A DNA stretch of 64,000 nt. Source: Enorma burkinafasonensis. GTDB taxonomy: Bacteria > Actinomycetota > Coriobacteriia > Coriobacteriales > Coriobacteriaceae. The position numbers were made by a program, and so were the translations under genes. The stretch lies in the NCBI RefSeq assembly GCF_902150035.1, contig NZ_LR597505.1, positions 62,001-126,000 on the forward strand, given 5' to 3'. Below, piece by piece: positions 1 to 64,000 of this stretch; within the stretch, counting starts at the first letter, position 1; each line of letters begins with the position of its first letter. Under the pieces are notes generated by a model that had not been told where the DNA came from, made no database searches, and was given only the letters and a program-made list of their open reading frames with translations.

Positions 1-722
1 CCGAGCAGGGCCTGCAGCACGCCCTCCGTGATGAACGGCCCGCGAATGAAGCCGTTCGAGGCGCCCACGAGGCGCATGATGGCGATCTCGCGGCGACGCG
101 CCGTGATGGAGAGGCGGATGGTGTTGTTGATGAAGATGAAGGCGATGAAGGTCAAGAGCGCCACGAGCACGATGAGCGCGACGCGGATGTAGCCGGTGAT
201 CTGGAAGAGGCGGCCGACCTCCTCCTGGCTGTAGAGGACGCTGCCGTCGACGTCGCCGCCGTCGGCGATCGCCTGGAAGCCGGGGTCCTCCTTGATGCGG
301 TCGGCCATGGCCTCGACCTGCGAGGAGTCCTCCATCTCGATCACGAACGAGCGCGGCAGCGGGTTCTCGCCGTCGAGCGCGGAGAGCGTGGAGTCGGCGT
401 TATCGGTCATGCCCTGCCAGGCCTCGAGCGCCTCATCCTTGGAGCGGAAGTCGACGTTCGCGACGTTGTCCCAGCTCTCAAGCGTGGCGCGGAACGCCTC
501 GACGTCCTCGTCGGACGCCTCGTCCGAGATGAACGCGTTGATGGTGACCGAGTCCTCGATCGTGCCGATGGCCGAGGTGATCATGGCGGAGCCGATGATG
601 AACAGGCCGATGATGAACAGCGACAGGAAGATGGTGATGACCGCGCCGACCGACGTGGTCCAGTTGCGGCCGAAGTGGCTGAAGGCCTCGCGCAGCGAGT
701 AGCCGAGGTTAGAAGGCGCCAT
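1..722 (-). CDS. ftsX: Cell division ABC permease FtsX (3' end outside window)
   Basis: FtsX is the membrane partner of FtsE; the complex activates peptidoglycan hydrolases at the division septum. The ATG at 722 lies inside the end of ftsE (14-base overlap), so the pair is translationally coupled. About 240 residues are visible: a cytoplasmic N-terminus (MAPSNLGYSLREAF), a first membrane segment (VGAVITIFLSLFIIGLFII), a large extracytoplasmic domain, a second membrane segment (VALIVLVALLTFIAFIFI), then the conserved FtsX stretch RREIAIMRLVGASNGFIRGPF. The frame stays open to the window edge, so the last part of the family's roughly 300 residues is missing here. The identification rests on the order of domains and the ftsE neighbour. 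Confidence 0.95.
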   Translation of the reverse strand, partial: MAPSNLGYSLREAFSHFGRNWTTSVGAVITIFLSLFIIGLFIIGSAMITSAIGTIEDSVTINAFISDEASDEDVEAFRATLESWDNVANVDFRSKDEALEAWQGMTDNADSTLSALDGENPLPRSFVIEMEDSSQVEAMADRIKEDPGFQAIADGGDVDGSVLYSQEEVGRLFQITGYIRVALIVLVALLTFIAFIFINNTIRLSITARRREIAIMRLVGASNGFIRGPFITEGVLQALL

Positions 723-1869
723 AGTTACCGTAGCCTCCCCTCTCCTGGTCGCGGATGACATGGCCTGCCTCGAGCGCGATCACGCGCCGGTGCATGGAGT
801 CGACCATCTCGCGGTCATGGGTGGCCACGATGACCGTGGTACCCGTACGGTTGATGCGCTCCAAGAGCTTCATGATGCCCAGCGAGATCGCCGGGTCGAG
901 GTTGCCCGTGGGCTCGTCGCAGATGAGCAGCGGCGGTCGGTTGACCATCGCGCGCGCGACGTTCACGCGCTGCTGCTCGCCGCCGGAGAGCTGGTCGGGG
1001 CGCGACTTCATCTGGTCACCGAGACCCACGAGGCGCAGCACCTCGGGCACCTGGGAGCGGATGACGCCGCGCGGCTTGCCGATGCACTCGAGGGCGAAGG
1101 CCACGTTCTCGTACGCGGTCTTGTTGGGCAGCAGGCGGAAGTCCTGGAACACGATGCCCATCTGGCGGCGCAGGTAGGGCACCTTGCGGTTGCGGATGCG
1201 GGTGAGGTCCTGGCCCGCCACGATCACGCGGCCGGACGTGGGCTTGACCTCGCGCATGATGGTGCGCAGCAGGGTCGACTTGCCGGAGCCGGAATGGCCC
1301 ACCAAAAAGACGAACTCACCCGGGTAGATCTCGATGTTGACGTCCTCGAGCGCGGGCTTGTTCGGCTGCGCCGGGTAGACCTTGGTCACGTGCTCCATGA
1401 GGATGACGGGCTCGACGCCGGCCTCGCGCGCCATCTTCTTGCGCGAGTCGCCGACCGGCGCGAACACGGACGTGAAGTCCGAGCTCTCGAGCGCGCTGTC
1501 GAGGGAGGCGACCTCGTCGGCCTGGTCGGCGGTCACCGCGGGCACCGCGGGCGCGGTGACGTCCGGCACGCGGACGCCGGCGCTCGCCATGAACGCGCCG
1601 GTGTCGCTCGGCGACACGGCAGGCGCCGCGGGCGCGGGCACGTTGAGGATGGGGTTGAGCGGCGCCTGGGCCGCCGCATCGTCAATGGATGGGTGATAGG
1701 CGAACGGATCCTGCGCCGCATCGGCGTCGAGGGACGGTGCCGCAGACGACGGGTTCAGCGAAGGCTGCTGAGCCGGTTCCGAGGAGTACGCGAAGTGCGA
1801 AGCAGGCTGCGTTTCCTGATGCAGCGGAGCATCCTGCCCGTCACTCGGCTTGCGAAAGTGGCTTCCCAC
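709..1869 (-). CDS. ftsE: Cell division ATPase FtsE with long N-terminal extension
   Basis: This is the ATPase of the FtsEX complex. The ABC domain occupies about the last 240 residues: Walker A GHSGSGKST, signature LSGGEQQR, Walker B LLICDEPTGNLD and a switch histidine in VATHD. It is preceded by about 145 residues rich in Pro, Ala and Ser with no visible fold; typical FtsE is only about 230 residues. I chose a GTG start at 1869 because AAGGAG sits five bases upstream; the open frame continues to 1938 but those codons have no ribosome site. The protein is 386 residues. It overlaps ftsX by 14 bases, and an extended -10 element lies upstream. Confidence 0.93.
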   Translation of the reverse strand: MGSHFRKPSDGQDAPLHQETQPASHFAYSSEPAQQPSLNPSSAAPSLDADAAQDPFAYHPSIDDAAAQAPLNPILNVPAPAAPAVSPSDTGAFMASAGVRVPDVTAPAVPAVTADQADEVASLDSALESSDFTSVFAPVGDSRKKMAREAGVEPVILMEHVTKVYPAQPNKPALEDVNIEIYPGEFVFLVGHSGSGKSTLLRTIMREVKPTSGRVIVAGQDLTRIRNRKVPYLRRQMGIVFQDFRLLPNKTAYENVAFALECIGKPRGVIRSQVPEVLRLVGLGDQMKSRPDQLSGGEQQRVNVARAMVNRPPLLICDEPTGNLDPAISLGIMKLLERINRTGTTVIVATHDREMVDSMHRRVIALEAGHVIRDQERGGYGNYGAF

Positions 1870-1911
1870 AGAGGCTCCTTCAAGTCGTGCGATTGAACTA
1901 CAGACCTGCCT

Positions 1912-1917
1912 ATTGTA
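1912..1917 (-). promoter_or_regulatory. Extended -10 promoter for ftsEX
   Basis: Reading on the minus strand the sequence is TGCTACAAT, an extended -10 element, about 43 bases upstream of the ftsE GTG. No convincing -35 hexamer is present at the usual distance. Inferred from motif only. Confidence 0.45.
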
Positions 1918-1950
1918 GCAGGAACGACCCATATGCACAGAAACAGCAAC

Positions 1951-1983
1951 GGACGCCGCCGCCCGCTCGGGGCGACGGCGTCC
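1951..1983 (-). terminator. Rho-independent terminator of the transketolase operon
   Basis: Fourteen-base arms (GGACGCCGCCGCCC and its partner, one mismatch) enclose a 5-base loop. On the minus strand the hairpin is followed by a T-rich run (GTTGCTGTTTCTGT). It lies 26 bases after the stop codon of the transketolase C-terminal subunit gene. Confidence 0.75.
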
Positions 1984-2008
1984 GACGGTCGCATGTATAC
2001 GCGATGTC

Positions 2009-2935
2009 CTAGCGTCCGAGCACCTCGCGCACGCGGCGCGCGATGCCCGCCGCGTCGATGCCGTAGTGGGCGAGCAGCTCCGCGGCGCCGCCCGACTGGC
2101 CGAAGGTGGTGAGGCCGAGGCGGGTCACCTGGACGGGGTGCTTCTCGGAGAGGAGCTCAGCCACGGCGGAACCCATGCCGCCGTAGACGCTGTGCTCCTC
2201 CACCGTGAGCACACGCCCGCACTTGGCGGCGGAGGCGATGATGGTCTCCTCGTCGAGGGGCTTCACGCTCATGATATCCACGACCTCGGCGGAGACGCCC
2301 TCGGCTGCGAGCTCCTCGGCGGCCTTGAGGGCATGCGCGACCTCGACGCCGCACGCCATGATCGAGATGTCCGCGCCCTCGCGGAGCACCCGCGCGAACG
2401 GCAGCTCGCAGGAGAAGTCGTCACCGTAGACCTCGGGCAGCGGCTCGCGGCCCAATCGCACGTAGAAGGGGCCGGGGGTCTTCGCGGCCAGGCGGATCGC
2501 CGCCTTGGCGCTCGCGTAGTCGGCGGGCACGAGCACGCGCATGCCGGGGAGCACGCGCATGAGCGCGATGTCCTCGAGCATCTGGTGCGTGGCGCCGTCG
2601 GCGCCCACGGTGATGCCCGCGTGCGTGGGGCAGACCTTCACGTCGAGGCCGGAGTCGCACACGGTGTTGCGGATCTGCTCGTAGCAGCGGCCGGAGCCGA
2701 ACACGGCGAACGAGCCCGTGAAGACCGTGCGCCCGGTGAGCGCGAGGCCCGAGGCCACGCCGATCATGTTCTGCTCGGCGATACCCACGTCGACCAGGCG
2801 GTCGGGGTAGGCGGCACCGAACTTGGCCGTGGTGGTCGAGCCGCACAGGTCGGCGTCGACCGCCATGATATCCATGCCCGCCTCGACGAGCTCGATGAGT
2901 GTCTCGCCGAACGCGGCACGCGTCGCCTTCGCCAT
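2009..2935 (-). CDS. Transketolase, C-terminal (pyrimidine-binding) subunit
   Basis: Together with the next gene this forms a split transketolase, which moves two-carbon units between sugar phosphates in the non-oxidative pentose phosphate pathway using thiamine diphosphate. The 308-residue protein matches the Pyr and C-terminal domains: the ThDP-activating glutamate in VDVGIAEQNMIGVASGLA, TGSFAVFGSGRCYEQIRN, and HAGITVGADGATHQMLEDIALMR split around residues 107-130. The ATG at 2935 lies only three bases after the stop of the N-terminal subunit gene, so both are expected to be made in equal amounts. Split transketolases of this size are common in archaea, Firmicutes and Coriobacteriia. A terminator follows. 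Confidence 0.93.
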   Translation of the reverse strand: MAKATRAAFGETLIELVEAGMDIMAVDADLCGSTTTAKFGAAYPDRLVDVGIAEQNMIGVASGLALTGRTVFTGSFAVFGSGRCYEQIRNTVCDSGLDVKVCPTHAGITVGADGATHQMLEDIALMRVLPGMRVLVPADYASAKAAIRLAAKTPGPFYVRLGREPLPEVYGDDFSCELPFARVLREGADISIMACGVEVAHALKAAEELAAEGVSAEVVDIMSVKPLDEETIIASAAKCGRVLTVEEHSVYGGMGSAVAELLSEKHPVQVTRLGLTTFGQSGGAAELLAHYGIDAAGIARRVREVLGR

Positions 2936-2938
2936 CGC

Positions 2939-3841
2939 TTACGCCTCCTTAACGGCGCGGGCGAGCTCATCGCCGGCCGCATCGATCTCTGCCAGGGCGG
3001 TCTTCGCCTGCTCGGCGCTCGGCGCGTTGCCGTGCCAGCCCACCTGGTCCTCCATGAACGAGACGCCCTTGCCCTTGACGGTGGCGCAGACGATGGCCGT
3101 GGGCGCGCCCTCGTGCGCGACGGCGGCCTCGAGCGCGGCGCGCACCGCCGGCACGCTGTGGCCGTCGGTGACGGTGATGACGTTCCAGCCGAACGCCTCG
3201 AAGCGCGCGTCGAGCGGCTGCACGGCGCACACGTCGCTCACGTGGCCGTCGATCTGCAGGTTGTTGCTGTCGACGATGGCGACGAGGTTGTCGAGGCCCT
3301 GATGCGACGCGAACATCGCGGCCTCCCAGTTCTGGCCCTCCTGCAGCTCGCCGCCGCCGAGCAGGACGAACGCGCGGCGGGGCGCGGCGCCCTCGCGGGC
3401 GGCGTCGAGCTTCATGCCGAGCGCCATGCCGGAGGCGACGGACAGGCCCTGGCCGAGCGAGCCGGTGCAGACCTCGACGCCGGGGCAGGCGTGGCAGTCG
3501 GGATGGCCCTGCAGGCGCGAACCGAACTTGCGCAGGGTGGCGAGCTCCTCATGCGGCAGGTAGCCCACCTGCGCGAGCACGGCGTAGAGCGCCGGCGCCG
3601 CGTGCCCCTTGGAGAGCACGAAGCGGTCGCGCTCGGCGCACTCCGGGTCGGCGGGGTCGTAGCCCATCACGCCGGAGAAGAAGAGCGTCGCCATGATGTC
3701 GGTCGCCGAAAGCGACCCACCCGGGTGCCCGCTGCCCGCCGCCGCGAGCATCTCGATCTCGTCGCGGCGCATGCGGTTGGCGATGAGGGCGATCTCCTCG
3801 TCGCTCCGCGCGCAGGCACGCCTGAGCTGTTCAGTTGCCAT
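2939..3841 (-). CDS. Transketolase, N-terminal (pyrophosphate-binding) subunit
   Basis: This subunit carries the PP domain that holds the thiamine diphosphate-magnesium end. Visible motifs are AAGSGHPGGSLSATD, KGHAAPALYAVL, TGSLGQGLSVASGMA and the GDG-like cofactor loop here as GGGELQEGQNWEA, followed by NNLQIDG. I placed the start at the ATG at 3841 (MATEQL), six bases from GAAGGG; another in-frame ATG two codons earlier is too close to that site. The protein is 300 residues. It is the first gene of a two-gene operon with the C-terminal subunit. Confidence 0.93.
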   Translation of the reverse strand: MATEQLRRACARSDEEIALIANRMRRDEIEMLAAAGSGHPGGSLSATDIMATLFFSGVMGYDPADPECAERDRFVLSKGHAAPALYAVLAQVGYLPHEELATLRKFGSRLQGHPDCHACPGVEVCTGSLGQGLSVASGMALGMKLDAAREGAAPRRAFVLLGGGELQEGQNWEAAMFASHQGLDNLVAIVDSNNLQIDGHVSDVCAVQPLDARFEAFGWNVITVTDGHSVPAVRAALEAAVAHEGAPTAIVCATVKGKGVSFMEDQVGWHGNAPSAEQAKTALAEIDAAGDELARAVKEA

Positions 3842-3996
3842 GTCCATCCCTTCGAAGTAGGAAGTCGCCAAAGACGGGTTCATCATAGCAGCTACAACCC
3901 GCCCCGCAGGACCGGCGCGCCCCTGCACCATCTTTTCGCAACGTGCAGGAAACCTTATGCGGACAAAGCCGCCTTGCCGCCCGCGGCGGCCCTTAC

Positions 3997-4902
3997 TTAC
4001 TTCCCAAGCTCCTTGAAACCCTCACCCATCGCCTCGTTGACGTCGGTGATGATCACGATGGCGTCGGGGTCGCGCTCGAGCACGATGGCCTTGAGGTAGG
4101 AGACCTCGCGTGGGCTCAGCACCACCATGAGCACGGGGCGCTTCTCGCCGCTCCACATGCCGATGGCGTCCAGGCAGGTCACGCCACGCACCATGCCGTG
4201 CATGATGTCGTGAGAGATCTCGTCGTAGCGGCGCGAGATGATGAAGGCCGCGCGCTCGCGGTTGCCTCCGTCGACCACCATGTCGATCACGTAGCCGGCG
4301 AGCACCATCGAGAGCGCCGCGTAGAGCGCGTTCGTGAGCGAGAAGACCGGGATGGACGCCGCGCACACGGCCACGTCGAGCGCCATGACCGTGCCGCCCA
4401 CGGGAAACGAGGTCTTGCGCGAGATGATCTGCGCGATGGTGTCCGAGCCGCCGGTGTTGCCGCCCGCGCGGAACACGAGCCCGTAGCCGATGCCCGAGAT
4501 GATGCCGCCCCACAAGGCCGAGAGCACGAGCTCGCCCTGCTCGATCATGTCGGCGAGCGGCATGAAGAGGTCGCAGAAGAAGCCGAAGAGCACGAACCCG
4601 GTGACGGTCTGGACCACGTAGCGGACCCCTCCCGTACGGAGCACCAGCAAGAGCAGCAGCGCGTTCATCACGATGGTCTGAAGACCAATGGGCAGGTAGA
4701 ACCCGTAGCTGTTCGCCACCGCGGAGAGGATGGTCGCGAGACCCGTGAGGCCGCCCGCCGCGAGCCCGTTGGGGACCATGAAGAGGTCGACCGCGAGCGC
4801 GGCGATCGCGCAGCCGGCGACCACGATGGGCAGGTCGCGCACGAAACGAGAACGGATGAGGCGCTTGATGCGCTCCCTGGTTTGGCTAGGCCTGGTCGCC
4901 AT
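3997..4902 (-). CDS. YitT family membrane protein (DUF161 + DUF2179)
   Basis: The 301-residue protein has an N-terminal block of about five or six hydrophobic segments, from IVVAGCAIAALAVDLFMVP to about residue 200, with the family glycine motif RAGGNTGGSDTIAQI. A soluble C-terminal domain of about 80 residues (DUF2179, ending DVNEAMGEGFKELGK) follows. The family is widespread but its transport or regulatory role is not established. The start at 4902 has GAGGAG six bases upstream; an earlier in-frame ATG at 4944 lacks a ribosome site. The gene is monocistronic, with a likely promoter at 5028-5056. Confidence 0.88.
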   Translation of the reverse strand: MATRPSQTRERIKRLIRSRFVRDLPIVVAGCAIAALAVDLFMVPNGLAAGGLTGLATILSAVANSYGFYLPIGLQTIVMNALLLLLVLRTGGVRYVVQTVTGFVLFGFFCDLFMPLADMIEQGELVLSALWGGIISGIGYGLVFRAGGNTGGSDTIAQIISRKTSFPVGGTVMALDVAVCAASIPVFSLTNALYAALSMVLAGYVIDMVVDGGNRERAAFIISRRYDEISHDIMHGMVRGVTCLDAIGMWSGEKRPVLMVVLSPREVSYLKAIVLERDPDAIVIITDVNEAMGEGFKELGK

Positions 4903-4990
4903 GGCCCGCTCCTCTCTGCGCACGGCCGCCGCTACGCGGCGCACCGCCGTACCCTAACAGGCGCATGACGTCGGATGATATGCATCTGGA

Positions 4991-5056
4991 GGCCGTGGCG
5001 GGCAGCAGCCGCCATCCGGCCAGAAGGATTGTAGCACGCGCGGGCGCGCCCCGTAA
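4991..5056 (-). promoter_or_regulatory. Promoter and leader hairpin upstream of yitT-family gene
   Basis: On the minus strand TTACGG (5051-5056) and TACAAT (5028-5033) are 17 bases apart, a good vegetative promoter pair. Just downstream, 4991-5021 forms an imperfect hairpin (GGCCGTGGCGG against CCGCCATCCGGCC). It may end prfB readthrough or lie in the leader; no T-run follows, so I do not call it a terminator. Confidence 0.5.
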
Positions 5057-5086
5057 CCCCACCTGTATTACGTTGTCTGGTCTACG

Positions 5087-6228
5087 TCACTCCGCGGCCG
5101 TCTCGGCGTTGCCGGTCGCCCACCGGTGGTAGCCGATGATGAACGGGTCCAGGTCGCCGTCCTCGAGCACCGCGTCGACGTTGCCCGTCTCCACGCCCGT
5201 GCGCAGGTCCTTGACCATCTGGTAGGGATACAGCACGTAGCTGCGGATCTGGTTGCCGAACCCGATATCGGTCTTGGGGCCGCGGATCTCGTCCAGGGCC
5301 TCCTCGCGCTTCTGGAGCTCGAGCTCGAAGAGGCGCGCCTTCAGGATCTGCATGCACGCCGCCTTGTTCTGGATCTGGCTGCGCTCGTTCTGGCAGGTGA
5401 CGACGATGCCCGTGGGCAGGTGCGTCACGCGGACCGCCGAGTCGGTGGTGTTGACGCCCTGGCCGCCGGGACCGCTCGCGTGGTAGACGTCCACGCGGAT
5501 GTCGTCCGGGGCGATCTCGATCTCGATGTCGTCGGGCAGAACCGGGATGACCTCGACGCCAGCGAACGTCGTCTGGCGGCGCTTCTTGAGGTCCGTGGGG
5601 CTGATGCGCACGAGGCGGTGCACGCCGGCTTCGGCGCGGAGCATGCCGAACGCGTCCTTGCCCTCGACCGTGAAGGTCGCGCGGTCGATGCCGATGACCT
5701 CGGCGGCGGGGCAGTCGTTCACCGTGACCTTCCAGCCGCGGCGCTCGCAGTACTTCATGTACATCTTGAAGAGCATGAAGGTCCAGTCCTGGGCCTCCAG
5801 GCCGCCCTGGCCGGGCTTGATGGTCACGATGGCGTCGCCGTGGTCGAACTCCCCGGTGAACCAGCTGGAGAGCTCCATCTGGTCGATCCCCTGCTTGAGC
5901 GCGGCGACGGTCGACGCCGCCTCGCCCAGGAACTCGGCCGCCTCGTCGGCATCGTCCATCTCGGAGGCGAGCTCGAAGGCGGCGCGCACGTCGGCGAGCT
6001 GGCCCTCGGCGCGCGCGAAGGACTCGACATCGTCTTTCGCCGCCGAGAGCTCGGCCATGGTGGCGCGGGCGCGGTCGGCGTCGTCCCAGAAGCCCGGCTG
6101 CGCGCTCAGGCGCTCGAGCTCGGCCACGCGGCCGCGCTTCTCATCGAGGTGCAGGTAGGTCTCGACCTCGGCGAGCCGGGCGGCGAGCACGTCGAGCGCC
6201 TCGGGCGTGATGTCGCTGATCTCGGCCA

Positions 6229-6229
<1 letters not shown>
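5087..6229 (-). CDS. prfB: Peptide chain release factor 2, with unusual SPT motif
   Basis: RF2 releases the finished peptide at UGA and UAA stop codons. The 380-residue protein has the catalytic GGQ at residues 255-257 (ASGPGGQGVNTTDSAVR) and the stop-recognition domain. The recognition tripeptide at residues 210-212 (bases 5594-5602, AGC CCC ACG) reads Ser-Pro-Thr; the standard RF2 motif is Ser-Pro-Phe. The flanks HRLVRI and DLKKRRQTTF are normal for the family. The frame is uninterrupted through the region where many bacteria carry the autoregulatory UGA frameshift. The ATG shares one base with the secA stop (TAATG), so it is coupled to secA. Confidence 0.95.
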
Positions 6230-9045
<2,816 letters not shown>

Positions 9046-9324
9046 GCGATGACCCTTCTGCATTGCAAGAGGTCGCGGCACCGCCCGCGCGGCTTCGCGC
9101 GCGAACCCGATATGCCGCCCCTCCGATGGGCATACTCAGACTGCTTAACTCTAGCCGTTTGCCGTGCGCGCTGCATGCAGGTTGCGTATGCGCACGGAGA
9201 AACCATGCGAGGGCGCCCGGCGCGGGAGACGCGCCGTCGCAGGCGCACTGGCCAAACGCGTGCGCGATGCGCATACTAAAGGGAGCCCGCACCGCGGTCG
9301 CCACCCTACCCGGAAAGGACCGAC

Positions 9325-9882
9325 ATGAAACCCATGAGGCTACACAAACGCGAGGTCACCGATATCGACGAGCTCAAGTCGATCGTGGAGGCGTGCCGGA
9401 CCGTGCGCATCGGCGCCGCGGACGGAGAGGGCATGTTCATCGTGCCCATGAGCTTCGGCTTCGAATGGGACGCCGAGGACGCGGGCAGCGGCGCCCCGCA
9501 TCTCACCCTCTGGCTCCATTCCGCCGCCGAGGGCCGCAAGAGCGAGGCGTTCAGCGCTGGCGGCGCTGACGGGGTGCCGGTCGCCATCGAGATGGACTGC
9601 GAGGACGGGGTCATCACCGGCCCGTACGCCTGCCAGTATTCCTTCGCCTTCCGCAGCATCATGGGCTCGGGCCGCATCTACCCGGTCGCGAGCGGCGAGG
9701 ACAAGGTCTTCGGCCTCACCAAGATCATGGAGCACCTGGCGCCTAAGGCGCCCGTCGCGTTCGGCCCCGGGATCATCGAGCGCACGAGCGTCTGGCGCAT
9801 CGAGGTCGACCGCTTCACGGGCAAGCGCCGCGCGCCCAAGGCGGCAGCCGTCGAGCCCACGACCGCCCCGAAGCAACCGTAG
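9325..9882 (+). CDS. Pyridoxamine 5'-phosphate oxidase-related flavin-binding protein
   Basis: The 185-residue protein has the split-barrel pattern of the PNPOx-like/NimA group: a start like KREVTDIDELKSIVEACRTVRIG, FIVPMSFGFEWD, LTLWLHSAAEGRKSEAF and FRSIMGSGRIYPVASGEDK. Such proteins bind FMN or F420 and many reduce nitro compounds, but the substrate cannot be read from the sequence. The ATG at 9325 is five bases from GGAAAGGA. It is a single gene transcribed away from secA; the 279-base divergent spacer contains TATGCGCA at 9187-9194 and its inverted copy at 9268-9275. Confidence 0.8.
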   Translation: MKPMRLHKREVTDIDELKSIVEACRTVRIGAADGEGMFIVPMSFGFEWDAEDAGSGAPHLTLWLHSAAEGRKSEAFSAGGADGVPVAIEMDCEDGVITGPYACQYSFAFRSIMGSGRIYPVASGEDKVFGLTKIMEHLAPKAPVAFGPGIIERTSVWRIEVDRFTGKRRAPKAAAVEPTTAPKQP

Positions 9883-9943
9883 CCCCGCGACAGAGCGCGC
9901 ATGCGCCCCGCCGCGCGACGGGCATCGTGCCTTGCAAACGAGA

Positions 9944-9980
9944 GACCCCCGCACCGCAGTTCAGATGCGGTACGGGGGTC
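9944..9980 (-). terminator. Terminator for rpmE, possibly bidirectional
   Basis: Fifteen-base arms (GACCCCCGCACCGCA and its partner, one mismatch) enclose a 7-base loop, in the space between the convergent PNPOx-like gene and rpmE. On the minus strand it is followed by TCTCGTTTGC. Confidence 0.7.
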
Positions 9981-10003
9981 CTGACGTTCCTATGACGGAA
10001 GCG

Positions 10004-10444
10004 CTACTCGGCAGCGGTCTCCTCGGCGGCGGGAGCCTCCTCGGCTGCGGCCTCAACCGGAGCCTCGGCGGCCTTGGCGGCCTCCTCCTCGGCCTTCTTG
10101 GCGGCCTCGGCCTCGAACTTGGCGGCGCGCTTGGCCTTCTCGGCGGCCTTGGCCTCGCGCTCGGCGGCACGACGGGCGGCCTCCTCCTCGGCCTTCTTGG
10201 CGCGCTCGGCCTTCTTGGCGGCCTCGCGCTCGAGGGCGGCCTGGGCGGCGCCACCGAACTTGTCGGCGAAGCGCTGGACGCGTCCGCCGGTGTCGACGAA
10301 CTTCTGCTGGCCCGTGTAGAACGGGTGGCACTCGTTGCAGAGCTCGACGCGGATCTCGGGGACGGTGGCACGGGTCACGAAGGTGTTGCCGCAGGAGCAG
10401 CGCACCGTGCACTCCATGTACTCGGGATGGATTCCAGGTTTCAT
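10004..10444 (-). CDS. rpmE: Ribosomal protein L31 with Ala/Glu/Lys-rich tail
   Basis: L31 sits on the 50S subunit and bridges to the 30S head. Residues 1-70 are a standard zinc-binding L31: MKPGIHPEY start, cysteines at 16, 18, 36 and 39 (CSC and CNEC), then [17 protein letters not shown]. The remaining 75 residues are an alpha-helical-looking repeat of Ala, Glu, Lys and Arg ([10 protein letters not shown] type) ending AEETAAE; ordinary L31 stops near residue 70. The ATG at 10444 lies seven bases from AAGGAG. A tandem-hairpin leader precedes the gene and a terminator follows, so it is probably a single-gene transcript controlled at its leader. Confidence 0.93.
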
Positions 10445-10465
10445 GCAGGGACTCCTTATACTCGT

Positions 10466-10515
10466 GTCCTGGTTTCCGACCAGGACGTATAGGCGCCTTG
10501 GTTTCCGACCAAGGC
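10466..10515 (-). promoter_or_regulatory. rpmE: Tandem-hairpin leader of rpmE (candidate L31 autoregulatory RNA)
   Basis: Two perfect 8-bp stems lie in the 5' leader: 10495-10515 and 10466-10486. On the transcript both have the identical loop CGGAA, closed by GCCUUGGU/ACCAAGGC and GUCCUGGU/ACCAGGAC. Covariation between the two stems (different bases, same pairing) shows selection for structure. Structured leaders bound by L31 are known before rpmE in several bacterial groups; whether this matches a described family was not testable here. Confidence 0.65.
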
Positions 10516-10706
10516 AAGACAACTCGCTAAGGATAGCACAGCCCACCAAAGGCCGTGCGAATCGGCACCGGCCCACAAAGGCTCCACGCCCCCGCAGCCG
10601 GCCCGTAACAAAGCCGCCCGGACGGCCGCGCGCGCAAGGCGTCCGCTAGAATGGGTAGAACGCCGCTACAGGCACCGGCCGGATCGACCCGGAAGAAAGG
10701 CATCCG

Positions 10707-10994
10707 ATGGCAGACACCGATTCCAACCGCATCGTCATCATCGTCTTGGGCAAGAACCGCCCCGGCATCGTCGCGGACATCTCGAAGGTGCTCGGCGACG
10801 AGCACGTGGACATCCGCGAGATCACGCAGAGCATCATCGACGACATCTTCACGATGACCATGATCGCCGACATGGGCGCGTGCGCCTCGGACTTCACCAC
10901 GCTGCAGGGGAAGCTCGCGGACGAGGGCGCCCGCCTGGGCATCGACGTGCGCATCCAACGCGAGGATGTCTTCAACTACATGTACCGGCTGTAA
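10707..10994 (+). CDS. ACT domain protein (UPF0237 family)
   Basis: The 95-residue protein is a single ACT domain: IVIIVLGKNRPGIVADISK at the N-terminus, DIREITQSIIDD in the middle and QREDVFNYMYRL at the C-terminus, the pattern of UPF0237 proteins. ACT domains bind small ligands, usually amino acids, and dimerise; the ligand of this family is not known. In many genomes the partner is a DUF711 protein, but here citrate synthase follows 127 bases later. The start at 10707 has GAAAGG six bases upstream, and a TAGAAT -10-like element lies at 10647-10652. Confidence 0.88.
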   Translation: MADTDSNRIVIIVLGKNRPGIVADISKVLGDEHVDIREITQSIIDDIFTMTMIADMGACASDFTTLQGKLADEGARLGIDVRIQREDVFNYMYRL

Positions 10995-11121
10995 GCCGGG
11001 CAGTCTGGGCGACGCATCTGGAAGAACCGACAAGGCCCGAGCCGCATCGGGGGGCGGGCCAGCGCGGAATGGCACGCGCGGCCGCGGCGGACTCCACCAT
11101 GCGAACCGGAGGTAACGCGCC

Positions 11122-12537
11122 ATGAAGATGACCGAGATCGACACCAACCACCTGAGCCTCGCCGAGCGATCCGTGATCGACTTCGCCTCGACGCGCGAGA
11201 TCGGCCCCGCCACCGAGCGGCTCTACGCCGGCGCGGCGACCGCCCCGTACAACGAGGCCCTCTTCCGCGAGCACGACGTCAAGCGCGGCCTGCGCAACGC
11301 CGACGGCTCCGGCGTGGTGGCCGGCCTCACGCGCATCTCCGACGTGCACGGCTACCGCAAGGTCGACGGCGCGGTCGTGCCCGACGAGGGCAAGCTCACC
11401 ATCTGGGGCTACGACATCCAGGAGCTCGTGGACCACGCCCAGCAGGAGCAGCGCTTCGGCTACGAGGAGGTCGTGTTCCTCCTGCTCACCGGCCAGCTCC
11501 CCCGCGCCGACGAGCTCGAGGCCCTACGCGCGCGCATCGGCGGGCTGCGCCTGCTGCCGACCGACTACATCCACGAATTCCCGATGACCACCGCCTCGAA
11601 GAGCATCATGAACGTGCTCGCGCGCGCCGTGCTCCTGCTCTACGCCTTCGACGAGACGCCCGACGACACGAGCCCCAACCACGAGGTCGACGTCGCGCTC
11701 TCGCTTCTCGCGCGCCTGCCGCGCATCGCCGCCATCGCGCACACCACCCGCCAGGCTGAGCTCGAGGGCCGGCGCGCCCACATCCCGCGGCCCGTCGAGA
11801 CCTATTCCATGGCCGAGACCATCCTGCAGATCCTGCGCGAGGGCGACGACTTCACCCGCGACGAGGCGATGCTGCTCGACGTCATGCTCATGCTCCATGC
11901 CGAGCACGGCGGCGGCAACAACTCCACGTTCGCCTGCCGCGTGCTCTCCAGCTCCGCGACCGACGCCTACTCCGCCTACGCGGCGGCGATCGGCTCGCTC
12001 AAGGGCCCGCGCCACGGCGGCGCCAACTCCAAGGTCATGGCCATGCACGAGGACATCCGCTCCCACGTGCGCCGCTGGGACGACGACGGCGAGGTGGCCG
12101 GCTACCTCATGAAGATCCTGAACCGCGAGGCCTTCGACGGGGCGGGGCTCATATACGGCATGGGGCACGCGGTCTACACGCTCTCTGACCCGCGCGCGCA
12201 GCTGTGCCGCCGCTACGCCAGAAACCTCGCCGAGCAGAAGGGACTCGGCGAGGAGTTCGCGCTCATCGAGCGCATCGAGCGGCTCGCCCCGCAGGTCATG
12301 CGCGAGGAGCGCGGCACCACGAAGCCCATCTGCGCGAACATCGACCTCTACACCGGCTTCATCTACAGCATGCTCGGCGTGCCGGAGGACCTCTTCACCC
12401 CCATCTTCGCCGTCGCGCGCACGGCCGGTTGGGCGGCGCACCGCATGGAGGAGCTCTACGGCGCGAACCGCATCATCCGCCCGGCGTACAACTCGGTGAT
12501 GGAGGACGTGACCTACGTCCCGCTCGCCGAGCGCTAG
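11122..12537 (+). CDS. gltA: Citrate synthase
   Basis: Citrate synthase condenses oxaloacetate and acetyl-CoA. The 471-residue protein has the family signatures: the first active-site region HAEHGGGNNSTF, GPRHGGANSKV, a catalytic histidine in YGMGHAVYT and the aspartate in NIDLYTGFIYSML. The N-terminal 40 residues are longer than in the short bacterial enzymes. No aconitase or isocitrate dehydrogenase gene is close, so the likely use is a partial, biosynthetic branch toward glutamate; this is inference. The ATG at 11122 is nine bases from GGAGG; an ATG two codons later is an alternative. A strong terminator follows. Confidence 0.93.
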   Translation: MKMTEIDTNHLSLAERSVIDFASTREIGPATERLYAGAATAPYNEALFREHDVKRGLRNADGSGVVAGLTRISDVHGYRKVDGAVVPDEGKLTIWGYDIQELVDHAQQEQRFGYEEVVFLLLTGQLPRADELEALRARIGGLRLLPTDYIHEFPMTTASKSIMNVLARAVLLLYAFDETPDDTSPNHEVDVALSLLARLPRIAAIAHTTRQAELEGRRAHIPRPVETYSMAETILQILREGDDFTRDEAMLLDVMLMLHAEHGGGNNSTFACRVLSSSATDAYSAYAAAIGSLKGPRHGGANSKVMAMHEDIRSHVRRWDDDGEVAGYLMKILNREAFDGAGLIYGMGHAVYTLSDPRAQLCRRYARNLAEQKGLGEEFALIERIERLAPQVMREERGTTKPICANIDLYTGFIYSMLGVPEDLFTPIFAVARTAGWAAHRMEELYGANRIIRPAYNSVMEDVTYVPLAER

Positions 12538-12576
12538 GACGGCCCGGCACCGGGCAGCGCAGCAGACCCCGAGAGC

Positions 12577-12609
12577 GCCGGGGCCGGTTCACGCCGGTCC
12601 CGGTCTTTT
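12577..12609 (+). terminator. Terminator after citrate synthase
   Basis: An 11-bp stem (GCCGGGGCCGG against CCGGTCCCGGT, two G-U pairs) with a 6-base loop is followed by CTTTTC, 40 bases after the citrate synthase stop. Confidence 0.75.
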
Positions 12610-12743
12610 CATGCAGCCGACCGTTCACCGGCCGATTCCGCCCGCTCGCGCGAACCCCTCCCCCGGCGTCACGCTAGAGTAAAGGTTCGGACGTCGGCCC
12701 GCCGTATCGCCCACGGGGGCCGAAGTGCAGAGAGGGGAACCGT

Positions 12744-14564
12744 ATGCTGTTTGAGAACGACAGCTCATATGGCGCGCTCGGCGAGATGTGCGCCAACACG
12801 AGCCGCCGCCTGGGCGCGAACGCCCGCGGCACCTGCCCCGTCGACATGACACGGGCGCTCGTGGGCGTGGCGCACGCCCAGAGCTGCGGCAAGTGCACGC
12901 CGTGCCGCGTGGGCCTGGGCGCCATGACCGACATGCTCGAGGAGATCATCGGCGGCACCGCCGAGGCGGGCACCATCGAGCGGCTCGAGGACCTCGCGGA
13001 GCAGATCCGCGTGAGCTCCGACTGCGCGGTGGGCTACCAGGCGGCCGAGCAGGTGCTCATGTCCATCAAGGCGTTCCGCGACGACTTCGAGTACCATGCC
13101 GAGACGGGCCGCTGCCTGCGCAGCTCGAGCCAGGGCGTGCCCTGCGTGGTGAGCTGCCCCGCGCACGTGGACATCCCGGGCTACATCGCGCTCACCGCGG
13201 CCGGCCGCTTCGAGGAGGCCGTCGAGCTCATCCGCAAGGACAACCCGTTCCCCTCGGCCTGCGCGTACGTGTGCGAGCACCCCTGCGAGGAGACCTGCCG
13301 CCGCACCATGGTGGACGACGCCGTGAACATCCGCGGCATCAAGCGCTACGCCGTCGACCACGCGACCGCGCCGCGCGCCTCGGACCGGGGCCCCGCCACC
13401 GGCAAGCGCGTCGCCGTCGTGGGCGCCGGCCCCTCGGGCCTCACCTGCGGCTACTTCCTCGCCCGCATGGGGCACGAGGTCGTGGCCTTCGAGCAGCGCG
13501 AGAAGGCGGGCGGGATGCTTCGCTACGGCATCCCCAACTACCGCCTGCCCAAGACCATCCTGGATGACGAGATCGCCTCCATCGAGGCCGCCGGCGTCGA
13601 GATCCGCTGCGGCGTCACCGTGGGCGAGGACGTGACGCTCGACGAGCTCGAGCGCGACTTCGACGTCGTCTACATCGCCATGGGCGCGCACGGCGACAAG
13701 AAGCTCCGCATGCCCGGCGAGGACGCCGAGGGCGTCGTGCCCGCGGTCGAGATGCTCCGCGAGATCGGCCTCGGGCACACGCCCGACTACACCGGTCTCG
13801 AGGTGTGCGTGGTGGGCGGCGGCAACGTCGCCATGGACGCCGCGCGCTCCGCGGTGCGCTGCGGCGCCAAGCGCGTCACCGTGGTCTACCGTCGCCGCAC
13901 GGCCGATATGACCGCCCTCGCCGAGGAGATCGAGGGCACGATCGCCGACGGCTGCGAGATCGCCGACCTCATGGCGCCGCTCGAGATCCTGACCGACGAT
14001 GCCGGCCGCGTGCGCGCGCTCAAGGCGCAGCCGCAGATCATCGGCCCGGTGAAGCGCGGCCGTCCCGCGCCCGTCGAGGCCGAGCGCCCGGCGCACGAGT
14101 TCCCCTGCCAGGTGGTCATCATCGCCATCGGCCAGGACATCCAGTCCGACTACTTCGCCGATGCGGGCCTGCCCACCAGCTGGAAGCAGTTCGATGTCGA
14201 CGACACGCTCGCGGTGCCCGGGCATCCCGGCATCTTCAGCGGCGGCGACTGCATGCGCGGGCCGGCGACCGTGATCCTCGCCATCGCCGACGGCAAGAAG
14301 GCGGCCCGCTCGATCGACACCTACCTTGGCTTCCATCATGCCGTCTCCGTGGACATCGACCTGCCCACGCCGCGCCTCGACGACCGCGTCCCCTGCGGCC
14401 GCTCGGTGCTCGGCGAGCGCCCGACCGAGGAGCGCGTGCACGACTTCGACCTGGTCGAATACGGCCTCTCCGAGCAGGAGATCCGCCAAGAGACGCTCAG
14501 GTGCCTGAACTGCGACCACTTCGGCTGCGGCATCCTGCATGAGGAAGGACGTATGTCATGGTAA
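12744..14564 (+). CDS. NuoF-like/GltD-like fused flavoprotein oxidoreductase, hydrogenase partner
   Basis: Residues 1-110 match the iron-sulfur end of NuoF/HydB proteins, with cysteines 48, 51 and 54 in SCGKCTPCRVG and 94 in SSDCAVG. The rest resembles the glutamate synthase small subunit GltD: an N-terminal ferredoxin-like part with CVVSCPAHVDIPG and CEHPCEETCRR, an FAD site VVGAGPSGL, an NAD(P) site VVGGGNVAMDAARSA and a C-terminal CLNCDHFGCG. It should pass electrons between NAD(P)H and the hydrogenase encoded next, whose start overlaps its end by seven bases. The direction and any electron bifurcation cannot be read from the sequence. It is 606 residues long. Confidence 0.88.
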   Translation: MLFENDSSYGALGEMCANTSRRLGANARGTCPVDMTRALVGVAHAQSCGKCTPCRVGLGAMTDMLEEIIGGTAEAGTIERLEDLAEQIRVSSDCAVGYQAAEQVLMSIKAFRDDFEYHAETGRCLRSSSQGVPCVVSCPAHVDIPGYIALTAAGRFEEAVELIRKDNPFPSACAYVCEHPCEETCRRTMVDDAVNIRGIKRYAVDHATAPRASDRGPATGKRVAVVGAGPSGLTCGYFLARMGHEVVAFEQREKAGGMLRYGIPNYRLPKTILDDEIASIEAAGVEIRCGVTVGEDVTLDELERDFDVVYIAMGAHGDKKLRMPGEDAEGVVPAVEMLREIGLGHTPDYTGLEVCVVGGGNVAMDAARSAVRCGAKRVTVVYRRRTADMTALAEEIEGTIADGCEIADLMAPLEILTDDAGRVRALKAQPQIIGPVKRGRPAPVEAERPAHEFPCQVVIIAIGQDIQSDYFADAGLPTSWKQFDVDDTLAVPGHPGIFSGGDCMRGPATVILAIADGKKAARSIDTYLGFHHAVSVDIDLPTPRLDDRVPCGRSVLGERPTEERVHDFDLVEYGLSEQEIRQETLRCLNCDHFGCGILHEEGRMSW

Positions 14565-16300
14565 CCGTAACTATCGACGGCACGCCCTTCGAGGCGTGCG
14601 AGGACGCGACCATCCTCGAGGTCGCCCGCGACCACCGCATCGAGATCCCGACGCTTTGCTACCTGCGCGACATCAACGAGATCGGCGCCTGCCGCGTATG
14701 CCTCGTCGAAGTCGAGGGGATCGACCACCTGGTGGCAGCCTGCAACAACAGGGTCGCCGACGGCATGGTCGTGCACACCGACACCCCGCGCGTGCGCCGC
14801 GCCCGCGCCGCCAACCTGCAGCTCATCCTCTCGCGCCATGACCGGCGCTGCCCCACATGCTTCCGCAACGGCACCTGCCAGCTGCAGGCGCTCGCCGACC
14901 GCATGAACGTGCACGAGGTCCCCTACACCACGTTCTTCGAGACCAAGCCCATCGACGCGCGCTTCCCGCTCGTCCGCGAGCCCGAGAAGTGCGTGAACTG
15001 CCTGCGCTGCGTCTCGACCTGCCAGAAGGTCCAGGCGCTCGGCGTGTGGGACCTCGTGGACTCCGGCAGCCGCGCGCACGTCGACGCTATCGCCGAGGAC
15101 GAGTGCGCCTACTGCGGCCAGTGCATCGCCAACTGCCCCACGGGTGCCCTGCACGAGCGCGACGACACCGACGAGGTCTTCGCCGCCATCAACGATCCCG
15201 ACAAGATCGTCATCGCGCAGGTCGCGCCCGCCGTGCGTTCCTCGTGGGCGGAGTACCTCGACCTGCACGGCAAGCGCGCCACGACCGGCCGCATGGTCGC
15301 CGCCATCCGCCGCCTGGGCTTCGACTACGTCTTCGACACCGACTTCGCCGCCGACGTCACCATCATGGAGGAGGGCAGCGAGCTCATCGAGCATCTCAAG
15401 GAGGGCGCCGAGGGCCCGATGTTCACCTCCTGCTGCCCCGGCTGGGTCCGCTTCGTGAAGACGCGCTACCCCAAGCTCGCCGCCAAGCTCTCGAGCACCA
15501 AGTCGCCGCAGCAGATCTTCGGCGCCCTCGCCAAGACCTACTACGCACAGCTGCTCGACGTCGACCCGTCCCGCATCTACGTGGTCTCCTACATGCCGTG
15601 CGTCGCCAAGAAGATGGAGGCCGCCTACCCCGGCATGGACTCCACGGGCATCGGCCCCGACGTCGACGCCGTCCTCACCGTGCGCGAGCTCACGCGCCAG
15701 CTGCGGTCGCGCTTCGTGAACGTCGACCTGCTCGACGAGGAGGAGTTCGACACGCCGCTCGGCATCGCGACGGGCGCGGGCCACATCTTCGGCGTGACGG
15801 GCGGCGTCATGGAGGCGGCGCTCCGCTCGGCCTACTACTTGGTCACCGGTGAGAACCCCGATGCGGACGCCTTCCGCGACGTGCGCTCCGAGGGCCCGGA
15901 GCGCGGCTGGCGCGAGCGCGAGTTCGACCTCGACGGGCGCACGCTCAAGGTCGCCGTGGCGAGCGGCCTCGCGAACGCCGACGCCCTCTGCCGCGCGCTC
16001 GAGCGCGGCGAGGTCGCCTACGACTTCGTCGAGATCATGGCGTGCCCGGGCGGCTGCGTGGGCGGCGGCGGGCAGCCCATCATCGAGGGTTTCAACCTCT
16101 CCGCCGACCGCGGCTGCACGCTGCGCATCATCGACGAGCAGAGCGAGCTGCGCTTCAGCCACGAGAACCCGGCGGTCCAGGCCTGCTACCGGGACTTCCT
16201 GGGCTCCCCGCTCTCCGAGCGCGCCGAGGAGCTCCTGCACTCCGACCACGCGGACTGGAAGATGCCCTTCCGCGTTGACCGCGCGGGCGCGCCCGCCTAG
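14558..16300 (+). CDS. hydA: [FeFe] hydrogenase catalytic subunit
   Basis: This 580-residue enzyme interconverts protons and H2. Cofactor sites appear in order: a [2Fe-2S] domain (C34, C45, C48, C62), the His-Cys3 [4Fe-4S] site (H94, C98, C101, C107), two ferredoxin clusters (C145-C155 and C183-C193), and the H-cluster motifs TSCCPGW (290-296), MPCVAKK (346-352) and MACPGGC (494-500). All catalytic cysteines are present. It overlaps the GltD-like partner gene, matching the arrangement called glutamate-synthase-linked (group A2) in hydrogenase classification. The maturases HydE, HydF and HydG are not in this window. GGAAGG lies nine bases before the ATG. Confidence 0.96.
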   Translation: MVTVTIDGTPFEACEDATILEVARDHRIEIPTLCYLRDINEIGACRVCLVEVEGIDHLVAACNNRVADGMVVHTDTPRVRRARAANLQLILSRHDRRCPTCFRNGTCQLQALADRMNVHEVPYTTFFETKPIDARFPLVREPEKCVNCLRCVSTCQKVQALGVWDLVDSGSRAHVDAIAEDECAYCGQCIANCPTGALHERDDTDEVFAAINDPDKIVIAQVAPAVRSSWAEYLDLHGKRATTGRMVAAIRRLGFDYVFDTDFAADVTIMEEGSELIEHLKEGAEGPMFTSCCPGWVRFVKTRYPKLAAKLSSTKSPQQIFGALAKTYYAQLLDVDPSRIYVVSYMPCVAKKMEAAYPGMDSTGIGPDVDAVLTVRELTRQLRSRFVNVDLLDEEEFDTPLGIATGAGHIFGVTGGVMEAALRSAYYLVTGENPDADAFRDVRSEGPERGWREREFDLDGRTLKVAVASGLANADALCRALERGEVAYDFVEIMACPGGCVGGGGQPIIEGFNLSADRGCTLRIIDEQSELRFSHENPAVQACYRDFLGSPLSERAEELLHSDHADWKMPFRVDRAGAPA

Positions 16301-16428
16301 CGAACCGGACGCGGCGCCCGAGGCAGGCTCGCGCCCGGGCACCGCGCACGCGGCACAAGGCCCCTTGGGAGCACCGGTGGCACCGGGCGGCCGTCGGCGG
16401 CGCGCCGAGGCCGCACCGGACCGCGCGC

Positions 16429-16434
16429 TATACT
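16429..16434 (+). promoter_or_regulatory. Possible -10 element for the ABC importer operon
   Basis: TATACT lies 37 bases before the substrate-binding protein gene. The -35 position is GC-rich and does not match consensus, so this is a weak call based on one hexamer. Confidence 0.3.
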
Positions 16435-16470
16435 GGCTTGAAGACACCTCCACCACGGTAAGGAGCCCCC

Positions 16471-17610
16471 ATGCGTATGGATTCCCAGATGGTCACGATC
16501 AGCCGCCGCACCCTCATGGGCGCCGCGGGCGCCACCCTCGCCGGACTCGGCCTCGCCGCCTGCACCGGCGAGCCCGCAGGCACCGGCAGCGCCGGCTCCG
16601 CCTCCGGCAGCGCACCCGCCGCGGGCGAGGTCGTGACCACCATGCGCGTGGGCGCGCTCCAGGGCCCCACCGGCATGGGGCTCATCGGCCTCATGGACGG
16701 CACCGGCGCGGTCGAGGAGCTCGCCGCGGCGAACGGCACCGAGCTTACCGAGGACTCCCCCGTGGGCAAGAACCCCGCCGGGCTCGATGCGCTCGCCAAC
16801 AGCTACGAGTTCACGCTCGCCGGTTCAGCCGACGAGCTCGCCCCGCAGCTCATCCAAGGCGACCTCGACGTGCTCTGCGTGCCCGCCAACCTCGCGGCGA
16901 CCCTCTACCAGAAGACCGAGGGCGCGCTCACGGTGCTCTGCGTGAACACGCTCGGCGTGCTCGACATCGTCGAGGCGGGCGATACCGTGCACGAGATCGC
17001 CGACCTCGCCGGCCGCACCATCTACTCGGCCGGGCGCGGATCCACCCCGCAGTACGCCCTCGAGTACCTGCTCCGCGAGAACGGGGTCGATCCCGAGGCG
17101 GATGTCACCATCCAGTGGGTGAGCGAGCACGCCGAGTGCCTCGCGGCGCTCCAGACGGACCCGAGTATCGTGTGCATGCTGCCCCAGCCGTTCGCCACGA
17201 GCGCCCTCGCGCAGGTGGAAGGCGCGCGCATCGCGCTCGACCTCACCGAGGCGTGGAACGAGACGGCGCAGGCGAACGGCTCCGACTCGCAGCTCATCAC
17301 CGGCGTCGCCGTGGCCCGCCGCGCGTTCACCGACGAGTTCCCCTCCACGGTCTCCGAGTTCTTGGACGCCTACGCCGCCTCTGTGGACTTCGTGAACGAC
17401 GACCCCGCCACGGCGGCTCAGCTCATCGGTGCCGCGGGGATCATCGCCGCCCCGGTCGCCGAGAAGGCGATCCCCTACTGCAACATCGTCTGCATGACGG
17501 GCGACGAGATGCGCTCCGGCCTCGAGGGCTATCTCGAGACGCTCTACGACGCCGATCCCGAGTCCGTCGGCGGCGCGCTGCCCGCAGACGACTTCTACTA
17601 CGAGGCGTAA
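16471..17610 (+). CDS. ABC transporter substrate-binding lipoprotein (SsuA/NMT1-like)
   Basis: The 379-residue protein begins with a twin-arginine-like signal SRRTLMGAAGATLAGLGLAAC whose final cysteine is a lipobox, followed by a Gly/Ser/Ala linker, so it is a membrane-anchored receptor outside the cell. The body resembles the group that binds sulfonates, nitrate or thiamine precursors: LAPQLIQGDLDVLCVPANLA, LAGRTIYSAGRGSTPQYALEYLL and an EFPSTVSEFLDAYAAS region. The ligand is not evident. Only ten bases separate it from the fused permease-ATPase gene, so the two form a complete importer. AAGGAG precedes the ATG. Confidence 0.82.
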   Translation: MRMDSQMVTISRRTLMGAAGATLAGLGLAACTGEPAGTGSAGSASGSAPAAGEVVTTMRVGALQGPTGMGLIGLMDGTGAVEELAAANGTELTEDSPVGKNPAGLDALANSYEFTLAGSADELAPQLIQGDLDVLCVPANLAATLYQKTEGALTVLCVNTLGVLDIVEAGDTVHEIADLAGRTIYSAGRGSTPQYALEYLLRENGVDPEADVTIQWVSEHAECLAALQTDPSIVCMLPQPFATSALAQVEGARIALDLTEAWNETAQANGSDSQLITGVAVARRAFTDEFPSTVSEFLDAYAASVDFVNDDPATAAQLIGAAGIIAAPVAEKAIPYCNIVCMTGDEMRSGLEGYLETLYDADPESVGGALPADDFYYEA

Positions 17611-17620
17611 GGGCGAGCCC

Positions 17621-19075
17621 ATGCGCCGCACCCGCAAGCGCCTCGCCCCCTGGGCCGTCGTTGCCTGGGTCGCGCTTTGGCAGGTCGCCTCGATGGCCTG
17701 GGACAGCCCGCTGCTGCTCCCCGGCCCCCTCGAGGTCGGAGCGCGCCTCGCCGCGCTCGTGCCCGACCCCGCGTTCTGGCGGCGCGTCGCCTTCTCGCTC
17801 GCGCGCATCGCCGCGGGCTTCGCGGCGGGGGCGGTCGCGGGCGGCATCGGGGCGCTCGCCGCGTCGCGCTGGCGCGCCGTCGAGGACCTGCTCGCCCCGC
17901 CCATGGCGCTCGCGAAAAGCGTTCCGGTCGCCTCGATCACGGTGCTCGCGCTCGTGTGGCTGCGCGCCGCGAACCTCGCGGTGCTCGTCGTCATGCTCGT
18001 CGTCGTGCCCTTGGTGTACGAGAGCATGCTGGGCGGCCTGCGCTCGACCGACCCCGCGCTCGATGAGGCGGCGGCTCTGTTCGGCATCGGAGGCGGGCGG
18101 CGCCTGCGCTTTCTCGTCATGCCGCGGCTCTACCCCCACCTCGAGGCGGCACTCGGCACCGCCCTCGGCATGGCCTGGAAGGCCGGCGTCGCGGCCGAGG
18201 TCATCGGCATCCCCGCGGGCTCGCTCGGCGAGGCCGTCTACGACGCGAAGGTCTACTTCGACACCGCCGGGCTCTTCGCCGTGACGATCGCCGTCGTCGC
18301 GGCGAGCTCGCTCACCACGTGGCTCGTGCGCTCGGCGCTCCGCGCGCTCGAGCCGGTCGCCTGCGGCGGCGCGGGGCATGCGCGGCGCTTCGAGGCGGTT
18401 GACGGGCGGGGCGTCGATTCCGCCGCGGCGTCGATGGGGGGCACCGACGCCCAGGCGGGGCTCGCGCTCGAGGGCATCTCCAAATCCTATGGCGCGCGCA
18501 CCGTGCTCGAGGATGTCGCGTTCTCCGTGCGGCCGGGAACCCCCGCCTGCCTCATGGCGCCCTCCGGCTCGGGCAAGACGACGCTTCTGCGCATCGTCGC
18601 GGGCCTGGAGCGAGCCGATCGCGGCACGGTGATCATGGATGACGAGCCGCGCTGGTTGCCGCGGGTCTCGATGGCGTTCCAAGACGACCGCCTGGCCGAC
18701 CAGGCGAGCGCGCTTGCCAACGTGCGCCTGCCGCTCGAGCCGGGCGGCACGGCGTGGAACCGGGCGCCCGAGCTGCTGCGCGCCCTCGGCATCGGCGCGC
18801 GCATGCACTCCCCCGCCGGCACCTGCTCGGGTGGCGAACGCAAGCGCATCGCGCTCGCCCGGGCGCTCCTCGCTCCCCATGACATCCTGCTGCTCGACGA
18901 GGCCTTCTCGGGTCTCGACGACGATGCGCGCGCGAAGGCCGCAGCCGTCGTCCGCGAGCGTGAGGGCTCCTCGGTCGTGATCGCCGCCACGCACGACCGG
19001 CGCGATGCCGAGTTGCTCGGTGCGCGCATCGTCACGTTGCCCGCTGCCGAGCGAGCGAACGAGGCGCCGGCATAG
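17621..19075 (+). CDS. Fused ABC permease-ATPase of the importer
   Basis: Two normally separate subunits are joined in 484 residues. Residues 1 to about 245 are a BPD-type permease (SsuC-like) with about six hydrophobic segments and a cytoplasmic coupling region around STDPALDEAAALFGIGG. After a linker, residues from about 285 form an ABC ATPase: Walker A APSGSGKTT, Q-loop VSMAFQDDRL, signature CSGGERKRIALARALL and Walker B ILLLDEAFSGLD. Frame and codon use are continuous across the junction, and no frameshift or internal ribosome site is obvious, so I take the fusion as real. It completes the system begun by the upstream lipoprotein. The dimer would carry two permease and two ATPase units. 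Confidence 0.85.
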   Translation: MRRTRKRLAPWAVVAWVALWQVASMAWDSPLLLPGPLEVGARLAALVPDPAFWRRVAFSLARIAAGFAAGAVAGGIGALAASRWRAVEDLLAPPMALAKSVPVASITVLALVWLRAANLAVLVVMLVVVPLVYESMLGGLRSTDPALDEAAALFGIGGGRRLRFLVMPRLYPHLEAALGTALGMAWKAGVAAEVIGIPAGSLGEAVYDAKVYFDTAGLFAVTIAVVAASSLTTWLVRSALRALEPVACGGAGHARRFEAVDGRGVDSAAASMGGTDAQAGLALEGISKSYGARTVLEDVAFSVRPGTPACLMAPSGSGKTTLLRIVAGLERADRGTVIMDDEPRWLPRVSMAFQDDRLADQASALANVRLPLEPGGTAWNRAPELLRALGIGARMHSPAGTCSGGERKRIALARALLAPHDILLLDEAFSGLDDDARAKAAAVVREREGSSVVIAATHDRRDAELLGARIVTLPAAERANEAPA

Positions 19076-19120
19076 CGCTACGATGCCAAACGATCAACGA
19101 TCGTAGAAACTTGAAGTACC

Positions 19121-19174
19121 CTATCGTAATTATTCTGCATTTTTATATATAATTTTGCATTATTTTTACGATAG
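19121..19174. repeat. AT-rich inverted repeat between convergent genes
   Basis: CTATCGTAA at 19121-19129 is perfectly inverted at 19166-19174, enclosing 36 bases that are almost pure A/T, including TTTTTATATATAATTTTGCATTATTTTT. The surroundings are about 65-70% GC. It lies after the importer genes and before the end of the convergent HAD gene, so a termination role is possible. It may also be a remnant of foreign DNA. Confidence 0.6.
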
Positions 19175-19234
19175 TAGCTGTCGATGAGGGCGATTCACGG
19201 TTCATTTTTTCATCGAATGGTCGGCCAACGCGGC

Positions 19235-19312
19235 GCGGGGAATGACAAGCCGGCACGGCTCGACCGGCACGGTGCGGGGAATCACGAGCCGGCATGGCCC
19301 GACAGGCACGAA
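19235..19312. repeat. Two imperfect 39-bp tandem repeats
   Basis: Two adjacent 39-base units starting GCGGGGAAT share about 80% identity (GCGGGGAATGACAAGCCGGC against GCGGGGAATCACGAGCCGGC at their starts). They lie in the same 272-base spacer as the AT-rich inverted repeat. No coding frame is supported. Confidence 0.6.
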
Positions 19313-19347
19313 GCGACGAGAGACGGGCAGGCGACGGCGGCGATTCC

Positions 19348-20142
19348 CTATCCCAGCTCCTCCAGCAGCTTGCGCATCTCGTTTTGCACGGCGTGCTCGC
19401 GGTTGGAGCCCACGACGCGGTTCGCCACCGCCTTGAGCGCCGGGCGCGCGTTCTCCATGGCGCAGCCGCAGCCCGCGAAGCGGATGATCTCGTAGTCGTT
19501 CATGGAGTCGCCGAACGCCATGACCTCATCGGGGGTGAGCCCATAGCGGTTCATGATCTGCTCGATGCCCGTCGCCTTGGAGACGCCGCGCTGCATGGGG
19601 TCGACCCAGGCGCTGCCGGAGGGCGCGAAGACGAACTCGTCGCCGAGCTCGCGCGAGAGCGCGTAGGCGTAGTCCATGACGTGCCCGTCGTCGCAGAAGA
19701 TCGAGGCCTTCAGGATGTTCACGTCGGGCGTGGGCAGAAACCAGATGCGCTCGGCGTTGGGCAGGTCCTTGTCCACCTCACGCACGAACTTGTCCTCGTC
19801 GTCGAGCAGAAACGACTTGGTGCGGTCGAAGAGCACCAGGTGCAGGTGCTCGAACATGCCGACCGTCTTGGCCAGCCGCCTGATGGCGAGGTGCGAGAAC
19901 ACCTCGCGGTCGATGAGCTCGCCCGATGCCACGACCTGCGCGCCGTTGGCCGCGACGAAATCCATCTCGTCCACGACCGGCGAGAAGAACTCGCAGAGCT
20001 TGTCGAGGCGGCGGCCCGAGGAGGCGGCGAAGTGCACGCCCTTCGCGCGGAGCGCGCGGATGAGGTCGAAGGTCTCGGGCGGTACCTGGCTGTTCTCGTC
20101 GAGCAGCGTGCCGTCCATGTCCGATGCGATGAGCTTGATCAT
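19348..20142 (-). CDS. HAD-superfamily phosphatase (Cof-type)
   Basis: The 264-residue protein is a Cof/YbiV-like hydrolase. It has motif I SDMDGTLLD (nucleophile D8, acid D10), motif II ASSGR, a large alpha/beta cap, and motif IV GDSMNDYEII near residue 220. Such enzymes dephosphorylate sugar phosphates or flavin and pyridoxal phosphates; the substrate is unknown. The ATG at 20142 has GGAAGGGA five bases upstream; the frame continues upstream without a better site. It lies downstream of adenine deaminase on the same strand, 108 bases away, with a 9-bp hairpin between. Confidence 0.88.
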   Translation of the reverse strand: MIKLIASDMDGTLLDENSQVPPETFDLIRALRAKGVHFAASSGRRLDKLCEFFSPVVDEMDFVAANGAQVVASGELIDREVFSHLAIRRLAKTVGMFEHLHLVLFDRTKSFLLDDEDKFVREVDKDLPNAERIWFLPTPDVNILKASIFCDDGHVMDYAYALSRELGDEFVFAPSGSAWVDPMQRGVSKATGIEQIMNRYGLTPDEVMAFGDSMNDYEIIRFAGCGCAMENARPALKAVANRVVGSNREHAVQNEMRKLLEELG

Positions 20143-20165
20143 ACGGGTCCCTTCCGGTATCTGAG

Positions 20166-20190
20166 CCCGCCCGCAAAGGTAGCGGGCGGG
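20166..20190 (-). terminator. Perfect hairpin between adenine deaminase and HAD genes
   Basis: CCCGCCCGC at 20166-20174 pairs exactly with GCGGGCGGG at 20182-20190 around a 7-base loop. No T-run follows on the minus strand, so it may be a factor-dependent terminator, a transcript-stabilising structure or part of the HAD leader. Confidence 0.4.
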
Positions 20191-20250
20191 ATCGGTCATC
20201 CACATGGGCGCTACCCTTATCGAGCGTAGCGCACAATTATTAAGGCGGCG

Positions 20251-22083
20251 TCACGAAACGAACGAGAACTTGGTGACGTCGAAGATCCCCTCCGGCCTGA
20301 TGCGCGCCTCGGGGATCACGGGCAGCGGCAAAAAGATCATGCCCATGATGGGGTCGAGCGGCGGCTCGATGCCCATGGACCGGGCCTCGCGCACGAACGC
20401 GTCGTGCTCGCGTGCCACCTCCTCCGCCGCGCCATCGCTCATGAGGCCGCCGAGCGGCAGGTCGAGCTTCGAGACCACCGCCCCGTCGCGCACGAGCACG
20501 AAACCGCCCTGGCCGACATGCTCGACGGCAACCTGCATATCGCGCGGATTGTCGCCGACCACGCAGACGTTGTGCGAGTCGTGCCCGATCGTGGAGGCGA
20601 TGGCGCCTCCCGTGATGGTGAAGCCGCGCACCCAGCCGCGACCGACGTGCGCGCCCACCAGGCCGCTGCCCGCCGGGCCCGTCCCGTCGACACCGGCATC
20701 CTGCGCGGCGACGCCGCGGCCGTAGCGCTCGATGAGCATGATGCGGCGAAGCCCCTCGGCGGAGGCGGGCCGCACGAGCCGCGTGATGGCGTTGCCCGGC
20801 ACGACCTCGATCGCGGCCGATCCCGGCGCGAAGGGGTAGTCGAACACCTCGGGCGCGAGGCGCGGCAGGCGCACCGAGCCGCGCAGGCGCTCCTCGAGGG
20901 CGCGCACCCGCTCGCCCGCCGGAGCGATCGAACCCACGAAGCGCCCGTCCTCCGCCACGAGCTCGCCGGCGGCGAAGACCTGGTGCGGCGGCCGCTCGAA
21001 CGCGAGGTCGTCGAGGACGAGCAGGTCGGCGCGCTTGCCCGGCGCCACGGCGCCGCGACGCTCGAGCGGGTCCGCCGTGCCGTGGTCGAGCCCGAAGCAC
21101 TCGGCCGTGGACAGCGTCCCCATGGAGACGGCGAGCACCGCATCGATGCCGAGCGAGATCGCAAGACGGCAGGCGTTGTCGATGGTCCCGATGGCGATGG
21201 CATCCGACGGCGCGCGGTCGTCCGTGGCGAAGCAGCAGCGCCGCGCCCGACGCGGGTCGTCGAGCACGAGGGGGCCGAGCGCCTCGAGGTCGTGGCTGCA
21301 GGTCCCCTCGCGGAGCATGATGTACATGCCGCGCGAGAGCTTGTCGAGCGCCTCGGCTGGGTTCGTGCACTCGTGGTCGGCGATGATCCCGCAGGCGGCG
21401 TAGGCGTTGAGGTCGCCGCCGGCGACGAGCGGCGCGTGCCCGTCCACGAGCCCCGAAACCGTCCCCCGCGCGGCATCAATGCGCGCGAGCGTCTCGGAAT
21501 CCGCCGCCTCGACGCCCGGGTAGTTCATCATCTCGCCCAGGCCGAAGACCTCGCCCGGGTGCTCCGCCATGAAGGCGCGCATGTCCTCGGCGGTGATATC
21601 CGCGCCCGCCTGCTCGTCGGGGAGCGCCGGCACGCAGGAGGGCATCATGAACTTGAAGTCGAGCGGGGCGCGGCGGGCGTCCTCGATCATGAAGGAGAGG
21701 CCGTCGAGCCCGCAGACGTTCGCGATCTCGTGGGAGTCCGCGATGGCCGTGGTGGTGCCGTGGGCGAGCGCCATGCGCGCGTACTCCGCCGGCCGCACGT
21801 TGGATGACTCGATGTGCATGTGCCCGTCGATGAAGCCGGGCGCGAGATAGCGCCCGCCGCAGTCGATGACCTGGGCCGCAGGCGGGTCCGGCACGGCGGC
21901 GTCCCGGTCGTCGAGGAGCACGCCCACGATGACGCCGTCCTTCACGGCGACGCGACCGGGCACCACGCGCAGGCCGTACACGTCGACAATCCGCGCGTTC
22001 ACGAAGAGCGTATCCACCGGCACGCGTCCCTCCGCCGCATCGACCAAGGTCTTCAACATCGCCGTCTGGGATCCCTGCGCCAT
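20251..22083 (-). CDS. ade: Adenine deaminase
   Basis: Adenine deaminase converts adenine to hypoxanthine for purine salvage and nitrogen release. The 610-residue protein has the amidohydrolase metal site GFIDGHMHIESS, HGTTTAIADSHEIANV, and the C-terminal family regions GGAIASTIGHDSHNVCVVG and DNPRDMQVAV. I start it at 22083, where AAAGGGG lies five bases upstream; the open frame runs over 600 bases further, into the divergent membrane-protein gene, with no coding support. Its upstream region shares the regulatory box at 22196-22216 with that divergent gene. Confidence 0.95.
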   Translation of the reverse strand: MAQGSQTAMLKTLVDAAEGRVPVDTLFVNARIVDVYGLRVVPGRVAVKDGVIVGVLLDDRDAAVPDPPAAQVIDCGGRYLAPGFIDGHMHIESSNVRPAEYARMALAHGTTTAIADSHEIANVCGLDGLSFMIEDARRAPLDFKFMMPSCVPALPDEQAGADITAEDMRAFMAEHPGEVFGLGEMMNYPGVEAADSETLARIDAARGTVSGLVDGHAPLVAGGDLNAYAACGIIADHECTNPAEALDKLSRGMYIMLREGTCSHDLEALGPLVLDDPRRARRCCFATDDRAPSDAIAIGTIDNACRLAISLGIDAVLAVSMGTLSTAECFGLDHGTADPLERRGAVAPGKRADLLVLDDLAFERPPHQVFAAGELVAEDGRFVGSIAPAGERVRALEERLRGSVRLPRLAPEVFDYPFAPGSAAIEVVPGNAITRLVRPASAEGLRRIMLIERYGRGVAAQDAGVDGTGPAGSGLVGAHVGRGWVRGFTITGGAIASTIGHDSHNVCVVGDNPRDMQVAVEHVGQGGFVLVRDGAVVSKLDLPLGGLMSDGAAEEVAREHDAFVREARSMGIEPPLDPIMGMIFLPLPVIPEARIRPEGIFDVTKFSFVS

Positions 22084-22195
22084 ACGAGCCCCTTTCGCCG
22101 TAGCCTTGCCCTCCATCGTACCCATCCGCCGGCGCGTCTTGCGCGGGGCGGGCCGGTTCAAAGCGGCAGGGCGATTCGGTCCGGGAGACGCTATT

Positions 22196-22216
22196 GTCAA
22201 TTCCACGTTGATTATC
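22196..22216 (+). promoter_or_regulatory. LysR-type box, copy 1
   Basis: GTCAATTCCACGTTGATTAT, continuing to C at 22216, has the dyad TCAA-N7-TTGA followed by TTATC. Two further copies lie at 22839-22859 (reverse) and 23892-23912. This copy sits 12 bases before the -35 of the promoter for the membrane-protein gene at 22340, a typical activator position. Half of the motif (TTGTCAATTC) recurs at 22264-22273. Confidence 0.6.
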
Positions 22217-22228
22217 GGCGCCCGCGCT

Positions 22229-22258
22229 TTGACACGCGCTGCACATACCGCATATACT
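22229..22258 (+). promoter_or_regulatory. Strong vegetative promoter
   Basis: A perfect -35 TTGACA (22229-22234) and -10 TATACT (22253-22258) are separated by 18 bases, about 80 bases before the membrane-protein gene. LysR-type box copy 1 lies just upstream. Confidence 0.75.
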
Positions 22259-22339
22259 GCGCCGGTTGTCAATTCGCCATAGGCGGCACCCGCCGCGCAT
22301 CGGCGACACACGAGACCACGCATAGCGAAAGGAACACCT

Positions 22340-22744
22340 ATGTCCAAGAATCGCAGGGGCGTCCAGGGTATCGGCCTGTTCTTCCTCCTCCTCGGCATCG
22401 TCGCCATCGCCACCGCCGCCATCATGTTCTTCGGCGCGAACGACGTCGACCTCCATATCGAGGACGGCGTCCAGATCGCCCAGATGTACGCCATCATCCT
22501 CGGCGTCATCGGCCTGTTCCAGGTCGTCGTCGGCATCGTCGGCCTGCGCGCCGCCAAGCACGACAACCTGCTCAAGCCGTTCATGTACCTCTGCACGTTC
22601 GTGGCCATCGTCAACATCGCACAGATCGGCATGACCCTCGGCACGGGCGAGGGCGAGATCTGGCAGAACCTCATCCACACCGCCACCGCCATCACCGGCG
22701 CGGCCTTCGCCGCCAAGGCGGCTCAGGAGCAGAGCGCCCAGTAG
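22340..22744 (+). CDS. Small four-helix membrane protein, function unknown
   Basis: The 134-residue protein has four predicted membrane segments (roughly residues 9-31, 47-70, 80-101 and 110-128), for example GIGLFFLLLGIVAIATAAIMF and AIILGVIGLFQVVVGIVGL, with a basic N-terminus (MSKNRRG) and basic loop (RAAKHDN) suggesting N-in topology. I do not recognise a named family; the pattern resembles small DUF membrane proteins of Coriobacteriia. AAAGGA precedes the ATG. It has its own strong promoter with a LysR-type box and a classical terminator, so it is a tightly controlled single gene probably linked to the LysR regulator downstream. Confidence 0.8.
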   Translation: MSKNRRGVQGIGLFFLLLGIVAIATAAIMFFGANDVDLHIEDGVQIAQMYAIILGVIGLFQVVVGIVGLRAAKHDNLLKPFMYLCTFVAIVNIAQIGMTLGTGEGEIWQNLIHTATAITGAAFAAKAAQEQSAQ

Positions 22745-22799
22745 CGCCCGGCCCTATCGCCGCCGTCGGGTTACACGGCCCGACAGCGCGCATCGGATG

Positions 22800-22830
22800 C
22801 GGCCCTCGCCATGCGGGGGCCGTTTTATTT
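22800..22830 (+). terminator. Rho-independent terminator
   Basis: A 10-bp stem (CGGCCCTCGC against GCGGGGGCCG, one G-U pair) with a 3-base loop is followed by TTTTATTTT. It ends the transcript of the membrane-protein gene before the LysR regulator. Confidence 0.9.
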
Positions 22831-22838
22831 TGCCCCTC

Positions 22839-22859
22839 GATTATCAACCGGACATTGAG
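22839..22859 (-). promoter_or_regulatory. LysR-type box, copy 2
   Basis: On the minus strand this reads CTCAATGTCCGGTTGATAAT, continuing to C. It has the TCAA-N7-TTGA dyad and the TAATC extension seen in copies 1 and 3. It lies about 105 bases before the LysR gene, an expected autoregulatory position. Confidence 0.6.
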
Positions 22860-22964
22860 AATCTTCTTCACGCGCGCTCGCGCCCGTGACCTCTATGCTG
22901 TTGTGGAACCATCTCGATGCGCGACCCGGCAGCAGGCCGGGGCCCGCAAGGTTAGGACCGGCAC

Positions 22965-23882
22965 GTGAACATCCGTCAATTGCGCTACTTCTACCTCTCC
23001 GCCACGCTGGGGAGCCTCACCGACGCCGCGCGCGCCGAGAACGTCTCGGTCCAGGCGGTGTCGAAATCCCTCATGGAACTCGAGGAGGAACTCGGCGGCA
23101 AGCTGTTCGAGCGCAAAGGCCGCGGCATCGTCCTCACCCCGCTCGGGGACTCCCTCGTCGACCATGCGCGCTCTGCGGTCGAGAGCTTCGACGCCGTATC
23201 CGTCGTCGCCAAGCAGTTCCTGAAGACCGATCGAGCCGAAGGAGACGACGGCTACCGCCTCGCGCTCATCACCCCGCCCTTCGCCAAGCACGACCTCATC
23301 TGCGCCGCACTCTCGCGCCTGTTCTCGCGCATGATGCGCACCGACGTGAAGCTCGACATCGCGCTTGGGGCCCAGGCGATGGACGCGCTCGAGCGCGGGG
23401 ACCTCGATGCCGCGTTCACCGTCGGCAACCTCGACGACCCGCGCTGCACCTGCCTGCCGATCGGCAGCGTGTCCGTGGGCATGTTCGTGGGCCGCCAGCA
23501 TCCGCTCCGCAAGAAGCGCCTGGTCACCTTCGAGGATCTCGCACCCTATCCCGTCCTCCACAACCAGGAGATCGATGGGTTCAACGAGACCATCCTCGGG
23601 AGCTGCCTCAAGCGCGGGCTCGCCTCCCCCGTAGTCGAGATCTCGACCGATGAGGAGGTGGCCGATTTCCTGGAGCAGCAACAGGGCTACATCCTCGGCG
23701 TCTACCTCAAGGCACTCGACGTCAAGCCGCTCGCCTTCATGCACAAGATCGATCCCGCGGACGCCCCTGCGGTGCCCGTCTGCATGGTGACCTTGAAGAG
23801 CAAGCAGGGTCCTACGACGGAGCGCCTCAACCATTTCGTCTGCCACGAGTTCAGGCACCTTAAGCGCCTCCTGAGCGAGTAG
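22965..23882 (+). CDS. LysR family transcriptional regulator
   Basis: The 305-residue protein has an N-terminal winged helix-turn-helix (residues 1-65: MNIRQLRYFYLSATLGSLTDAAR, VSVQAVSKSLMELEEELGGKLF, RGIVLTPLG) and a C-terminal effector-binding domain with a regulated-cleft pattern (ALITPPFAKHDLICAAL, GDLDAAFTVGNLDD). Its DNA site is probably the TCAA-N7-TTGATnATC box found before its own gene, the upstream membrane-protein gene and the downstream CmpB-like gene; this is inference from conservation and position. The effector is unknown. The ATG at 22965 is preceded by a weak GGACCGG site. Confidence 0.9.
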   Translation: MNIRQLRYFYLSATLGSLTDAARAENVSVQAVSKSLMELEEELGGKLFERKGRGIVLTPLGDSLVDHARSAVESFDAVSVVAKQFLKTDRAEGDDGYRLALITPPFAKHDLICAALSRLFSRMMRTDVKLDIALGAQAMDALERGDLDAAFTVGNLDDPRCTCLPIGSVSVGMFVGRQHPLRKKRLVTFEDLAPYPVLHNQEIDGFNETILGSCLKRGLASPVVEISTDEEVADFLEQQQGYILGVYLKALDVKPLAFMHKIDPADAPAVPVCMVTLKSKQGPTTERLNHFVCHEFRHLKRLLSE

Positions 23883-23891
23883 GCCCGTATC

Positions 23892-23912
23892 GTCAACTCA
23901 CCATTGATAATC
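23892..23912 (+). promoter_or_regulatory. LysR-type box, copy 3
   Basis: GTCAACTCACCATTGATAAT, continuing to C, again shows TCAA-N7-TTGA plus TAATC. It lies ten bases after the LysR stop and about 140 bases before the CmpB-like membrane-protein gene. Confidence 0.6.
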
Positions 23913-24053
23913 AGGGTGATTCGTTTCGTCTCGTGGTTTCCCGCCGGAATTGTGGTAATGGAGCGCCCTCATGGGCTACCATCTCTAGGGCGGATTCCCG
24001 CGAGCCGGGCTACGCCCCTTCCGTTCGTCCAACATGCTGCATTGGATACCATC

Positions 24054-25337
24054 ATGACTACTGCCCCGACGCCCCAGCACGCCGCTGCCGAGCCCGCGGT
24101 CAAGAAGGTGCCGTTCATCATCAAGGTGTACGGCCTGCTCTGCCTGATCGACGGCATCGTCACCATCCCCATGATCGCGATCTTCGCCGCCATGGTCGCC
24201 TGGGCGCTCCAGACGGACCCCTCGCTCATCACGCTCGGCACCGACCCCACGCTGCCGGTCGTGCTCGCGGCCATCTCGGTCATCGTGACCGGTGCCAACG
24301 CCGTCGCGCTCATCGTCTTCGGCCGCTCGCTCATGAAGAGCCGCCGGCGCAACGCGGTGCGCTGGTCCTATGCGCTTATCGCCGCCTCGATCGTGCAGCT
24401 CCTCATCACGATCATGCTGCAGGGCATCGGCACCCACCTCGCCGCCCCGCTCATCCAGCTCGGCATCCTCGTCGCGCTCTCCGTCACCGTGGACCCGTCG
24501 CTTCGCCAGGAGCGCGAGCTTGAGCGCAAGCTCCGCGACCAGGAGGACCGCGAGGCGGCCGAGGAGGGCATGCTCGGGCGCGACCTCGAGGGCAAGGGCT
24601 ATATCGAGCTCAACTTCTTCAACCTGTTCTGGGTCTTCGTGGTCTGCTGCATCCTCGGCCTCATCATCGAGACCATCTACCACTTCGCCGTCGTGGTGCC
24701 CGGCGAGATCCAGGACCGCGCAGGGCTCCTCTTCGGGCCCTTCTCGCCCATCTACGGCTTCGGCGCCGTGCTCATGACCGTGGCGCTCAACCGCTTCTAC
24801 AAGGCGAACCCCGTGATCATCTTCGTGGTCTCGGCTGTCATCGGCGGCCTCTTCGAGGCGGCGACCGCCTGGTTCATGCAGGTCGGCTTCGGCGCCGTCG
24901 CATGGGACTACACCGGCTCCACCATCTTCGGGCTCTTCCCCGACCCCATTGCCCAGATCTTCGGCGGCCGCACGAGCGCGCTGTTCATGTGCATGTGGGG
25001 TGCCCTCGGCTTCGTGTGGATCAAGTTCTGCCTGCCGTGGCTCCTGAAGCTCATCAACATCATCCCCTGGAACCTGCGCTACTCGCTCACCACGGTCTGC
25101 GCCGTCCTCATGCTCGTGAACGGCGTCATGACGCTCGAGGCCCTCGACTGCTGGTTCGAGCGCGTCTCGGGCATCGAGCCCACCTCGCCGGTCGAGGAGT
25201 TCTATGCCGAGCACTTCGATGACGCGTACATGGCGCACCGCTTCGAGAGCATGACCATCACGCCCGAGGACTCCGGCCGTGTCGACACCGCGGCGCAAGT
25301 CGCCGCCGACGAGGTCGCGGAGTCGCTCGTGGCATAG
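24054..25337 (+). CDS. Multi-pass membrane protein, ABC_trans_CmpB family
   Basis: The 427-residue protein has about nine hydrophobic segments. The N-terminal third (four segments) is variable. After a charged region (RQERELERKLRDQEDREAAEEG) comes the conserved part typical of the putative ABC-transporter type IV/CmpB family: FFNLFWVFVVCCILGLIIET, LLFGPFSPIYGFGAV and SALFMCMWGALGFVWIKF. Despite the family name a transport function is not proven. I start at the ATG at 24054 (MTTAPTPQ); no good ribosome site is visible for any start, so this is uncertain. A LysR-type box lies upstream and a strong terminator follows. Confidence 0.75.
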   Translation: MTTAPTPQHAAAEPAVKKVPFIIKVYGLLCLIDGIVTIPMIAIFAAMVAWALQTDPSLITLGTDPTLPVVLAAISVIVTGANAVALIVFGRSLMKSRRRNAVRWSYALIAASIVQLLITIMLQGIGTHLAAPLIQLGILVALSVTVDPSLRQERELERKLRDQEDREAAEEGMLGRDLEGKGYIELNFFNLFWVFVVCCILGLIIETIYHFAVVVPGEIQDRAGLLFGPFSPIYGFGAVLMTVALNRFYKANPVIIFVVSAVIGGLFEAATAWFMQVGFGAVAWDYTGSTIFGLFPDPIAQIFGGRTSALFMCMWGALGFVWIKFCLPWLLKLINIIPWNLRYSLTTVCAVLMLVNGVMTLEALDCWFERVSGIEPTSPVEEFYAEHFDDAYMAHRFESMTITPEDSGRVDTAAQVAADEVAESLVA

Positions 25338-25361
25338 CGCACCGCACCATACCGTTCCGAC

Positions 25362-25401
25362 CAGGGCCGCGTCCCCCTATGGGTGCGCGGCCCTGTTGTT
25401 T
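25362..25401 (+). terminator. Rho-independent terminator
   Basis: Perfect 10-base arms (CAGGGCCGCG at 25362-25371 and CGCGGCCCTG at 25386-25395) are followed by TTGTTT, 25 bases after the CmpB-like gene. Confidence 0.85.
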
Positions 25402-25469
25402 GGCGCGGGGCATCGGGTGCGCCGCGGGCCGCGCACGGAAGCCCTCCCGAGCGGTGCGGCCATCTCCCA

Positions 25470-25808
25470 TCAGGCGTACTTGCGGCCCAGACGCATCAGG
25501 TGCATCTGGCGTTTGCGCAGGTCCCGGTCACCGAACCGCTCCCGTGCCGTGGTGGCGACATCGCGCAACTTCGCCTCGGTCATCAGCGGCTTGAGCTCAC
25601 GCTCGACCTGCTCTATGGCGTCGGCGCACGAGAGCTCGCACCCGCAGATCCTGGCCACCATCACGTTGTCGACGACGATGCCGCTCACCGAGAACGCCCC
25701 ATGACAATGGGGACAGACTGCCTCGTGATCTTCCGGCTCGATGAAGGCCGGTCCGACCGGCTGCATGCGATAGTTCTTCTTCCGAGCGGGCCGTACCTTC
25801 TTGCCCAT
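25470..25808 (-). CDS. Small cysteine-containing protein, function unknown
   Basis: The 112-residue protein starts with a basic stretch (MGKKVRPARKKNYRMQP), then has CPHCHGAF and ICGCELSC, four to five cysteines that could hold a zinc ion, and ends in a basic helical region (ERFGDRDLRKRQMHLMRLGRKYA). I do not recognise the family; a nucleic-acid-binding zinc ribbon is a reasonable guess. The start at 25808 is chosen because the protein begins naturally there; only a weak GGGGGC precedes it, and an alternative start lies at 25838. It is convergent with the CmpB-like gene and shares its terminator region. Confidence 0.55.
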   Translation of the reverse strand: MGKKVRPARKKNYRMQPVGPAFIEPEDHEAVCPHCHGAFSVSGIVVDNVMVARICGCELSCADAIEQVERELKPLMTEAKLRDVATTARERFGDRDLRKRQMHLMRLGRKYA

Positions 25809-25934
25809 GTGCACCACGCCCCCGATGCCGATTCCCAAACGCGATTCCTCGCTATGCTCGGGTACAGGCTATTCCCCCGTGCGGACAAAACCCGCAGCGC
25901 CGGGGAGAGGGACATCGTGTGGGTCGCAAACCTC

Positions 25935-26024
25935 TGAACCCTCCATACAACGTACGAACCCTATACCGACATCTTCGCCGAGGAAACATGTCGATATAGG
26001 GTTCGCAGGATCCGGAGAGGGTTC
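25935..26024. repeat. Intergenic inverted-repeat element A
   Basis: Seventeen-base arms at 25956-25972 (GAACCCTATACCGACAT) and 25988-26004 differ by one base and enclose a 15-base loop. Shorter outer arms (TGAACCCTCC at 25935, GGAGAGGGTTCA ending 26024) extend the dyad. The arm core CGGTATAGGGTTCG resembles those of elements B and C. It fills most of the 293-base spacer 25839-26131, which has no other supported feature. Confidence 0.6.
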
Positions 26025-26131
26025 ACAGCTTTCAGCGGCTGCTCAGGAACGCGCGGGAAGTCGGGGGCAGGAAGGCCCGACGAGATCCGGTCGGCCACAT
26101 GGTCGCTCGGTCACCCGGCCGCCCGCGCGGC

Positions 26132-26683
26132 TCACGCGCCCCGATGGTACGGGCAGGAGCCCTTCAGACAGGCGGAGTTCCTATCGGAGACCGCGCAGAC
26201 CGGCACCGTGTCCGCAAGCTCGAAACCGGCGTCGAGCTCGCGGTTGAACCACGCCGCCGCCTCGCGCACGGCGATGCGCGTGTCGCGCTTGCAGCAACGC
26301 GGCGCGCCGGCGCGCGCGATCTTCTCGAGGATCGCGGCGACCATGAGCTGAGCCTCGCTCCAGCCCTCGGCACGCAGCGGCGCGTTGCCCGCCGCGATGG
26401 CGAACGCCATGCCGCACGACGCCGCGGCGCCGCACACGCCCCACTGGGCGCACGACGCCCCCGGCACGAGCGAGCCGCGCTCGCACATGAGCTCGAGCTG
26501 CTCGTCGAGGTCGGCTCCATCCGGCCGGCGCATGCACGCGAGCAGCGCCGCACCGGTGAGCACGTGGTGCACCGGGCCGAACGCCGGGCACTCGTCCTGC
26601 GCCATGAGGTGCTCCAGGAGCTCAGCGGGGTCGCTGCCCTCCCACGTGCGGCAGATGTCCGTTATCCATGCGTACGATCCCAA
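26132..26683 (-). CDS. DUF5714-type cysteine-rich protein
   Basis: The 183-residue protein has a motif set that I associate with DUF5714: DECPAFGPVHHVLTGAALL, GASCAQWGVCGAAASCGMAFAI, APRCCKRDT and a final GSCPYH. The many conserved cysteines suggest a metal or iron-sulfur site; related genes often sit near methyltransferases in anaerobes, but none is adjacent here. The start is a TTG at 26683, with GGGAGG five bases upstream, which decides it over later ATG codons. The corA-like gene ends with its stop codon upstream on the same strand, 18 bases away, so the two may be co-transcribed. Confidence 0.65.
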   Translation of the reverse strand: MGSYAWITDICRTWEGSDPAELLEHLMAQDECPAFGPVHHVLTGAALLACMRRPDGADLDEQLELMCERGSLVPGASCAQWGVCGAAASCGMAFAIAAGNAPLRAEGWSEAQLMVAAILEKIARAGAPRCCKRDTRIAVREAAAWFNRELDAGFELADTVPVCAVSDRNSACLKGSCPYHRGA

Positions 26684-26701
26684 GGTGGCCTCCCTCGCTT
26701 C

Positions 26702-27685
26702 CTATCGGTTCCTATCGCGGTCGCGGTGCCGGCCGCCTCGGCTCCCGTCGAAGCTCAGCCACCCGCGCCGGTGGAACACCCAGATCTCGGCGAGCGCCAC
26801 CACGAGGCACAGCGCCGCAGCGACAGGATAACCCCACGGCACCGAGATGAGCGGGATGTCCGTGAAATTCATGCCGTACCAGCTCGTGATGAAGGTAAGC
26901 GGCATGGCGATGGTGGCCACCACGGTGAGCCACTGCATGATGCTGTTCTGGCGCACGTCGATGCTCTCCTGGTAGAGGCTGTGCACCTGCAGGCTGTAAT
27001 CCTGCAGCGACTCGAGCCGTGCCGAGAGCCGCTCGAGCTGGCGCGCGAGGCCCGAGAACCGGCCGCGGTCCTCCTTTGGGACGAAGCCGCGCGCATCGTC
27101 CGCCAGTACGGTCGCCATATCGAGAAGCCCCTGGTAGTAGACGTCGAGACCGAGCAGGCGGCGCGTGTCCGCCATCATGCGGGCGCGGTCGATGCGCTCC
27201 CGCCCGGCGAGGATCCGCTCCTCCAGCTGCTCGTAGTCGTCGCGCACGCGCGATAGCGTCGCGGGATGGTCGTGGAGCGGCAGGCGGAGCAGGGCGCAGA
27301 GCGTGCCGGCAGCGCTCGAGACGGGCGCCGCGTCCTCGACCAGCTGCTCGAGCAGGGGCTCGCAGACGCCGCAGCCGTCGACGAGGACCAGCCGCTCCTC
27401 CGTGAGCACGAAAGCGAACCGCTTGGCCCGGGATGCCGGGTGCGCACCGGCAGGCAGGACCACGATGCCCGCGGCACCGTCCCCGTCGTGTTCCACGAAG
27501 GGCATCGCCGCGTGCTCAGCCTGCTCGAGGACCTCCTCGGCAAGCCGGCCGTGCGCGTAGCGCCTCGCATGGGCGAAACCCGTGAGCAGCACCTCCCCTT
27601 CCGCGCACCGCGGGCTCCCGTCCCCCGCCATGGCATCCGCCCGGGGCAGAAGCCTTCCTTCCTCGATCGTCCATCCACGGCTCAT
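26702..27685 (-). CDS. corA: CorA-family divalent cation transporter
   Basis: CorA proteins form pentameric magnesium or cobalt channels. The 327-residue protein has a soluble N-terminal alpha/beta domain, a long helical stretch (about residues 140-240), and two C-terminal membrane segments separated by the selectivity motif YGMNF (in ITSWYGMNFTDIP). The tail is unusually rich in Arg and Asp (GSRGGRHRDRDRNR). GAGGAGG lies eight bases before the ATG. It is divergent from the GH2 gene and just upstream of the DUF5714 gene. Confidence 0.9.
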   Translation of the reverse strand: MSRGWTIEEGRLLPRADAMAGDGSPRCAEGEVLLTGFAHARRYAHGRLAEEVLEQAEHAAMPFVEHDGDGAAGIVVLPAGAHPASRAKRFAFVLTEERLVLVDGCGVCEPLLEQLVEDAAPVSSAAGTLCALLRLPLHDHPATLSRVRDDYEQLEERILAGRERIDRARMMADTRRLLGLDVYYQGLLDMATVLADDARGFVPKEDRGRFSGLARQLERLSARLESLQDYSLQVHSLYQESIDVRQNSIMQWLTVVATIAMPLTFITSWYGMNFTDIPLISVPWGYPVAAALCLVVALAEIWVFHRRGWLSFDGSRGGRHRDRDRNR

Positions 27686-27815
27686 CGGCGTCGCCTCCTC
27701 GCATCTTCACCAGATATACCCAAACCGCGGTAGCGCCCACCCGGCAGGTCCGGCACCTGACGTGGTAGCATGGCGGGAACCGACCCGTGGCACCGCCGCC
27801 GCACAAGGGGGCCCT

Positions 27816-29777
27816 ATGCTGGACATCAAGCGGGCGCTCGCCGCCCTGAACGTTCCCGAGCGGACCGAGACCTTCCCGCTCGCGACACCCTGGGGAGCCG
27901 AGCTCTCGGCACGGCTCGCGCGCGACCCCGCAACGGTCCCGCTCCCCGAGCATCCCCGGCCCACGCTCGCGCGCGACCGCTTCACGGTGCTCAACGGCCA
28001 CTGGGACTACGCCATCGTCCCCATCCCCGGCATGCGGGACGCCGCGCCGCTCGATGCGGAGCGCGCGCTCGAGACCCTGCGCGCCGCCCCGATACCCGCC
28101 GCCTTCGACGGCCAGATCACGGTCCCCTTTTCGCCCGAGACCGCCCTTTCCGGCGCGGGCCGCACGGTGGGGCCCTCCGAGCTGCTCTGGTACCGCCGCA
28201 CCGTGGGTGCACCGGAGCGAGAGCCGGGCGAGCGGCTGGTCCTACACTTCGATGCCGTCGACTGGGCGTGCGCGCTCAGGGTGAACGGGCGGCTCGCCGC
28301 GACGCACGTGGGCGGCTACCTCCCCTTCGACATCGACATCACCCCGTATGCGGACGAGGGGGAGGGCGGCGCGCTCGAGCTCGTGCTCGGCGTCTACGAC
28401 CCCTCCGATGCGGGCGTGCAGCCGCGCGGCAAGCAGCGGCTCGAGCCGGGCGGCATCTGGTACACCGCGCAGAGCGGCATCTGGCAGACGGCATGGCTCG
28501 AGGTCACAGGTGCCGCCTACATCGGCGGGCTCGCCCTGAACGGCGCGGCCGACGGCACGCTCGAGGTCGAGGCGACGGTGCGCGACCCCGCGGGCCTGCT
28601 GCCGGCCGATACCGTTCTCGAGATCGTGGCCGAGGGCGCCGGCGATGCGCCCTTCCGCGCCGCCATCCCCCTCGACGCGCCCGCGGCCGGGGCAGACGGC
28701 GCGCACCTCGTCCATGCGCGCGTCAAGGTCGGAAGCCCCCGGCTCTGGAGCCCGGACGACCCCTATCTGCACGAGGTGGCCGCGACGCTTTCCGCGGGCG
28801 GTCACGCGGTCGATACGGCCCGCTCCTACTGCGCCTTCCGCACCGTCGAGATTGCGCGCGACCGGGCGGGCACCCCGCGGATGCATCTCAACGGCGAGCC
28901 CGTCTTCCTCAAGGGCGTGCTCGACCAGGGCTACTGGCCCGAGAGCCTCATGACCGCGCCCGCCGACGAGGCCCTCGTCCACGATATCGAGGCCATGCGC
29001 GCCGCCGGCTTCACCATGATGCGCAAGCACCTCAAGGTGGAGAGCGCCCGGTGGTACCACCACTGCGACCGCCTGGGGATGCTCGTCTGGCAGGACGCGG
29101 TCCAGGGCGCGGGCTCCTACGACCCCTTCTTCACGAGCAAGCTCCCCACCGCCTTCAAGCCCAGCTGGGGCATGCTGCGCGACGACACGCCGCGGGGGCG
29201 CGCCGCGCTCTCGGGCGATGACGAGGCGTACCGCGCGGAGTGGCTGGCCACCTGCGAGGGCATGGTGCGCCTGCTGAAGGGCCATCCCTCCATCGTTACC
29301 TGGGTGCTCTTCAACGAGGGCTTCGGGCAGTTCGACGCCTGCGCCGTGACCGAGCGCATCCACGCGCTCGACCCGAGCCGCCCCATCGACGCCGTGAGCG
29401 GCTGGTACGACCAGCACTGCGGCGACTACCTCTCGCACCACAACTACTTCAGGCCGCTTGCGGTCTGCCGCGACCGGGGCAGGCTCTCCGGCTACGCCGC
29501 GGCGCGCGGGTACCGCGCCTACGTGATATCGGAGTTCGGCGGGTGGTCGCAGCCCATCTGGGGCCACACGCTCACCTCAAGCGTCTACGGCTACGGCAAC
29601 TTCGGCACCGTCGGGGAATGGCGCGCGTTCGTGCGGGGGCTCCTCGGCCAGGCGGACGCGCTCGGGGCCCGGGGCCTTGCGGGCTACGTCTACACGCAGC
29701 TCTCGGATGTGGAGGACGAGCTCAACGGCATCCTCACCTACGACCGGCGCGTGAACAAGCTCGCGGACGGGTCGTAG
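27816..29777 (+). CDS. Glycoside hydrolase family 2 enzyme
   Basis: The 653-residue protein has the GH2 layout: an N-terminal sugar-binding jelly roll (VLNGHWDYAIVPIP; LLWYRRTV; DWACALRVNGRLAATHVGGYLPFDIDIT split across residues), an immunoglobulin-like domain, and a C-terminal TIM barrel. The acid/base glutamate is in VLFNEGFGQ and the nucleophile in VISEFGGWS. It has no signal peptide, so it works in the cytoplasm on an imported sugar. Whether it is a beta-galactosidase, glucuronidase or mannosidase cannot be told. AAGGGGG precedes the ATG at 27816; upstream codons in the same frame are not supported. No sugar transporter is adjacent. Confidence 0.88.
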   Translation: MLDIKRALAALNVPERTETFPLATPWGAELSARLARDPATVPLPEHPRPTLARDRFTVLNGHWDYAIVPIPGMRDAAPLDAERALETLRAAPIPAAFDGQITVPFSPETALSGAGRTVGPSELLWYRRTVGAPEREPGERLVLHFDAVDWACALRVNGRLAATHVGGYLPFDIDITPYADEGEGGALELVLGVYDPSDAGVQPRGKQRLEPGGIWYTAQSGIWQTAWLEVTGAAYIGGLALNGAADGTLEVEATVRDPAGLLPADTVLEIVAEGAGDAPFRAAIPLDAPAAGADGAHLVHARVKVGSPRLWSPDDPYLHEVAATLSAGGHAVDTARSYCAFRTVEIARDRAGTPRMHLNGEPVFLKGVLDQGYWPESLMTAPADEALVHDIEAMRAAGFTMMRKHLKVESARWYHHCDRLGMLVWQDAVQGAGSYDPFFTSKLPTAFKPSWGMLRDDTPRGRAALSGDDEAYRAEWLATCEGMVRLLKGHPSIVTWVLFNEGFGQFDACAVTERIHALDPSRPIDAVSGWYDQHCGDYLSHHNYFRPLAVCRDRGRLSGYAAARGYRAYVISEFGGWSQPIWGHTLTSSVYGYGNFGTVGEWRAFVRGLLGQADALGARGLAGYVYTQLSDVEDELNGILTYDRRVNKLADGS

Positions 29778-29797
29778 GCGACCGCCGCGCGCGGCGC

Positions 29798-30580
29798 TCA
29801 GCGCCCCCTGAACGGCGGGCGGCGACGCACGCTCACGCGCTCCCAGGGGACGAGCGCGAGCGCCACGCCGAGCACGGAGATCACGATGAGGGCGACGCCC
29901 GCGAGGTTCGACGCGGCCATGACGTGCACGCCCACGCCGATGCCCGCCCACGCGACCACAAGGCCGAACACGACGTCGTCGAAGAGCCGGCGCGCCAGGA
30001 AGGATGCGAGCACGAACACGATGAGCACGGCGAACGTGGTCACCGCGGGCACCGGGCCCGTGTCAGCCGTGACGGTGCGCGTGAGCACATGCGCGATGTT
30101 CGCCACCGCGGCGATGGAGAGCCACGAGGCGTAGAGCGAGAGCGGCGTCCAGTCCCACCGAGCGTTCGAGCGCTTGCGCGTGACCACGTAGAGCGCCACC
30201 ACGACCGCGAGCAGCACCACGATCACCGGTACCGTGAGGGCGAAGACGCGCAGGTGCCACAGGATGAGCCATGCGATGTTGAGGGCACACGACAGCGCGA
30301 AGAGCGCTGCCTCCGCGCCCACCGGCAGCACCGAGAGCCGCCGCGCATGCCGGCGGTCGCGCGCGAGGCGCACCGCCCAGACCGCGAGCCCCAGATAGAT
30401 GACCGCCCAGATCGTGAAGACGTAGCCGGCGGGCGCGAACCAGGCGAAAACCTCGCCCGACACGTCGGCGGCCGTCACGCCGTTCAAGCGCAGGATCTCG
30501 GTGAGCGCGTTGACCGCGACCATGGCCGCGAAGCTCACGCCGACGACGATCGTCTCGATATCGAGAGGTTTCTTCTCCAT
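29798..30580 (-). CDS. TspO/MBR-related membrane protein
   Basis: The 260-residue protein has about eight hydrophobic segments and the pattern FAPAGYVFTIWAVIYLGLAVWAV, similar to the longer tryptophan-rich sensory protein relatives. The true TspO family binds tetrapyrroles and is about 160 residues, so this is a distant, extended member; the function is unknown. AAGGGA lies five bases before the ATG at 30580. It is a single gene between the convergent GH2 gene and the MFS exporter. Confidence 0.7.
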   Translation of the reverse strand: MEKKPLDIETIVVGVSFAAMVAVNALTEILRLNGVTAADVSGEVFAWFAPAGYVFTIWAVIYLGLAVWAVRLARDRRHARRLSVLPVGAEAALFALSCALNIAWLILWHLRVFALTVPVIVVLLAVVVALYVVTRKRSNARWDWTPLSLYASWLSIAAVANIAHVLTRTVTADTGPVPAVTTFAVLIVFVLASFLARRLFDDVVFGLVVAWAGIGVGVHVMAASNLAGVALIVISVLGVALALVPWERVSVRRRPPFRGR

Positions 30581-30753
30581 AGGGGTCCCTTCGCCAGGAG
30601 CCGCGAACGCCTTGGTTCCAGTATTCCCCAGCCGGGGCGCCAGGCGGGCTCGGCGGGCGCGGGTGCCCCGAACGGGGCGTTTCGCACGGTGCACGGTCGA
30701 CGGGTGCCGGCGGGACCTGCCTGCCGACACCCGCCGCGCGCACGCGGACCCGG

Positions 30754-32439
30754 TTACGCCCTGCTCCCCGCGGCACGCTCCCCGCCGTGTCCCTCGGCCT
30801 TGGAGGTCACCTTGATCGCCGGGGTCGTCGCCAGGCCCAGAAGCACGATCGCCGCGCCCACCGCGTAGGCGATGCGCGTCGACTCGAAGCGCGCCTCGGC
30901 ATCGATGCGCACGAGCTCGCGGCGCTCGGCCTCCGTCATGGGGATACCCGCGATCTGCGTGGCGAACTCGCGGTCGCTGCCCAGATCGACGTTCACGCGT
31001 TCCAGCTCGGCGCGGACGCCCTCGGAGATGGCATCGCTTTCCGCCGCGCGCGTGCGCACGCCGTTCGTGATCCCGAACAGGAGGATGGCGCCCAGAAGCG
31101 CCACGCCGATGGCCTGGCCGACGTTGCGCATGGTGCTCTGGATGCCGCCGGACTGCGAGGCGTCGCGCTCGTTCACGGCGAGGGCGACGATGTTGCTCGC
31201 ATGTGAGGACACGGTGCCGGCACCCACGCCCGCGGTGAAGGCGCCCAGGTAGACGCCGGCGGCGCTACACCCGTCGATCGTGACGGAGAAGGCCATGATG
31301 CCGAGGGCGGCCGCCATCGCCAGGTAGCCCACCTGGATGACGTGGCGCGGGTTGGCATGCGGCAGGAGCTTGGGGATTCCGAGCGCGCAGGCGAAGGTGG
31401 GAACGCCCGTCACGATGGAGATCACGCCCACGTCGACCGGCGACCATCCGGCGACGAGCTGCAGGTAGGGCGCCATGAGAATGGACTGCGCGCCCATGAA
31501 GAAGAACGCGAGCGCGTTGGCGACGAGCCCGGCGCGCACCTGCGGCGTGGTGAGGAACGAACGCGGCAGGAGCGCGATGCCGTGCGCGCGCTCCACGCCC
31601 TGCTCGACCTTGACGAGCACGCCGAGCACCACGATACCGACAAGCGCCATCGGCAGCGCCGGCGAGATGCCGAGCACGGTGAACGGGCAGGTCTCGAGCG
31701 GCTCGATCAGCCCCCACGTGGAGACGTTCGAAAGGCCCATGAGCATGAGGAAGAGGCCTGCCGCCGCGAGCGCCACGCCCGCGCCGTCGAAGTGCAGGTG
31801 TCCATCGGGCTGCGCGATGGCGGGCAGGCACAGCGAGAGGATGAGCACCATGACGAAGTAGACCGAGAGGATCGCGAAGGTGATGCGCATGCCACCCGTC
31901 TCCATGACGACGCCGAGCATGAGCGGCAGCACGGCCGAGAGCCCGGAGGCGGCGCCGATGCAACCGAATGCCACCATGCGGTTGGCGCCGCGGTACATCA
32001 TGGGGATGAGCCCCAGGACCGAGGGGATCATGAAGCTCGCGCCGAAGCCCACGAGCACGCGGCCCACCCAGATGAAGACCGTCATGTTGGGGGCGAAGGC
32101 GAGCGCCATCTCGCCGGCGGCGCACAGGAGCGTGCCGATGCGGAAGCTCTTCTTCCACCCGATGATGGTACCCACGAGGCCTCCCGCGATCATGAACGCG
32201 CCGCCCACGAGCGGGTAGACCATGTTCGCGAGCTGGATCTCCTGCGTGGTGGCGCCGAGCTCGTGGGTGAGCGCCGCGGTGGCGAGCGAGAGGGCGCCGT
32301 TGTCGCCGGTGGCGCCCATCTGCGCGAGGATGAGGATGACGATCGGGATGACGAGGAACTTCTCCCGAGTCGCGGGAGCGGCGCCGGCGCTCGCGCCGGC
32401 GGCGGGAGCGACCGTCCCGCCTGTGGATGCGGTGTGCAT
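30754..32439 (-). CDS. MFS transporter, 14-helix DHA2 type
   Basis: The 561-residue protein has about 14 membrane segments, an early GxxGDNGALSLATAAL region, the motif VGTIIGWKKSFRIG between helices 2 and 3, and IWVGRVLVGFGASFMIPSV matching the DHA2 drug/proton antiporter pattern. A large loop (about residues 465-525) lies before the last helix. It lies 88 bases downstream of the bile salt hydrolase on the same strand, so it may export or import bile acids; that link is inference. AAAGGGG is five bases before the ATG. Confidence 0.87.
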   Translation of the reverse strand: MHTASTGGTVAPAAGASAGAAPATREKFLVIPIVILILAQMGATGDNGALSLATAALTHELGATTQEIQLANMVYPLVGGAFMIAGGLVGTIIGWKKSFRIGTLLCAAGEMALAFAPNMTVFIWVGRVLVGFGASFMIPSVLGLIPMMYRGANRMVAFGCIGAASGLSAVLPLMLGVVMETGGMRITFAILSVYFVMVLILSLCLPAIAQPDGHLHFDGAGVALAAAGLFLMLMGLSNVSTWGLIEPLETCPFTVLGISPALPMALVGIVVLGVLVKVEQGVERAHGIALLPRSFLTTPQVRAGLVANALAFFFMGAQSILMAPYLQLVAGWSPVDVGVISIVTGVPTFACALGIPKLLPHANPRHVIQVGYLAMAAALGIMAFSVTIDGCSAAGVYLGAFTAGVGAGTVSSHASNIVALAVNERDASQSGGIQSTMRNVGQAIGVALLGAILLFGITNGVRTRAAESDAISEGVRAELERVNVDLGSDREFATQIAGIPMTEAERRELVRIDAEARFESTRIAYAVGAAIVLLGLATTPAIKVTSKAEGHGGERAAGSRA

Positions 32440-32527
32440 GAGTGCCCCTTTCAGGCAGCGGATTGTGCAATCGGGTTGGTAGATGCCGGCAGGCGGACGC
32501 GGGCCCGCCCGCCGGCGCGCGGCTCCG

Positions 32528-33499
32528 CTAGGCGGCGGCCTCCATCACGAAGGGCTCGTTCCCGCTCAGGTCGCACGACGAGAGCGGATAGGCCCTGATC
32601 GTCGGGTCGTCGTAGGTCGCGTGGTAGTACGTGAGGGTCGCCGCCGAGAAGCAGCTCGTGTAGAGCGTGACCTCCTCGGAGCCGTCGGCCATGGCGGCGC
32701 AGCCCATCGGCACGCCCACCGAGCCGAGCGTGCGGAACAGGCGCGTGACGTTATCGGCCTCGGAGCCCTGGACCGGGTAGTGACCGTTCACGAACGCCGC
32801 CTTGACGAAGCGCGCGGGGCCGCTGTAGTCGCCGGGCATGCCGTGCAGACCCATGCCGGACCCGAACGGCGCGAGCTCGGCCGCGCCCCACGCCGCCTTG
32901 CTCGGGGTGTCGCCCGAAAGGACGAGGTAGTTCCTCAGGTTCTGGCGGTGCCAGCCGAAATCGGGCTCGTTGGTGAGGACGTCGACGTCATCCTCCCAGA
33001 CCTTGAGGCCGCCCTCGAGGCACTCGACCACGATGCTGCCCGTCGCGTCGCCGACGATCCAGTGCAGGTTGGCCACCGGGAGCTGCTCGTTCACCGCCTT
33101 CGCGACGACGGTCACCCGCCCGAGCGCGGCGCGCGCCTCATCGACGCTCGCGAAGTTGCGGGCGACCCAAAAGGGGAACTCGTATGCCGCGACGTTGACG
33201 GCGCCCTCCGCGGGGGCGGCGGCGTAGCGGGCGCTCTGGGGGAAGTTGAGTCCGGCGACCGCGAGGCCGGCGTCGTTGCCGCAGTCGAAGTACAGAGGCA
33301 CGCCGCCCACCACGATGCCCATGCCGATGACCGTATGGCCGGCGCCGGCGGCGAGGTCACTTGCCCGCTCGAAGGCCGGCGGGACCTCAGCCGCAGAGGG
33401 CGTCACCACCACGCGCTCACCGTATCCCTGGGTCCAATCGAGGTTGCGGCCGAAGAACATGTTCCCCGCCGCATCGGTGAAGCGGATACCCGTACACAT
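32528..33499 (-). CDS. bsh: Bile salt hydrolase (choloylglycine hydrolase)
   Basis: The enzyme removes glycine or taurine from conjugated bile acids. The 323-residue length matches the family (about 325). The catalytic cysteine is residue 2 (MCTGIRF), exposed when Met1 is removed, with R18 and D21 (FFGRNLDWTQ), an asparagine in AGLNFP, one in LTNEPDF, and an arginine in PARFVKAAF, all expected active-site positions. I start at 33499 because the cysteine must be N-terminal and AAAGGGG lies seven bases upstream. It heads a probable operon with the MFS gene. It supports a gut habitat. Penicillin V acylase activity is the alternative. Confidence 0.9.
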   Translation of the reverse strand: MCTGIRFTDAAGNMFFGRNLDWTQGYGERVVVTPSAAEVPPAFERASDLAAGAGHTVIGMGIVVGGVPLYFDCGNDAGLAVAGLNFPQSARYAAAPAEGAVNVAAYEFPFWVARNFASVDEARAALGRVTVVAKAVNEQLPVANLHWIVGDATGSIVVECLEGGLKVWEDDVDVLTNEPDFGWHRQNLRNYLVLSGDTPSKAAWGAAELAPFGSGMGLHGMPGDYSGPARFVKAAFVNGHYPVQGSEADNVTRLFRTLGSVGVPMGCAAMADGSEEVTLYTSCFSAATLTYYHATYDDPTIRAYPLSSCDLSGNEPFVMEAAA

Positions 33500-33664
33500 G
33501 AGGCAGCCCCTTTCCACCCGCGCGATCGCACGCGGGCATGCTGGAAGTAGATACCGTTCTCGTACCCCATCCAACGCCGCAAACCCTGAAGGCGGACTTA
33601 ACATTCCTTACGAAGGGGCGACGGCGGCTGCCGCGGTGCCCCTTCCCGCCGCGCTCCGCACGGG

Positions 33665-33694
33665 TTGCCCTTCCCGCCTCGCTACCGGCATAAT
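33665..33694 (+). promoter_or_regulatory. Candidate promoter for DUF218 gene
   Basis: TTGCCC (33665-33670) and CATAAT (33689-33694) are 18 bases apart, about 30 bases before the GTG at 33725. Motif match only. Confidence 0.35.
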
Positions 33695-33724
33695 CTCGGT
33701 AGGCCCTAAGGGAGGAGGTCCATC

Positions 33725-34462
33725 GTGGAGGCCGTGACGCTTGCCACAGGTATCGCGCTCGCCGCCTACGGGCTCGCCATCTTCCGGCCGCGCTCGGGGT
33801 CGTCTTGCCATGTCGGCTGGCTGGCGGCAGGCGCGCTCCTCGGGCTGGCGGGCGCCGCCGCGCTCATGTTGCCCCATGCACGCGCGCTCAGCGCACTCGC
33901 GACCGTCCTCGGCACCATCGCCGCGCTCGCCCTCGGTACGGCCGCGGTGCTCGGAGCCCGCATCATGGCGGAGGCGCGCACGGTGCCGCCGGCAGGCCTC
34001 CCCTGCATCATCGTGCTCGGCGCCCACGTGCACCCGGACGGCACGCCCTCGCGCGCCCTGCGCCAGCGTCTCGAGGCGGCGCGCGCCTACCTTGACGCGA
34101 ACCCCGCCACGGTCGCGGTCGTCTCGGGCGGACAGGGCCCGGACGAGACCTCCACCGAGGCCGACGCCATGGCGGCATGGCTCATCGCGCACGGCATCCG
34201 CCCGGGACGTATCCTGCGCGAGGACCGCTCAACCACCACGGCCGAGAACCTCCGCTACGCCCGGCGGCTCCTGGGCGGCACCGAGCCGGTGGGTATCGTC
34301 ACCAACGACTTCCACCTCTGGCGGGCGCTGCGCATCGCGCACCGGGCGGGCCTCGCGGGCGCCCGCGGCATCCCCGCGCCCTCGACCCGGCTCTACCTGC
34401 CCAACAACCTCATGCGCGAGTGCCTCGCGGTGTGCAAGAACCTGCTCGCCAAGACGATGTGA
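33725..34462 (+). CDS. YdcF/SanA-like DUF218 membrane protein
   Basis: The 245-residue protein has two or three N-terminal membrane segments (residues 1-85), then a DUF218 domain: IIVLGAHVHPDGTPSRALRQRLEAA, VAVVSGGQGPDETSTEADAMAAWL, LREDRSTTTAENLRYA and IVTNDFHLWRAL. Family members act in envelope functions such as vancomycin sensitivity or lipid carrier recycling, but biochemistry is limited. It starts with GTG at 33725; GGAGGAGG six bases upstream decides this. It is convergent with the next small gene. Confidence 0.87.
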   Translation: MEAVTLATGIALAAYGLAIFRPRSGSSCHVGWLAAGALLGLAGAAALMLPHARALSALATVLGTIAALALGTAAVLGARIMAEARTVPPAGLPCIIVLGAHVHPDGTPSRALRQRLEAARAYLDANPATVAVVSGGQGPDETSTEADAMAAWLIAHGIRPGRILREDRSTTTAENLRYARRLLGGTEPVGIVTNDFHLWRALRIAHRAGLAGARGIPAPSTRLYLPNNLMRECLAVCKNLLAKTM

Positions 34463-34463
34463 C

Positions 34464-34515
34464 GCGCGCCGCTAGCGTCAGCGCGCCGCTAGCGCCAGCG
34501 CGCCGCCGACGCTAG
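34464..34515. repeat. 17-bp tandem repeats at a convergent gene junction
   Basis: Two 17-base units GCGCGCCGCTAGCGTCA and GCGCGCCGCTAGCGCCA plus a degenerate third follow the DUF218 stop and run into the end of the convergent gene. CTAGCGTC (34472-34479) is inverted as GACGCTAG (34508-34515), so the tract can fold and may act as a bidirectional terminator. Confidence 0.55.
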
Positions 34516-34796
34516 CGCCTCGCCGCCAGCTCCTTGATGCGCTCGAACTGGCGCATCAGGTAGTCGTAGTTCTCGCGCCGGTGCGGCAGCGTGCAGCGGC
34601 TGCAGTCCTTGATGTCATGGTTCTCGCCCACGTAGGTGGGATTGCCCCCGCAGTCGGGACCCAGGGCGTAGAGCGGGCAGAAGCAGAACAGGCAGTTGAG
34701 CTCGTCTGCCGGCATGTCGTGGCATGGGTAGAACTCGCAGGAGCTGTGGTTGAAGAACTTGTAGCGCTCGGTCCGGGGACCCGCTTGCTCGGACAT
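34512..34796 (-). CDS. Cysteine-rich small domain protein
   Basis: The 94-residue protein is one cysteine-rich unit: YKFFNHSSCEFYPCHDMP, LNCLFCFCPLYALGPDCGG and DCSRCTLPH. It has nine or more cysteines plus histidines in the spacing of the Pfam cysteine-rich small domain, which is often fused to or near cobalamin biosynthesis genes in anaerobes. It probably binds zinc or an iron-sulfur cluster. The ATG at 34796 has GGGAGG six bases upstream. The next upstream gene on the same strand encodes a small membrane protein 44 bases away. Confidence 0.75.
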   Translation of the reverse strand: MSEQAGPRTERYKFFNHSSCEFYPCHDMPADELNCLFCFCPLYALGPDCGGNPTYVGENHDIKDCSRCTLPHRRENYDYLMRQFERIKELAARR

Positions 34797-34840
34797 GGGG
34801 AACCTCCCGAAAACATGCGCGCCCAGGTGGGCGCGGAAGA

Positions 34841-35101
34841 TCAGCGCTCGACGCGCCAGGAACCGTCCGCGAGGCCCGCGCGGACGAGATGGACCGCCAT
34901 CACGGCGAACACAATCGTCCCCACGATACCGATCGGGATACCGGCCCGTTGGATGACCATGACGTAGCAGGTGGAAACGGCGAACCAAGCGAGCAGCGCG
35001 GCGCCGGCGAAGCAGATCGCCCGCTTGAGCCAGACGGGCATGCGCGGCGCGGGCTTGGCCTCCCGCGGTGCATCTTCCCGCCGTGTGCGCCCCTTCGCCA
35101 T
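34841..35101 (-). CDS. Small two-helix membrane protein, function unknown
   Basis: The 86-residue protein has a basic N-terminus (MAKGRTRREDAPREAKPAPR), then two membrane segments (AICFAGAALLAWFAVSTCYVMV and IPIGIVGTIVFAVMAVHLV). No family is recognised. GAGGAGG sits five bases before the ATG at 35101. A perfect -10 hexamer (TATAAT, minus strand, 35133-35138) lies 31 bases upstream, so the gene and the following cysteine-rich gene probably form one transcript. Confidence 0.7.
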   Translation of the reverse strand: MAKGRTRREDAPREAKPAPRMPVWLKRAICFAGAALLAWFAVSTCYVMVIQRAGIPIGIVGTIVFAVMAVHLVRAGLADGSWRVER

Positions 35102-35132
35102 CCGAACCTCCTCATGTCCGCCTCTCCGCCGC

Positions 35133-35179
35133 ATTATAGAGCAAGCGAGCCCCGCCCGCCGAGACGGCGGACGGGGCTC
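35133..35179 (-). terminator. pepD terminator hairpin merging with the next promoter
   Basis: GAGCCCCGCCCGCC (35147-35160) pairs with the inverted arm ending at 35179 around GAGA, one mismatch. This is 38 bases after the pepD stop. Just beyond on the minus strand is TCTATAATG, whose TATAAT (35133-35138) is a -10 for the small membrane-protein gene; its -35 would overlap the hairpin. Confidence 0.6.
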
Positions 35180-35216
35180 CAAGATCGGGTGCTAAGCTGG
35201 CCGCTCGGCCATGCTC

Positions 35217-36674
35217 CTACGCGGCGAGACGGCGCAGGCAGTCGACGAGCAGCTGGTAGAAGCGTTCGGAGGACGCGAGCTCCATGCACTCGTCGGGCGT
35301 GTGCACGTTCGCGAGCGTGGGGCCGACGGCGATCGCGTCGAGACCGGGCAGCGCCTCGGCGAACAGGCCGCACTCCAGGCCGGCGTGGATCGACTCGATG
35401 CGCAGCTCGGTACCGAAGAGCTCACGGTAGCTCTCCTGGAAGATCTCGCGCACGGGCGAGTGCTCGACGTAGCTCCAGCCGGGGTACTCGTTCTCGAAGG
35501 CCGCGTCGAAGCCGAAGGCGTCGGCGAGGGTCTGCATGCGCTCCTTGACGTCCTCCTGCAGCGAAGTGATCGAAGAGCGCGGCGACATCAGGAACAGGAC
35601 CTGGTCGTCGGAGGTCTGCACGACGCCGATGTTCGAGGAGACCTCGACGAAGCCGTCGGCGGCGACGTTGCGGCGCATCACGCCGTTGGGGGCGAGGCGC
35701 AGCGCGCTGATGAGCGCGTGGGCGGAGGCGTCGTCGATCGCGTCGGCCTCGACGCTGTCGGCGACCTCGATGGTGCAGGTGAAGCCGGGGTCGAAGACCT
35801 CGAGCTCAGCGGTGATCTCGTCGACGACGGCCTGGGCGGTCTCGGCAGCGGCCTGGGCGGCAGCGGCGTCGGCGTAGATGAGGACGGCCGTGCACTCGCG
35901 GTTGATCGCGTTGTCCTTCGTGCCGCCGTTCATGCTCACCAGGCGCGGCTCGCCGGTGCGCATGAGCTTCTCGATGATGCGGGCCATGAGCAGGTCGCCG
36001 TTGCCGCGCTCGAGGTCGATGTCCTGGCCGGAGTGGCCGCCCATGAGGCCCGAGATCTCCATCGTGAGGGTCGAGCCCTTGACGTGCTCGCGGGTCACCG
36101 GGCGCGTGAGCGTGACCACGACGCCGCCGGCGCAGCTCACCGTGGCGACGCCCTCCTCCTCGGAGTCGAGGTTCACCATGATGCGCGCGTCGATCTGCGA
36201 CTTGTCGAGCGTCTCGGCGCCGATGAGGCCGGTCTCCTCGTCCGTGGTGAACACGCACTCGAGCGCCGGATGGACGAGCGAGTCGTCGTCGAGCACCGTC
36301 ATCATGAGGGCGACAGCGATGCCGTTGTCGGCGCCGAGCGTGGTGCCGTTGGCCGTGAGGACGCCGTCGGTCACCACGAGGTCGATGCCGTCGCGCTCGA
36401 AGTCGTGCTCGACGCCGGCGCGCTTGTCGCACACCATGTCGATGTGGCCCTGTAGCATGACCGCCGGGGCACCCTCGGCGCCGGCGCTCGCGGGCTTCTT
36501 GATGATGACGTTGTTGACCTCGTCCTGGTAGACCCAAAGGCCGCGCTCCTTGGCGAACGCGACGAGGAAGTCGCTGATGCCCTTCTCGTTGCCCGACCCG
36601 CGCGGGATGGCGCTGATGTCCTCGAAGAAGTGGTAGAGCTTCTCGGGCTCGTAGCCGGTGATCTTGTAGTCCAT
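35217..36674 (-). CDS. pepD: Aminoacyl-histidine dipeptidase PepD
   Basis: PepD is an M20-family metallopeptidase that cleaves dipeptides such as carnosine. The 485-residue length is typical. Zinc ligands and catalytic residues are visible: H77 and D79 in QGHIDMV, D in GADNGIA, EE in FTTDEETGL, D in NLDSEEEG, and a late histidine in SIHAGLECG. The lid domain contains SGLMGGHSGQDI and NAINRECTAV. It is cytoplasmic. AAGGAGG lies five bases before the ATG. The gene is monocistronic with a terminator at 35147-35179. Confidence 0.95.
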   Translation of the reverse strand: MDYKITGYEPEKLYHFFEDISAIPRGSGNEKGISDFLVAFAKERGLWVYQDEVNNVIIKKPASAGAEGAPAVMLQGHIDMVCDKRAGVEHDFERDGIDLVVTDGVLTANGTTLGADNGIAVALMMTVLDDDSLVHPALECVFTTDEETGLIGAETLDKSQIDARIMVNLDSEEEGVATVSCAGGVVVTLTRPVTREHVKGSTLTMEISGLMGGHSGQDIDLERGNGDLLMARIIEKLMRTGEPRLVSMNGGTKDNAINRECTAVLIYADAAAAQAAAETAQAVVDEITAELEVFDPGFTCTIEVADSVEADAIDDASAHALISALRLAPNGVMRRNVAADGFVEVSSNIGVVQTSDDQVLFLMSPRSSITSLQEDVKERMQTLADAFGFDAAFENEYPGWSYVEHSPVREIFQESYRELFGTELRIESIHAGLECGLFAEALPGLDAIAVGPTLANVHTPDECMELASSERFYQLLVDCLRRLAA

Positions 36675-37159
36675 GCGAACCTCCTTGCATCTACCGCGCC
36701 GGGACCTCCGCGCGCGGCTTCTTACCCGGAACCATCATCGCAGATTCATGCCGACGCGAAGCGGTCGATTACGCAAGCAGCCGCCCGGCGTCTGGGAGCG
36801 GCAGGTTATATGCGCTTCTGCGCAGAATCTATACACTTCCCGCCGGCTCAACCATGCGTTCACGACTTCCTTCCACGTGCTGCAAGGGACCCGCCCTCGC
36901 GATACCGGCACACGCGGCATGCGTCGCCTCCTTGGCGGCCCCGTTTGCGGCGAATACCGCGCGGACATCGGGCCGCTCGACAAACTCGTTTCGGTATTCG
37001 GTGCGAAAAACGCGACCCTGCGCGATACACGGATTTTCAATTATTAAAACCGCAGGTCACGGAAGTGCATCTCTGACATCTCCACGTCCATAGGAAAAGT
37101 TCGCACCGAATACCGCAACGAGTTGCACAACCCCCCGTCTTGAGGACCTATCTGCTGCC
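36675..37159. other. Noncoding spacer upstream of pepD
   Basis: This 485-base spacer has no frame I can support. It holds a perfect 12-bp palindrome, TTCTGCGCAGAA (36816-36827), and a TATAAC -10-like hexamer on the minus strand (36805-36810) that could serve pepD, plus inverted-repeat element B (36983-37124). GC content is lower than in neighbouring genes, especially around TTTTCAATTATTAAAA at 37033-37048. Confidence 0.6.
36983..37124. repeat. Intergenic inverted-repeat element B
   Basis: Twenty-five-base arms at 36983-37007 and 37100-37124 match in 24 positions when inverted; the arm contains AACTCGTT then CGGTATTCGGTGCGAA. About 92 bases lie between. The arm core CGGTATTCGGTGCG resembles cores in elements A and C. 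No transposase gene is inside. Confidence 0.65.
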
Positions 37160-38185
37160 CTATTTCGCGTTCGGGTTCGTGGTGCCCGCAAGCGGCTTCT
37201 CGCCGGGGCGCGCCGCCGGGCCCACGAGTTCATGCGCCACATACGGTTCCTCGAGGTAGGCGACCTCATCCGGCGTGAGCGCAACATCGAGCGCCGCCAC
37301 CGCGTCATCCACGCGTTCGGGCGTGGAGCAGCCCACGATGGGCGCCGCCACACCGCGCGACCACTGCCAGGCGAGCGCGACGCGCGCCATCGGCACGCCA
37401 TGGTGCCCCGCCACCTCGGAGACGCGCTCGACGATGGGCATGTCGCGCTCGCGGTCGGCGTCGTACTTGTTGCGCATCGCGGCATCGGTCGTCGAGCGCG
37501 TGCTCGCGGAATCCCAGGTGGGGCGGCACAGGTGCCCCGAGGCGAGCGGGCTGTACGGCGTGAGCGCCATCCCGAACTGGCGGCACACGGGGATCATCTC
37601 GCGCTCGTCCTCGCGGTAGAGCAGATTGTAATGGCACTGCATGCTCGTGAACTTGGTCCAGCCGTTCCGCTCGGCCGCGACCTGCATGTTGTGGAGCTGG
37701 TAGGCGTACATGGCGCTCGTGCCGATCGCACGCACCTTGCCGGCGCGCACGAGGGAGTCCAGCGCCTCCATGGTCTCCTCGATGGGCGACTCGTAATCGA
37801 AGCGGTGGATGATGTAGAGATCCAGATAGTCCGTGCCCAGACGCGCGAGCGTGCCGTCGATCTCGCGCTCGATCGCCCCGCGCGAGAGCCCGCCCTCGTT
37901 GAAGAACACCTTGCTGGCAAGGACCACCCGATCGCGCGCCACGCCCAGCTCGCGCAGAGCCCGACCGATGTACTCCTCGCTCGTGCCGTGCGCGTAGCAG
38001 TTGGCCGTGTCGATGAAGTTCACACCCAGCTCGAGGGCGCGTTTGATCACGGCCCGCGTCTCGTCCGGACCGATGGTCCACTGGTGGAAGTCCGCCGATG
38101 CCTGCCCGAAGCTCATGCCGCCTATACACAAACGCGGGATCTTGATGTCGGAGTGGCCGAGCGTCGTATCGCTCATATTCGCCAT
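37160..38185 (-). CDS. Aldo/keto reductase
   Basis: The 341-residue NAD(P)H-dependent oxidoreductase has the family tetrad D59, Y64, K92 and H127 (FIDTANCYAHG, LASKVF, IIHRFD), and the barrel motif VGCSTPERVDDAVAAL for coenzyme binding near the C-terminus. It belongs to the YajO/general stress group of about 330 residues. The substrate is unknown. AAAGGTG lies four bases before the ATG. It lies downstream of the cupin-AhpD-cyclophilin genes but behind a hairpin with TTTT, so it may be only partly co-transcribed with them. Confidence 0.9.
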   Translation of the reverse strand: MANMSDTTLGHSDIKIPRLCIGGMSFGQASADFHQWTIGPDETRAVIKRALELGVNFIDTANCYAHGTSEEYIGRALRELGVARDRVVLASKVFFNEGGLSRGAIEREIDGTLARLGTDYLDLYIIHRFDYESPIEETMEALDSLVRAGKVRAIGTSAMYAYQLHNMQVAAERNGWTKFTSMQCHYNLLYREDEREMIPVCRQFGMALTPYSPLASGHLCRPTWDSASTRSTTDAAMRNKYDADRERDMPIVERVSEVAGHHGVPMARVALAWQWSRGVAAPIVGCSTPERVDDAVAALDVALTPDEVAYLEEPYVAHELVGPAARPGEKPLAGTTNPNAK

Positions 38186-38223
38186 CGTTCACCTTTCTCG
38201 CTGTTCACAAAATGGTACGGATC

Positions 38224-38256
38224 GGGCATCGCGTGCCAACCCGACACGCGATGCCC
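38224..38256 (-). terminator. Hairpin terminator of the cupin operon
   Basis: Perfect 12-base arms (GGGCATCGCGTG at 38224-38235 and CACGCGATGCCC at 38245-38256) with a 9-base loop lie 27 bases after the cupin stop. A short ATTTTG run follows on the minus strand. Confidence 0.75.
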
Positions 38257-38282
38257 CAGAGGAAGAGCCGGAGCGGGCGCGT

Positions 38283-38699
38283 TTACGCAGGATACTGCTC
38301 GTCCGTGACGGGCTCGAGCCACTCGTTCGAGCAGTTCTCGCCCGGTGCCTCGAAGGCGATGTGGGAGAACCAGCTGTCGCGCGCGGCGCCGTGCCAGTGC
38401 TTCACGCCGGCGGAGATAACCACGACGGTGCCCGGCATGAGCTCCTGAGGATCCCTGCCCCACTCCTGGTACCAGCCGCGACCGTCGGTGCAGATGAGAA
38501 TCTGCCCGCCGCCCCTATCGGCGTGGTGGACGTGCCAGTTGTTGCGGCACCCCGGCTCGAAGGTCACGTTGGACATGCCGACGCCGCACTCCGCGGCGTC
38601 GGTCAACGGGTTCAGGTACGAGTTGCCGATGAAGTACCGGGCGTAGCCGTCGTTGGGGTCGCCCAGGCCGAACATGGGGGTGAAGGCGTTCTCTGACAT
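38283..38699 (-). CDS. Cupin domain protein
   Basis: The 138-residue protein is a single cupin barrel. Motif 1 is GCRNNWHVHHADRGGGQILICTDGRGWYQ and motif 2 PGTVVVISAGVKHWHGAARDS, giving histidine ligands for one metal ion (H56, H58 and later histidines). Cupins of this type often accompany carboxymuconolactone decarboxylase-like proteins, as here: the AhpD-like gene lies 45 bases upstream. Role in a redox or detoxification operon is inferred. AAAGGAGG is a very strong ribosome site before the ATG. Confidence 0.87.
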   Translation of the reverse strand: MSENAFTPMFGLGDPNDGYARYFIGNSYLNPLTDAAECGVGMSNVTFEPGCRNNWHVHHADRGGGQILICTDGRGWYQEWGRDPQELMPGTVVVISAGVKHWHGAARDSWFSHIAFEAPGENCSNEWLEPVTDEQYPA

Positions 38700-38744
38700 G
38701 ATTATCCTCCTTTACTCGATGGGTCGAAGGGGCTGTCCCTGCAA

Positions 38745-39467
38745 CTACTTGGCGGCGTTATCGATGCAGGACAGCGCGTTCAGGCTACGCGGATAGCCGA
38801 TATAGGGCAGGATCTGCATGACCACGCGGTAGAGGAAATCCTTCGTGCGCCCTAGGTTGAGGTTCGCCCCGGCGTGCGCGGTGGCCTGCGGCTCGCAGCC
38901 GCCCTGCGCCACGAGGTAGCAGAACGTGACCATCTCGCGATCGAGGTCCGAGAGGCCGCCGCGCGTGTAGTAGTCGCCGAAGCAGTTCTCGGCGAGCCAC
39001 AGGTTCACGTTGGCACGCTCGGCGGGACCGGTCTTCCAGTTCTCGCGCATGTGCTCGCCGAAATAGTCGATCTGCTTCTGATTGCCCGCGACACCGCGCG
39101 TCTCGAGCGTCGTGGTGCCCTGCGCGGGCGGCGGAAGCTCCACGCCCTTCTGGGCAAACACCTCGTTCATAGCCGAGAAGAACGGGCGGGTCCGGCCGAT
39201 ACCCAGGTACGCCGTGCCCTGGTAGACGACCTCGCGAGCCTCGATGGGCGTCACGGCCTCGAGATCGAGGGCCTCGGCAAGCGTGACGCGGAACTGCTCG
39301 GCACCCTGGCAGCCGAGCAGCGCCGCCAGGATCGCGAGGTAGCGCTCACGCGCCGGAAGCGCGGCCGCGGGCTCGCCGGGGACCTCCTCGCCCGCGAAGT
39401 ACGCGAAGCGCTCCGCGAACTCCGGGTCGGTCATCTCGAATTCAGTCATGCCTGCAGATAGTGACAT
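38745..39467 (-). CDS. Carboxymuconolactone decarboxylase (AhpD-like) family protein
   Basis: The 240-residue protein holds two CMD-like halves. The first has LAILAALLGCQGAEQFRVTLAEAL; the second has ENCFGDYYTRGGLSDLDREMVTFCYLVAQGGCEPQATAHAGANLNLG. The pair of cysteines expected for AhpD-type peroxidase activity (CxxC) is not complete, so it may be a lactone decarboxylase relative or a structural homologue. GAGGAG lies five bases before the ATG. It is the middle gene of a three-gene operon: cyclophilin-like, this gene, cupin. Confidence 0.83.
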   Translation of the reverse strand: MSLSAGMTEFEMTDPEFAERFAYFAGEEVPGEPAAALPARERYLAILAALLGCQGAEQFRVTLAEALDLEAVTPIEAREVVYQGTAYLGIGRTRPFFSAMNEVFAQKGVELPPPAQGTTTLETRGVAGNQKQIDYFGEHMRENWKTGPAERANVNLWLAENCFGDYYTRGGLSDLDREMVTFCYLVAQGGCEPQATAHAGANLNLGRTKDFLYRVVMQILPYIGYPRSLNALSCIDNAAK

Positions 39468-39488
39468 CGTTTCTCCTCTCTCAACCAG

Positions 39489-39848
39489 CTAATTGCTCAG
39501 CTCGATGCGAACGTCGCGGGTTCCCGAGAGGCCGTGCAGCATGTCGAGCGGACCCACCGCGTAACCCAGCGTGACCTGGCCGCCGTAGCGCGCGGAGTTG
39601 CGTTCGTCGTCGAAGAAGAGCGCGAGCCAGTCGCCCTCGGGCTTGTAGTTGAGGTCGCCGTCGGACCAGCCGGGATGGACGTCGGCGGCATCGTGCGGCA
39701 GCGGGAAACCCAACTGCCCACAGCATCCCACGCTCGAGACGCTCATAGGGAGCACCTGCGGAAGCCGCGCCGCGAGCGCGCGGGCGGCGGGGGACCCGTT
39801 CAGCTCGATGGGCACCATGATCTCGCCTATCCTGAGCTCGATCCCCAT
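39489..39848 (-). CDS. Cyclophilin-like fold protein
   Basis: The 119-residue protein matches the cyclophilin-like barrel family found in gut anaerobes: IMVPIELNGSPAARALAARLP, GFPLPHDAADVHPGWSDGDLNYKPEGDWLALFFDDE and LGYAVGPLDMLHGLSGTRDVRIELSN. It lacks the residues of prolyl isomerases and its function is unknown. The ATG at 39848 is six bases from GAAGGG; 21 more codons upstream are open but unsupported. It is the first gene of the AhpD/cupin operon and is divergent from the LysR gene. Confidence 0.78.
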   Translation of the reverse strand: MGIELRIGEIMVPIELNGSPAARALAARLPQVLPMSVSSVGCCGQLGFPLPHDAADVHPGWSDGDLNYKPEGDWLALFFDDERNSARYGGQVTLGYAVGPLDMLHGLSGTRDVRIELSN

Positions 39849-39922
39849 AGCCAACCCTTCAGCCTGGTGAAGTTCCTCCTTGGCTCCATTCTCTACCGGA
39901 GATAGTTTCACTACAATTGCTT

Positions 39923-39933
39923 ATATCTCATAT
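39923..39933. promoter_or_regulatory. Candidate operator in divergent LysR/cyclophilin promoter region
   Basis: ATATCTCATAT is a perfect short dyad inside the 116-base divergent spacer, the AT-richest part of it. It is a plausible LysR site controlling both directions; based on position and symmetry only. Confidence 0.3.
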
Positions 39934-39964
39934 CGTGGTATTCCATTCTCTTATGGGAGCACAC

Positions 39965-40843
39965 ATGGAACTCAGAACCCTTCGCTACTTCCTCGCTGTC
40001 TGCGAGCACGGCACGATGTCGCGCGCCGCCGAGGCGCTGCACGTGACGCAGCCCGCGCTCTCCCGGCAGATCGCGGCCCTCGAGCGCGAGCTCGGCACCC
40101 CGCTCCTCGAGCGCCACAGCCGCAGCGTCACGCCCACCGAACGGGGCCTCTACCTGCAACGGCGCGCGCAGGAGATCGTCGGCCTCGCGGACCAGACCGC
40201 CTCGGACCTCGTGCGTGGCGAAGACATCGTGGAGGGCGATGTCTTCATCGGCGCGGGCGAGTCGGAGGGCCTGCGCGTGATCGCCAGCCACGTGCGCGCC
40301 TTTCGCGAAAGGTATCCCGGCGTTCGCTTCCATCTGCACAGCGGCAACGCGCCGGACCTCATCGAGCGCTTGGAGCACGGCGTCGACGACTTCTCCGTGC
40401 TCATGAGCTACCCCGACGTAGACCGCTACGCCCACCTGCGCCTCTCCCCCACCGACGCCTGGGGCGTCCTCATGCGCGACGACGACCCGCTGGTCGCGCA
40501 CGAGGCCATAAGCCCCGCCGACCTTCTCGACGCGCCGCTCGTCGTGCCGGAGCGCCACGCCAGGGGCGCCCGCCTCACCGGCCTTCTCGCCACGTGGTTC
40601 GGCGAGCGAGCCGCCGAAACCAGCATCGCCGCGACGTACAACCTCGCCTTCAACGGCGCGCTGCTCGCGCGTGAGGGCGTTGGCCGCATGGTCTCCTTCG
40701 ACGGGCTCACGACAGTGGGCCCGGGTACGGGGCTGGAGTTCCGCCTGCTCTTCCCGCCGCTCGTCTCGGTCATCGATCTCGCCTGGAAGCGCGATGTCGC
40801 ACTCTCCCACCCTGCGCGCCTTTTCCTCGATAGCCTGCAATAA
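39965..40843 (+). CDS. LysR family transcriptional regulator (redox cluster)
   Basis: The 292-residue protein has the winged-helix N-terminus MELRTLRYFLAVCEHGTMSRAAEALHVTQPALSRQIAALE (shown here as one signature over residues 1-40 in segments: MELRTLRYFLAVCEHG, MSRAAEALHVTQPALSRQI) and an effector domain with GDVFIGAGESEGLRVIASHV. Divergent placement from the cyclophilin-AhpD-cupin genes suggests it regulates them and the FMN reductase gene downstream. The ATG at 39965 has GGGAG five bases upstream; 16 earlier in-frame codons are unlikely. Confidence 0.9.
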   Translation: MELRTLRYFLAVCEHGTMSRAAEALHVTQPALSRQIAALERELGTPLLERHSRSVTPTERGLYLQRRAQEIVGLADQTASDLVRGEDIVEGDVFIGAGESEGLRVIASHVRAFRERYPGVRFHLHSGNAPDLIERLEHGVDDFSVLMSYPDVDRYAHLRLSPTDAWGVLMRDDDPLVAHEAISPADLLDAPLVVPERHARGARLTGLLATWFGERAAETSIAATYNLAFNGALLAREGVGRMVSFDGLTTVGPGTGLEFRLLFPPLVSVIDLAWKRDVALSHPARLFLDSLQ

Positions 40844-40891
40844 TTGAGGAAGACAATCCTCGAACCACTTCCGTCGTCAAAAGGAGGAGCC

Positions 40892-41527
40892 ATGAAGGTC
40901 ATGCTCGTGAACGGCAGCCCGCACAGGGCGGGAAGCACCAACCGCGCGCTCGAGGAGGTGGCGCGCACGCTCGAGTCGGAGGGCATCGGGGCGGAGGTCT
41001 TCTGGATCGGCGCGCGGCCCGTGGGCGGGTGCGTGGCCTGCGGCGGCTGCGCCAGGCTGGGCCGCTGCGCGTTCGACGACGTGGTGAACGAGTTTAGGCC
41101 CAAGGCCGCCGAGACCGACGGCTTTGTCTTTGGCGCTCCGGTACACTACGCGCACGCTGCGGCGTCGCTTCTGGGCTTCATGGACCGCCTCTTCTACAGC
41201 AACGGCCGCGCGGGCGAGCCGGATGTGCTCGCCTACAAGCCGGCGGCCGCCGTGGCGAGCGCCCGGCGCGCCGGCACCACCTCGGCCTTCGACGACATCA
41301 ACAAGTTCTTCACCATCGCTCAGATGCCGGTGGTGAGTTCGCGCTACTGGAACAACGTGCACGGCAATGCCGCCGAAGAGACCAAGCAGGATGCCGAGGG
41401 CCTCTGGACCATGCGCCAGCTCGGGCGCAACATGGCCTGGATGCTCAGGTGCCTCGAGGCGGGGCGCGCCGCGGGCGTGGAGCCGCCGACGCAGGAGGCC
41501 GGCGAGACGACGAACTTCATCCGGTAG
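40892..41527 (+). CDS. NADPH-dependent FMN reductase/flavodoxin-fold protein
   Basis: The 211-residue protein has the flavodoxin-like start MKVMLVNGSPHRAGSTNRALEEV, a cysteine cluster CVACGGCARLGRCAFDD, FGAPVHYAHAAASLLGFMDRLFY and a C-terminal dimerisation region. This is the iron-sulfur-flavoprotein-like NADPH-dependent FMN reductase pattern, although the cysteines may be redox-active or structural. AAAGGAGG lies four bases before the ATG at 40892. It follows the LysR gene by 48 bases, so it is probably co-transcribed with it, and it is convergent with the truncated ABM gene. Confidence 0.87.
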   Translation: MKVMLVNGSPHRAGSTNRALEEVARTLESEGIGAEVFWIGARPVGGCVACGGCARLGRCAFDDVVNEFRPKAAETDGFVFGAPVHYAHAAASLLGFMDRLFYSNGRAGEPDVLAYKPAAAVASARRAGTTSAFDDINKFFTIAQMPVVSSRYWNNVHGNAAEETKQDAEGLWTMRQLGRNMAWMLRCLEAGRAAGVEPPTQEAGETTNFIR

Positions 41528-41550
41528 GGGTGACGGCGGCGAGCGCCTCG

Positions 41551-41789
41551 TCACTCGCGAATGAAGGCCTGGTCGCGAGCGGGCATGCCGGCGTCGTCGG
41601 TCACATAGCGCTCCGCAGTCATGTGCAGGTCGTACTTGTCGCGCAGCTCCGCGATCTTGCCCATCATGGGCGAGGCGTGGTGCGCGTCGAGCGCCGCCTG
41701 GTCTGACCAGGCGTCAACGAGCAGCACCGTCTCGGGGTCGTCGAGCGGCTGGAAGTAGCGGTATCGGACGTTGCCCTCCTCCGCGCGGA
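41551..41789 (-). pseudogene. 5'-truncated antibiotic biosynthesis monooxygenase (ABM) gene
   Basis: Reading on the minus strand from 41789 gives EEGNVRYRYFQPLDDPETV, then LLVDAWSDQAALDAHHASPM and a stop at 41551. This is the C-terminal 80 residues of a quinol monooxygenase-like ABM domain. About 25 N-terminal residues and the start are missing: at 41790 the sequence changes abruptly into a 28-bp IS end. The gene belonged to the adjacent redox cluster and is not expected to be functional. Confidence 0.85.
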
Positions 41790-41817
41790 TGAATCTACCC
41801 CGATTTCGTTTACACCC
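41790..41817. mobile_element. 28-bp stub of an IS-B-type left end
   Basis: These bases start TGAATCTACCCCGATTTCGT and are identical over 28 positions to the left end of IS-B at 52044-52071. The match stops exactly where IS-A begins (41818). It shows that an IS-B-like copy once interrupted the ABM gene and was itself replaced or deleted after IS-A insertion. Confidence 0.85.
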
Positions 41818-41855
41818 TGATCTGTCTCAACATATCGGACAGGGAGCGGTCGGTT

Positions 41856-42808
41856 CTAGGCGGCCAGCGGCACCTCCCCTCCGGTCTCCCCGTCGCCCGC
41901 TAGGGCGGCCTCGATGCGCCCCATGAAGGCGTCCATGCGCTCGGCCGGGATCTGGTAGCCGATCGTCGAGTGGGGGCGCTGCCTGTTGTAGTAGCCCTCG
42001 ATGTACTCGAAGACGGCGCGCCGCGCCTCGTCGCGGGTCGCCCGGCTCCCGAGCGAGTACATCTCGTTCTTGAGCGTGGCGGAGAACGACTCGGCGACGG
42101 CGTTGTCGTGGCAGCTGCCCGTGCGGCCCACCGACAGCCTCACGTCGTTGGCGGCGGCCCAGTCGGCGAGTGCCCTCGAGGTGTACCGGGAGCCGCGGTC
42201 GGAGTGGAAGATCGCGCCGCCGGCCACGTAGCCGCGCGAGCGGGCCATCTCCAGCGCCGAGACGGCGAGCGCGGCCGCCATGCGCTCCGACATCGACCAG
42301 CCGACGACCATCCTGGTCGCGAGGTCGATGACCACGGCCAGGTAGAGCCACCCCCGGCCCGTGCGCAGGTAGGTGATGTCGCCCACGGGCACGGTGGTGG
42401 GCACCGGCGGGCGGAACCGCCTGCGCACCAGGTCGGGGCGCCCGGGCGCGCCCGGGTCGGGCACGGTCGTCACCTTCCTCGCGTTCTGCACGACGCCGCG
42501 TATGCCCAGCTCGCGCATGAGCTTCCGCACGCGGTAGAGCGCGAGGCCCATGCCCCGGGCGGCGGGCCGCACGCGCACCGTCCGGGCGCCGAGCCGGCCG
42601 CCGGAGGCCTCCCGGCGCGCCATGACCGCGTCGCGCGCGTCGGCCCACGGGTCCGAGCGCCCGCGCTTCAGCCAGTCGTAGAAGCCGGACCTGCTCGCGC
42701 CGAGCAGCCTCGCCATCATGCCGATCGGGTGGTCCGCCCTCTCCGCCTCCATCAGCAGGTAGTGCTCGGCTACCCCTGGGTCCCGGCGAAGAAGGCCGCG
42801 GCTTTTTT
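41856..42808 (-). CDS. IS-A transposase OrfB (DDE integrase domain)
   Basis: OrfB is the catalytic half, reached by -1 frameshifting from OrfA at the AAAAAAG site. From the slip it encodes about 317 residues: an HTH_21-like region (HYLLMEAERADHPIGMMARL, GASRSGFYDWLKRG), then the RNase H-like domain with catalytic D in PVGDITYLRT, D in IFHSDRGSRYTS and E in NAVAESFSATLKNEMY. All three acidic residues are present, so the enzyme looks active. The frame also opens upstream of the slip, but that is an overlap with orfA. Confidence 0.87.
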
Positions 42809-43063
42809 CAGGAACTCGTTCTCCATCTCCAGCTCGCGCACCCTCTTCTTGAGCTGCCTGAGCTCGGCGTCGGGGTCCCCGGTCGGGGCGCCGGCGCCCC
42901 CCCCCAGCTCGCGCCTGCGCTTGACGACCCACGCGTTGACCGTCTTGGAGTTCGGGCCGAGCTCCTTGCAGCACTCGGTTATCGGCCTGCCGGAGGAGAT
43001 GATGTAGTCCGCGGTCTCCCGGCGGAACTCCTCGGTGTACTTGGTGGCGGGGTTCTGTCCCAT
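42770..43063 (-). CDS. IS-A transposase OrfA (DNA-binding)
   Basis: The 97-residue OrfA has a helix-turn-helix (MGQNPATKYTEEFRRETADY, TECCKELGPNSKTVNAWVVKRR) and a leucine-zipper-like coiled coil (LRQLKKRVRELEMENEFLKKA) typical of IS3-family OrfA. The coding end contains CTG AAA AAA G, the slippery sequence that allows OrfAB fusion. I start at the ATG at 43063; a GTG four codons earlier is an alternative. Confidence 0.85.
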   Translation of the reverse strand: MGQNPATKYTEEFRRETADYIISSGRPITECCKELGPNSKTVNAWVVKRRRELGGGAGAPTGDPDAELRQLKKRVRELEMENEFLKKAAAFFAGTQG

Positions 43064-43157
43064 GTCTGCCTGCACCTTCTCTCGGAAACTTATAGATAGG
43101 TATTATCCGGGGTTACGGGCACCTCGGACTCCCTGTCCGATAAAAGAGTACAGCTCA

Positions 43158-43986
43158 CTCACGGGGACGGGAGAGCTGCGGTGCGGCTACTGCGACTCGA
43201 GCTTTACGGTGGCGGAGGTCGAGGCGGCCTTCGCGCCTCGCCTTGAGCGCGCCGATTCCCGGATGACGGATACTTTGCCCCCGACGGGGCCGACACATGA
43301 CGTCGCGCCCATGAGGACCTACACCTGCGCCTCATGCGCCGCCGAGCTCGTGTGTGACGCCACGGCCGCGATCACGGAGTGCCCGTACTGCGGCAACCAG
43401 GCTTCCTGGGTTTGCTGCCAATCGCTTCGACTTGGGTCAGGAGGAGTGCCGGGATCGAGCCGAGCGACGCATCATCTCGACCATGGAGGACGTTCTTCGG
43501 GACACTGTGACCGGATACGACTCGGTTTGCACGGAGAGTTGCGACGCGAAAGCGTCTTGGCAGGAGGCTACATTTGCGTTGCTGCCAGTGTGGGTGCTAT
43601 ACACCACGTGGGGTGGCAGGGGATTTCTCTTTGCCATGAACGGCCAGACCGGGAAGCTCGTCGGCGACCTTCCGATTGCTGCGAGTAAGGTCGCCGCGTG
43701 GTTCGTGGGCATTTTCGCTGTTGCGCTTGGTATGATGATCGCCGCAACCTCGGTGTTTGATTTGTTCGAGGACGACAAGACACTGAGACTTGCAGCCCAA
43801 TTTGGCGTTCCCGCGCTAGTGGCTATCGTCACCTGCCTCTATTTCTATTCCGAGATGAGAACCGCCCGAGAGGCGACGCAGGCGAATGGGTTCATGAGGC
43901 GCGAGACGTTTGATCTGACGGACAAGGCCGACATCTTCACGTCCACGAGCGTGACGAGGCGTAGGATCGAGAGGACCGACAAGTAG
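43158..43986 (+). pseudogene. Broken TFIIB-type zinc-ribbon membrane protein gene
   Basis: In one frame the sequence begins GTGELRCGYCDSSFTVAEVE and continues to TYTCASCAAELVCDA and TECPYCGN. From about 43405 the family continues in the next frame: NRFDLGQEECRDRAERRI, TGYDSVCTESC, FALLPVWVLYTTWGGRGFLF, AMNGQTGKLVGDLP, then two membrane segments and a stop at 43986. The known family has one continuous frame with roughly 150 more residues between these parts. So there is an internal out-of-frame deletion, and IS-A has removed the 5' end including the first zinc ribbon. Confidence 0.8.
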
Positions 43987-44013
43987 AGGCGGCGTCTCGG
44001 TCGGTGCCAGAGC

Positions 44014-44128
44014 GAGGCCGTCCCGCCACCGGAGGAGTTGGTGGGCGGGACGGCCTCTAACTGACTAGGGATTACTGGAAGATGGAACCGGGCGCCCCTC
44101 CGGATGCCTTGCTACTGGAAGGGCGCCC
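44014..44128. terminator. Two hairpins between convergent genes
   Basis: The first has 17-18-base arms at 44014-44030 and 44040-44057 (GAGGCCGTCCCGCCACC, one bulge). The second has 12-base arms at 44090-44101 (GGGCGCCCCTCC) and 44117-44128. They lie between the zinc-ribbon pseudogene and the lipoprotein gene, which converge here. Neither has a long T-run. Confidence 0.55.
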
Positions 44129-44177
44129 AGACCGATGCGGGCTTCAGGCGCGCGTATGGAAGGCCGTATGCCAGCGC

Positions 44178-45017
44178 CTATGCGGCGAATGAGTACGTCG
44201 CGATGGTCTCGTAGGTGTTCGCGTCATAGACCTCAAGCTCGCCCTCAACGGAAACGAGGGACGCGAGGTCGGGGACGTCGCTCTGTCCGAACCACATGAA
44301 TGTCTCGGCGGTGCAGCCGGGCTTGATGGTCTCGCTCAGCACCGGGTCGGCCATGATGCCGTTTACGGAGAAGGTGCCCCACGAGGCGTCTACCGAGATG
44401 TCAGAGGCGGAGTTGTTGGTAATCCTCAGGGTGTAGCCGGAGTCGCCCGCCCAGTCGGTCTTCTTGTTTACGATCTCGATAGTGCAGGTGTCATCGTTCA
44501 CGATCTGCTGATTGACCTCCTCGACGATCTCCTCATCGTCACCCCAGGAGCTTCCGGCATCCTCTCCTTCCTCGGACTCCGCGAGCCAATCGAGGGCACT
44601 CGCGGCGTCTTCCTTGAGCTTGGTCGCGTCTTCGTCGCTGAGTTTCTTGAAGGACATCACCTCACCGTCCAAGTCGAGACTGAGAAGATCGTCCTCCAGA
44701 GTGGCTGTGACGGTCTCGCCCTCGAAGGTGATGTCGCACTCGCTCGCGCTCTTCGCCTCCCACGTGCCTTCGAGAAGCTCTCCCATGAGATTGAGCTCTG
44801 CCCTGCCCTCATCCTGCAGGTCAACATAGCAATAGATGCCTAACGCCTTCATGAGGTCGATGTCTTCTGAGGTAAGATCCGGGGCTTCGGTCAATTCCCA
44901 GGTACCTAGGAAAGCCTTTGTCGGGTCTCCGCCCCCGCCGCTTCCGCTGCAGCCCACCAAGGCAAGACAAATCGCTACCACGGTGGCAAGCGCCAAGACA
45001 AACCGATTTCTCTTCAT
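44178..45017 (-). CDS. Lipoprotein of the SPFH/zinc-ribbon operon
   Basis: The 279-residue protein starts with a lipoprotein signal (MKRNRFVLALATVVAICLALVGCS, cysteine 23 acylated), then a Gly/Ser linker. The N-terminal half holds a lipocalin-like or DUF5640-like repeat starting LGTWELTEAPDL and TFEGETVTATLEDDLLSLDL. An acidic linker (ESEEGEDAGSSWGDDEEIVEE) leads to a beta-sandwich (TIEIVNKKTDWAGDSGYTLRI, NNSASDISVDASWGTFSVNG). It should face the outside of the membrane; its role is unknown. AAGGAGG precedes the ATG. It is the last gene of a three-gene operon, 27 bases after the SPFH gene. Confidence 0.8.
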   Translation of the reverse strand: MKRNRFVLALATVVAICLALVGCSGSGGGGDPTKAFLGTWELTEAPDLTSEDIDLMKALGIYCYVDLQDEGRAELNLMGELLEGTWEAKSASECDITFEGETVTATLEDDLLSLDLDGEVMSFKKLSDEDATKLKEDAASALDWLAESEEGEDAGSSWGDDEEIVEEVNQQIVNDDTCTIEIVNKKTDWAGDSGYTLRITNNSASDISVDASWGTFSVNGIMADPVLSETIKPGCTAETFMWFGQSDVPDLASLVSVEGELEVYDANTYETIATYSFAA

Positions 45018-45044
45018 GATACCCTCCTTGCTCGTACGCTACCG

Positions 45045-46337
45045 TCAAGAGTGTGGCCTTCCGCACTCCATGCAGAACTTGCCCGTGTTGACTGCCCCGC
45101 AGCTGCATGTCCATTCGGCGGTCTCCGGTCTCGGGGATCCGCACTCGGGGCAGAAGCGGCCTGTGTTTACGGACCCGCAGCTACAGGTCCATGAGCCAGC
45201 GGTACTCGGCTTGGGCGCTCCGCACTCCATGCAGAACTTGCCCACGTTGACTGCGCCGCAGCCGCAGGCCCAGGTGTTTGGTGAGGCAGGTGCGGCGTCA
45301 GGGGCGGGCGGGGTCGCCTGCTGCTGGGCTCCCATCTGAAATAGGTTGCCTGCTCCCATGCCGCCGGCCATGCCGGCGAGGCCCAGCCCCATGAATCCCG
45401 CCATGGCCCCTCCCTCGTTGGAGGCGGCGGTACGCATGGCATCGGACTGCGCGGCTGCCAGGTTCGCGGCTGCCATGGTGGGATCGCGCATGACCGCGGC
45501 CTTCTGCAGCTCCTTAATCATCGCCTCGTCCTCGGGCGACGCCGAGATGGTGTTTACCCCGAAGGCCGCGACCTGAATGCCGCGCGTCTCCGCCCAGCTG
45601 TCACTCAGAACCTCATTGAGGGCGCGAGAGAGCTCCATGGTGTGCCCGGGCACGGCGCTGTACCTGATGCCCATCTCCGAAATCTTCGCGAAGGCGGGCT
45701 GCAGGGCGGTGAGCAGCTCGCTCTTGAGCTGGGAGTCAATCCTGTCGCGGGTGTAGACGTCCTGGATGTTGCCGCACACGTTCTTGTAGAACAGCAGCGG
45801 GTCGGTGAGGCGGTAGGAGTACTCGCCGTTGCAGCGCACCGCGATGTCCACGTCCAGGCCGATGTTTCTGTCGACCACGCGGAAGGGGACCGGGGATGCC
45901 GTACCGTACTTGTTGCCGACGATCTCCTTGGTGTTGAAGAAATAGATGCGCTGGTCACGGCCTGTGTCTCCGCCAAAGGTGAAGCGGCGGCCCAGCGTCT
46001 CGAACGAACGCCTGATGCTGTCGCCGAGGTTGCCGGCAAATACGCTCGGCTCGCTGGAGCTCTCGAAGACGAACTCGCCAGGCTCGGCGCAGGCCTCGAC
46101 CACGGCACCCTGCTCGACGATGATCATGCACTGGCCCTCATTGACGGCGACGATTGACCCATCGGAGATGACGTTGTCCTCGCCCTTGGTATTTGAGCTG
46201 CGCCCGTGTGCTGAGGTCCTCTTCTGGCCCTTCGCGGCGAGGACGTTGGCGTCCAACGAGTCGCAGTAGAAGAACTCACGCCACTGATCGGCGAGAACGC
46301 CGCCGACGGCTCCGGTGCCAGCCTTGAGAAGTCCCAT
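45045..46337 (-). CDS. SPFH domain protein with three C-terminal zinc ribbons
   Basis: The 430-residue protein has an SPFH/band-7-like domain over about residues 25-290 (REFFYCDSLDANVLAAKGQK, AVRCNGEYSYRLTDPLLFY, TRGIQVAAFGVNTISASPED), a Gly/Ala/Met-rich linker, and three zinc ribbons of the type WTCSCGxVNxGxFCxECGxP at about residues 350-430. It corresponds to the family once called virion core protein-like (YdjL), which clusters with TFIIB-type zinc-ribbon and DUF4428 proteins and is linked to membrane stress. There is no membrane segment. The ATG at 46337 has GGAGG five bases upstream. Confidence 0.88.
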   Translation of the reverse strand: MGLLKAGTGAVGGVLADQWREFFYCDSLDANVLAAKGQKRTSAHGRSSNTKGEDNVISDGSIVAVNEGQCMIIVEQGAVVEACAEPGEFVFESSSEPSVFAGNLGDSIRRSFETLGRRFTFGGDTGRDQRIYFFNTKEIVGNKYGTASPVPFRVVDRNIGLDVDIAVRCNGEYSYRLTDPLLFYKNVCGNIQDVYTRDRIDSQLKSELLTALQPAFAKISEMGIRYSAVPGHTMELSRALNEVLSDSWAETRGIQVAAFGVNTISASPEDEAMIKELQKAAVMRDPTMAAANLAAAQSDAMRTAASNEGGAMAGFMGLGLAGMAGGMGAGNLFQMGAQQQATPPAPDAAPASPNTWACGCGAVNVGKFCMECGAPKPSTAGSWTCSCGSVNTGRFCPECGSPRPETAEWTCSCGAVNTGKFCMECGRPHS

Positions 46338-46390
46338 GGTTGCCTCCAATGACGGTGTCGGAAGGACGGGATGGTGAGTCTCGGCTGCCC

Positions 46391-47131
46391 CTAAGCCGAG
46401 CCCATGGCTCCTCCGCAGTACTCGCAGCGGCCATTGGCGTCGGGGAAGGTCGTGGCTCCACAGAACGGGCAGGTACGCGCCTCCTTGGGAGCGGCGGCGG
46501 CAACGGCCTCGTCGCGAACCGCGTCACGAGCGCCGAGGAGCGCCTCGCGAATCTCCTCGGCTATGCGCACGGCCTCGCGGTAGTCGGGGGAGCCCTGGGT
46601 CTCTATGCGAGAGGTGTTTGCCTTGACGGTGATCTCATCGAAATACGGGGCGTTGACCTGAACGATTGCGTATACGTCGTAGTCGATGTCGTAGCGCGGC
46701 GGGTCGTAGCTCACGCTCGTCCCATCCTCGAGTTCGCGCTCGATTTCGGTGCGCGTCTCTCGTACGTCGACGATGCAGCCTGTGACCTGGCTGAAGTCGA
46801 TGATGTCGGGGTTGGCCTCGCGCCAGCCGGACCCAGCGGGCACGACGGCAAATGCGCGCGCGTCATCATCGATGAGCACGCGGGTTCGCTGGCCGAGCGT
46901 GCGCGTGGGCGTGAAGGAGGAGACGCGTGCCTTGTTTTCCTCGCGATAGGCAAGCTGCTCCCTGATGTCCTGTACCGTGGAGCTGCGGCGTTCGCTGAAG
47001 AAGGGGGAGAGCTTCCCGGCGCAGTCCTTGCAGAGATAGCCGTCCTCCAGCTTGCGCTTTCCCAGCAGGCCGAGCTCCTTGCCGCAGATGTCACATGACT
47101 TCTTTTCGAAGAGGCTTCCAAAGAGTCCCAT
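46391..47131 (-). CDS. DUF4428 protein with two zinc-binding modules
   Basis: The 246-residue protein starts with a DUF4428 treble-clef-like zinc site (CDICGKELGLLGKRKLEDGYLCKDC, cysteines about 13-37 in two CxxC pairs), a central DUF4429/PH-like beta domain (IIDFSQVTGCIVDVRETRTE; YDVYAIVQVNAPYFDEITVK), and a C-terminal zinc ribbon (CPFCGATTFPDANGRCEYCGG). GAAGGGA lies five bases before the ATG. It heads the operon with SPFH and lipoprotein genes, the usual company of this domain. The exact function is unknown; assembly on or sensing of membranes is inferred from the family. Confidence 0.82.
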   Translation of the reverse strand: MGLFGSLFEKKSCDICGKELGLLGKRKLEDGYLCKDCAGKLSPFFSERRSSTVQDIREQLAYREENKARVSSFTPTRTLGQRTRVLIDDDARAFAVVPAGSGWREANPDIIDFSQVTGCIVDVRETRTEIERELEDGTSVSYDPPRYDIDYDVYAIVQVNAPYFDEITVKANTSRIETQGSPDYREAVRIAEEIREALLGARDAVRDEAVAAAAPKEARTCPFCGATTFPDANGRCEYCGGAMGSA

Positions 47132-47337
47132 GGCAATCCCTTCTCCTAGGGCGCCACCGATGCGCTGGCGCTTCGGCTTGCCGCCTTTGTGGCGTTGACC
47201 TTACAATAGAGCGCGTCGCGTTTGCGGGCGATGCCCCTGCGGCCCAGGCTTGGCGGGTATTGCGCGCCTGATGTCCCATGTTCGGGGGGCGGCGTTGCGT
47301 ACAATGGACTAGGATCGGGTCGAGCGGGGGTGTCGCG

Positions 47338-49128
47338 ATGTCAGGGATTGCGTCGATGGTTCGAAAGGCCGCCGCACGCGTGCGAGCTGCCGACAGGCGT
47401 CAGGTCCTCGTCGCCTGCGCCGCATGTGCCCTTGCGATCATCGTGCTGCTGCTCTTGTCGGAGGGTCTTCTCGACCACGATATCTGGCGTTCGGCCGACC
47501 GGGACGCGTTCTATCCCCTTGGGCACTACAACACGACGCCTCACATGGCAGCGACGGTCGCCATCCTGTCGATATGGGGTCCCTTTTCGTGCTGGCGGTG
47601 CTTCGATCCTCTGGTTCGTAGGTACATGGCCGGCTGCTTCATGTTGTTTGCCGGCTGGATGCTCGTCGTCATCGTTAAATACGCCGTGGTTTGGGACCCC
47701 GCCGTCGAGCTCCTGTGGTACTGCTTCTACGTTCCTATCCTGCTCGTCCCCATGCTGTGCGTGTTCACGGCGTTTCGGGCTGCCGGCGTGGATGGCCGCC
47801 CTGCCGTCGTGAGGTGCGGGAGGGCACTCCTCGCGATCAACGCCTTGCTTCTGGTGGTGGTGTTCACCAACGGGATCCACCACGCGGTCTTCTCCTTTGA
47901 TGCCACAGACCCCGACTGGTCTGAGAATTACGAGTACGCGCCTCTGTACTACGTGGTGTATGCGATGGCCGTCGGTCAGTTCGTCGCGTTCTTTGCCTTG
48001 CTTTTTGCAAACGCGTATCGGCAGCTCAGGGGCGCAATCGTCACCGTGTCGCTCGTCTGCGCGCTGGCGGTCGTGTACGGATTGGCCTACGTGCTGCGCG
48101 TCCCGTTCTTCTTCTCGGGCAACTTCTCTCTCAGCTATACGTGGTTCGTATGCGTGGCAATCGAGCTGTGCTTCGACTTCGGCATCATTCCGGCCTTCGC
48201 TCACTACGGGCGCCTGTTCCAGACCCTCCCCATGGACGTGAAGGTGTTCTCCCTCTCTGCCGAGAGGGGGGATGGTCCCATCTACGCGACGTTTCAGGCC
48301 GGCCCCGTCTCGCCCCAGGGGCGGTCCTGCGTCGAGGCGTGCGTGACGGGGCCCGTACGGCTCATCTCTGACGCGACCCCCGATGTCGTGTATCACGCCC
48401 AGAGGGTCTCGGGCGGCATCACGCTGGTCACCGAGGACATCTCGGCCGTCTCCTCGCGCCGACGCGTGCTCGAGCAACGGCACGCGGCCCTTCGCTCAAG
48501 CTGTGCACTGCTCGAGCAGGAGCGCCTGATGCGCGAGCGCCTCCGCAAGCAGGAGAGCGAAAGGGCGCTCTACGACGAGGTTGACCAGTCCATCTCCGAG
48601 GCGCTTGGGAGGGCCCGGGAGCTCATGTGCCAGGTTGAGGGCCTGCCGGGTGACGAGGCGGTCTTCAAGCTGACGATTGCCAAGATGCTCATCTCGTATT
48701 GCAAGCGCAAGGGCGGCATCGTGCTCGCGTGTCGAAGCGACTGCGACTTCGAGCGCGAGAAGCTCCAACTCATCGTGGGTGAGCTCGTTACCGACCTCCA
48801 GACCGCGGGGGTGAGCTGCGGAGCGCTCGTCGAGACCGGCGAGATGATCCCGGTCGATGCCGTGAGCGTGCTGTACGACTGCCTGTACGACTTCTCGATC
48901 GCGTCGCTGTACTGCGTGGACCCCGTTCTCATGATGTACTTCTCCGACTACAGCGACGGCGCGATAGAGATGCGGCTCGCGCTCTCCACGGGGGAGCTTT
49001 GCAACCTCGCCGAATCCGAGGAGATGCAGGAGCTGCGCGTGTTGCTCGATGGGAGGGACGTGGCCTATCGCCTCACGGGGGAAGAGGGGTCGCTTGTGCT
49101 CGTTGTGGTCGTGAGGAAGGAGAGGTAG
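47338..49128 (+). CDS. Seven-helix membrane protein with degenerate kinase-like C-terminus
   Basis: The 596-residue protein has about seven or eight N-terminal membrane segments (residues 28-290, such as VLVACAACALAIIVLLLLS and ALAVVYGLAYVLRVPFFF), then a cytoplasmic half with a coiled-coil stretch (LLEQERLMRERLRKQESERA). The region after it has the size and layout of a histidine kinase core, but no HxxxQ/HDxxQ histidine, N box or G boxes. It ends one base before the histidine kinase gene starts, so both are made together. Probably a sensor or pseudokinase partner. The ATG at 47338 has only a weak GGGGG site. Confidence 0.7.
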   Translation: MSGIASMVRKAAARVRAADRRQVLVACAACALAIIVLLLLSEGLLDHDIWRSADRDAFYPLGHYNTTPHMAATVAILSIWGPFSCWRCFDPLVRRYMAGCFMLFAGWMLVVIVKYAVVWDPAVELLWYCFYVPILLVPMLCVFTAFRAAGVDGRPAVVRCGRALLAINALLLVVVFTNGIHHAVFSFDATDPDWSENYEYAPLYYVVYAMAVGQFVAFFALLFANAYRQLRGAIVTVSLVCALAVVYGLAYVLRVPFFFSGNFSLSYTWFVCVAIELCFDFGIIPAFAHYGRLFQTLPMDVKVFSLSAERGDGPIYATFQAGPVSPQGRSCVEACVTGPVRLISDATPDVVYHAQRVSGGITLVTEDISAVSSRRRVLEQRHAALRSSCALLEQERLMRERLRKQESERALYDEVDQSISEALGRARELMCQVEGLPGDEAVFKLTIAKMLISYCKRKGGIVLACRSDCDFEREKLQLIVGELVTDLQTAGVSCGALVETGEMIPVDAVSVLYDCLYDFSIASLYCVDPVLMMYFSDYSDGAIEMRLALSTGELCNLAESEEMQELRVLLDGRDVAYRLTGEEGSLVLVVVVRKER

Positions 49129-49129
49129 C

Positions 49130-50662
49130 GTGGAGGTCCTGTTTCACCTCAACGACGTCTCATTGCTGCTGCTGGGTACCGCCTGCCTCTTTGCAATGGC
49201 CTTGCAGGGGGCGCATCTCTTCGTTCTGGCGCTCTGGCGAGAGAGCCCGATGCACGTCGGCACGCTGGTGTACGAGGCCCTGCTGATGGTGCACCTGCTG
49301 CTCGCCTCTGTGATTCTTCGCGAGGCCTGCGCGAACTACGCCTACGTGTCGCTGTGGTCGCGCTCGTTTTGCGTGCCGGCGATCGATGCGAGCTGGGTGA
49401 ACGTCGCGCCCGTTCTCTGGGGGACGATTCTGGCGCTCGTGGCGCGGCGCCCCATCATGGTCGCGGAGCTTGTGGTCATGGCATGCTGGCTCCCTCCCTT
49501 CGTATGGCTTCTCGGGAGTGCATGGCCCTGGGTCGTGGCGATTGGCGTGGCATTCATGACGTCTCGCTCGCTTGCCTGCGTCGCGCTTGACTACCGACGT
49601 GGTGGCGAGCTCGTCACGCGATTCTCGCTCGCCGAAGTCGTGAACACGGCTCAGGAGGGGATACTCTGCTACAAGGCGGATGGCAGGATTCTCGTGATGA
49701 ACGACGCCATGCGCGGCCTTCTCGAGACGCTGGGGTGTCGGAGCGTGCTCGTCGACGCGTGCGAGGTGCGTCGGATATTGCTGTCAGATGCGCGAGAGAT
49801 TCACGAGTGCATGCTGGATGCAAATGGTGACGTGGGCGAGGCGTGGATAACGGCCCCCAACTCGACCAGATGGCGTCTCGTGTTCGATGTGGTCCGGTTG
49901 GGGATGGGGCATTGCGGGCGCGTGATCGCGACGGACGTAACGGAGCTCATGAAGCTCAACGAGGAGCTTGACGCGACCAACGCCGAGCTTGCGCTCGTGG
50001 AGGACCACCTGCGCGCGTCTCTTGCGGTTGTCGATGCGACGGCGGAGCTCGACGCGCTCGCCCACATGCGTGCGCGAGTGCATGACGTCATCGGACAGCG
50101 TCTGTCGATTCTTCACCGCGCGCTCGAAGACGGGGACCTCTCTCGTAGCCATCTGGGCAATCTCCGAGAGATGGTTGACACCATCATGGCCGACTTGGCC
50201 ATTCGCGAGCAGGCCGACCCCAAGGCAGACCTGATGTCGGTCATCGAGGCGTTCGAGCTGATTGGTGTCGGCATAGACGTTTCCGGCTCTCTTCCCGACC
50301 GCGACGAGGTGGCGGATGCGTTTGTTCGCGTCGTGAGGGAGGCGGTGACGAACGCCGTGCGCCACGCGCGCGCGACTTCGGTCGAGGTGAGGCTCGAATC
50401 GACGGACGAGGGTGCGGATTCGGGCGGGAGGGACGGGCAGCACGGGCGTCGGGCATGCTGGTCTCTGTCGATTTGCGACAACGGGACGCCGCTCAAAGCG
50501 GCCGAGGCGTGTGGGTCGGGCATCCCGGGAATGCGTCTGGCGGTGGAGGAGGTGGGCGGGGTCCTGTACGTGGAGCCGACCCCCACGTTTACGGTACGCG
50601 CGGTCGTGCCCCGCCACGCTTTTGGTGCCGTGGGCCAGGCCGTCGAGGAAGGAGAGCGATGA
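49130..50662 (+). CDS. Sensor histidine kinase (HisKA_3/NarX-like core)
   Basis: The 510-residue protein has about five or six N-terminal membrane segments, a PAS-like domain (about residues 165-280: VVNTAQEGILCYKADGRILVMND), a coiled coil, a phosphoacceptor site RVHDVIGQRLSIL near residue 320, and an HATPase with N box REAVTNAVRHARA, D box ICDNGTP and G box GSGIPGMRLAVEEVGG. The GTG at 49130 has AAGGAG seven bases upstream and directly follows the stop of the preceding gene. Its end overlaps the response regulator start (ATGA). It should phosphorylate that regulator; the signal is unknown. Confidence 0.92.
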   Translation: MEVLFHLNDVSLLLLGTACLFAMALQGAHLFVLALWRESPMHVGTLVYEALLMVHLLLASVILREACANYAYVSLWSRSFCVPAIDASWVNVAPVLWGTILALVARRPIMVAELVVMACWLPPFVWLLGSAWPWVVAIGVAFMTSRSLACVALDYRRGGELVTRFSLAEVVNTAQEGILCYKADGRILVMNDAMRGLLETLGCRSVLVDACEVRRILLSDAREIHECMLDANGDVGEAWITAPNSTRWRLVFDVVRLGMGHCGRVIATDVTELMKLNEELDATNAELALVEDHLRASLAVVDATAELDALAHMRARVHDVIGQRLSILHRALEDGDLSRSHLGNLREMVDTIMADLAIREQADPKADLMSVIEAFELIGVGIDVSGSLPDRDEVADAFVRVVREAVTNAVRHARATSVEVRLESTDEGADSGGRDGQHGRRACWSLSICDNGTPLKAAEACGSGIPGMRLAVEEVGGVLYVEPTPTFTVRAVVPRHAFGAVGQAVEEGER

Positions 50663-51285
50663 GGGTGATTCGCGTTGTGGTCGTGGAAGACCAGACCATG
50701 CTGAGGGACTCTTTGGTTGCCGCCATCAATCGCGAGCTCGACATGGAGGTCGTCGCCTCGCTCGCCGATGCGGCGGACGTGCTCGACCTCGATGCTGGCC
50801 GTGAGATTGACGTGGCGCTGCTCGACGTGTGCACGGAGAACAATTCGAGCGGCATCATTGCCGCGAGGAAGCTCAGGGAGGCTCGCCCGCAGGTGAAGAC
50901 GGTCATCATGACGGGCATGTCGGACGTGACCTTTGTCCGCCAGGCGCGTGAGGCGGGCGTTGACAGCTTTATCTATAAGAACGTCAGGACGGACGACCTG
51001 CTGTCGGTGATTCGATCCACCGTAGAGGGGTACTCGACCTTTCCCTCATCTCGGAAGGGTGATGCCCCCGAAGTCGAGCTGCTGGACGAGCTCGAGCTCA
51101 AGATCTTGTATCTCACCTGTCAGGCGAAGAGCCGCAGGGAGATAGCGGCGGCGCTGTACATGAGCGAAGGCACGGTAAAGCGGCACATTTCCGAGATGCT
51201 CGCGAAGACGGGCTATGACAACCTGCTCAAGCTGGCAGTTCGCGCGGTGTCAAGCGGAAGCATCGCGGTCAACGTCGAGCGCTGA
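50659..51285 (+). CDS. NarL/LuxR-family response regulator
   Basis: The 208-residue protein has a receiver domain (acidic pair E10-D11, phosphoacceptor D56 in VALLDVC, lysine K107 in FIYKN) and a C-terminal LuxR helix-turn-helix (LELKILYLTCQAKSRREIAA, YMSEGTVKRHISEMLAKTG). The ATG at 50659 shares ATGA with the end of the kinase gene and has GGAGAG upstream. Its targets are unknown; the truncated FtsX-type permease gene just downstream on the other strand may be a remnant of a target transporter. Confidence 0.93.
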   Translation: MRVIRVVVVEDQTMLRDSLVAAINRELDMEVVASLADAADVLDLDAGREIDVALLDVCTENNSSGIIAARKLREARPQVKTVIMTGMSDVTFVRQAREAGVDSFIYKNVRTDDLLSVIRSTVEGYSTFPSSRKGDAPEVELLDELELKILYLTCQAKSRREIAAALYMSEGTVKRHISEMLAKTGYDNLLKLAVRAVSSGSIAVNVER

Positions 51286-51328
51286 CCTGTCTTCCCGAAG
51301 ACCCTACATTCAACCGACAAGCCCCCAA

Positions 51329-51456
51329 CGGATTTGGGTTCGTCGTGAGGTCCTCTAGGAGCGAGCGATAAGAGGCCGCACGCGTACTGCCTGCGGAAAC
51401 GCTGAAAGTGCTCTGCTGCGGAGACTCTTGAGGTCCCTGCAGCGAACCCAAATCCG
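51329..51456. repeat. Intergenic inverted-repeat element C
   Basis: Perfect 14-base arms CGGATTTGGGTTCG (51329-51342) and CGAACCCAAATCCG (51443-51456) enclose 100 bases, in the 204-base spacer between the response regulator and the permease fragment. TGAGGTCC occurs near both ends of the interior. The inner sequence CGCTGAAAG also occurs, inverted, next to element A. No coding frame is supported. Confidence 0.65.
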
Positions 51457-51489
51457 AACAGGGCCGCGCGCTGGCGCCCGCGCGGGGGG

Positions 51490-52043
51490 CTACTCCGTGC
51501 GGAGGGCGTCGATGAGCGGTGCGGCCCGCAGGCGGCGCAGCGCGTGGGCGCAGCTGGCGAGAAGGGCGAGCGCCACCAGTGCCACGGCGCCTACGACGTG
51601 CGCCCACGGCACCTCGAGCCCCAGGCTCCGCATGGTGAGGCCGCCCTGCGTGCCGATCCAGGCGCCGAGCGCGAGCGCGGCGGCGAGTCCCAGCGCGAGG
51701 CCCCATGCTGCCGTGCGCGCGCACTCGAGCGCGGGCATCCTCCTCAGGTCGCGCTCACCCATCCCGACGGAGCGCAGCACGGCGAAGTCGTGCGCGCGCA
51801 AAAGCACGCTCGCGGCCGAGGAGTTGAACGCGCTCGCCACGCCGACGGCGGCGGCAGCCACGCCAAAGGTCGACAGGAGCGCCCGTATGGCGCCGTAGAG
51901 CGCCTCAGACCGGTGCGCCTCGGCCCGCTCGTCGACGACGCCGTCCCAGGTGGCGAGCGCAGGGTTCTCCTCGAGAAGCCGATCCACGTCGGCCGCCGCC
52001 GCAGACGAGTCATCTGCCGTCGCGTAGAGCGTGGTCATGAATC
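51490..52043 (-). pseudogene. C-terminal fragment of an FtsX-like ABC permease (MacB type)
   Basis: About 182 residues remain: an extracytoplasmic piece (MTTLYATADDSSAAAADVDR), then three membrane segments of the FtsX domain with LSTFGVAAAAVGVASAFNSSA, DFAVLRSVGMGERDLRRMPA and a C-terminal end RAAPLIDALRTE. An intact permease is 400-800 residues. The upstream part is cut off at 52044 by the end of IS-B. An ATG at 52038 happens to be present but is inside the domain. GC content is higher than in the rest of the island. Confidence 0.82.
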
Positions 52044-52071
52044 TGAATCTACCCCGATTTCGTTTACACCC

Positions 52072-52920
52072 CTACGCCGCCTTCAGGCGGCGATCGTCCT
52101 CGGGCCGGTTGGCCCGCTCGAACTCCTCGGGGCTGAGGTTCCCCAGCGCCGAGTGCGTCCTGGCCCTGTTGCAGGAGCACTCGATGTACTCGAAGATCTC
52201 GAGCGCCGCCTGGTCGCGGCTCTCGAAGGTGCGCGCGTGCACGCACTCGGCCTTGATGATGCCCATGAGCGACTTCATGGCCGCGTTGTCCCACAGCGAC
52301 GATATCGATCCCATCGACGGCTCGATCCCGGCCTCCCGCATCGTCTTGCCGAGCAGCAGCGAGGCGTACTGCGAGCCGTGGTCGCTGTGATGGATGCAGC
52401 CCTCGGGAGGGCGCCTGCGGGCGATCGCCATCCTGAGCGCGTCGTCGGCCAGTTCCGCCGTCATGCGCGCCGACATCGACCAGCCGACGACCCTCCTCGA
52501 CCACACGTCCATCAAGACGGCCAGGCAGGGCCATCCCTGGTGGGTCCTCGCGTAGGTGATGTCCGCGAACCACGCGCGGTTCGGGCCGCCCGCGGCGAAG
52601 TCGCGGCGCACCAGGTCGGGCGCGGTGTTGGCCTGCGGGGCGGCCGGTTTGGCCGCGCTCCTCGGGCGCCTGGCGCCGCCCCTGGTGGTGCCGGCCCACC
52701 CGTTGTCGCGCATGATGCGCGCCACGCGCTTGCGCGACGTGCGCTCGCCGGAGCGCCTGAGCTCGGCGAAGACCTTGGGGGCGCCGTAGGTGCCGCGGCT
52801 GGCGGCGCATATCTCGGAGATCGCCGCGGCCAGCTCGGCGTCGCGCAGGTCGTGCGCGCTCGGCGGCCGCTTTCTCCATGCGCGGTGGCCCTGCCTGGTG
52901 ACATGGAGGGCCGCGCGCAT
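52072..52920 (-). CDS. IS-B transposase OrfB, catalytic residue changed
   Basis: The 282-residue frame (open further upstream to about 53010) has the HTH_21 region and RNase H-like integrase domain. The first two acidic residues are present (FADITYARTH and HHSDHGSQY). At the third position the sequence is NAAMKSLMGIIKAE; IS3-family enzymes have Glu where this Lys stands (codon AAG against GAG). The enzyme is therefore probably inactive. In a working element this frame would be fused to OrfA by -1 frameshifting. Confidence 0.8.
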   Translation of the reverse strand: MRAALHVTRQGHRAWRKRPPSAHDLRDAELAAAISEICAASRGTYGAPKVFAELRRSGERTSRKRVARIMRDNGWAGTTRGGARRPRSAAKPAAPQANTAPDLVRRDFAAGGPNRAWFADITYARTHQGWPCLAVLMDVWSRRVVGWSMSARMTAELADDALRMAIARRRPPEGCIHHSDHGSQYASLLLGKTMREAGIEPSMGSISSLWDNAAMKSLMGIIKAECVHARTFESRDQAALEIFEYIECSCNRARTHSALGNLSPEEFERANRPEDDRRLKAA

Positions 52921-52988
52921 CTCGGATATGCTCCAGGCGCCCTCGTTGAGCAGGACGAAAGCGAACCTCGCCCCCTCCGCCTGCGAGC

Positions 52989-53333
52989 CTACAGCCGCCT
53001 GCTGGCGAAGAAGGCGCTCGCTTTCAAAGGTATCCCGTTCTCGCGCCTGAGCCGCTCGTTCTCGTGCCTCGGCCCGCGGAGGTCCTCCGCCATCTGGGAG
53101 GGGTTGTCCCCTGCCGGCGCCTGCGCGGCGTCGGCCCTCTTGACCCGGTCCGACAGGCTCCCCGGGTCGACGCCGGGCTCGCGGGCGGTCTCCGCGTAGG
53201 TACCGCCCCGCTCCCCGTGCAGCCTCACCGCCTGCTGCTCGAGCTCTGCCGGATACCTGGGCGACGGATGCCCCGTCCCATGCCCCCTCTCCCCGTTTAC
53301 GGCATCATGCCCAAACGGAACTCGATGTGTCAA
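52989..53333 (-). CDS. IS-B transposase OrfA
   Basis: The OrfA body reads SPRYPAELEQQAVRLHGERG, a helix-turn-helix (TYAETAREPGVDPGSLSDRV) and a zipper (RHENERLRRENGIPLKASAF). The start codon is uncertain because the first 25 residues look unlike the family; a start near 53260 is likely. The zipper end reads GIPLKAS where relatives have an EILKKAS-like sequence, which is also where the slippery site has been lost. Confidence 0.75.
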   Translation of the reverse strand: MTHRVPFGHDAVNGERGHGTGHPSPRYPAELEQQAVRLHGERGGTYAETAREPGVDPGSLSDRVKRADAAQAPAGDNPSQMAEDLRGPRHENERLRRENGIPLKASAFFASRRL

Positions 53334-53354
53334 CGGAAACGGGGGAGATTCAAA

Positions 53355-53924
53355 CTACTCGTTGGCGGCCTCGGCCGCACGGACCCTGGAAAAGCTCAGG
53401 CAGTCGGCGATCTTCTCGCCCGTGCGCAGGTAGGTGTACGTGGGCATCTCGAAGAGCACGGGGCGGAGCGCCGCCACGTCGACCTTGCCGTCCTCGGTCA
53501 GGACCGCGTCGTCCGCATAGATACCGGCCACCGAGCAGACGAAGTTCTCGAAGCGATCCACCTCGTAGACGTCCTCCACGCGGCACTCCATGGAGAGCTT
53601 GGCGTCGTCGACGAGCGGCGCGCCGGCCTCGCCCGCCGTCCAGGCGAAGACCTCGGCCTTGCTCTCGCGTGCGCCGCTCACGCTGCCGCAGAAGTCCGCG
53701 CGGTCGAGCCAGGACTCGTCGACCACGTTCACGGAGAGCACGCCGGCCCGCTTGATGTGTTGGTTGATGAAGTGCGCGCCGGCAAGGCTCACCATGATCT
53801 TGCTGTGGCTCAGGATGCCCGTGTGCGCGACGAGCGTCCAGGTGGGCTCGTCGCCGTTCATGGCGCCCACCACGATCACGGGCACGGGATAGAGCGCGGG
53901 CTTGGTTCCGATATTGCTCTTCAT
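53355..53924 (-). CDS. Flavin reductase-like domain protein
   Basis: The 189-residue protein has the FMN-binding split barrel of the flavin reductase/ferric reductase family: KPALYPVPVIVVGAM, PTWTLVAHTGILSHSKIMVSL, FINQHIKRAGVLSVNVV and EFADFCG-like WLDRADFCGSVSG. It likely reduces FMN or binds it for redox reactions. The ATG at 53924 has AAGGAG nine bases upstream. The stop codon lies two bases from the right end of IS-B, so the gene appears just complete. It follows the DUF362 and flavodoxin genes on the same strand. Confidence 0.85.
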   Translation of the reverse strand: MKSNIGTKPALYPVPVIVVGAMNGDEPTWTLVAHTGILSHSKIMVSLAGAHFINQHIKRAGVLSVNVVDESWLDRADFCGSVSGARESKAEVFAWTAGEAGAPLVDDAKLSMECRVEDVYEVDRFENFVCSVAGIYADDAVLTEDGKVDVAALRPVLFEMPTYTYLRTGEKIADCLSFSRVRAAEAANE

Positions 53925-53987
53925 AAGACAGCACTCCTTCGACCCGCTCACAGGGTCAATCAATCTGAGTCGCGACGCACCGCCGCG

Positions 53988-54878
53988 TCAGCACTCCACG
54001 AGCTCGTAGTCGCGCGTACCGTATCCCAGCTGCGCGGCCGCGGCGATGGTGCGGATGCCGTTGCGGCTCACCACGCGCTCCAGGAAATGGCCCACGCCGG
54101 GGTCCTCGGAGCCCATGATGAGGTCCATGCACGCCTGGTCGATTGCCACCGGGTCCGTCGAGACCAGGATGCCGATATCCGCCATGCAGGGGTCCTCGGC
54201 GACCACGCAGCAGTCGCAGTCGACCGAGAGGTTCTTCATCACGTTCACGTACGCGATCTTGCCCGCGAAGTGCTCGTGCACGGTCATCGCGGCGTCGGCC
54301 ATGGCCTCGGGGAACGCGCTCTTGCTGGAATGCTTCTCCCAGCACGCGTAGCGGTCGTCCGTCACGCCGGCGGAATGGATGAGCGCCTTGCCCGCACGGC
54401 TCGCGCAGCCGATGGAGAGCTGCTTCAAGGCGCCGCCGTACCCGCCCATGGGGTGCCCCTTGAAGTGCGCGAGCACGAGCATCGAGTCGTAGTCGAGGAT
54501 GTGCTTGCCCACGTGGTTCTCCTTGAGCTGGAGCCCGCCCACGATGGGCCAGACCACGTCCGGACCCTCCGCGTCCATGATGTCGACGTCGAAGAGCTCA
54601 GCCCAGCCGTGCTCCTCCATGAGCTTCCAGTGCGCCTCGGTATGGTCGCGCACCCCGCCCGCGGCGTCGCCATAGGCGGTGTTGCACTCGACGATGGTGC
54701 CATGGACCGCCTCGACCATGGGCTTCCAGAACTCCGGCGTGAGGTAGTTCTGGTTGCCCTGCTCGCCGGAGTGCACCTTGACGGCGACCTTCCCGGGAAG
54801 CTCGACCCCGAGCATGCGGTAGAGCCTGACCACGTTCTCCGGTGTGATGTCGCGTGTGAAGTAGACCTTTGCTGTCAT
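53988..54878 (-). CDS. DUF362 domain protein (iron-sulfur related)
   Basis: The 296-residue protein is a DUF362 member: VAVKVHSGEQGNQNYLTPEF, VECNTAYGD, LVLAHFKGHPMGGYGGALKQ and a SIGCASRAGKALIHS region. A cysteine patch (VDCDCCVVAEDPCMADIGIL) and DPVAIDQACMDLI follow. Many family members carry ferredoxin clusters; here the typical CxxCxxC repeat is absent, but cysteines suggest metal binding. The ATG at 54878 has AAAGGGG five bases upstream. It lies 47 bases after the flavodoxin gene and 63 before the flavin reductase gene: a redox operon. Confidence 0.85.
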   Translation of the reverse strand: MTAKVYFTRDITPENVVRLYRMLGVELPGKVAVKVHSGEQGNQNYLTPEFWKPMVEAVHGTIVECNTAYGDAAGGVRDHTEAHWKLMEEHGWAELFDVDIMDAEGPDVVWPIVGGLQLKENHVGKHILDYDSMLVLAHFKGHPMGGYGGALKQLSIGCASRAGKALIHSAGVTDDRYACWEKHSSKSAFPEAMADAAMTVHEHFAGKIAYVNVMKNLSVDCDCCVVAEDPCMADIGILVSTDPVAIDQACMDLIMGSEDPGVGHFLERVVSRNGIRTIAAAAQLGYGTRDYELVEC

Positions 54879-54925
54879 CTCAACCCCTTTGCTGTCGATA
54901 TCGTTCCGCGAGCGCAACGGCGCGG

Positions 54926-55393
54926 CTACGCGCGGGCCTCGCGTGCCCACGCGGCCGCCCCGCTACCGTTGAGCAGCCGGCCGGGCATCCACGTCGCGTC
55001 GGGGCGCAGGGACGCCAGGCGCCGCTCAGCCTGCGCGATGCCGCTCCCGCCCGAGGTCGCGAATGGGATGACCGTCTTGCCCGCAAGGCCCGCACCCTCG
55101 ACGAAGGTGTCGACGGCGCGCGGCTCCACGTACCACCAGATGGGAAAGCCCAGAAAGGCCGTGTCGTAGGCCTCCATCCCGGGGAGCTCGCCGGCGAGCG
55201 CGGGGCGGGATGCATCATCCGCCATCTCCTGCGAGCTGCGGCTCCCCTTGTCCGTCCAATCGAGGTCCGCCGCGGTATAGCGCTCCGCGGGAGCAATCTC
55301 GTACAGGTCCGCGGCGAGCGCCTCGGCGATCTCGTGCGCCACGCGCGCCGTCGATCCGCTCGCGGAGAAGTACGCCACCAACGTCTTGCCCAT
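54926..55393 (-). CDS. Flavodoxin
   Basis: The 155-residue flavodoxin has the phosphate loop MGKTLVAYFSASGSTARVA, YEIAPAERYTAADLDWTDKG, a WWYVEPRAVDTF loop around the flavin and IPFATSGGSGI. It should carry electrons as an FMN protein. The ATG at 55393 has AAAGGA six bases upstream. It is the first gene of the flavodoxin-DUF362-flavin reductase operon, transcribed from the promoter at 55489-55517 and divergent from a TetR gene that probably controls it. Confidence 0.9.
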   Translation of the reverse strand: MGKTLVAYFSASGSTARVAHEIAEALAADLYEIAPAERYTAADLDWTDKGSRSSQEMADDASRPALAGELPGMEAYDTAFLGFPIWWYVEPRAVDTFVEGAGLAGKTVIPFATSGGSGIAQAERRLASLRPDATWMPGRLLNGSGAAAWAREARA

Positions 55394-55488
55394 CGCCCAT
55401 CCTTTCATCAGGCTGTTCCATCCGGTTCGGCGCGGCGCCCCACCCTCGCGGACGGGCAGAACCCGTTGCCGGCCGGTTCTTGGCTCCT

Positions 55489-55517
55489 ACTATAAGCAAC
55501 GTTATGTCACTTGTAAA
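55489..55517 (-). promoter_or_regulatory. Promoter of the flavodoxin operon
   Basis: On the minus strand TTTACA (55512-55517) and TATAGT (55489-55494) are exactly 17 bases apart. The spacer and flanks are AT-rich. A TetR site probably overlaps, given the divergent regulator gene, but I could not define a clear operator dyad. Confidence 0.65.
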
Positions 55518-55610
55518 CTGTTTTGTTATCGTATCGTCGCTAGTTTTTCGATTATCCGTCTATCCGTCGCCTATGGTATAGTGCTGCCAGGAGAAGACGT
55601 TGGAGACGAC

Positions 55611-56249
55611 ATGACCGAATTCATCCGAGCGCGGAGCGACGAGCAGAAGGCCCAGCGCATAGCCGAGGTCAAGGCGGCTGCGGCGCGCCAGTTCGAGACG
55701 CGCCCCTATCACGAGATCACCCTCACCACCATCGCCGACGAGCTCGGCTGGTCGCGCGCGAACCTGTACAAGTACGTCGCCACCAAGGAGGAGATCTTCC
55801 TGCTCGTCGATGCCGACGAGTACGGAGCGTACTTCGAGGCGCTGCTCGCTGCGCTCCCCGAGGGCTGCGGCCTCGCCGCGGATGTCGTCGCCGAGGTCTG
55901 GGCGGGTATCGCCAACGCGCACCAGCGCTACTTCCGCTTGGGTGAGATCCTCTCCGCGATCATCGAGACGAACGTCACGCTCGAGCGGCTCATCGAGTTC
56001 AAGCGCGGCTACCTCGCCTACGTCGAGGCCCTGGCCGAGCGTCTCCCGCTTCTGCTCCCCATCGACCGCGCACAGGTCCAGCCGCTCATCGAGAGCGTGT
56101 ACTTCCATGCCGTCGGGGCGGCGGGTATATGCCACAGCAACCCCCTCGTCGTGCAGGCGCTCCGCGAGCTCGGCGCCGAGGCCGAGCACGATTTCCGCGC
56201 AGAGATGCGCGATTTCATCGGGATGTGCCTCAGGCACTACGCCGGCTGA
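55611..56249 (+). CDS. TetR family transcriptional regulator
   Basis: The 212-residue protein has an N-terminal TetR helix-turn-helix (residues 12-60: AAAARQFETRPYHEITLTTI, ADELGWSRANLYKYVATKEE) and an alpha-helical ligand domain. It is divergent from the flavodoxin operon and probably represses it in response to an unknown, perhaps quinone-like or oxidising, ligand. The ATG at 55611 has GGAG five bases upstream; the frame is open further up without support. A TATAGT hexamer lies at 55577-55582. Confidence 0.9.
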   Translation: MTEFIRARSDEQKAQRIAEVKAAAARQFETRPYHEITLTTIADELGWSRANLYKYVATKEEIFLLVDADEYGAYFEALLAALPEGCGLAADVVAEVWAGIANAHQRYFRLGEILSAIIETNVTLERLIEFKRGYLAYVEALAERLPLLLPIDRAQVQPLIESVYFHAVGAAGICHSNPLVVQALRELGAEAEHDFRAEMRDFIGMCLRHYAG

Positions 56250-56321
56250 TGCACCGCTCGCAGCACCCGACGGCCGCTTGGCGCCCTGCCCGCGCGAACG
56301 GGCATGCCGCAATCGCCTGCC

Positions 56322-57050
56322 CTATGCCGGGCGCTTGACCCAGCAGTAGCGAGGTGGCGCTATCGTGAGGCCCAAGCGCTCCTGGAGCGCGCGGGAGGCC
56401 ACGTTGCCGGGAGCCACGTGCCCGTAGGGCACGCGCCCCTCGGAGAGGATCCTGTTGGCGAGGGCCGCCTCGAGCGCGCGGGCGTACCCGCGGCGTCGAT
56501 GCTCCGGGAAGATCTCGAGCATCCCCATGGACGCCTCGGTGTGCTCGCCGATGAAGCCCACGAGCTCGCCGGTGCCGTTGAAGCCCCCGTATACCCAGCC
56601 GCACTCCAGATGGTCGACGATGACCTCGTGATCAAGCATGTGGTAGCGGCGCTCGATCGCATCGAGGTCCGCCACGTCGAGCGGGCGGATGGAGATCTCC
56701 GCCGCCCCTCCGTCGACGGGCCCTGCCCCCTCATAGACCCACAGGTCGTAGCACGACGGCTCGATATCGGGCTCGAGGAGCGGCGCGTAGCCGGCGCCGG
56801 CGATCGACACCAGGGCGCCGGCGGGGATCCGCCCGAAGAGCTCGCGGGCGCCCTCCTCGCTAAACGGCGCGGCGAAGTAGCAGCCGCCGATCTTGAGCTG
56901 CGTGAGCACGCCGTGGGCGGGGTCGGCATAGCGCAGCTCCGAGCGACCGAGGCGCAGCGGCTCCGAGACCGGCAGCAGACCGCGCCGCTCGGGCCGCGCG
57001 TCCATGAGCGCGAGCGCCGCCGCGACCGCCTCTTGGTATCCCGTGTCCAT
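56322..57050 (-). CDS. GNAT family N-acetyltransferase
   Basis: The 242-residue protein has an N-terminal domain of about 125 residues (FSEEGARELFGRIPAGALVS) and a C-terminal GNAT fold: LVGFIGEHTEASMGMLEIFP, the acetyl-CoA loop EHRRRGYARALEAAL and NVASRALQERLGL. The two-domain layout resembles FR47/YkkB-like acetyltransferases of Firmicutes and Actinobacteria. The acceptor is unknown. GGAGGGGG lies four bases before the ATG. It is a single gene convergent with the TetR gene. Confidence 0.87.
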   Translation of the reverse strand: MDTGYQEAVAAALALMDARPERRGLLPVSEPLRLGRSELRYADPAHGVLTQLKIGGCYFAAPFSEEGARELFGRIPAGALVSIAGAGYAPLLEPDIEPSCYDLWVYEGAGPVDGGAAEISIRPLDVADLDAIERRYHMLDHEVIVDHLECGWVYGGFNGTGELVGFIGEHTEASMGMLEIFPEHRRRGYARALEAALANRILSEGRVPYGHVAPGNVASRALQERLGLTIAPPRYCWVKRPA

Positions 57051-57079
57051 AGAACCCCCTCCGTCGACGCGTCCGTCCC

Positions 57080-57778
57080 CTATCTTAGGACTTCGGAGGA
57101 CACCTGCGAGGCGTCGAAGCGGTAATGCGCGGTCGGCAGCATGCTGAACGGGTAGGCGAGGTAATCCTCCTCGCGACGGGGCTGGCCCATGTTGTGGATG
57201 ATGAAGGGCGTGCCGTTCGCGTCGCGCAGGTCAGACACGATCCCGATATGCCGGCCGCCGCCGAAGACCACGATGTCGCCCGCCTGCCACGCCGCGACAT
57301 CCGAGGTATCGGTCGTGAGCACCCGGGCATACCGCGAGAAGAAGACGTCGAGCACGCGCACGCGCCTGAAATCGATGTTGGGGTCGGGATCGGGCGCCAC
57401 CTGCGCATAGGCGGCGGGGTCGCGCGCGATGTCCGCGTCGACCATCGCCTTGAGGTCGTAGCCGGCCCGAGCGAACGCGCGCCACACGGTATCGGTGCAC
57501 GCGCCCCGCCCCTCCGGCGGGTAGCCGCCCTCGTAGTAGCCGTCGTCGTAGGCGGGGGCCGCGACGGCGTCGGCGCGGGCGCCCGCGAGGATGTCCGCGT
57601 AGTCGTCCACGCCATCGCCATCGAAATCGACCGGCGCGGGCTCGAGGGGATAGCGCGCCGTCATCGCCTCATCCGGCACCATGACGAGGCGCGGCACCGC
57701 GTAGACGAGCCCCGCGCCCGCGGCGACGCAGAGTGCCGCCACCAGGACGGCGAGCGCAATGCGGCGGCGCACTCTCAC
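57080..57778 (-). CDS. DUF1287 secreted or membrane-anchored protein
   Basis: The 232-residue protein begins with an N-terminal membrane anchor (RRRIALAVLVAALCVAAGAG), then the DUF1287 domain: EGRGACTDTVWRAFARAGYDL, RVRVLDVFFSRY, WQAGDIVVFGGGRHIGIVSD and FIIHNMGQPRREEDYL. The cysteine and two histidines resemble an NlpC/P60-like catalytic set, suggesting a peptidase outside the membrane, but activity is not established for the family. The GTG at 57778 overlaps the cutC stop as GTGA, so it is translationally coupled despite a poor ribosome site. Confidence 0.83.
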   Translation of the reverse strand: MRVRRRIALAVLVAALCVAAGAGLVYAVPRLVMVPDEAMTARYPLEPAPVDFDGDGVDDYADILAGARADAVAAPAYDDGYYEGGYPPEGRGACTDTVWRAFARAGYDLKAMVDADIARDPAAYAQVAPDPDPNIDFRRVRVLDVFFSRYARVLTTDTSDVAAWQAGDIVVFGGGRHIGIVSDLRDANGTPFIIHNMGQPRREEDYLAYPFSMLPTAHYRFDASQVSSEVLR

Positions 57779-58476
57779 GCCCGCCCGCGCGCACCGGCGA
57801 TGTCGACGATCTTGGTGCCGTGCACCTCCCGCACCCCGAGGGCGCACGCGATGCGCTCGGCGTTCGCGTAGGTGATGCCGGCACCGGGGAGGATGATGAT
57901 CCGGCCCGCGGCATAGGCGATGAGCTCGCGCAGGCGCTCGAGGTTGGCGTCGATCGGCGTGCCGGCCGTACCCCCATGCGTGAGAATGCGCGTGGCGCCG
58001 AGGCGGACGAGGGTATCGATCGCGTCCTCCTGGCGCGCGGCGGGAAGGGCGTCGAACGCCATATGGAAGGTGACGTCGAGCAGCTCCTCCCGGCCCGAGA
58101 CGCACGCGCGGGCGCGCCCGACCAGGCGCTCGAGGGCGGCCACGTCGAGCCCGAAGGCCCCGCCGGCGTCGACCAGGCAGCCGAGCACGATACCATCCGC
58201 GCCAAACCCCAAGGCCACCTCGATGTCGCGCTCCATGATCGCGAGCTCCGCCTCGGAGCACACGAAGTCGCCGCCGCGCGGGCGGATCATGCTCATGACG
58301 CGCGCGCCGTGCGCGTGCGCGTAGGCGACCGCGGCCTCGATGACGCCGGCGGACGGCGTCGTGCCGCCGACGGCGAGGTTGTCGCAGAGCTCGATGCGCG
58401 CCGCGAGCGCGGCGATCGCGGCGGGAACGTTCTCGAAGTTCTCCGCGCAGAACTCCCGTATCAGCTGGGTACCCAT
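57775..58476 (-). CDS. cutC: CutC family protein
   Basis: The 233-residue protein is a TIM-barrel CutC: REFCAENFENVPAAIAALAA, RIELCDNLAVGGTTPSAGVI, RVMSMIRPRGGDFVCSEAEL, MERDIEVALGFGADGIVLGC, LDVTFHMAFDALP and GRIIILPGAGI. CutC was named for copper tolerance but the biochemical role is unresolved. GGAGGAGG lies four bases before the ATG at 58476. It shares four bases with the following DUF1287 gene. Confidence 0.92.
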   Translation of the reverse strand: MGTQLIREFCAENFENVPAAIAALAARIELCDNLAVGGTTPSAGVIEAAVAYAHAHGARVMSMIRPRGGDFVCSEAELAIMERDIEVALGFGADGIVLGCLVDAGGAFGLDVAALERLVGRARACVSGREELLDVTFHMAFDALPAARQEDAIDTLVRLGATRILTHGGTAGTPIDANLERLRELIAYAAGRIIILPGAGITYANAERIACALGVREVHGTKIVDIAGARGRA

Positions 58477-58590
58477 GCTGCCTCCTCCTAGCCGGCGACG
58501 ACCCATCGTCGCCCGCCCCGTCGCGGCTTCATCCTCTCCAGAGAGTCTAGCATCGCGCCAGCGGGCCCGGCGCCCGCGGTGCATACGGAT

Positions 58591-58632
58591 TCGGCCCCCA
58601 ACGATGCTGACAATCGCATCGCCGGGGGCCGA
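58591..58632 (-). terminator. Terminator of the liv operon
   Basis: Nine outer base pairs (TCGGCCCCC with GGGGGCCGA) and six inner ones (CGATGC with GCATCG) flank a small internal loop, 31 bases after the livF stop. No clear T-run follows. Confidence 0.6.
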
Positions 58633-58662
58633 GCCGGTGCAAGATCGCGTCAAGCGGGGTCG

Positions 58663-59364
58663 CTACCCGCCCAGGTACGCCTTGCGGACGTCGTCGTTAT
58701 GGAGCAGCTCCTGGCCGGTGCCGGTGAGCGTGATGCGGCCCGTCTCCATGACGTAGCCGCGGCTGGCGATCGAGAGCGCCGCCTGGGCGTTCTGCTCAAC
58801 CAGCAGGATGGTCGTGCCGGCCTCGTGCAGGGCCTCGATGATCTCGAAGATCTGCTCGACGAGGATCGGCGCCAGGCCCATCGAGGGCTCGTCGAGCATG
58901 AGCAGCTTGGGGTTGGCCATAAGTCCGCGTCCCATGGCGAGCATCTGCTGCTCGCCGCCCGAAAGCGTCCCCGCCACCTGGCGGCGGCGCTCCTTGAGGC
59001 GCGGGAAGTGCGCGTAGACGCGCTCGAGGTTGCCCGCGATGGTGTCATGCGGCTGGGTGTAGGCGCCCATGTCGAGGTTCTCCTCGACCGTCATCTGCTG
59101 GAAGATGCGCCTGCCCTCGGGCACGTGCACGAGCCCGTGCTCGACGATGCGCTCCGCCGACATATGGGTGATGTCCTCGCCCATGAACTCGATGGAGCCG
59201 GTGCGCGTGCGCAGCAGGCCCGAGAGGGTCTTCAGGCTGGTCGACTTGCCGGCGCCGTTCGCGCCGATGAGGGCCACGACCTCGCCGTCGTTCACCTCGA
59301 AGGAGATGTCCTTGATGGCATGGATCGCCCCGTACCACACGTTGATGTTGCTAACGGACAGCAT
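58663..59364 (-). CDS. livF: Branched-chain amino acid ABC ATPase LivF
   Basis: LivF is one of two ATPases of the Liv importer. The 233-residue protein has Walker A GANGAGKST, signature LSGGEQQMLAMGRGL, Walker B LLMLDEPSMGL and the LivF-typical VPEGRRIFQQMTVEENL. It is the last gene of livJHMGF; its ATG lies three bases after the livG stop. It acts in the cytoplasm with LivG under the LivH-LivM channel. Confidence 0.95.
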   Translation of the reverse strand: MLSVSNINVWYGAIHAIKDISFEVNDGEVVALIGANGAGKSTSLKTLSGLLRTRTGSIEFMGEDITHMSAERIVEHGLVHVPEGRRIFQQMTVEENLDMGAYTQPHDTIAGNLERVYAHFPRLKERRRQVAGTLSGGEQQMLAMGRGLMANPKLLMLDEPSMGLAPILVEQIFEIIEALHEAGTTILLVEQNAQAALSIASRGYVMETGRITLTGTGQELLHNDDVRKAYLGG

Positions 59365-59367
59365 CGT

Positions 59368-60243
59368 TTAAGCCTCAACCTCCTTCTGCTTGCCCAGATA
59401 CGCCTCGATCACGGCGTCGTTCCGCTGGATCTCCTCCGGCGTGCCCTTGGCGATGATCTTGCCGAAGTTGAGCACGCAGATGCCCTCGCAGATGTTCATG
59501 ACGAGGTTCATGTCGTGCTCGATGAGCATGATCGCGATCTGGAACCGGTCGCGGATCTTGACGATGTTCTCCATGAGCTCGGCGGTCTCCGACGGGTTCA
59601 TGCCGGCGGCAGGCTCGTCGAGCAGGAGCAGCTTGGGGTTCGTGGCGAGCGCGCGCACGATCTCGAGGCGGCGCTGGGCGCCGTAGGGCAAAGAGCCCGC
59701 CTCGTGGTCCGCGAGCCCGGCCATGTCGAAGATGTCCAGAAGCTCGAGCGCCCGGTCATGGTAGAGCTTCTCGCTCTTCCAGTGGTGGGGCAGGCGCAGG
59801 ATGCTCGTGGCCATGCCGCAGTGGTGCTGGTTGTGCAGGCCCACCGCGACGTTCTCCTCGACGGTGAGGGTGTTGAACAGGCGGATGTTCTGGAACGTGC
59901 GCGCCACGCCCAGGCGGTTCACGCGCGCCGGGTCGAGCCCGGCCGTATCCTGGCCGTCGACCATGATCGTGCCGCGCGTGGGCTGGTACACCTTGGTGAG
60001 CAGGTTGAACACCGTGGTCTTGCCCGCGCCGTTGGGGCCGATGAGGCCGCAGATCTCGGTGCGGCCGACGGTGATGTTGAAGTCGTCCACGGCCTTGAGG
60101 CCACCGAAGTCGATGCCGAGGTGCAGGCACTCGAGCGCAGGCGCCTTGCCCAGGTCGCGCTCGGGCATGATCGAGACGCTCGGCACCGGCACCATCTTGG
60201 TGCTCTCGCGGCGTCGCTGGGCGAAATCGGTGAACTTACTCAT
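59368..60243 (-). CDS. livG: Branched-chain amino acid ABC ATPase LivG
   Basis: The 291-residue protein has an extra N-terminal stretch of about 38 residues before the ABC domain, then Walker A GPNGAGKTT, VARTFQNIRLFNTLTVEENV, signature LPYGAQRRLEIVRAL, Walker B LLLLDEPAAGM and the LivG C-terminal FGKIIAKGTPEEI. I start at the ATG at 60243 (MSKFTDF), inside the end of livM (8-base overlap), with GAGG just upstream. A start at a later Met (about residue 26) would also give a full ATPase. Confidence 0.93.
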   Translation of the reverse strand: MSKFTDFAQRRRESTKMVPVPSVSIMPERDLGKAPALECLHLGIDFGGLKAVDDFNITVGRTEICGLIGPNGAGKTTVFNLLTKVYQPTRGTIMVDGQDTAGLDPARVNRLGVARTFQNIRLFNTLTVEENVAVGLHNQHHCGMATSILRLPHHWKSEKLYHDRALELLDIFDMAGLADHEAGSLPYGAQRRLEIVRALATNPKLLLLDEPAAGMNPSETAELMENIVKIRDRFQIAIMLIEHDMNLVMNICEGICVLNFGKIIAKGTPEEIQRNDAVIEAYLGKQKEVEA

Positions 60244-61324
60244 CCGCCTCACCCCCCTCGGCGGCGACGGCCGGCTCCGGCGCGTCCCTGTGGAAGCGCC
60301 GGCGCAGCGACTCGGCCGCGCGCTGGTAGACCTTGAGGTGCGGGACGACCATCACGAGAATGAGCACGATCGCGTAGAGGAGCATGCGGTACTGGTTGAT
60401 GGGACGCAGCACCTCGGGCAGCACCGTGAGGAAGGCCGCCGACACGATCGAGCCCGAGATGTTGCCCATGCCGCCAAGCACCACGTACACGAGGATGAGG
60501 ATCGACTGGTTGAAGTCGAACTGCGACGGCACGACCGTCGAGTAGTTCATGGCGTAGAGCACGCCCGCGGCGCCGGCGAGGGCGGAGGCGACGGTGAACG
60601 CCATGAGGCGGTACTTGGTGACGTTGATGCCGATGCTCTCGGCGGCGATGCGGTTGTCGCGCACGGCCATGATGGCGCGGCCGTCGCGGCTGTGCATGAG
60701 GTTCAGGACCACGGCGACGGTGATGAGCACGAGCACGATGCCGAGCATGAACGTCGAGATCTTGTCGATGCCCACCGCACCCTTGGGACCGTTGATGAGG
60801 ATCGTGCCCTGGCTCATGCCGAGCGAGCCGGAGTCGCGCATCGAGAAGTGCAGGCCCGCGTCGTCCACGCCGACATAGAGGATGTTCAGCAGGTTCTTGA
60901 TGATCTCGCCGAAGGCGAGGGTCACGATGGCGAGGTAGTCGCCGCGCAGGCGCATGACCGGGATGCCCACCAGAAAGCCGATGAGACCGGCTGCGGCCGC
61001 GCCCACCACGGCGGAGAGCACGAAGAGCACGAGCTCGGACTCGATCCCGAAGCGGGTGAGGCACCCGGCGACCACGACGCCCGTGAACGCGCCCACGCTC
61101 ATGAAGCCCGCGTGCCCGAGCGAGAGCTCGCCCGAGACGCCGACCACGAGGTTGAGCGACACGGCCAGGCTCACGTACGCGCAGATGGGCACGAGCTGGC
61201 CCGAGAGCGAGTGCGAGATGAGACCCATGGCGTCGAGCAGGGTCACGGCGACGAACGCGACGATGACGATCGCGTAGGTGATGATGGTGGACCGCGTCTG
61301 CGGCTTAAGCATGTTGATACCCAT
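60236..61324 (-). CDS. livM: Branched-chain amino acid ABC permease LivM
   Basis: The 362-residue permease has about ten membrane segments and the LivM signatures ELSLGHAGFMSVGAF, VMRLRGDYLAIVTLAFGEII, RAIMAVRDNRIAAESIGINV and YVVLGGMGNISGSIVSA. The start is the ATG at 61324 with AGGTGA six bases upstream; a GTG at 61333 directly after the livH stop is the alternative. The C-terminus (HRDAPEPAVAAEGGEADE) is acidic and overlaps livG by eight bases. Confidence 0.93.
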   Translation of the reverse strand: MGINMLKPQTRSTIITYAIVIVAFVAVTLLDAMGLISHSLSGQLVPICAYVSLAVSLNLVVGVSGELSLGHAGFMSVGAFTGVVVAGCLTRFGIESELVLFVLSAVVGAAAAGLIGFLVGIPVMRLRGDYLAIVTLAFGEIIKNLLNILYVGVDDAGLHFSMRDSGSLGMSQGTILINGPKGAVGIDKISTFMLGIVLVLITVAVVLNLMHSRDGRAIMAVRDNRIAAESIGINVTKYRLMAFTVASALAGAAGVLYAMNYSTVVPSQFDFNQSILILVYVVLGGMGNISGSIVSAAFLTVLPEVLRPINQYRMLLYAIVLILVMVVPHLKVYQRAAESLRRRFHRDAPEPAVAAEGGEADE

Positions 61325-61333
61325 GACGCTCAC

Positions 61334-62215
61334 CTACACCTTCTCGTGGACGGGCTTGCCGAGCAGGCCCGCGGGACGAATGAGCAGGATCACGATGAGC
61401 ACGCCGAACACGACGGCGTCGGCGAGCTGCGTCGAGATGTAGGCGCGCGCGAAGATCTCGATGACGCCCAGGAGGATGCCGCCGAGCGCCGCGCCCGGGA
61501 TGGAGCCGATGCCGCCGAGCACCGCCGCGGTGAACGCCTTGATGCCGGGCATGGAGCCCGTGGTGGGCATGATCGTGGGGTACGCGAGGCACATGAGCAC
61601 GCCCGCGATCGCGGCGAGGCCCGAGCCGATCGCGAACACCATCGAGATGGTGGAGTTCACGTTGATGCCCATGAGCTGGGCGGCGTCGCGGTCCTCGGAG
61701 CAGGCGCGCATGGCCTTGCCCATCTTGGTCTTGCCCGTGAACATGGTGAGCGCCACCATGATGGCCACGCAGGCGAGGATCGTGAGGACGGCGGTGGCGC
61801 TGATGGTGAGCGCGCCGTCGAAAAGCCTAAGCGCGGGCAGGCTGATGACCGACGAGAACGACTTGGGGTCGGAGCCCATGATGAGCAGGGCGGCGTTCTG
61901 CAAAAAGTAGCTCACGCCGATGGCGGTGATGAGCACGTTCAGCGAGGGCGCGTTGCGCAGGGGCTTGTAGGCGAGCCGCTCGACGACGATGCCGAGCACC
62001 GTGCACCCCACGACGGAGAGCGCCACGCCGGCGATCGCGGGGAGCCCCAGGTAGCTCACGGCGCAGAAGCAGATGTAGGCGCCCACCATGATGACGTCGC
62101 CGTGCGCGAAGTTGAGCATCTTGGCGATGCCGTACACCATGGTGTAGCCGAGCGCGATGATGGCGTAGACGCTGCCCAGGCTCATGCCGTTGATGAGGTT
62201 GGCGAGAAACTCCAT
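61334..62215 (-). CDS. livH: Branched-chain amino acid ABC permease LivH
   Basis: The 293-residue permease has about eight membrane segments and LivH signatures NGMSLGSVYAIIALGYTMVYG, MLNFAHGDVIMVGAY, AMRACSEDRDAAQLMGINVN and GGIGSIPGAALGGILLGVIE. It forms the channel with LivM. AAAGGAGG lies before the ATG. An intercistronic hairpin separates it from the substrate-binding protein gene. Confidence 0.94.
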   Translation of the reverse strand: MEFLANLINGMSLGSVYAIIALGYTMVYGIAKMLNFAHGDVIMVGAYICFCAVSYLGLPAIAGVALSVVGCTVLGIVVERLAYKPLRNAPSLNVLITAIGVSYFLQNAALLIMGSDPKSFSSVISLPALRLFDGALTISATAVLTILACVAIMVALTMFTGKTKMGKAMRACSEDRDAAQLMGINVNSTISMVFAIGSGLAAIAGVLMCLAYPTIMPTTGSMPGIKAFTAAVLGGIGSIPGAALGGILLGVIEIFARAYISTQLADAVVFGVLIVILLIRPAGLLGKPVHEKV

Positions 62216-62238
62216 GTCCCCCTCCTTTCATGTGAAAA

Positions 62239-62269
62239 GCGGAGACCACCGGGTACGGGTGGCCTCCGC
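62239..62269 (-). terminator. Intercistronic hairpin (attenuator) between livJ and livH
   Basis: GCGGAGACCACC (62239-62250) pairs with GGTGGCCTCCGC (62258-62269) with one A-C mismatch and a 7-base loop; on the minus strand TTTTC follows. It lies in the 84-base spacer between the receptor gene and livH. Such partial terminators usually make the receptor more abundant than the channel. Confidence 0.65.
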
Positions 62270-62299
62270 ACAGGACCGTAGTGCTAACGGACACGTCGC

Positions 62300-63568
62300 C
62301 TACGCATCGAGCGGCATGTAGACGCCGTCCTGGATGACCATGCCCATGGGCTGCTTGGAGATCTCGCCCGTCTCGGACCAGGTAGCGGCCTCGCCGGCCG
62401 TGGTGAGGCCGGTGAAGGAGAAGTCCGGGGAGGTGAAGGTCTCGACGAGGCCGTCGCAGATCTCGGAGAAGTCCGCGTCAGGCGTGAGGCCGGCGGTCTC
62501 GATGGCCTGCTTGATGGCATAGATGCAGTCGTAGGCGTCGGCGGCGAACTGGTTGGGGGTCTCGCCGTCGCCGTAGTCGGCGCCCTTGTAGGTCTCGACG
62601 AAGGCCTGCGTGGCCTCGTCGGTCGCGGTGGCGACGAACGGGGTCAGGAGCATGCAGCCCTCGGCGAGCGAGGTGTCGAAGCCCTCGACCGTGAGGAGGC
62701 CGTCCATGCCGTCCACGCCGAACCACTTGGGGGCGTAGCCCATCTGGTTGGCCTGGGTGAGGATGAGCGAGATCGGGGTGTAGTAGATCGGCAGGAACAC
62801 GAGGTCGGCCCCGTTGTTCTTGGCGTCGTTCAGCTGCACCGTGAAGTCGGTCTGGTTGTCCTCGGTGAACGAGGTCTCGCTCACGATCTCGAGGCCGAGC
62901 TCGGCCGCCTCGGCGAGGAAGCTGTCGTAGATGCCCGTGGAGTAGGTGTCGGACATGTTGTAGATGATGGCGATCTTCGTGCCCAGACCCTGCTCGGCGA
63001 TGTACTGCGCGGACGCGGCGCCCTGGTTGGGGTCGGTGAAGCACATCTGGAAGACGTTCTCCTTGCGGGGGATGGAGATGTTGCCGTCGGCATCCTCGAA
63101 GCCGCCGATGACGTCGGTCGACGAGCCGGACGGGGTGAGCTGGAACATGTTGTCGGCGTTGGTCTCGGCGGACACGGCGACGCAGGGCGTCGTGGTGACG
63201 GTGCCCACGAGGATCTGCATGCCCCAGTCCTTGAGGTTGTTGTAGGCGTTGACGGACTTCTCGGCGTCGCCCTCGTCGTCCTGGAAGTTGAGCGCGAACT
63301 GGATGTCGCCGCCCTCGGCGTTGATCTCGTCGACGGCGATCTGGGCGCCGTTCTTGACCGCCTGGCCGTAGATGGCCGCGGCGCCGGTGGTGGGCCCGAT
63401 GCCGCCGATCATGAACGCGGTGCCCGGGGCGGGAGCGCTACCGGAACCGGCGGTGGAGCCGCCGTCGCCGCCGGTGCACCCGGCGAGAATGCCAGCCGCC
63501 CCCAGACCTGCTGCGCCTGCGATGAGGCTCCTGCGGCTCACGGACGGATTGAGATTCAAGCTCGACAT
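62300..63568 (-). CDS. livJ: Branched-chain amino acid substrate-binding lipoprotein LivJ
   Basis: The 422-residue receptor starts with a twin-arginine-like signal (SVSRRSLIAGAAGLGAAG) ending in the lipobox ILAGC, then a Gly/Ser linker, so it is anchored outside the membrane. The body is a type I periplasmic-binding fold: FMIGGIGPTTGAAAIYGQAV, NGAQIAVDEINAEGG, ILVGTVTTTPCVAVSAETNA, KIAIIYNMSDTYSTGIYDSF. Ligand could be leucine/isoleucine/valine or another amino acid or amide. AAAGGAG lies six bases before the ATG. It heads the liv operon. Confidence 0.93.
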   Translation of the reverse strand: MSSLNLNPSVSRRSLIAGAAGLGAAGILAGCTGGDGGSTAGSGSAPAPGTAFMIGGIGPTTGAAAIYGQAVKNGAQIAVDEINAEGGDIQFALNFQDDEGDAEKSVNAYNNLKDWGMQILVGTVTTTPCVAVSAETNADNMFQLTPSGSSTDVIGGFEDADGNISIPRKENVFQMCFTDPNQGAASAQYIAEQGLGTKIAIIYNMSDTYSTGIYDSFLAEAAELGLEIVSETSFTEDNQTDFTVQLNDAKNNGADLVFLPIYYTPISLILTQANQMGYAPKWFGVDGMDGLLTVEGFDTSLAEGCMLLTPFVATATDEATQAFVETYKGADYGDGETPNQFAADAYDCIYAIKQAIETAGLTPDADFSEICDGLVETFTSPDFSFTGLTTAGEAATWSETGEISKQPMGMVIQDGVYMPLDA

Positions 63569-63931
63569 ACGGCTCTCCTTTCACGGTGATGCCGGGCGGC
63601 GCCCGGCGGGACTGCATCCACCCCAGGCATAAGGCCGCGCGGCACGTCCCCCGAACGACATTACGAGACTGGTGGTTCTAGTCACGATACCGTTTTTTTG
63701 GGTAAAAGGTAAGGTACTGTCGCTAGACCGCGGGCGCCGATACGCACCCCTTCCAGGGGCCACCCCATCTACCAGCGCATTCTCCACAGCCTGATACGTT
63801 TTAGGACATGTTACATCTGTGTTTCGCCTATCGGCCTCATAGACCGGTAGAATAGCAGGCAGATATGGTCGTTACCCGACCGGGCCCGCGCGATGAGCCG
63901 GGCGCCACGCGACGCATGCGAAGGAGCCGTC
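63569..63931. other. Divergent spacer between livJ and homoserine dehydrogenase
   Basis: This 363-base spacer must hold promoters in both directions. I see a TAGAAT -10-like hexamer (63848-63853, plus strand) overlapping a small stem-loop (CTATCGG at 63829-63835 with CCGGTAG at 63844-63850), and an AT-rich tract GTTTTTTTGGGTAAAAGGTA at 63692-63711. No -35 matches well, and no gene or riboswitch could be recognised. Confidence 0.5.
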
Positions 63932-64000
63932 ATGAGCAACGCCAACCGCACCGTGAGAATCGGCCTCATCGGCCTGGGTACCGTCGGCGGCGGCACCGCA
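63932..64000 (+). CDS. hom: Homoserine dehydrogenase (5' end only)
   Basis: The visible 23 residues read MSNANRTVRIGLIGLGTVGG followed by GTA, an NAD(P)-binding glycine motif in the exact form of homoserine dehydrogenase (GLGTVGGG). The enzyme makes homoserine for threonine and methionine. AAGGAG lies five bases before the ATG. The gene runs off the right edge, so the identification rests on the N-terminus alone. Confidence 0.75.
   Translation, partial: MSNANRTVRIGLIGLGTVGGGTA

Follow-up and report, generated by a model that had tools for sequence, protein, structure and literature searches.

To our knowledge, only a small number of natural pseudokinases have been described for bacterial two-component systems, mostly as individual cases. 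According to PMC11237479, LiaFSR and related envelope-stress systems consist of a membrane protein gene adjoining kinase and regulator genes and are tied to membrane-protecting genes, similar to the three genes A, B and C (the trio) and the linked gene cassette described below. DivL, a pseudo-histidine kinase of Caulobacter, resembles A in that it has no acceptor His and tunes another kinase, according to PMC4211667. For ChrS from an evolved Corynebacterium glutamicum strain, PMC9491836 reports an inactive kinase that forms heterodimers with the active kinase HrrS, with raised output. The Bacillus subtilis pspA-ydjGHI genes are comparable to the cassette: PMC8581546 and PMC11237479 describe an SPFH protein with C-terminal zinc ribbon, a zinc-ribbon partner and a connection to membrane stress. 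MadRS, a membrane-stress two-component system, provides the best NCBIfam match of C (MadR, 78 bits) and a weak match of B (MadS); neither comes close to its NCBIfam cut-off (300 and 500 bits).

A conserved three-gene unit in Coriobacteriia

The window, i.e. the whole analysed stretch of 64,000 nucleotides from Enorma burkinafasonensis, contains three abutting genes on the + strand, as an earlier note on this DNA had described and as the coordinates and open reading frames bear out:

47338..49128, + strand: gene A, ATG start, 596 aa; 7TM-like sensor whose cytoplasmic part has PAS-like, coil, DHp-like and degenerate HATPase-like sections; candidate pseudokinase
49130..50662, + strand: gene B, GTG start, 510 aa; histidine kinase of the membrane; His318, N box and G boxes present
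50659..51285, + strand: gene C, 208 aa; response regulator composed of a receiver and a LuxR/GerE domain

B starts one base past the stop of A, and the ATG of C overlaps the stop of B in a shared ATGA. The note's description of a 596-residue membrane protein, followed after one base by a complete histidine kinase whose stop overlaps a LuxR-type regulator, was confirmed: the ORF of A is present with seven hydrophobic segments, B keeps the H, N and G residues across relatives, and both the receiver and the LuxR/GerE domain of C lie over the Pfam cut-offs.

We assessed conservation in 56 Coriobacteriia loci, 55 of them with an A ORF. In 54 of the 55, A is directly adjoined by B on the same strand; the sole locus without B stops at a contig edge. 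An order kept this consistently is more than chance, and chance adjacency of A and B was therefore ruled out. C follows B in 47 loci, is undetected in 4 and lies elsewhere in 3, the latter class following from our own rule and including one overcalled ORF (L110). The A-B-C trio is a real conserved unit. The search for the same triad in Coriobacteriia suggested by the note thus found B directly after A in 54/55 loci, and the suspicion that A might occur mostly without the kinase did not prove true. It could be argued that B and C work as a conventional two-component system while A is only co-transcribed and has a separate job, given that B has a membrane part of its own, that some relatives match PAS weakly, and that any contact of A with B, physical or genetic, is a prediction. 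However, B immediately follows A in 54 of 55 loci from several families, usually overlapping it by 4 nt, which makes this quite improbable.

The trio is carried by gut bacteria of Olsenella and related groups. In the phylum sample, 5 of 396 genomes gave a match; a single one of these belongs to another order, and its match is weak (34 bits). No relatives were found in viral contigs and no second full copy in the genome. A literature search of limited scope found no publication on this trio. Among the groups compared, we take genus g3 to be Collinsella, and families f2 and f3 are presumably Atopobiaceae and Eggerthellaceae.

Catalytic residues of A and its relation to B

The HATPase_c domain of B scores 24.9 bits, just below the Pfam cut-off of 26.4. 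H318, G322, G452 and G464 are invariant across all 33 B rows; N408 and H412 occur in 32 (one row is gapped there) and E404 in 31. B and C together have the composition of a two-component system, namely a kinase in which H, N and G boxes are present and a receiver-LuxR regulator; phosphotransfer from B to C is predicted.

The column of His318, occupied by His in all 33 B rows, contains His in 0 of 34 aligned A rows, and a His anywhere in the 26-residue stretch around it occurs in 9 of 34. The N-box motif is absent from all 34 A rows; D.G-like plus G.G-like strings appear in 8 rows, none of these with an N box. The claim of the earlier note that A has no phosphoacceptor histidine holds across relatives, and so does, for the N box, its claim on ATP-binding boxes: judged from its sequence, A lacks the acceptor His and the combination of N box and G boxes of an active histidine kinase. 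An atypical yet active kinase using another residue might be suspected from the Asp or Glu at the acceptor column in 24/34 rows and from a conserved YDC motif where the N box would lie, but with the N box missing in 34/34 rows we regard this as highly improbable.

Searching Pfam and NCBIfam with A from the window gave no match of note, including none to HisKA_7TM. Among the 34 A rows, HisKA_7TM was detected in 18 by Pfam search at E<=0.1, and it exceeded the Pfam cut-off in 7 of 10 tested relatives. The presence of this module in relatives, the window copy being without match, points to a histidine kinase descent of A. Single-sequence fold prediction of A (pLDDT 44) placed a long helix at the putative coiled-coil stretch, in a model of low overall confidence. 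An open frame in a 1.7-kb insert within A of one locus (L049) had no Pfam match.

The part of A that can be aligned with B is the following:

48187..49125, + strand: cytoplasmic half of A (residues 284-596), aligned to B in the profile comparison; low-confidence single-sequence model

Profile comparison of A with B yielded an E-value of 6.8e-10 across 356 columns. When the PAS, coil and catalytic halves were compared, the probability was 95% and the score 64.9 vs at most 23.3 in 20 column shuffles. For the HATPase part alone we obtained P = 8e-4 with distant rows on both sides and P = 0.03-0.08 otherwise (core rows), and plain HMM searches were barely above shuffles. The degenerate kinase fold proposed in the note stands in part: it is favoured by the profile match to B and by HisKA_7TM in relatives, but the HATPase part by itself is significant only with distant relatives. 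The degenerate-HATPase nature of the C-terminal part of A appears moderately supported. An unlikely, though not far-fetched, alternative is that A is a stand-alone accessory membrane sensor that still works with B and C and whose C-terminal domain is no decayed kinase. It would agree with the non-significant HATPase-only comparison for core rows, with the lack of any HATPase family in the Pfam results for the 34 A rows, and with the PDB profile search with A, which returned no kinase and no solved structure of A. Against it stand the collinear PAS, coil and catalytic match between A and B, well over column shuffles, and the membrane part of the relatives, HisKA_7TM, a module named for histidine kinases.

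Linked cassette, shared repeat and a probably transferred block

Cassette linkage, a shared repeat and horizontal transfer are points absent from the earlier note. The cassette comprises the following genes:

46391..47131, - strand: c4, DUF4428 zinc-ribbon protein
45045..46349, - strand: c5, SPFH (Band_7_1) protein with C-terminal zinc ribbons
44178..45017, - strand: c3, lipoprotein (lipobox by eye; weak lipocalin-like hint in one relative)
43354..43986, + strand: c7 remnant, zinc-ribbon protein gene, 412 bp missing at 43402 compared with genomes G274 and G305

The Band_7_1 match of c5 has a value of 3.9e-17; its zinc ribbon is below the Pfam cut-off, with CxC/CxxC motifs visible by eye. A strong A was present in 64 of 396 genomes, 59 of them with a strong c5 and 5 without, and p-values overstate independence because the counted genomes are related. 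c5 is located <=6 kb from A in 51 of the 64, and 37 genomes have c5 without A. The trio travels with this set of cell-membrane care genes and probably controls them.

Between c4 and A the following elements were identified (unstranded):

47132..47337: divergent intergenic region c4/A, probable two-way promoter
47231..47246: inverted repeat, weak copy (10.3 bits), located 99 bp upstream of the c4 ATG
47263..47278: inverted repeat, second weak copy (8.1 bits)

The inverted repeat TGGGnCATnTGnCCCA occurs upstream of A and again upstream of the distant cassette. The motif has a log-likelihood of 81.6 vs 28.9-34.9 for six shuffled sets. Trained on A upstreams only, it matched the c4 upstreams, ~5 kb from A, in 11 of 11 scored g3 loci with 16.0-18.2 bits; 0.9% of random segments reached 15 bits, and 13 of 29 A upstreams were below 11 bits. 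Genomes of g3 contain on average 10.5 strand-hits with A (n=23) vs 3.25 without A (n=20). In g3 the repeat is also found at tandem lipoprotein genes, and further sites (L135, L138) are terminator-like. Sites close to one YkuD and one DivIC gene of g3 were dropped as targets because by eye the repeats look like intrinsic terminators. Another g3 site, at DUF2207, is a candidate only. We propose TGGGCCATGTGTCCCA and 47132..47337 as candidate DNA targets of C.

Trio and cassette of E. burkinafasonensis are both located inside a block bordered by an IS element:

43159..52039, unstranded: probably transferred block, sharing ~99% identity with genomes from a different family (Olsenella sp. An285 and others)
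51490..52038, - strand: 3' part of a gene for an FtsX-like permease, truncated by the IS element
52040..53352, - strand: IS3-like element, outer ends approximate; rve transposase 52072-52920, HTH_Tnp_1 ORF 52989-53333

Since the block is ~99% identical to another family, its sequence indicates that it was recently transferred horizontally together with trio and cassette. Wholesale bin contamination was rejected as its source because pieces from 5-21 kb of the window match the own genus (up to 83-90%) better than g11, a genus of the other family (~70-76% over long pieces, one piece 81%). The block may also be a local misassembly.

A predicted signalling system and its known counterparts

Gene order, conservation, loss of catalytic residues, cassette linkage and the shared repeat can be read from the sequences. 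The interpretation we favour, with a probability of roughly 60%, is a three-protein membrane signalling system in which the decayed kinase A tunes B, B phosphorylates C, and C controls the operon and the cassette. A would be a 7TM sensor descended, with decay of the kinase core, from a histidine kinase of the HisKA_7TM type. It would most likely pair with or dock on the active kinase B, raising or lowering its kinase or phosphatase activity. Phosphorylated by B, C would bind TGGGnCATnTGnCCCA and control its own operon as well as, via the same repeat, the cassette of DUF4428 protein, SPFH/zinc-ribbon protein, zinc-ribbon protein and lipoprotein. The cassette may constitute a LiaFSR- or ydj/PSP-like membrane or envelope stress response. 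We infer the contact between A and B, the direction of A's effect, the binding of C to the repeat and the stress signal. A more far-reaching version is doubtful: here the natural, operon-encoded 7TM pseudo-histidine-kinase A would be an obligate co-receptor forming a heteromeric sensor with the active, LuxR-coupled B, A would give the membrane-stress input, the fixed acidic residue would act as a permanent phospho-mimic, C would drive the SPFH/zinc-ribbon/lipoprotein regulon through TGGGnCATnTGnCCCA, and the module would move between families as a unit.

Coriobacteriia are common gut bacteria whose signalling is little known, and the favoured three-protein system would offer them a candidate envelope-stress response. 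The trio is a conserved family with a putatively decayed kinase fixed beside its likely partner, together with a predicted operator and target genes, and therefore makes the idea of a pseudokinase as co-receptor testable in one operon.

We know of no third kinase-like gene in MadRS. Unlike in LiaFSR, the membrane protein A is a 7TM, kinase-like protein, and no LiaF-type family is among the 14 Pfam families listed for the 34 A rows. c5 shares the SPFH domain and C-terminal zinc ribbon of ydj/PSP systems; the cassette contains no pspA, and the genome's single PspA match is found elsewhere, on contig C35. In further contrast to pspA-ydjGHI, the cassette has DUF4428 and lipoprotein genes and is linked to the trio. 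According to PMC4211667, DivL retains its N, G1, F and G2 boxes and carries Tyr as the acceptor-site residue, whereas in A the N box is gone and the site is mainly Asp/Glu. With the N box absent, A would not qualify as a DivL-type protein, i.e. one with inactive acceptor and retained ATP-binding boxes. Unlike DivL as presented there, it also has a 7TM part and shares an operon with its presumed partner. Finally, ChrS is a laboratory frameshift mutant (PMC9491836), whereas A is a conserved natural protein.

Layout and distribution of the trio

The three-ORF layout proposed in the earlier note is borne out by the positions of the open reading frames:

47338-49128, plus strand: gene A, kinase-like membrane protein
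49130-50662, plus strand: gene B, histidine kinase
50659-51285, plus strand: gene C, receiver-LuxR regulator

The start of A was taken at 47338, as before; a further in-frame ATG lies upstream at 47278. B was identified as a histidine kinase from its boxes, its HATPase_c score being slightly below the Pfam cut-off, and Pfam places a receiver and a LuxR domain in C.

A occurs once in its own genome, a second match covering only 61 residues (E 0.02). It was found by protein search in 24 of 65 genomes of the family (2 of 6 genera), with a 15-row profile in 76 of 396 genomes of Coriobacteriia, belonging to 35 of 153 genera, and with a 34-row profile in 5 of 396 genomes across the phylum, there in the same order except for one weak match. 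The triad search across Coriobacteriia suggested earlier upheld the arrangement: an A ORF is present in 55 of the 56 loci examined, and in 54 of these B follows directly 3’ on the same strand, the sole exception (L127) stopping at a contig edge. C is next in order in 47 loci, is placed elsewhere by our rule in 3 (one an overcalled ORF) and was undetected in 4, two of them at contig edges. Two loci (L028 in genome G316, L044 in genome G009) carry a stop within A, with the frames of B and C intact. In one genome of g3, a genus among those compared, A is interrupted by a 1.7-kb insert (L049:5571-7262), whose open frame had no match in a Pfam search.

Relation of A to histidine kinases

The window copy of A has seven hydrophobic segments and gave no match in a Pfam search; HisKA_7TM is matched by 18 of the 34 aligned A rows and lies above cut-off in 7 of 10 A relatives tested. 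Profile-profile comparison aligned A 208-593 to B 101-494 (E 6.8e-10). Segment by segment, the top small pair was HATPase-HATPase (P 8e-4), followed by PAS-PAS (P 0.012) and DHp-DHp (P 0.027), the last equal in level to the lowest reversed control (0.023). PAS, coil and catalytic half together scored 64.9 (38.3 with core rows only). A single-sequence model of A reached a pLDDT of 44.

At the acceptor column, that of B His318, all 33 B rows have His versus none of the 34 A rows, in agreement with the earlier claim that A lacks a phosphoacceptor His; 24 of the 34 A rows carry Asp or Glu there. LYDCxYD is kept in A at the expected N-box position. The proposal of a degenerate kinase half stands in part: the combined match exceeds all 20 column shuffles (at most 23.3), but HATPase alone weakens to P 0.03-0.08 once distant rows are removed. 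We conclude with moderate confidence that A is a decayed kinase.

A linked cassette and its probable transfer

Gene clustering revealed four recurrent neighbors of the trio loci:

c4: DUF4428
c5: Band_7_1 (SPFH) plus zinc ribbons
c7: zinc ribbons
c3: lipoprotein

The cassette lies upstream of the trio and divergent in the window, downstream and convergent in g3, and downstream on the same strand in other genomes. Since its position differs, the link to the trio is not mere synteny. Strong c5 is present in 59 of 64 genomes with strong A (at least 200 bits), within 6 kb of A in 51; in weak-A genomes c5 lies within 6 kb in 2 of 12. Altogether strong c5 occurs in 105 of 396 genomes, and 37 of these have no A at all. 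The cassette is similar to the ydj operon of B. subtilis, where PspA recruitment to the membrane requires the SPFH protein YdjI (PMC8581546) and zinc ribbons are recurrent (PMC11237479). PspA of the window’s genome is encoded away from the cassette.

Four genomes from another family, including that of Olsenella sp. An285, share 98.6-99.2% identity with the long pieces of 43159-52039; one 1.5-kb piece reaches only 96.4%. A and c5 are absent from the four other genomes of the window’s own genus, which is the closest relative at 5-21 kb. Judged by sequence, the block is a probable recent horizontal transfer, and since a single block of ~99% identity holds trio and cassette, both would have moved together. 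Its right edge is an IS3-like element within an FtsX-like permease gene (51490-52038), of which only the last 182 residues remain; the frame is longer and uninterrupted in L091 and L094. On the left, c7 lacks 412 bp at 43402 compared with G274 and G305. Past the IS element, flavin reductase, DUF362 protein and flavodoxin genes follow consecutively (53355-55408, minus strand). An L31-Coriobacteria ribosomal protein leader lies at 10452-10486 (minus strand).

A putative operator and proposed mechanism

Unsupervised search of 29 A upstream regions yielded the palindrome TGGGnCnnnnGnCCCA, with a log-likelihood of 81.6 versus 28.9-34.9 in six shuffled sets. Its matrix scores at least 11 bits in 16 of these 29 regions, the training set itself, and in 14 of 29 scored c4 regions versus 3.1% of 4000 random segments. 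A match, TGGGCCwTnTGTCCCA, sits 97-127 bp 5’ of c4 in all 11 g3 loci for which c4 was scored; there c4 is ~5 kb from A. The window holds two weak copies with one good half each:

47231-47246: repeat copy
47263-47278: repeat copy

We scanned 43 g3 genomes with one mismatch allowed, counting strand-hits and using the reversed pattern as control. The mean was 10.5 in genomes with A (n=23) versus 3.25 without (n=20); the control gave 1.2 and 1.9, respectively. Paired copies (exact or one-mismatch) 0.2-1 kb apart occur in 12 of 13 A-bearing g3 genomes with listed places, and at G006 and G011, the two such loci that were read, the copies lie upstream of tandem lipoprotein-like genes. Other copies look terminator-like. 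In g3, L137:3250-4899 contains tandem lipoprotein-like genes with inverted repeat copies 5’ of them; a Pfam search assigned these genes to no family.

Most likely, A would serve as the sensing partner of B, and C would most likely act as the switch for a membrane-care regulon. The trio would thereby work similarly to LiaFSR or to a DivL-tuned kinase, although by the tests made it is a member of neither.
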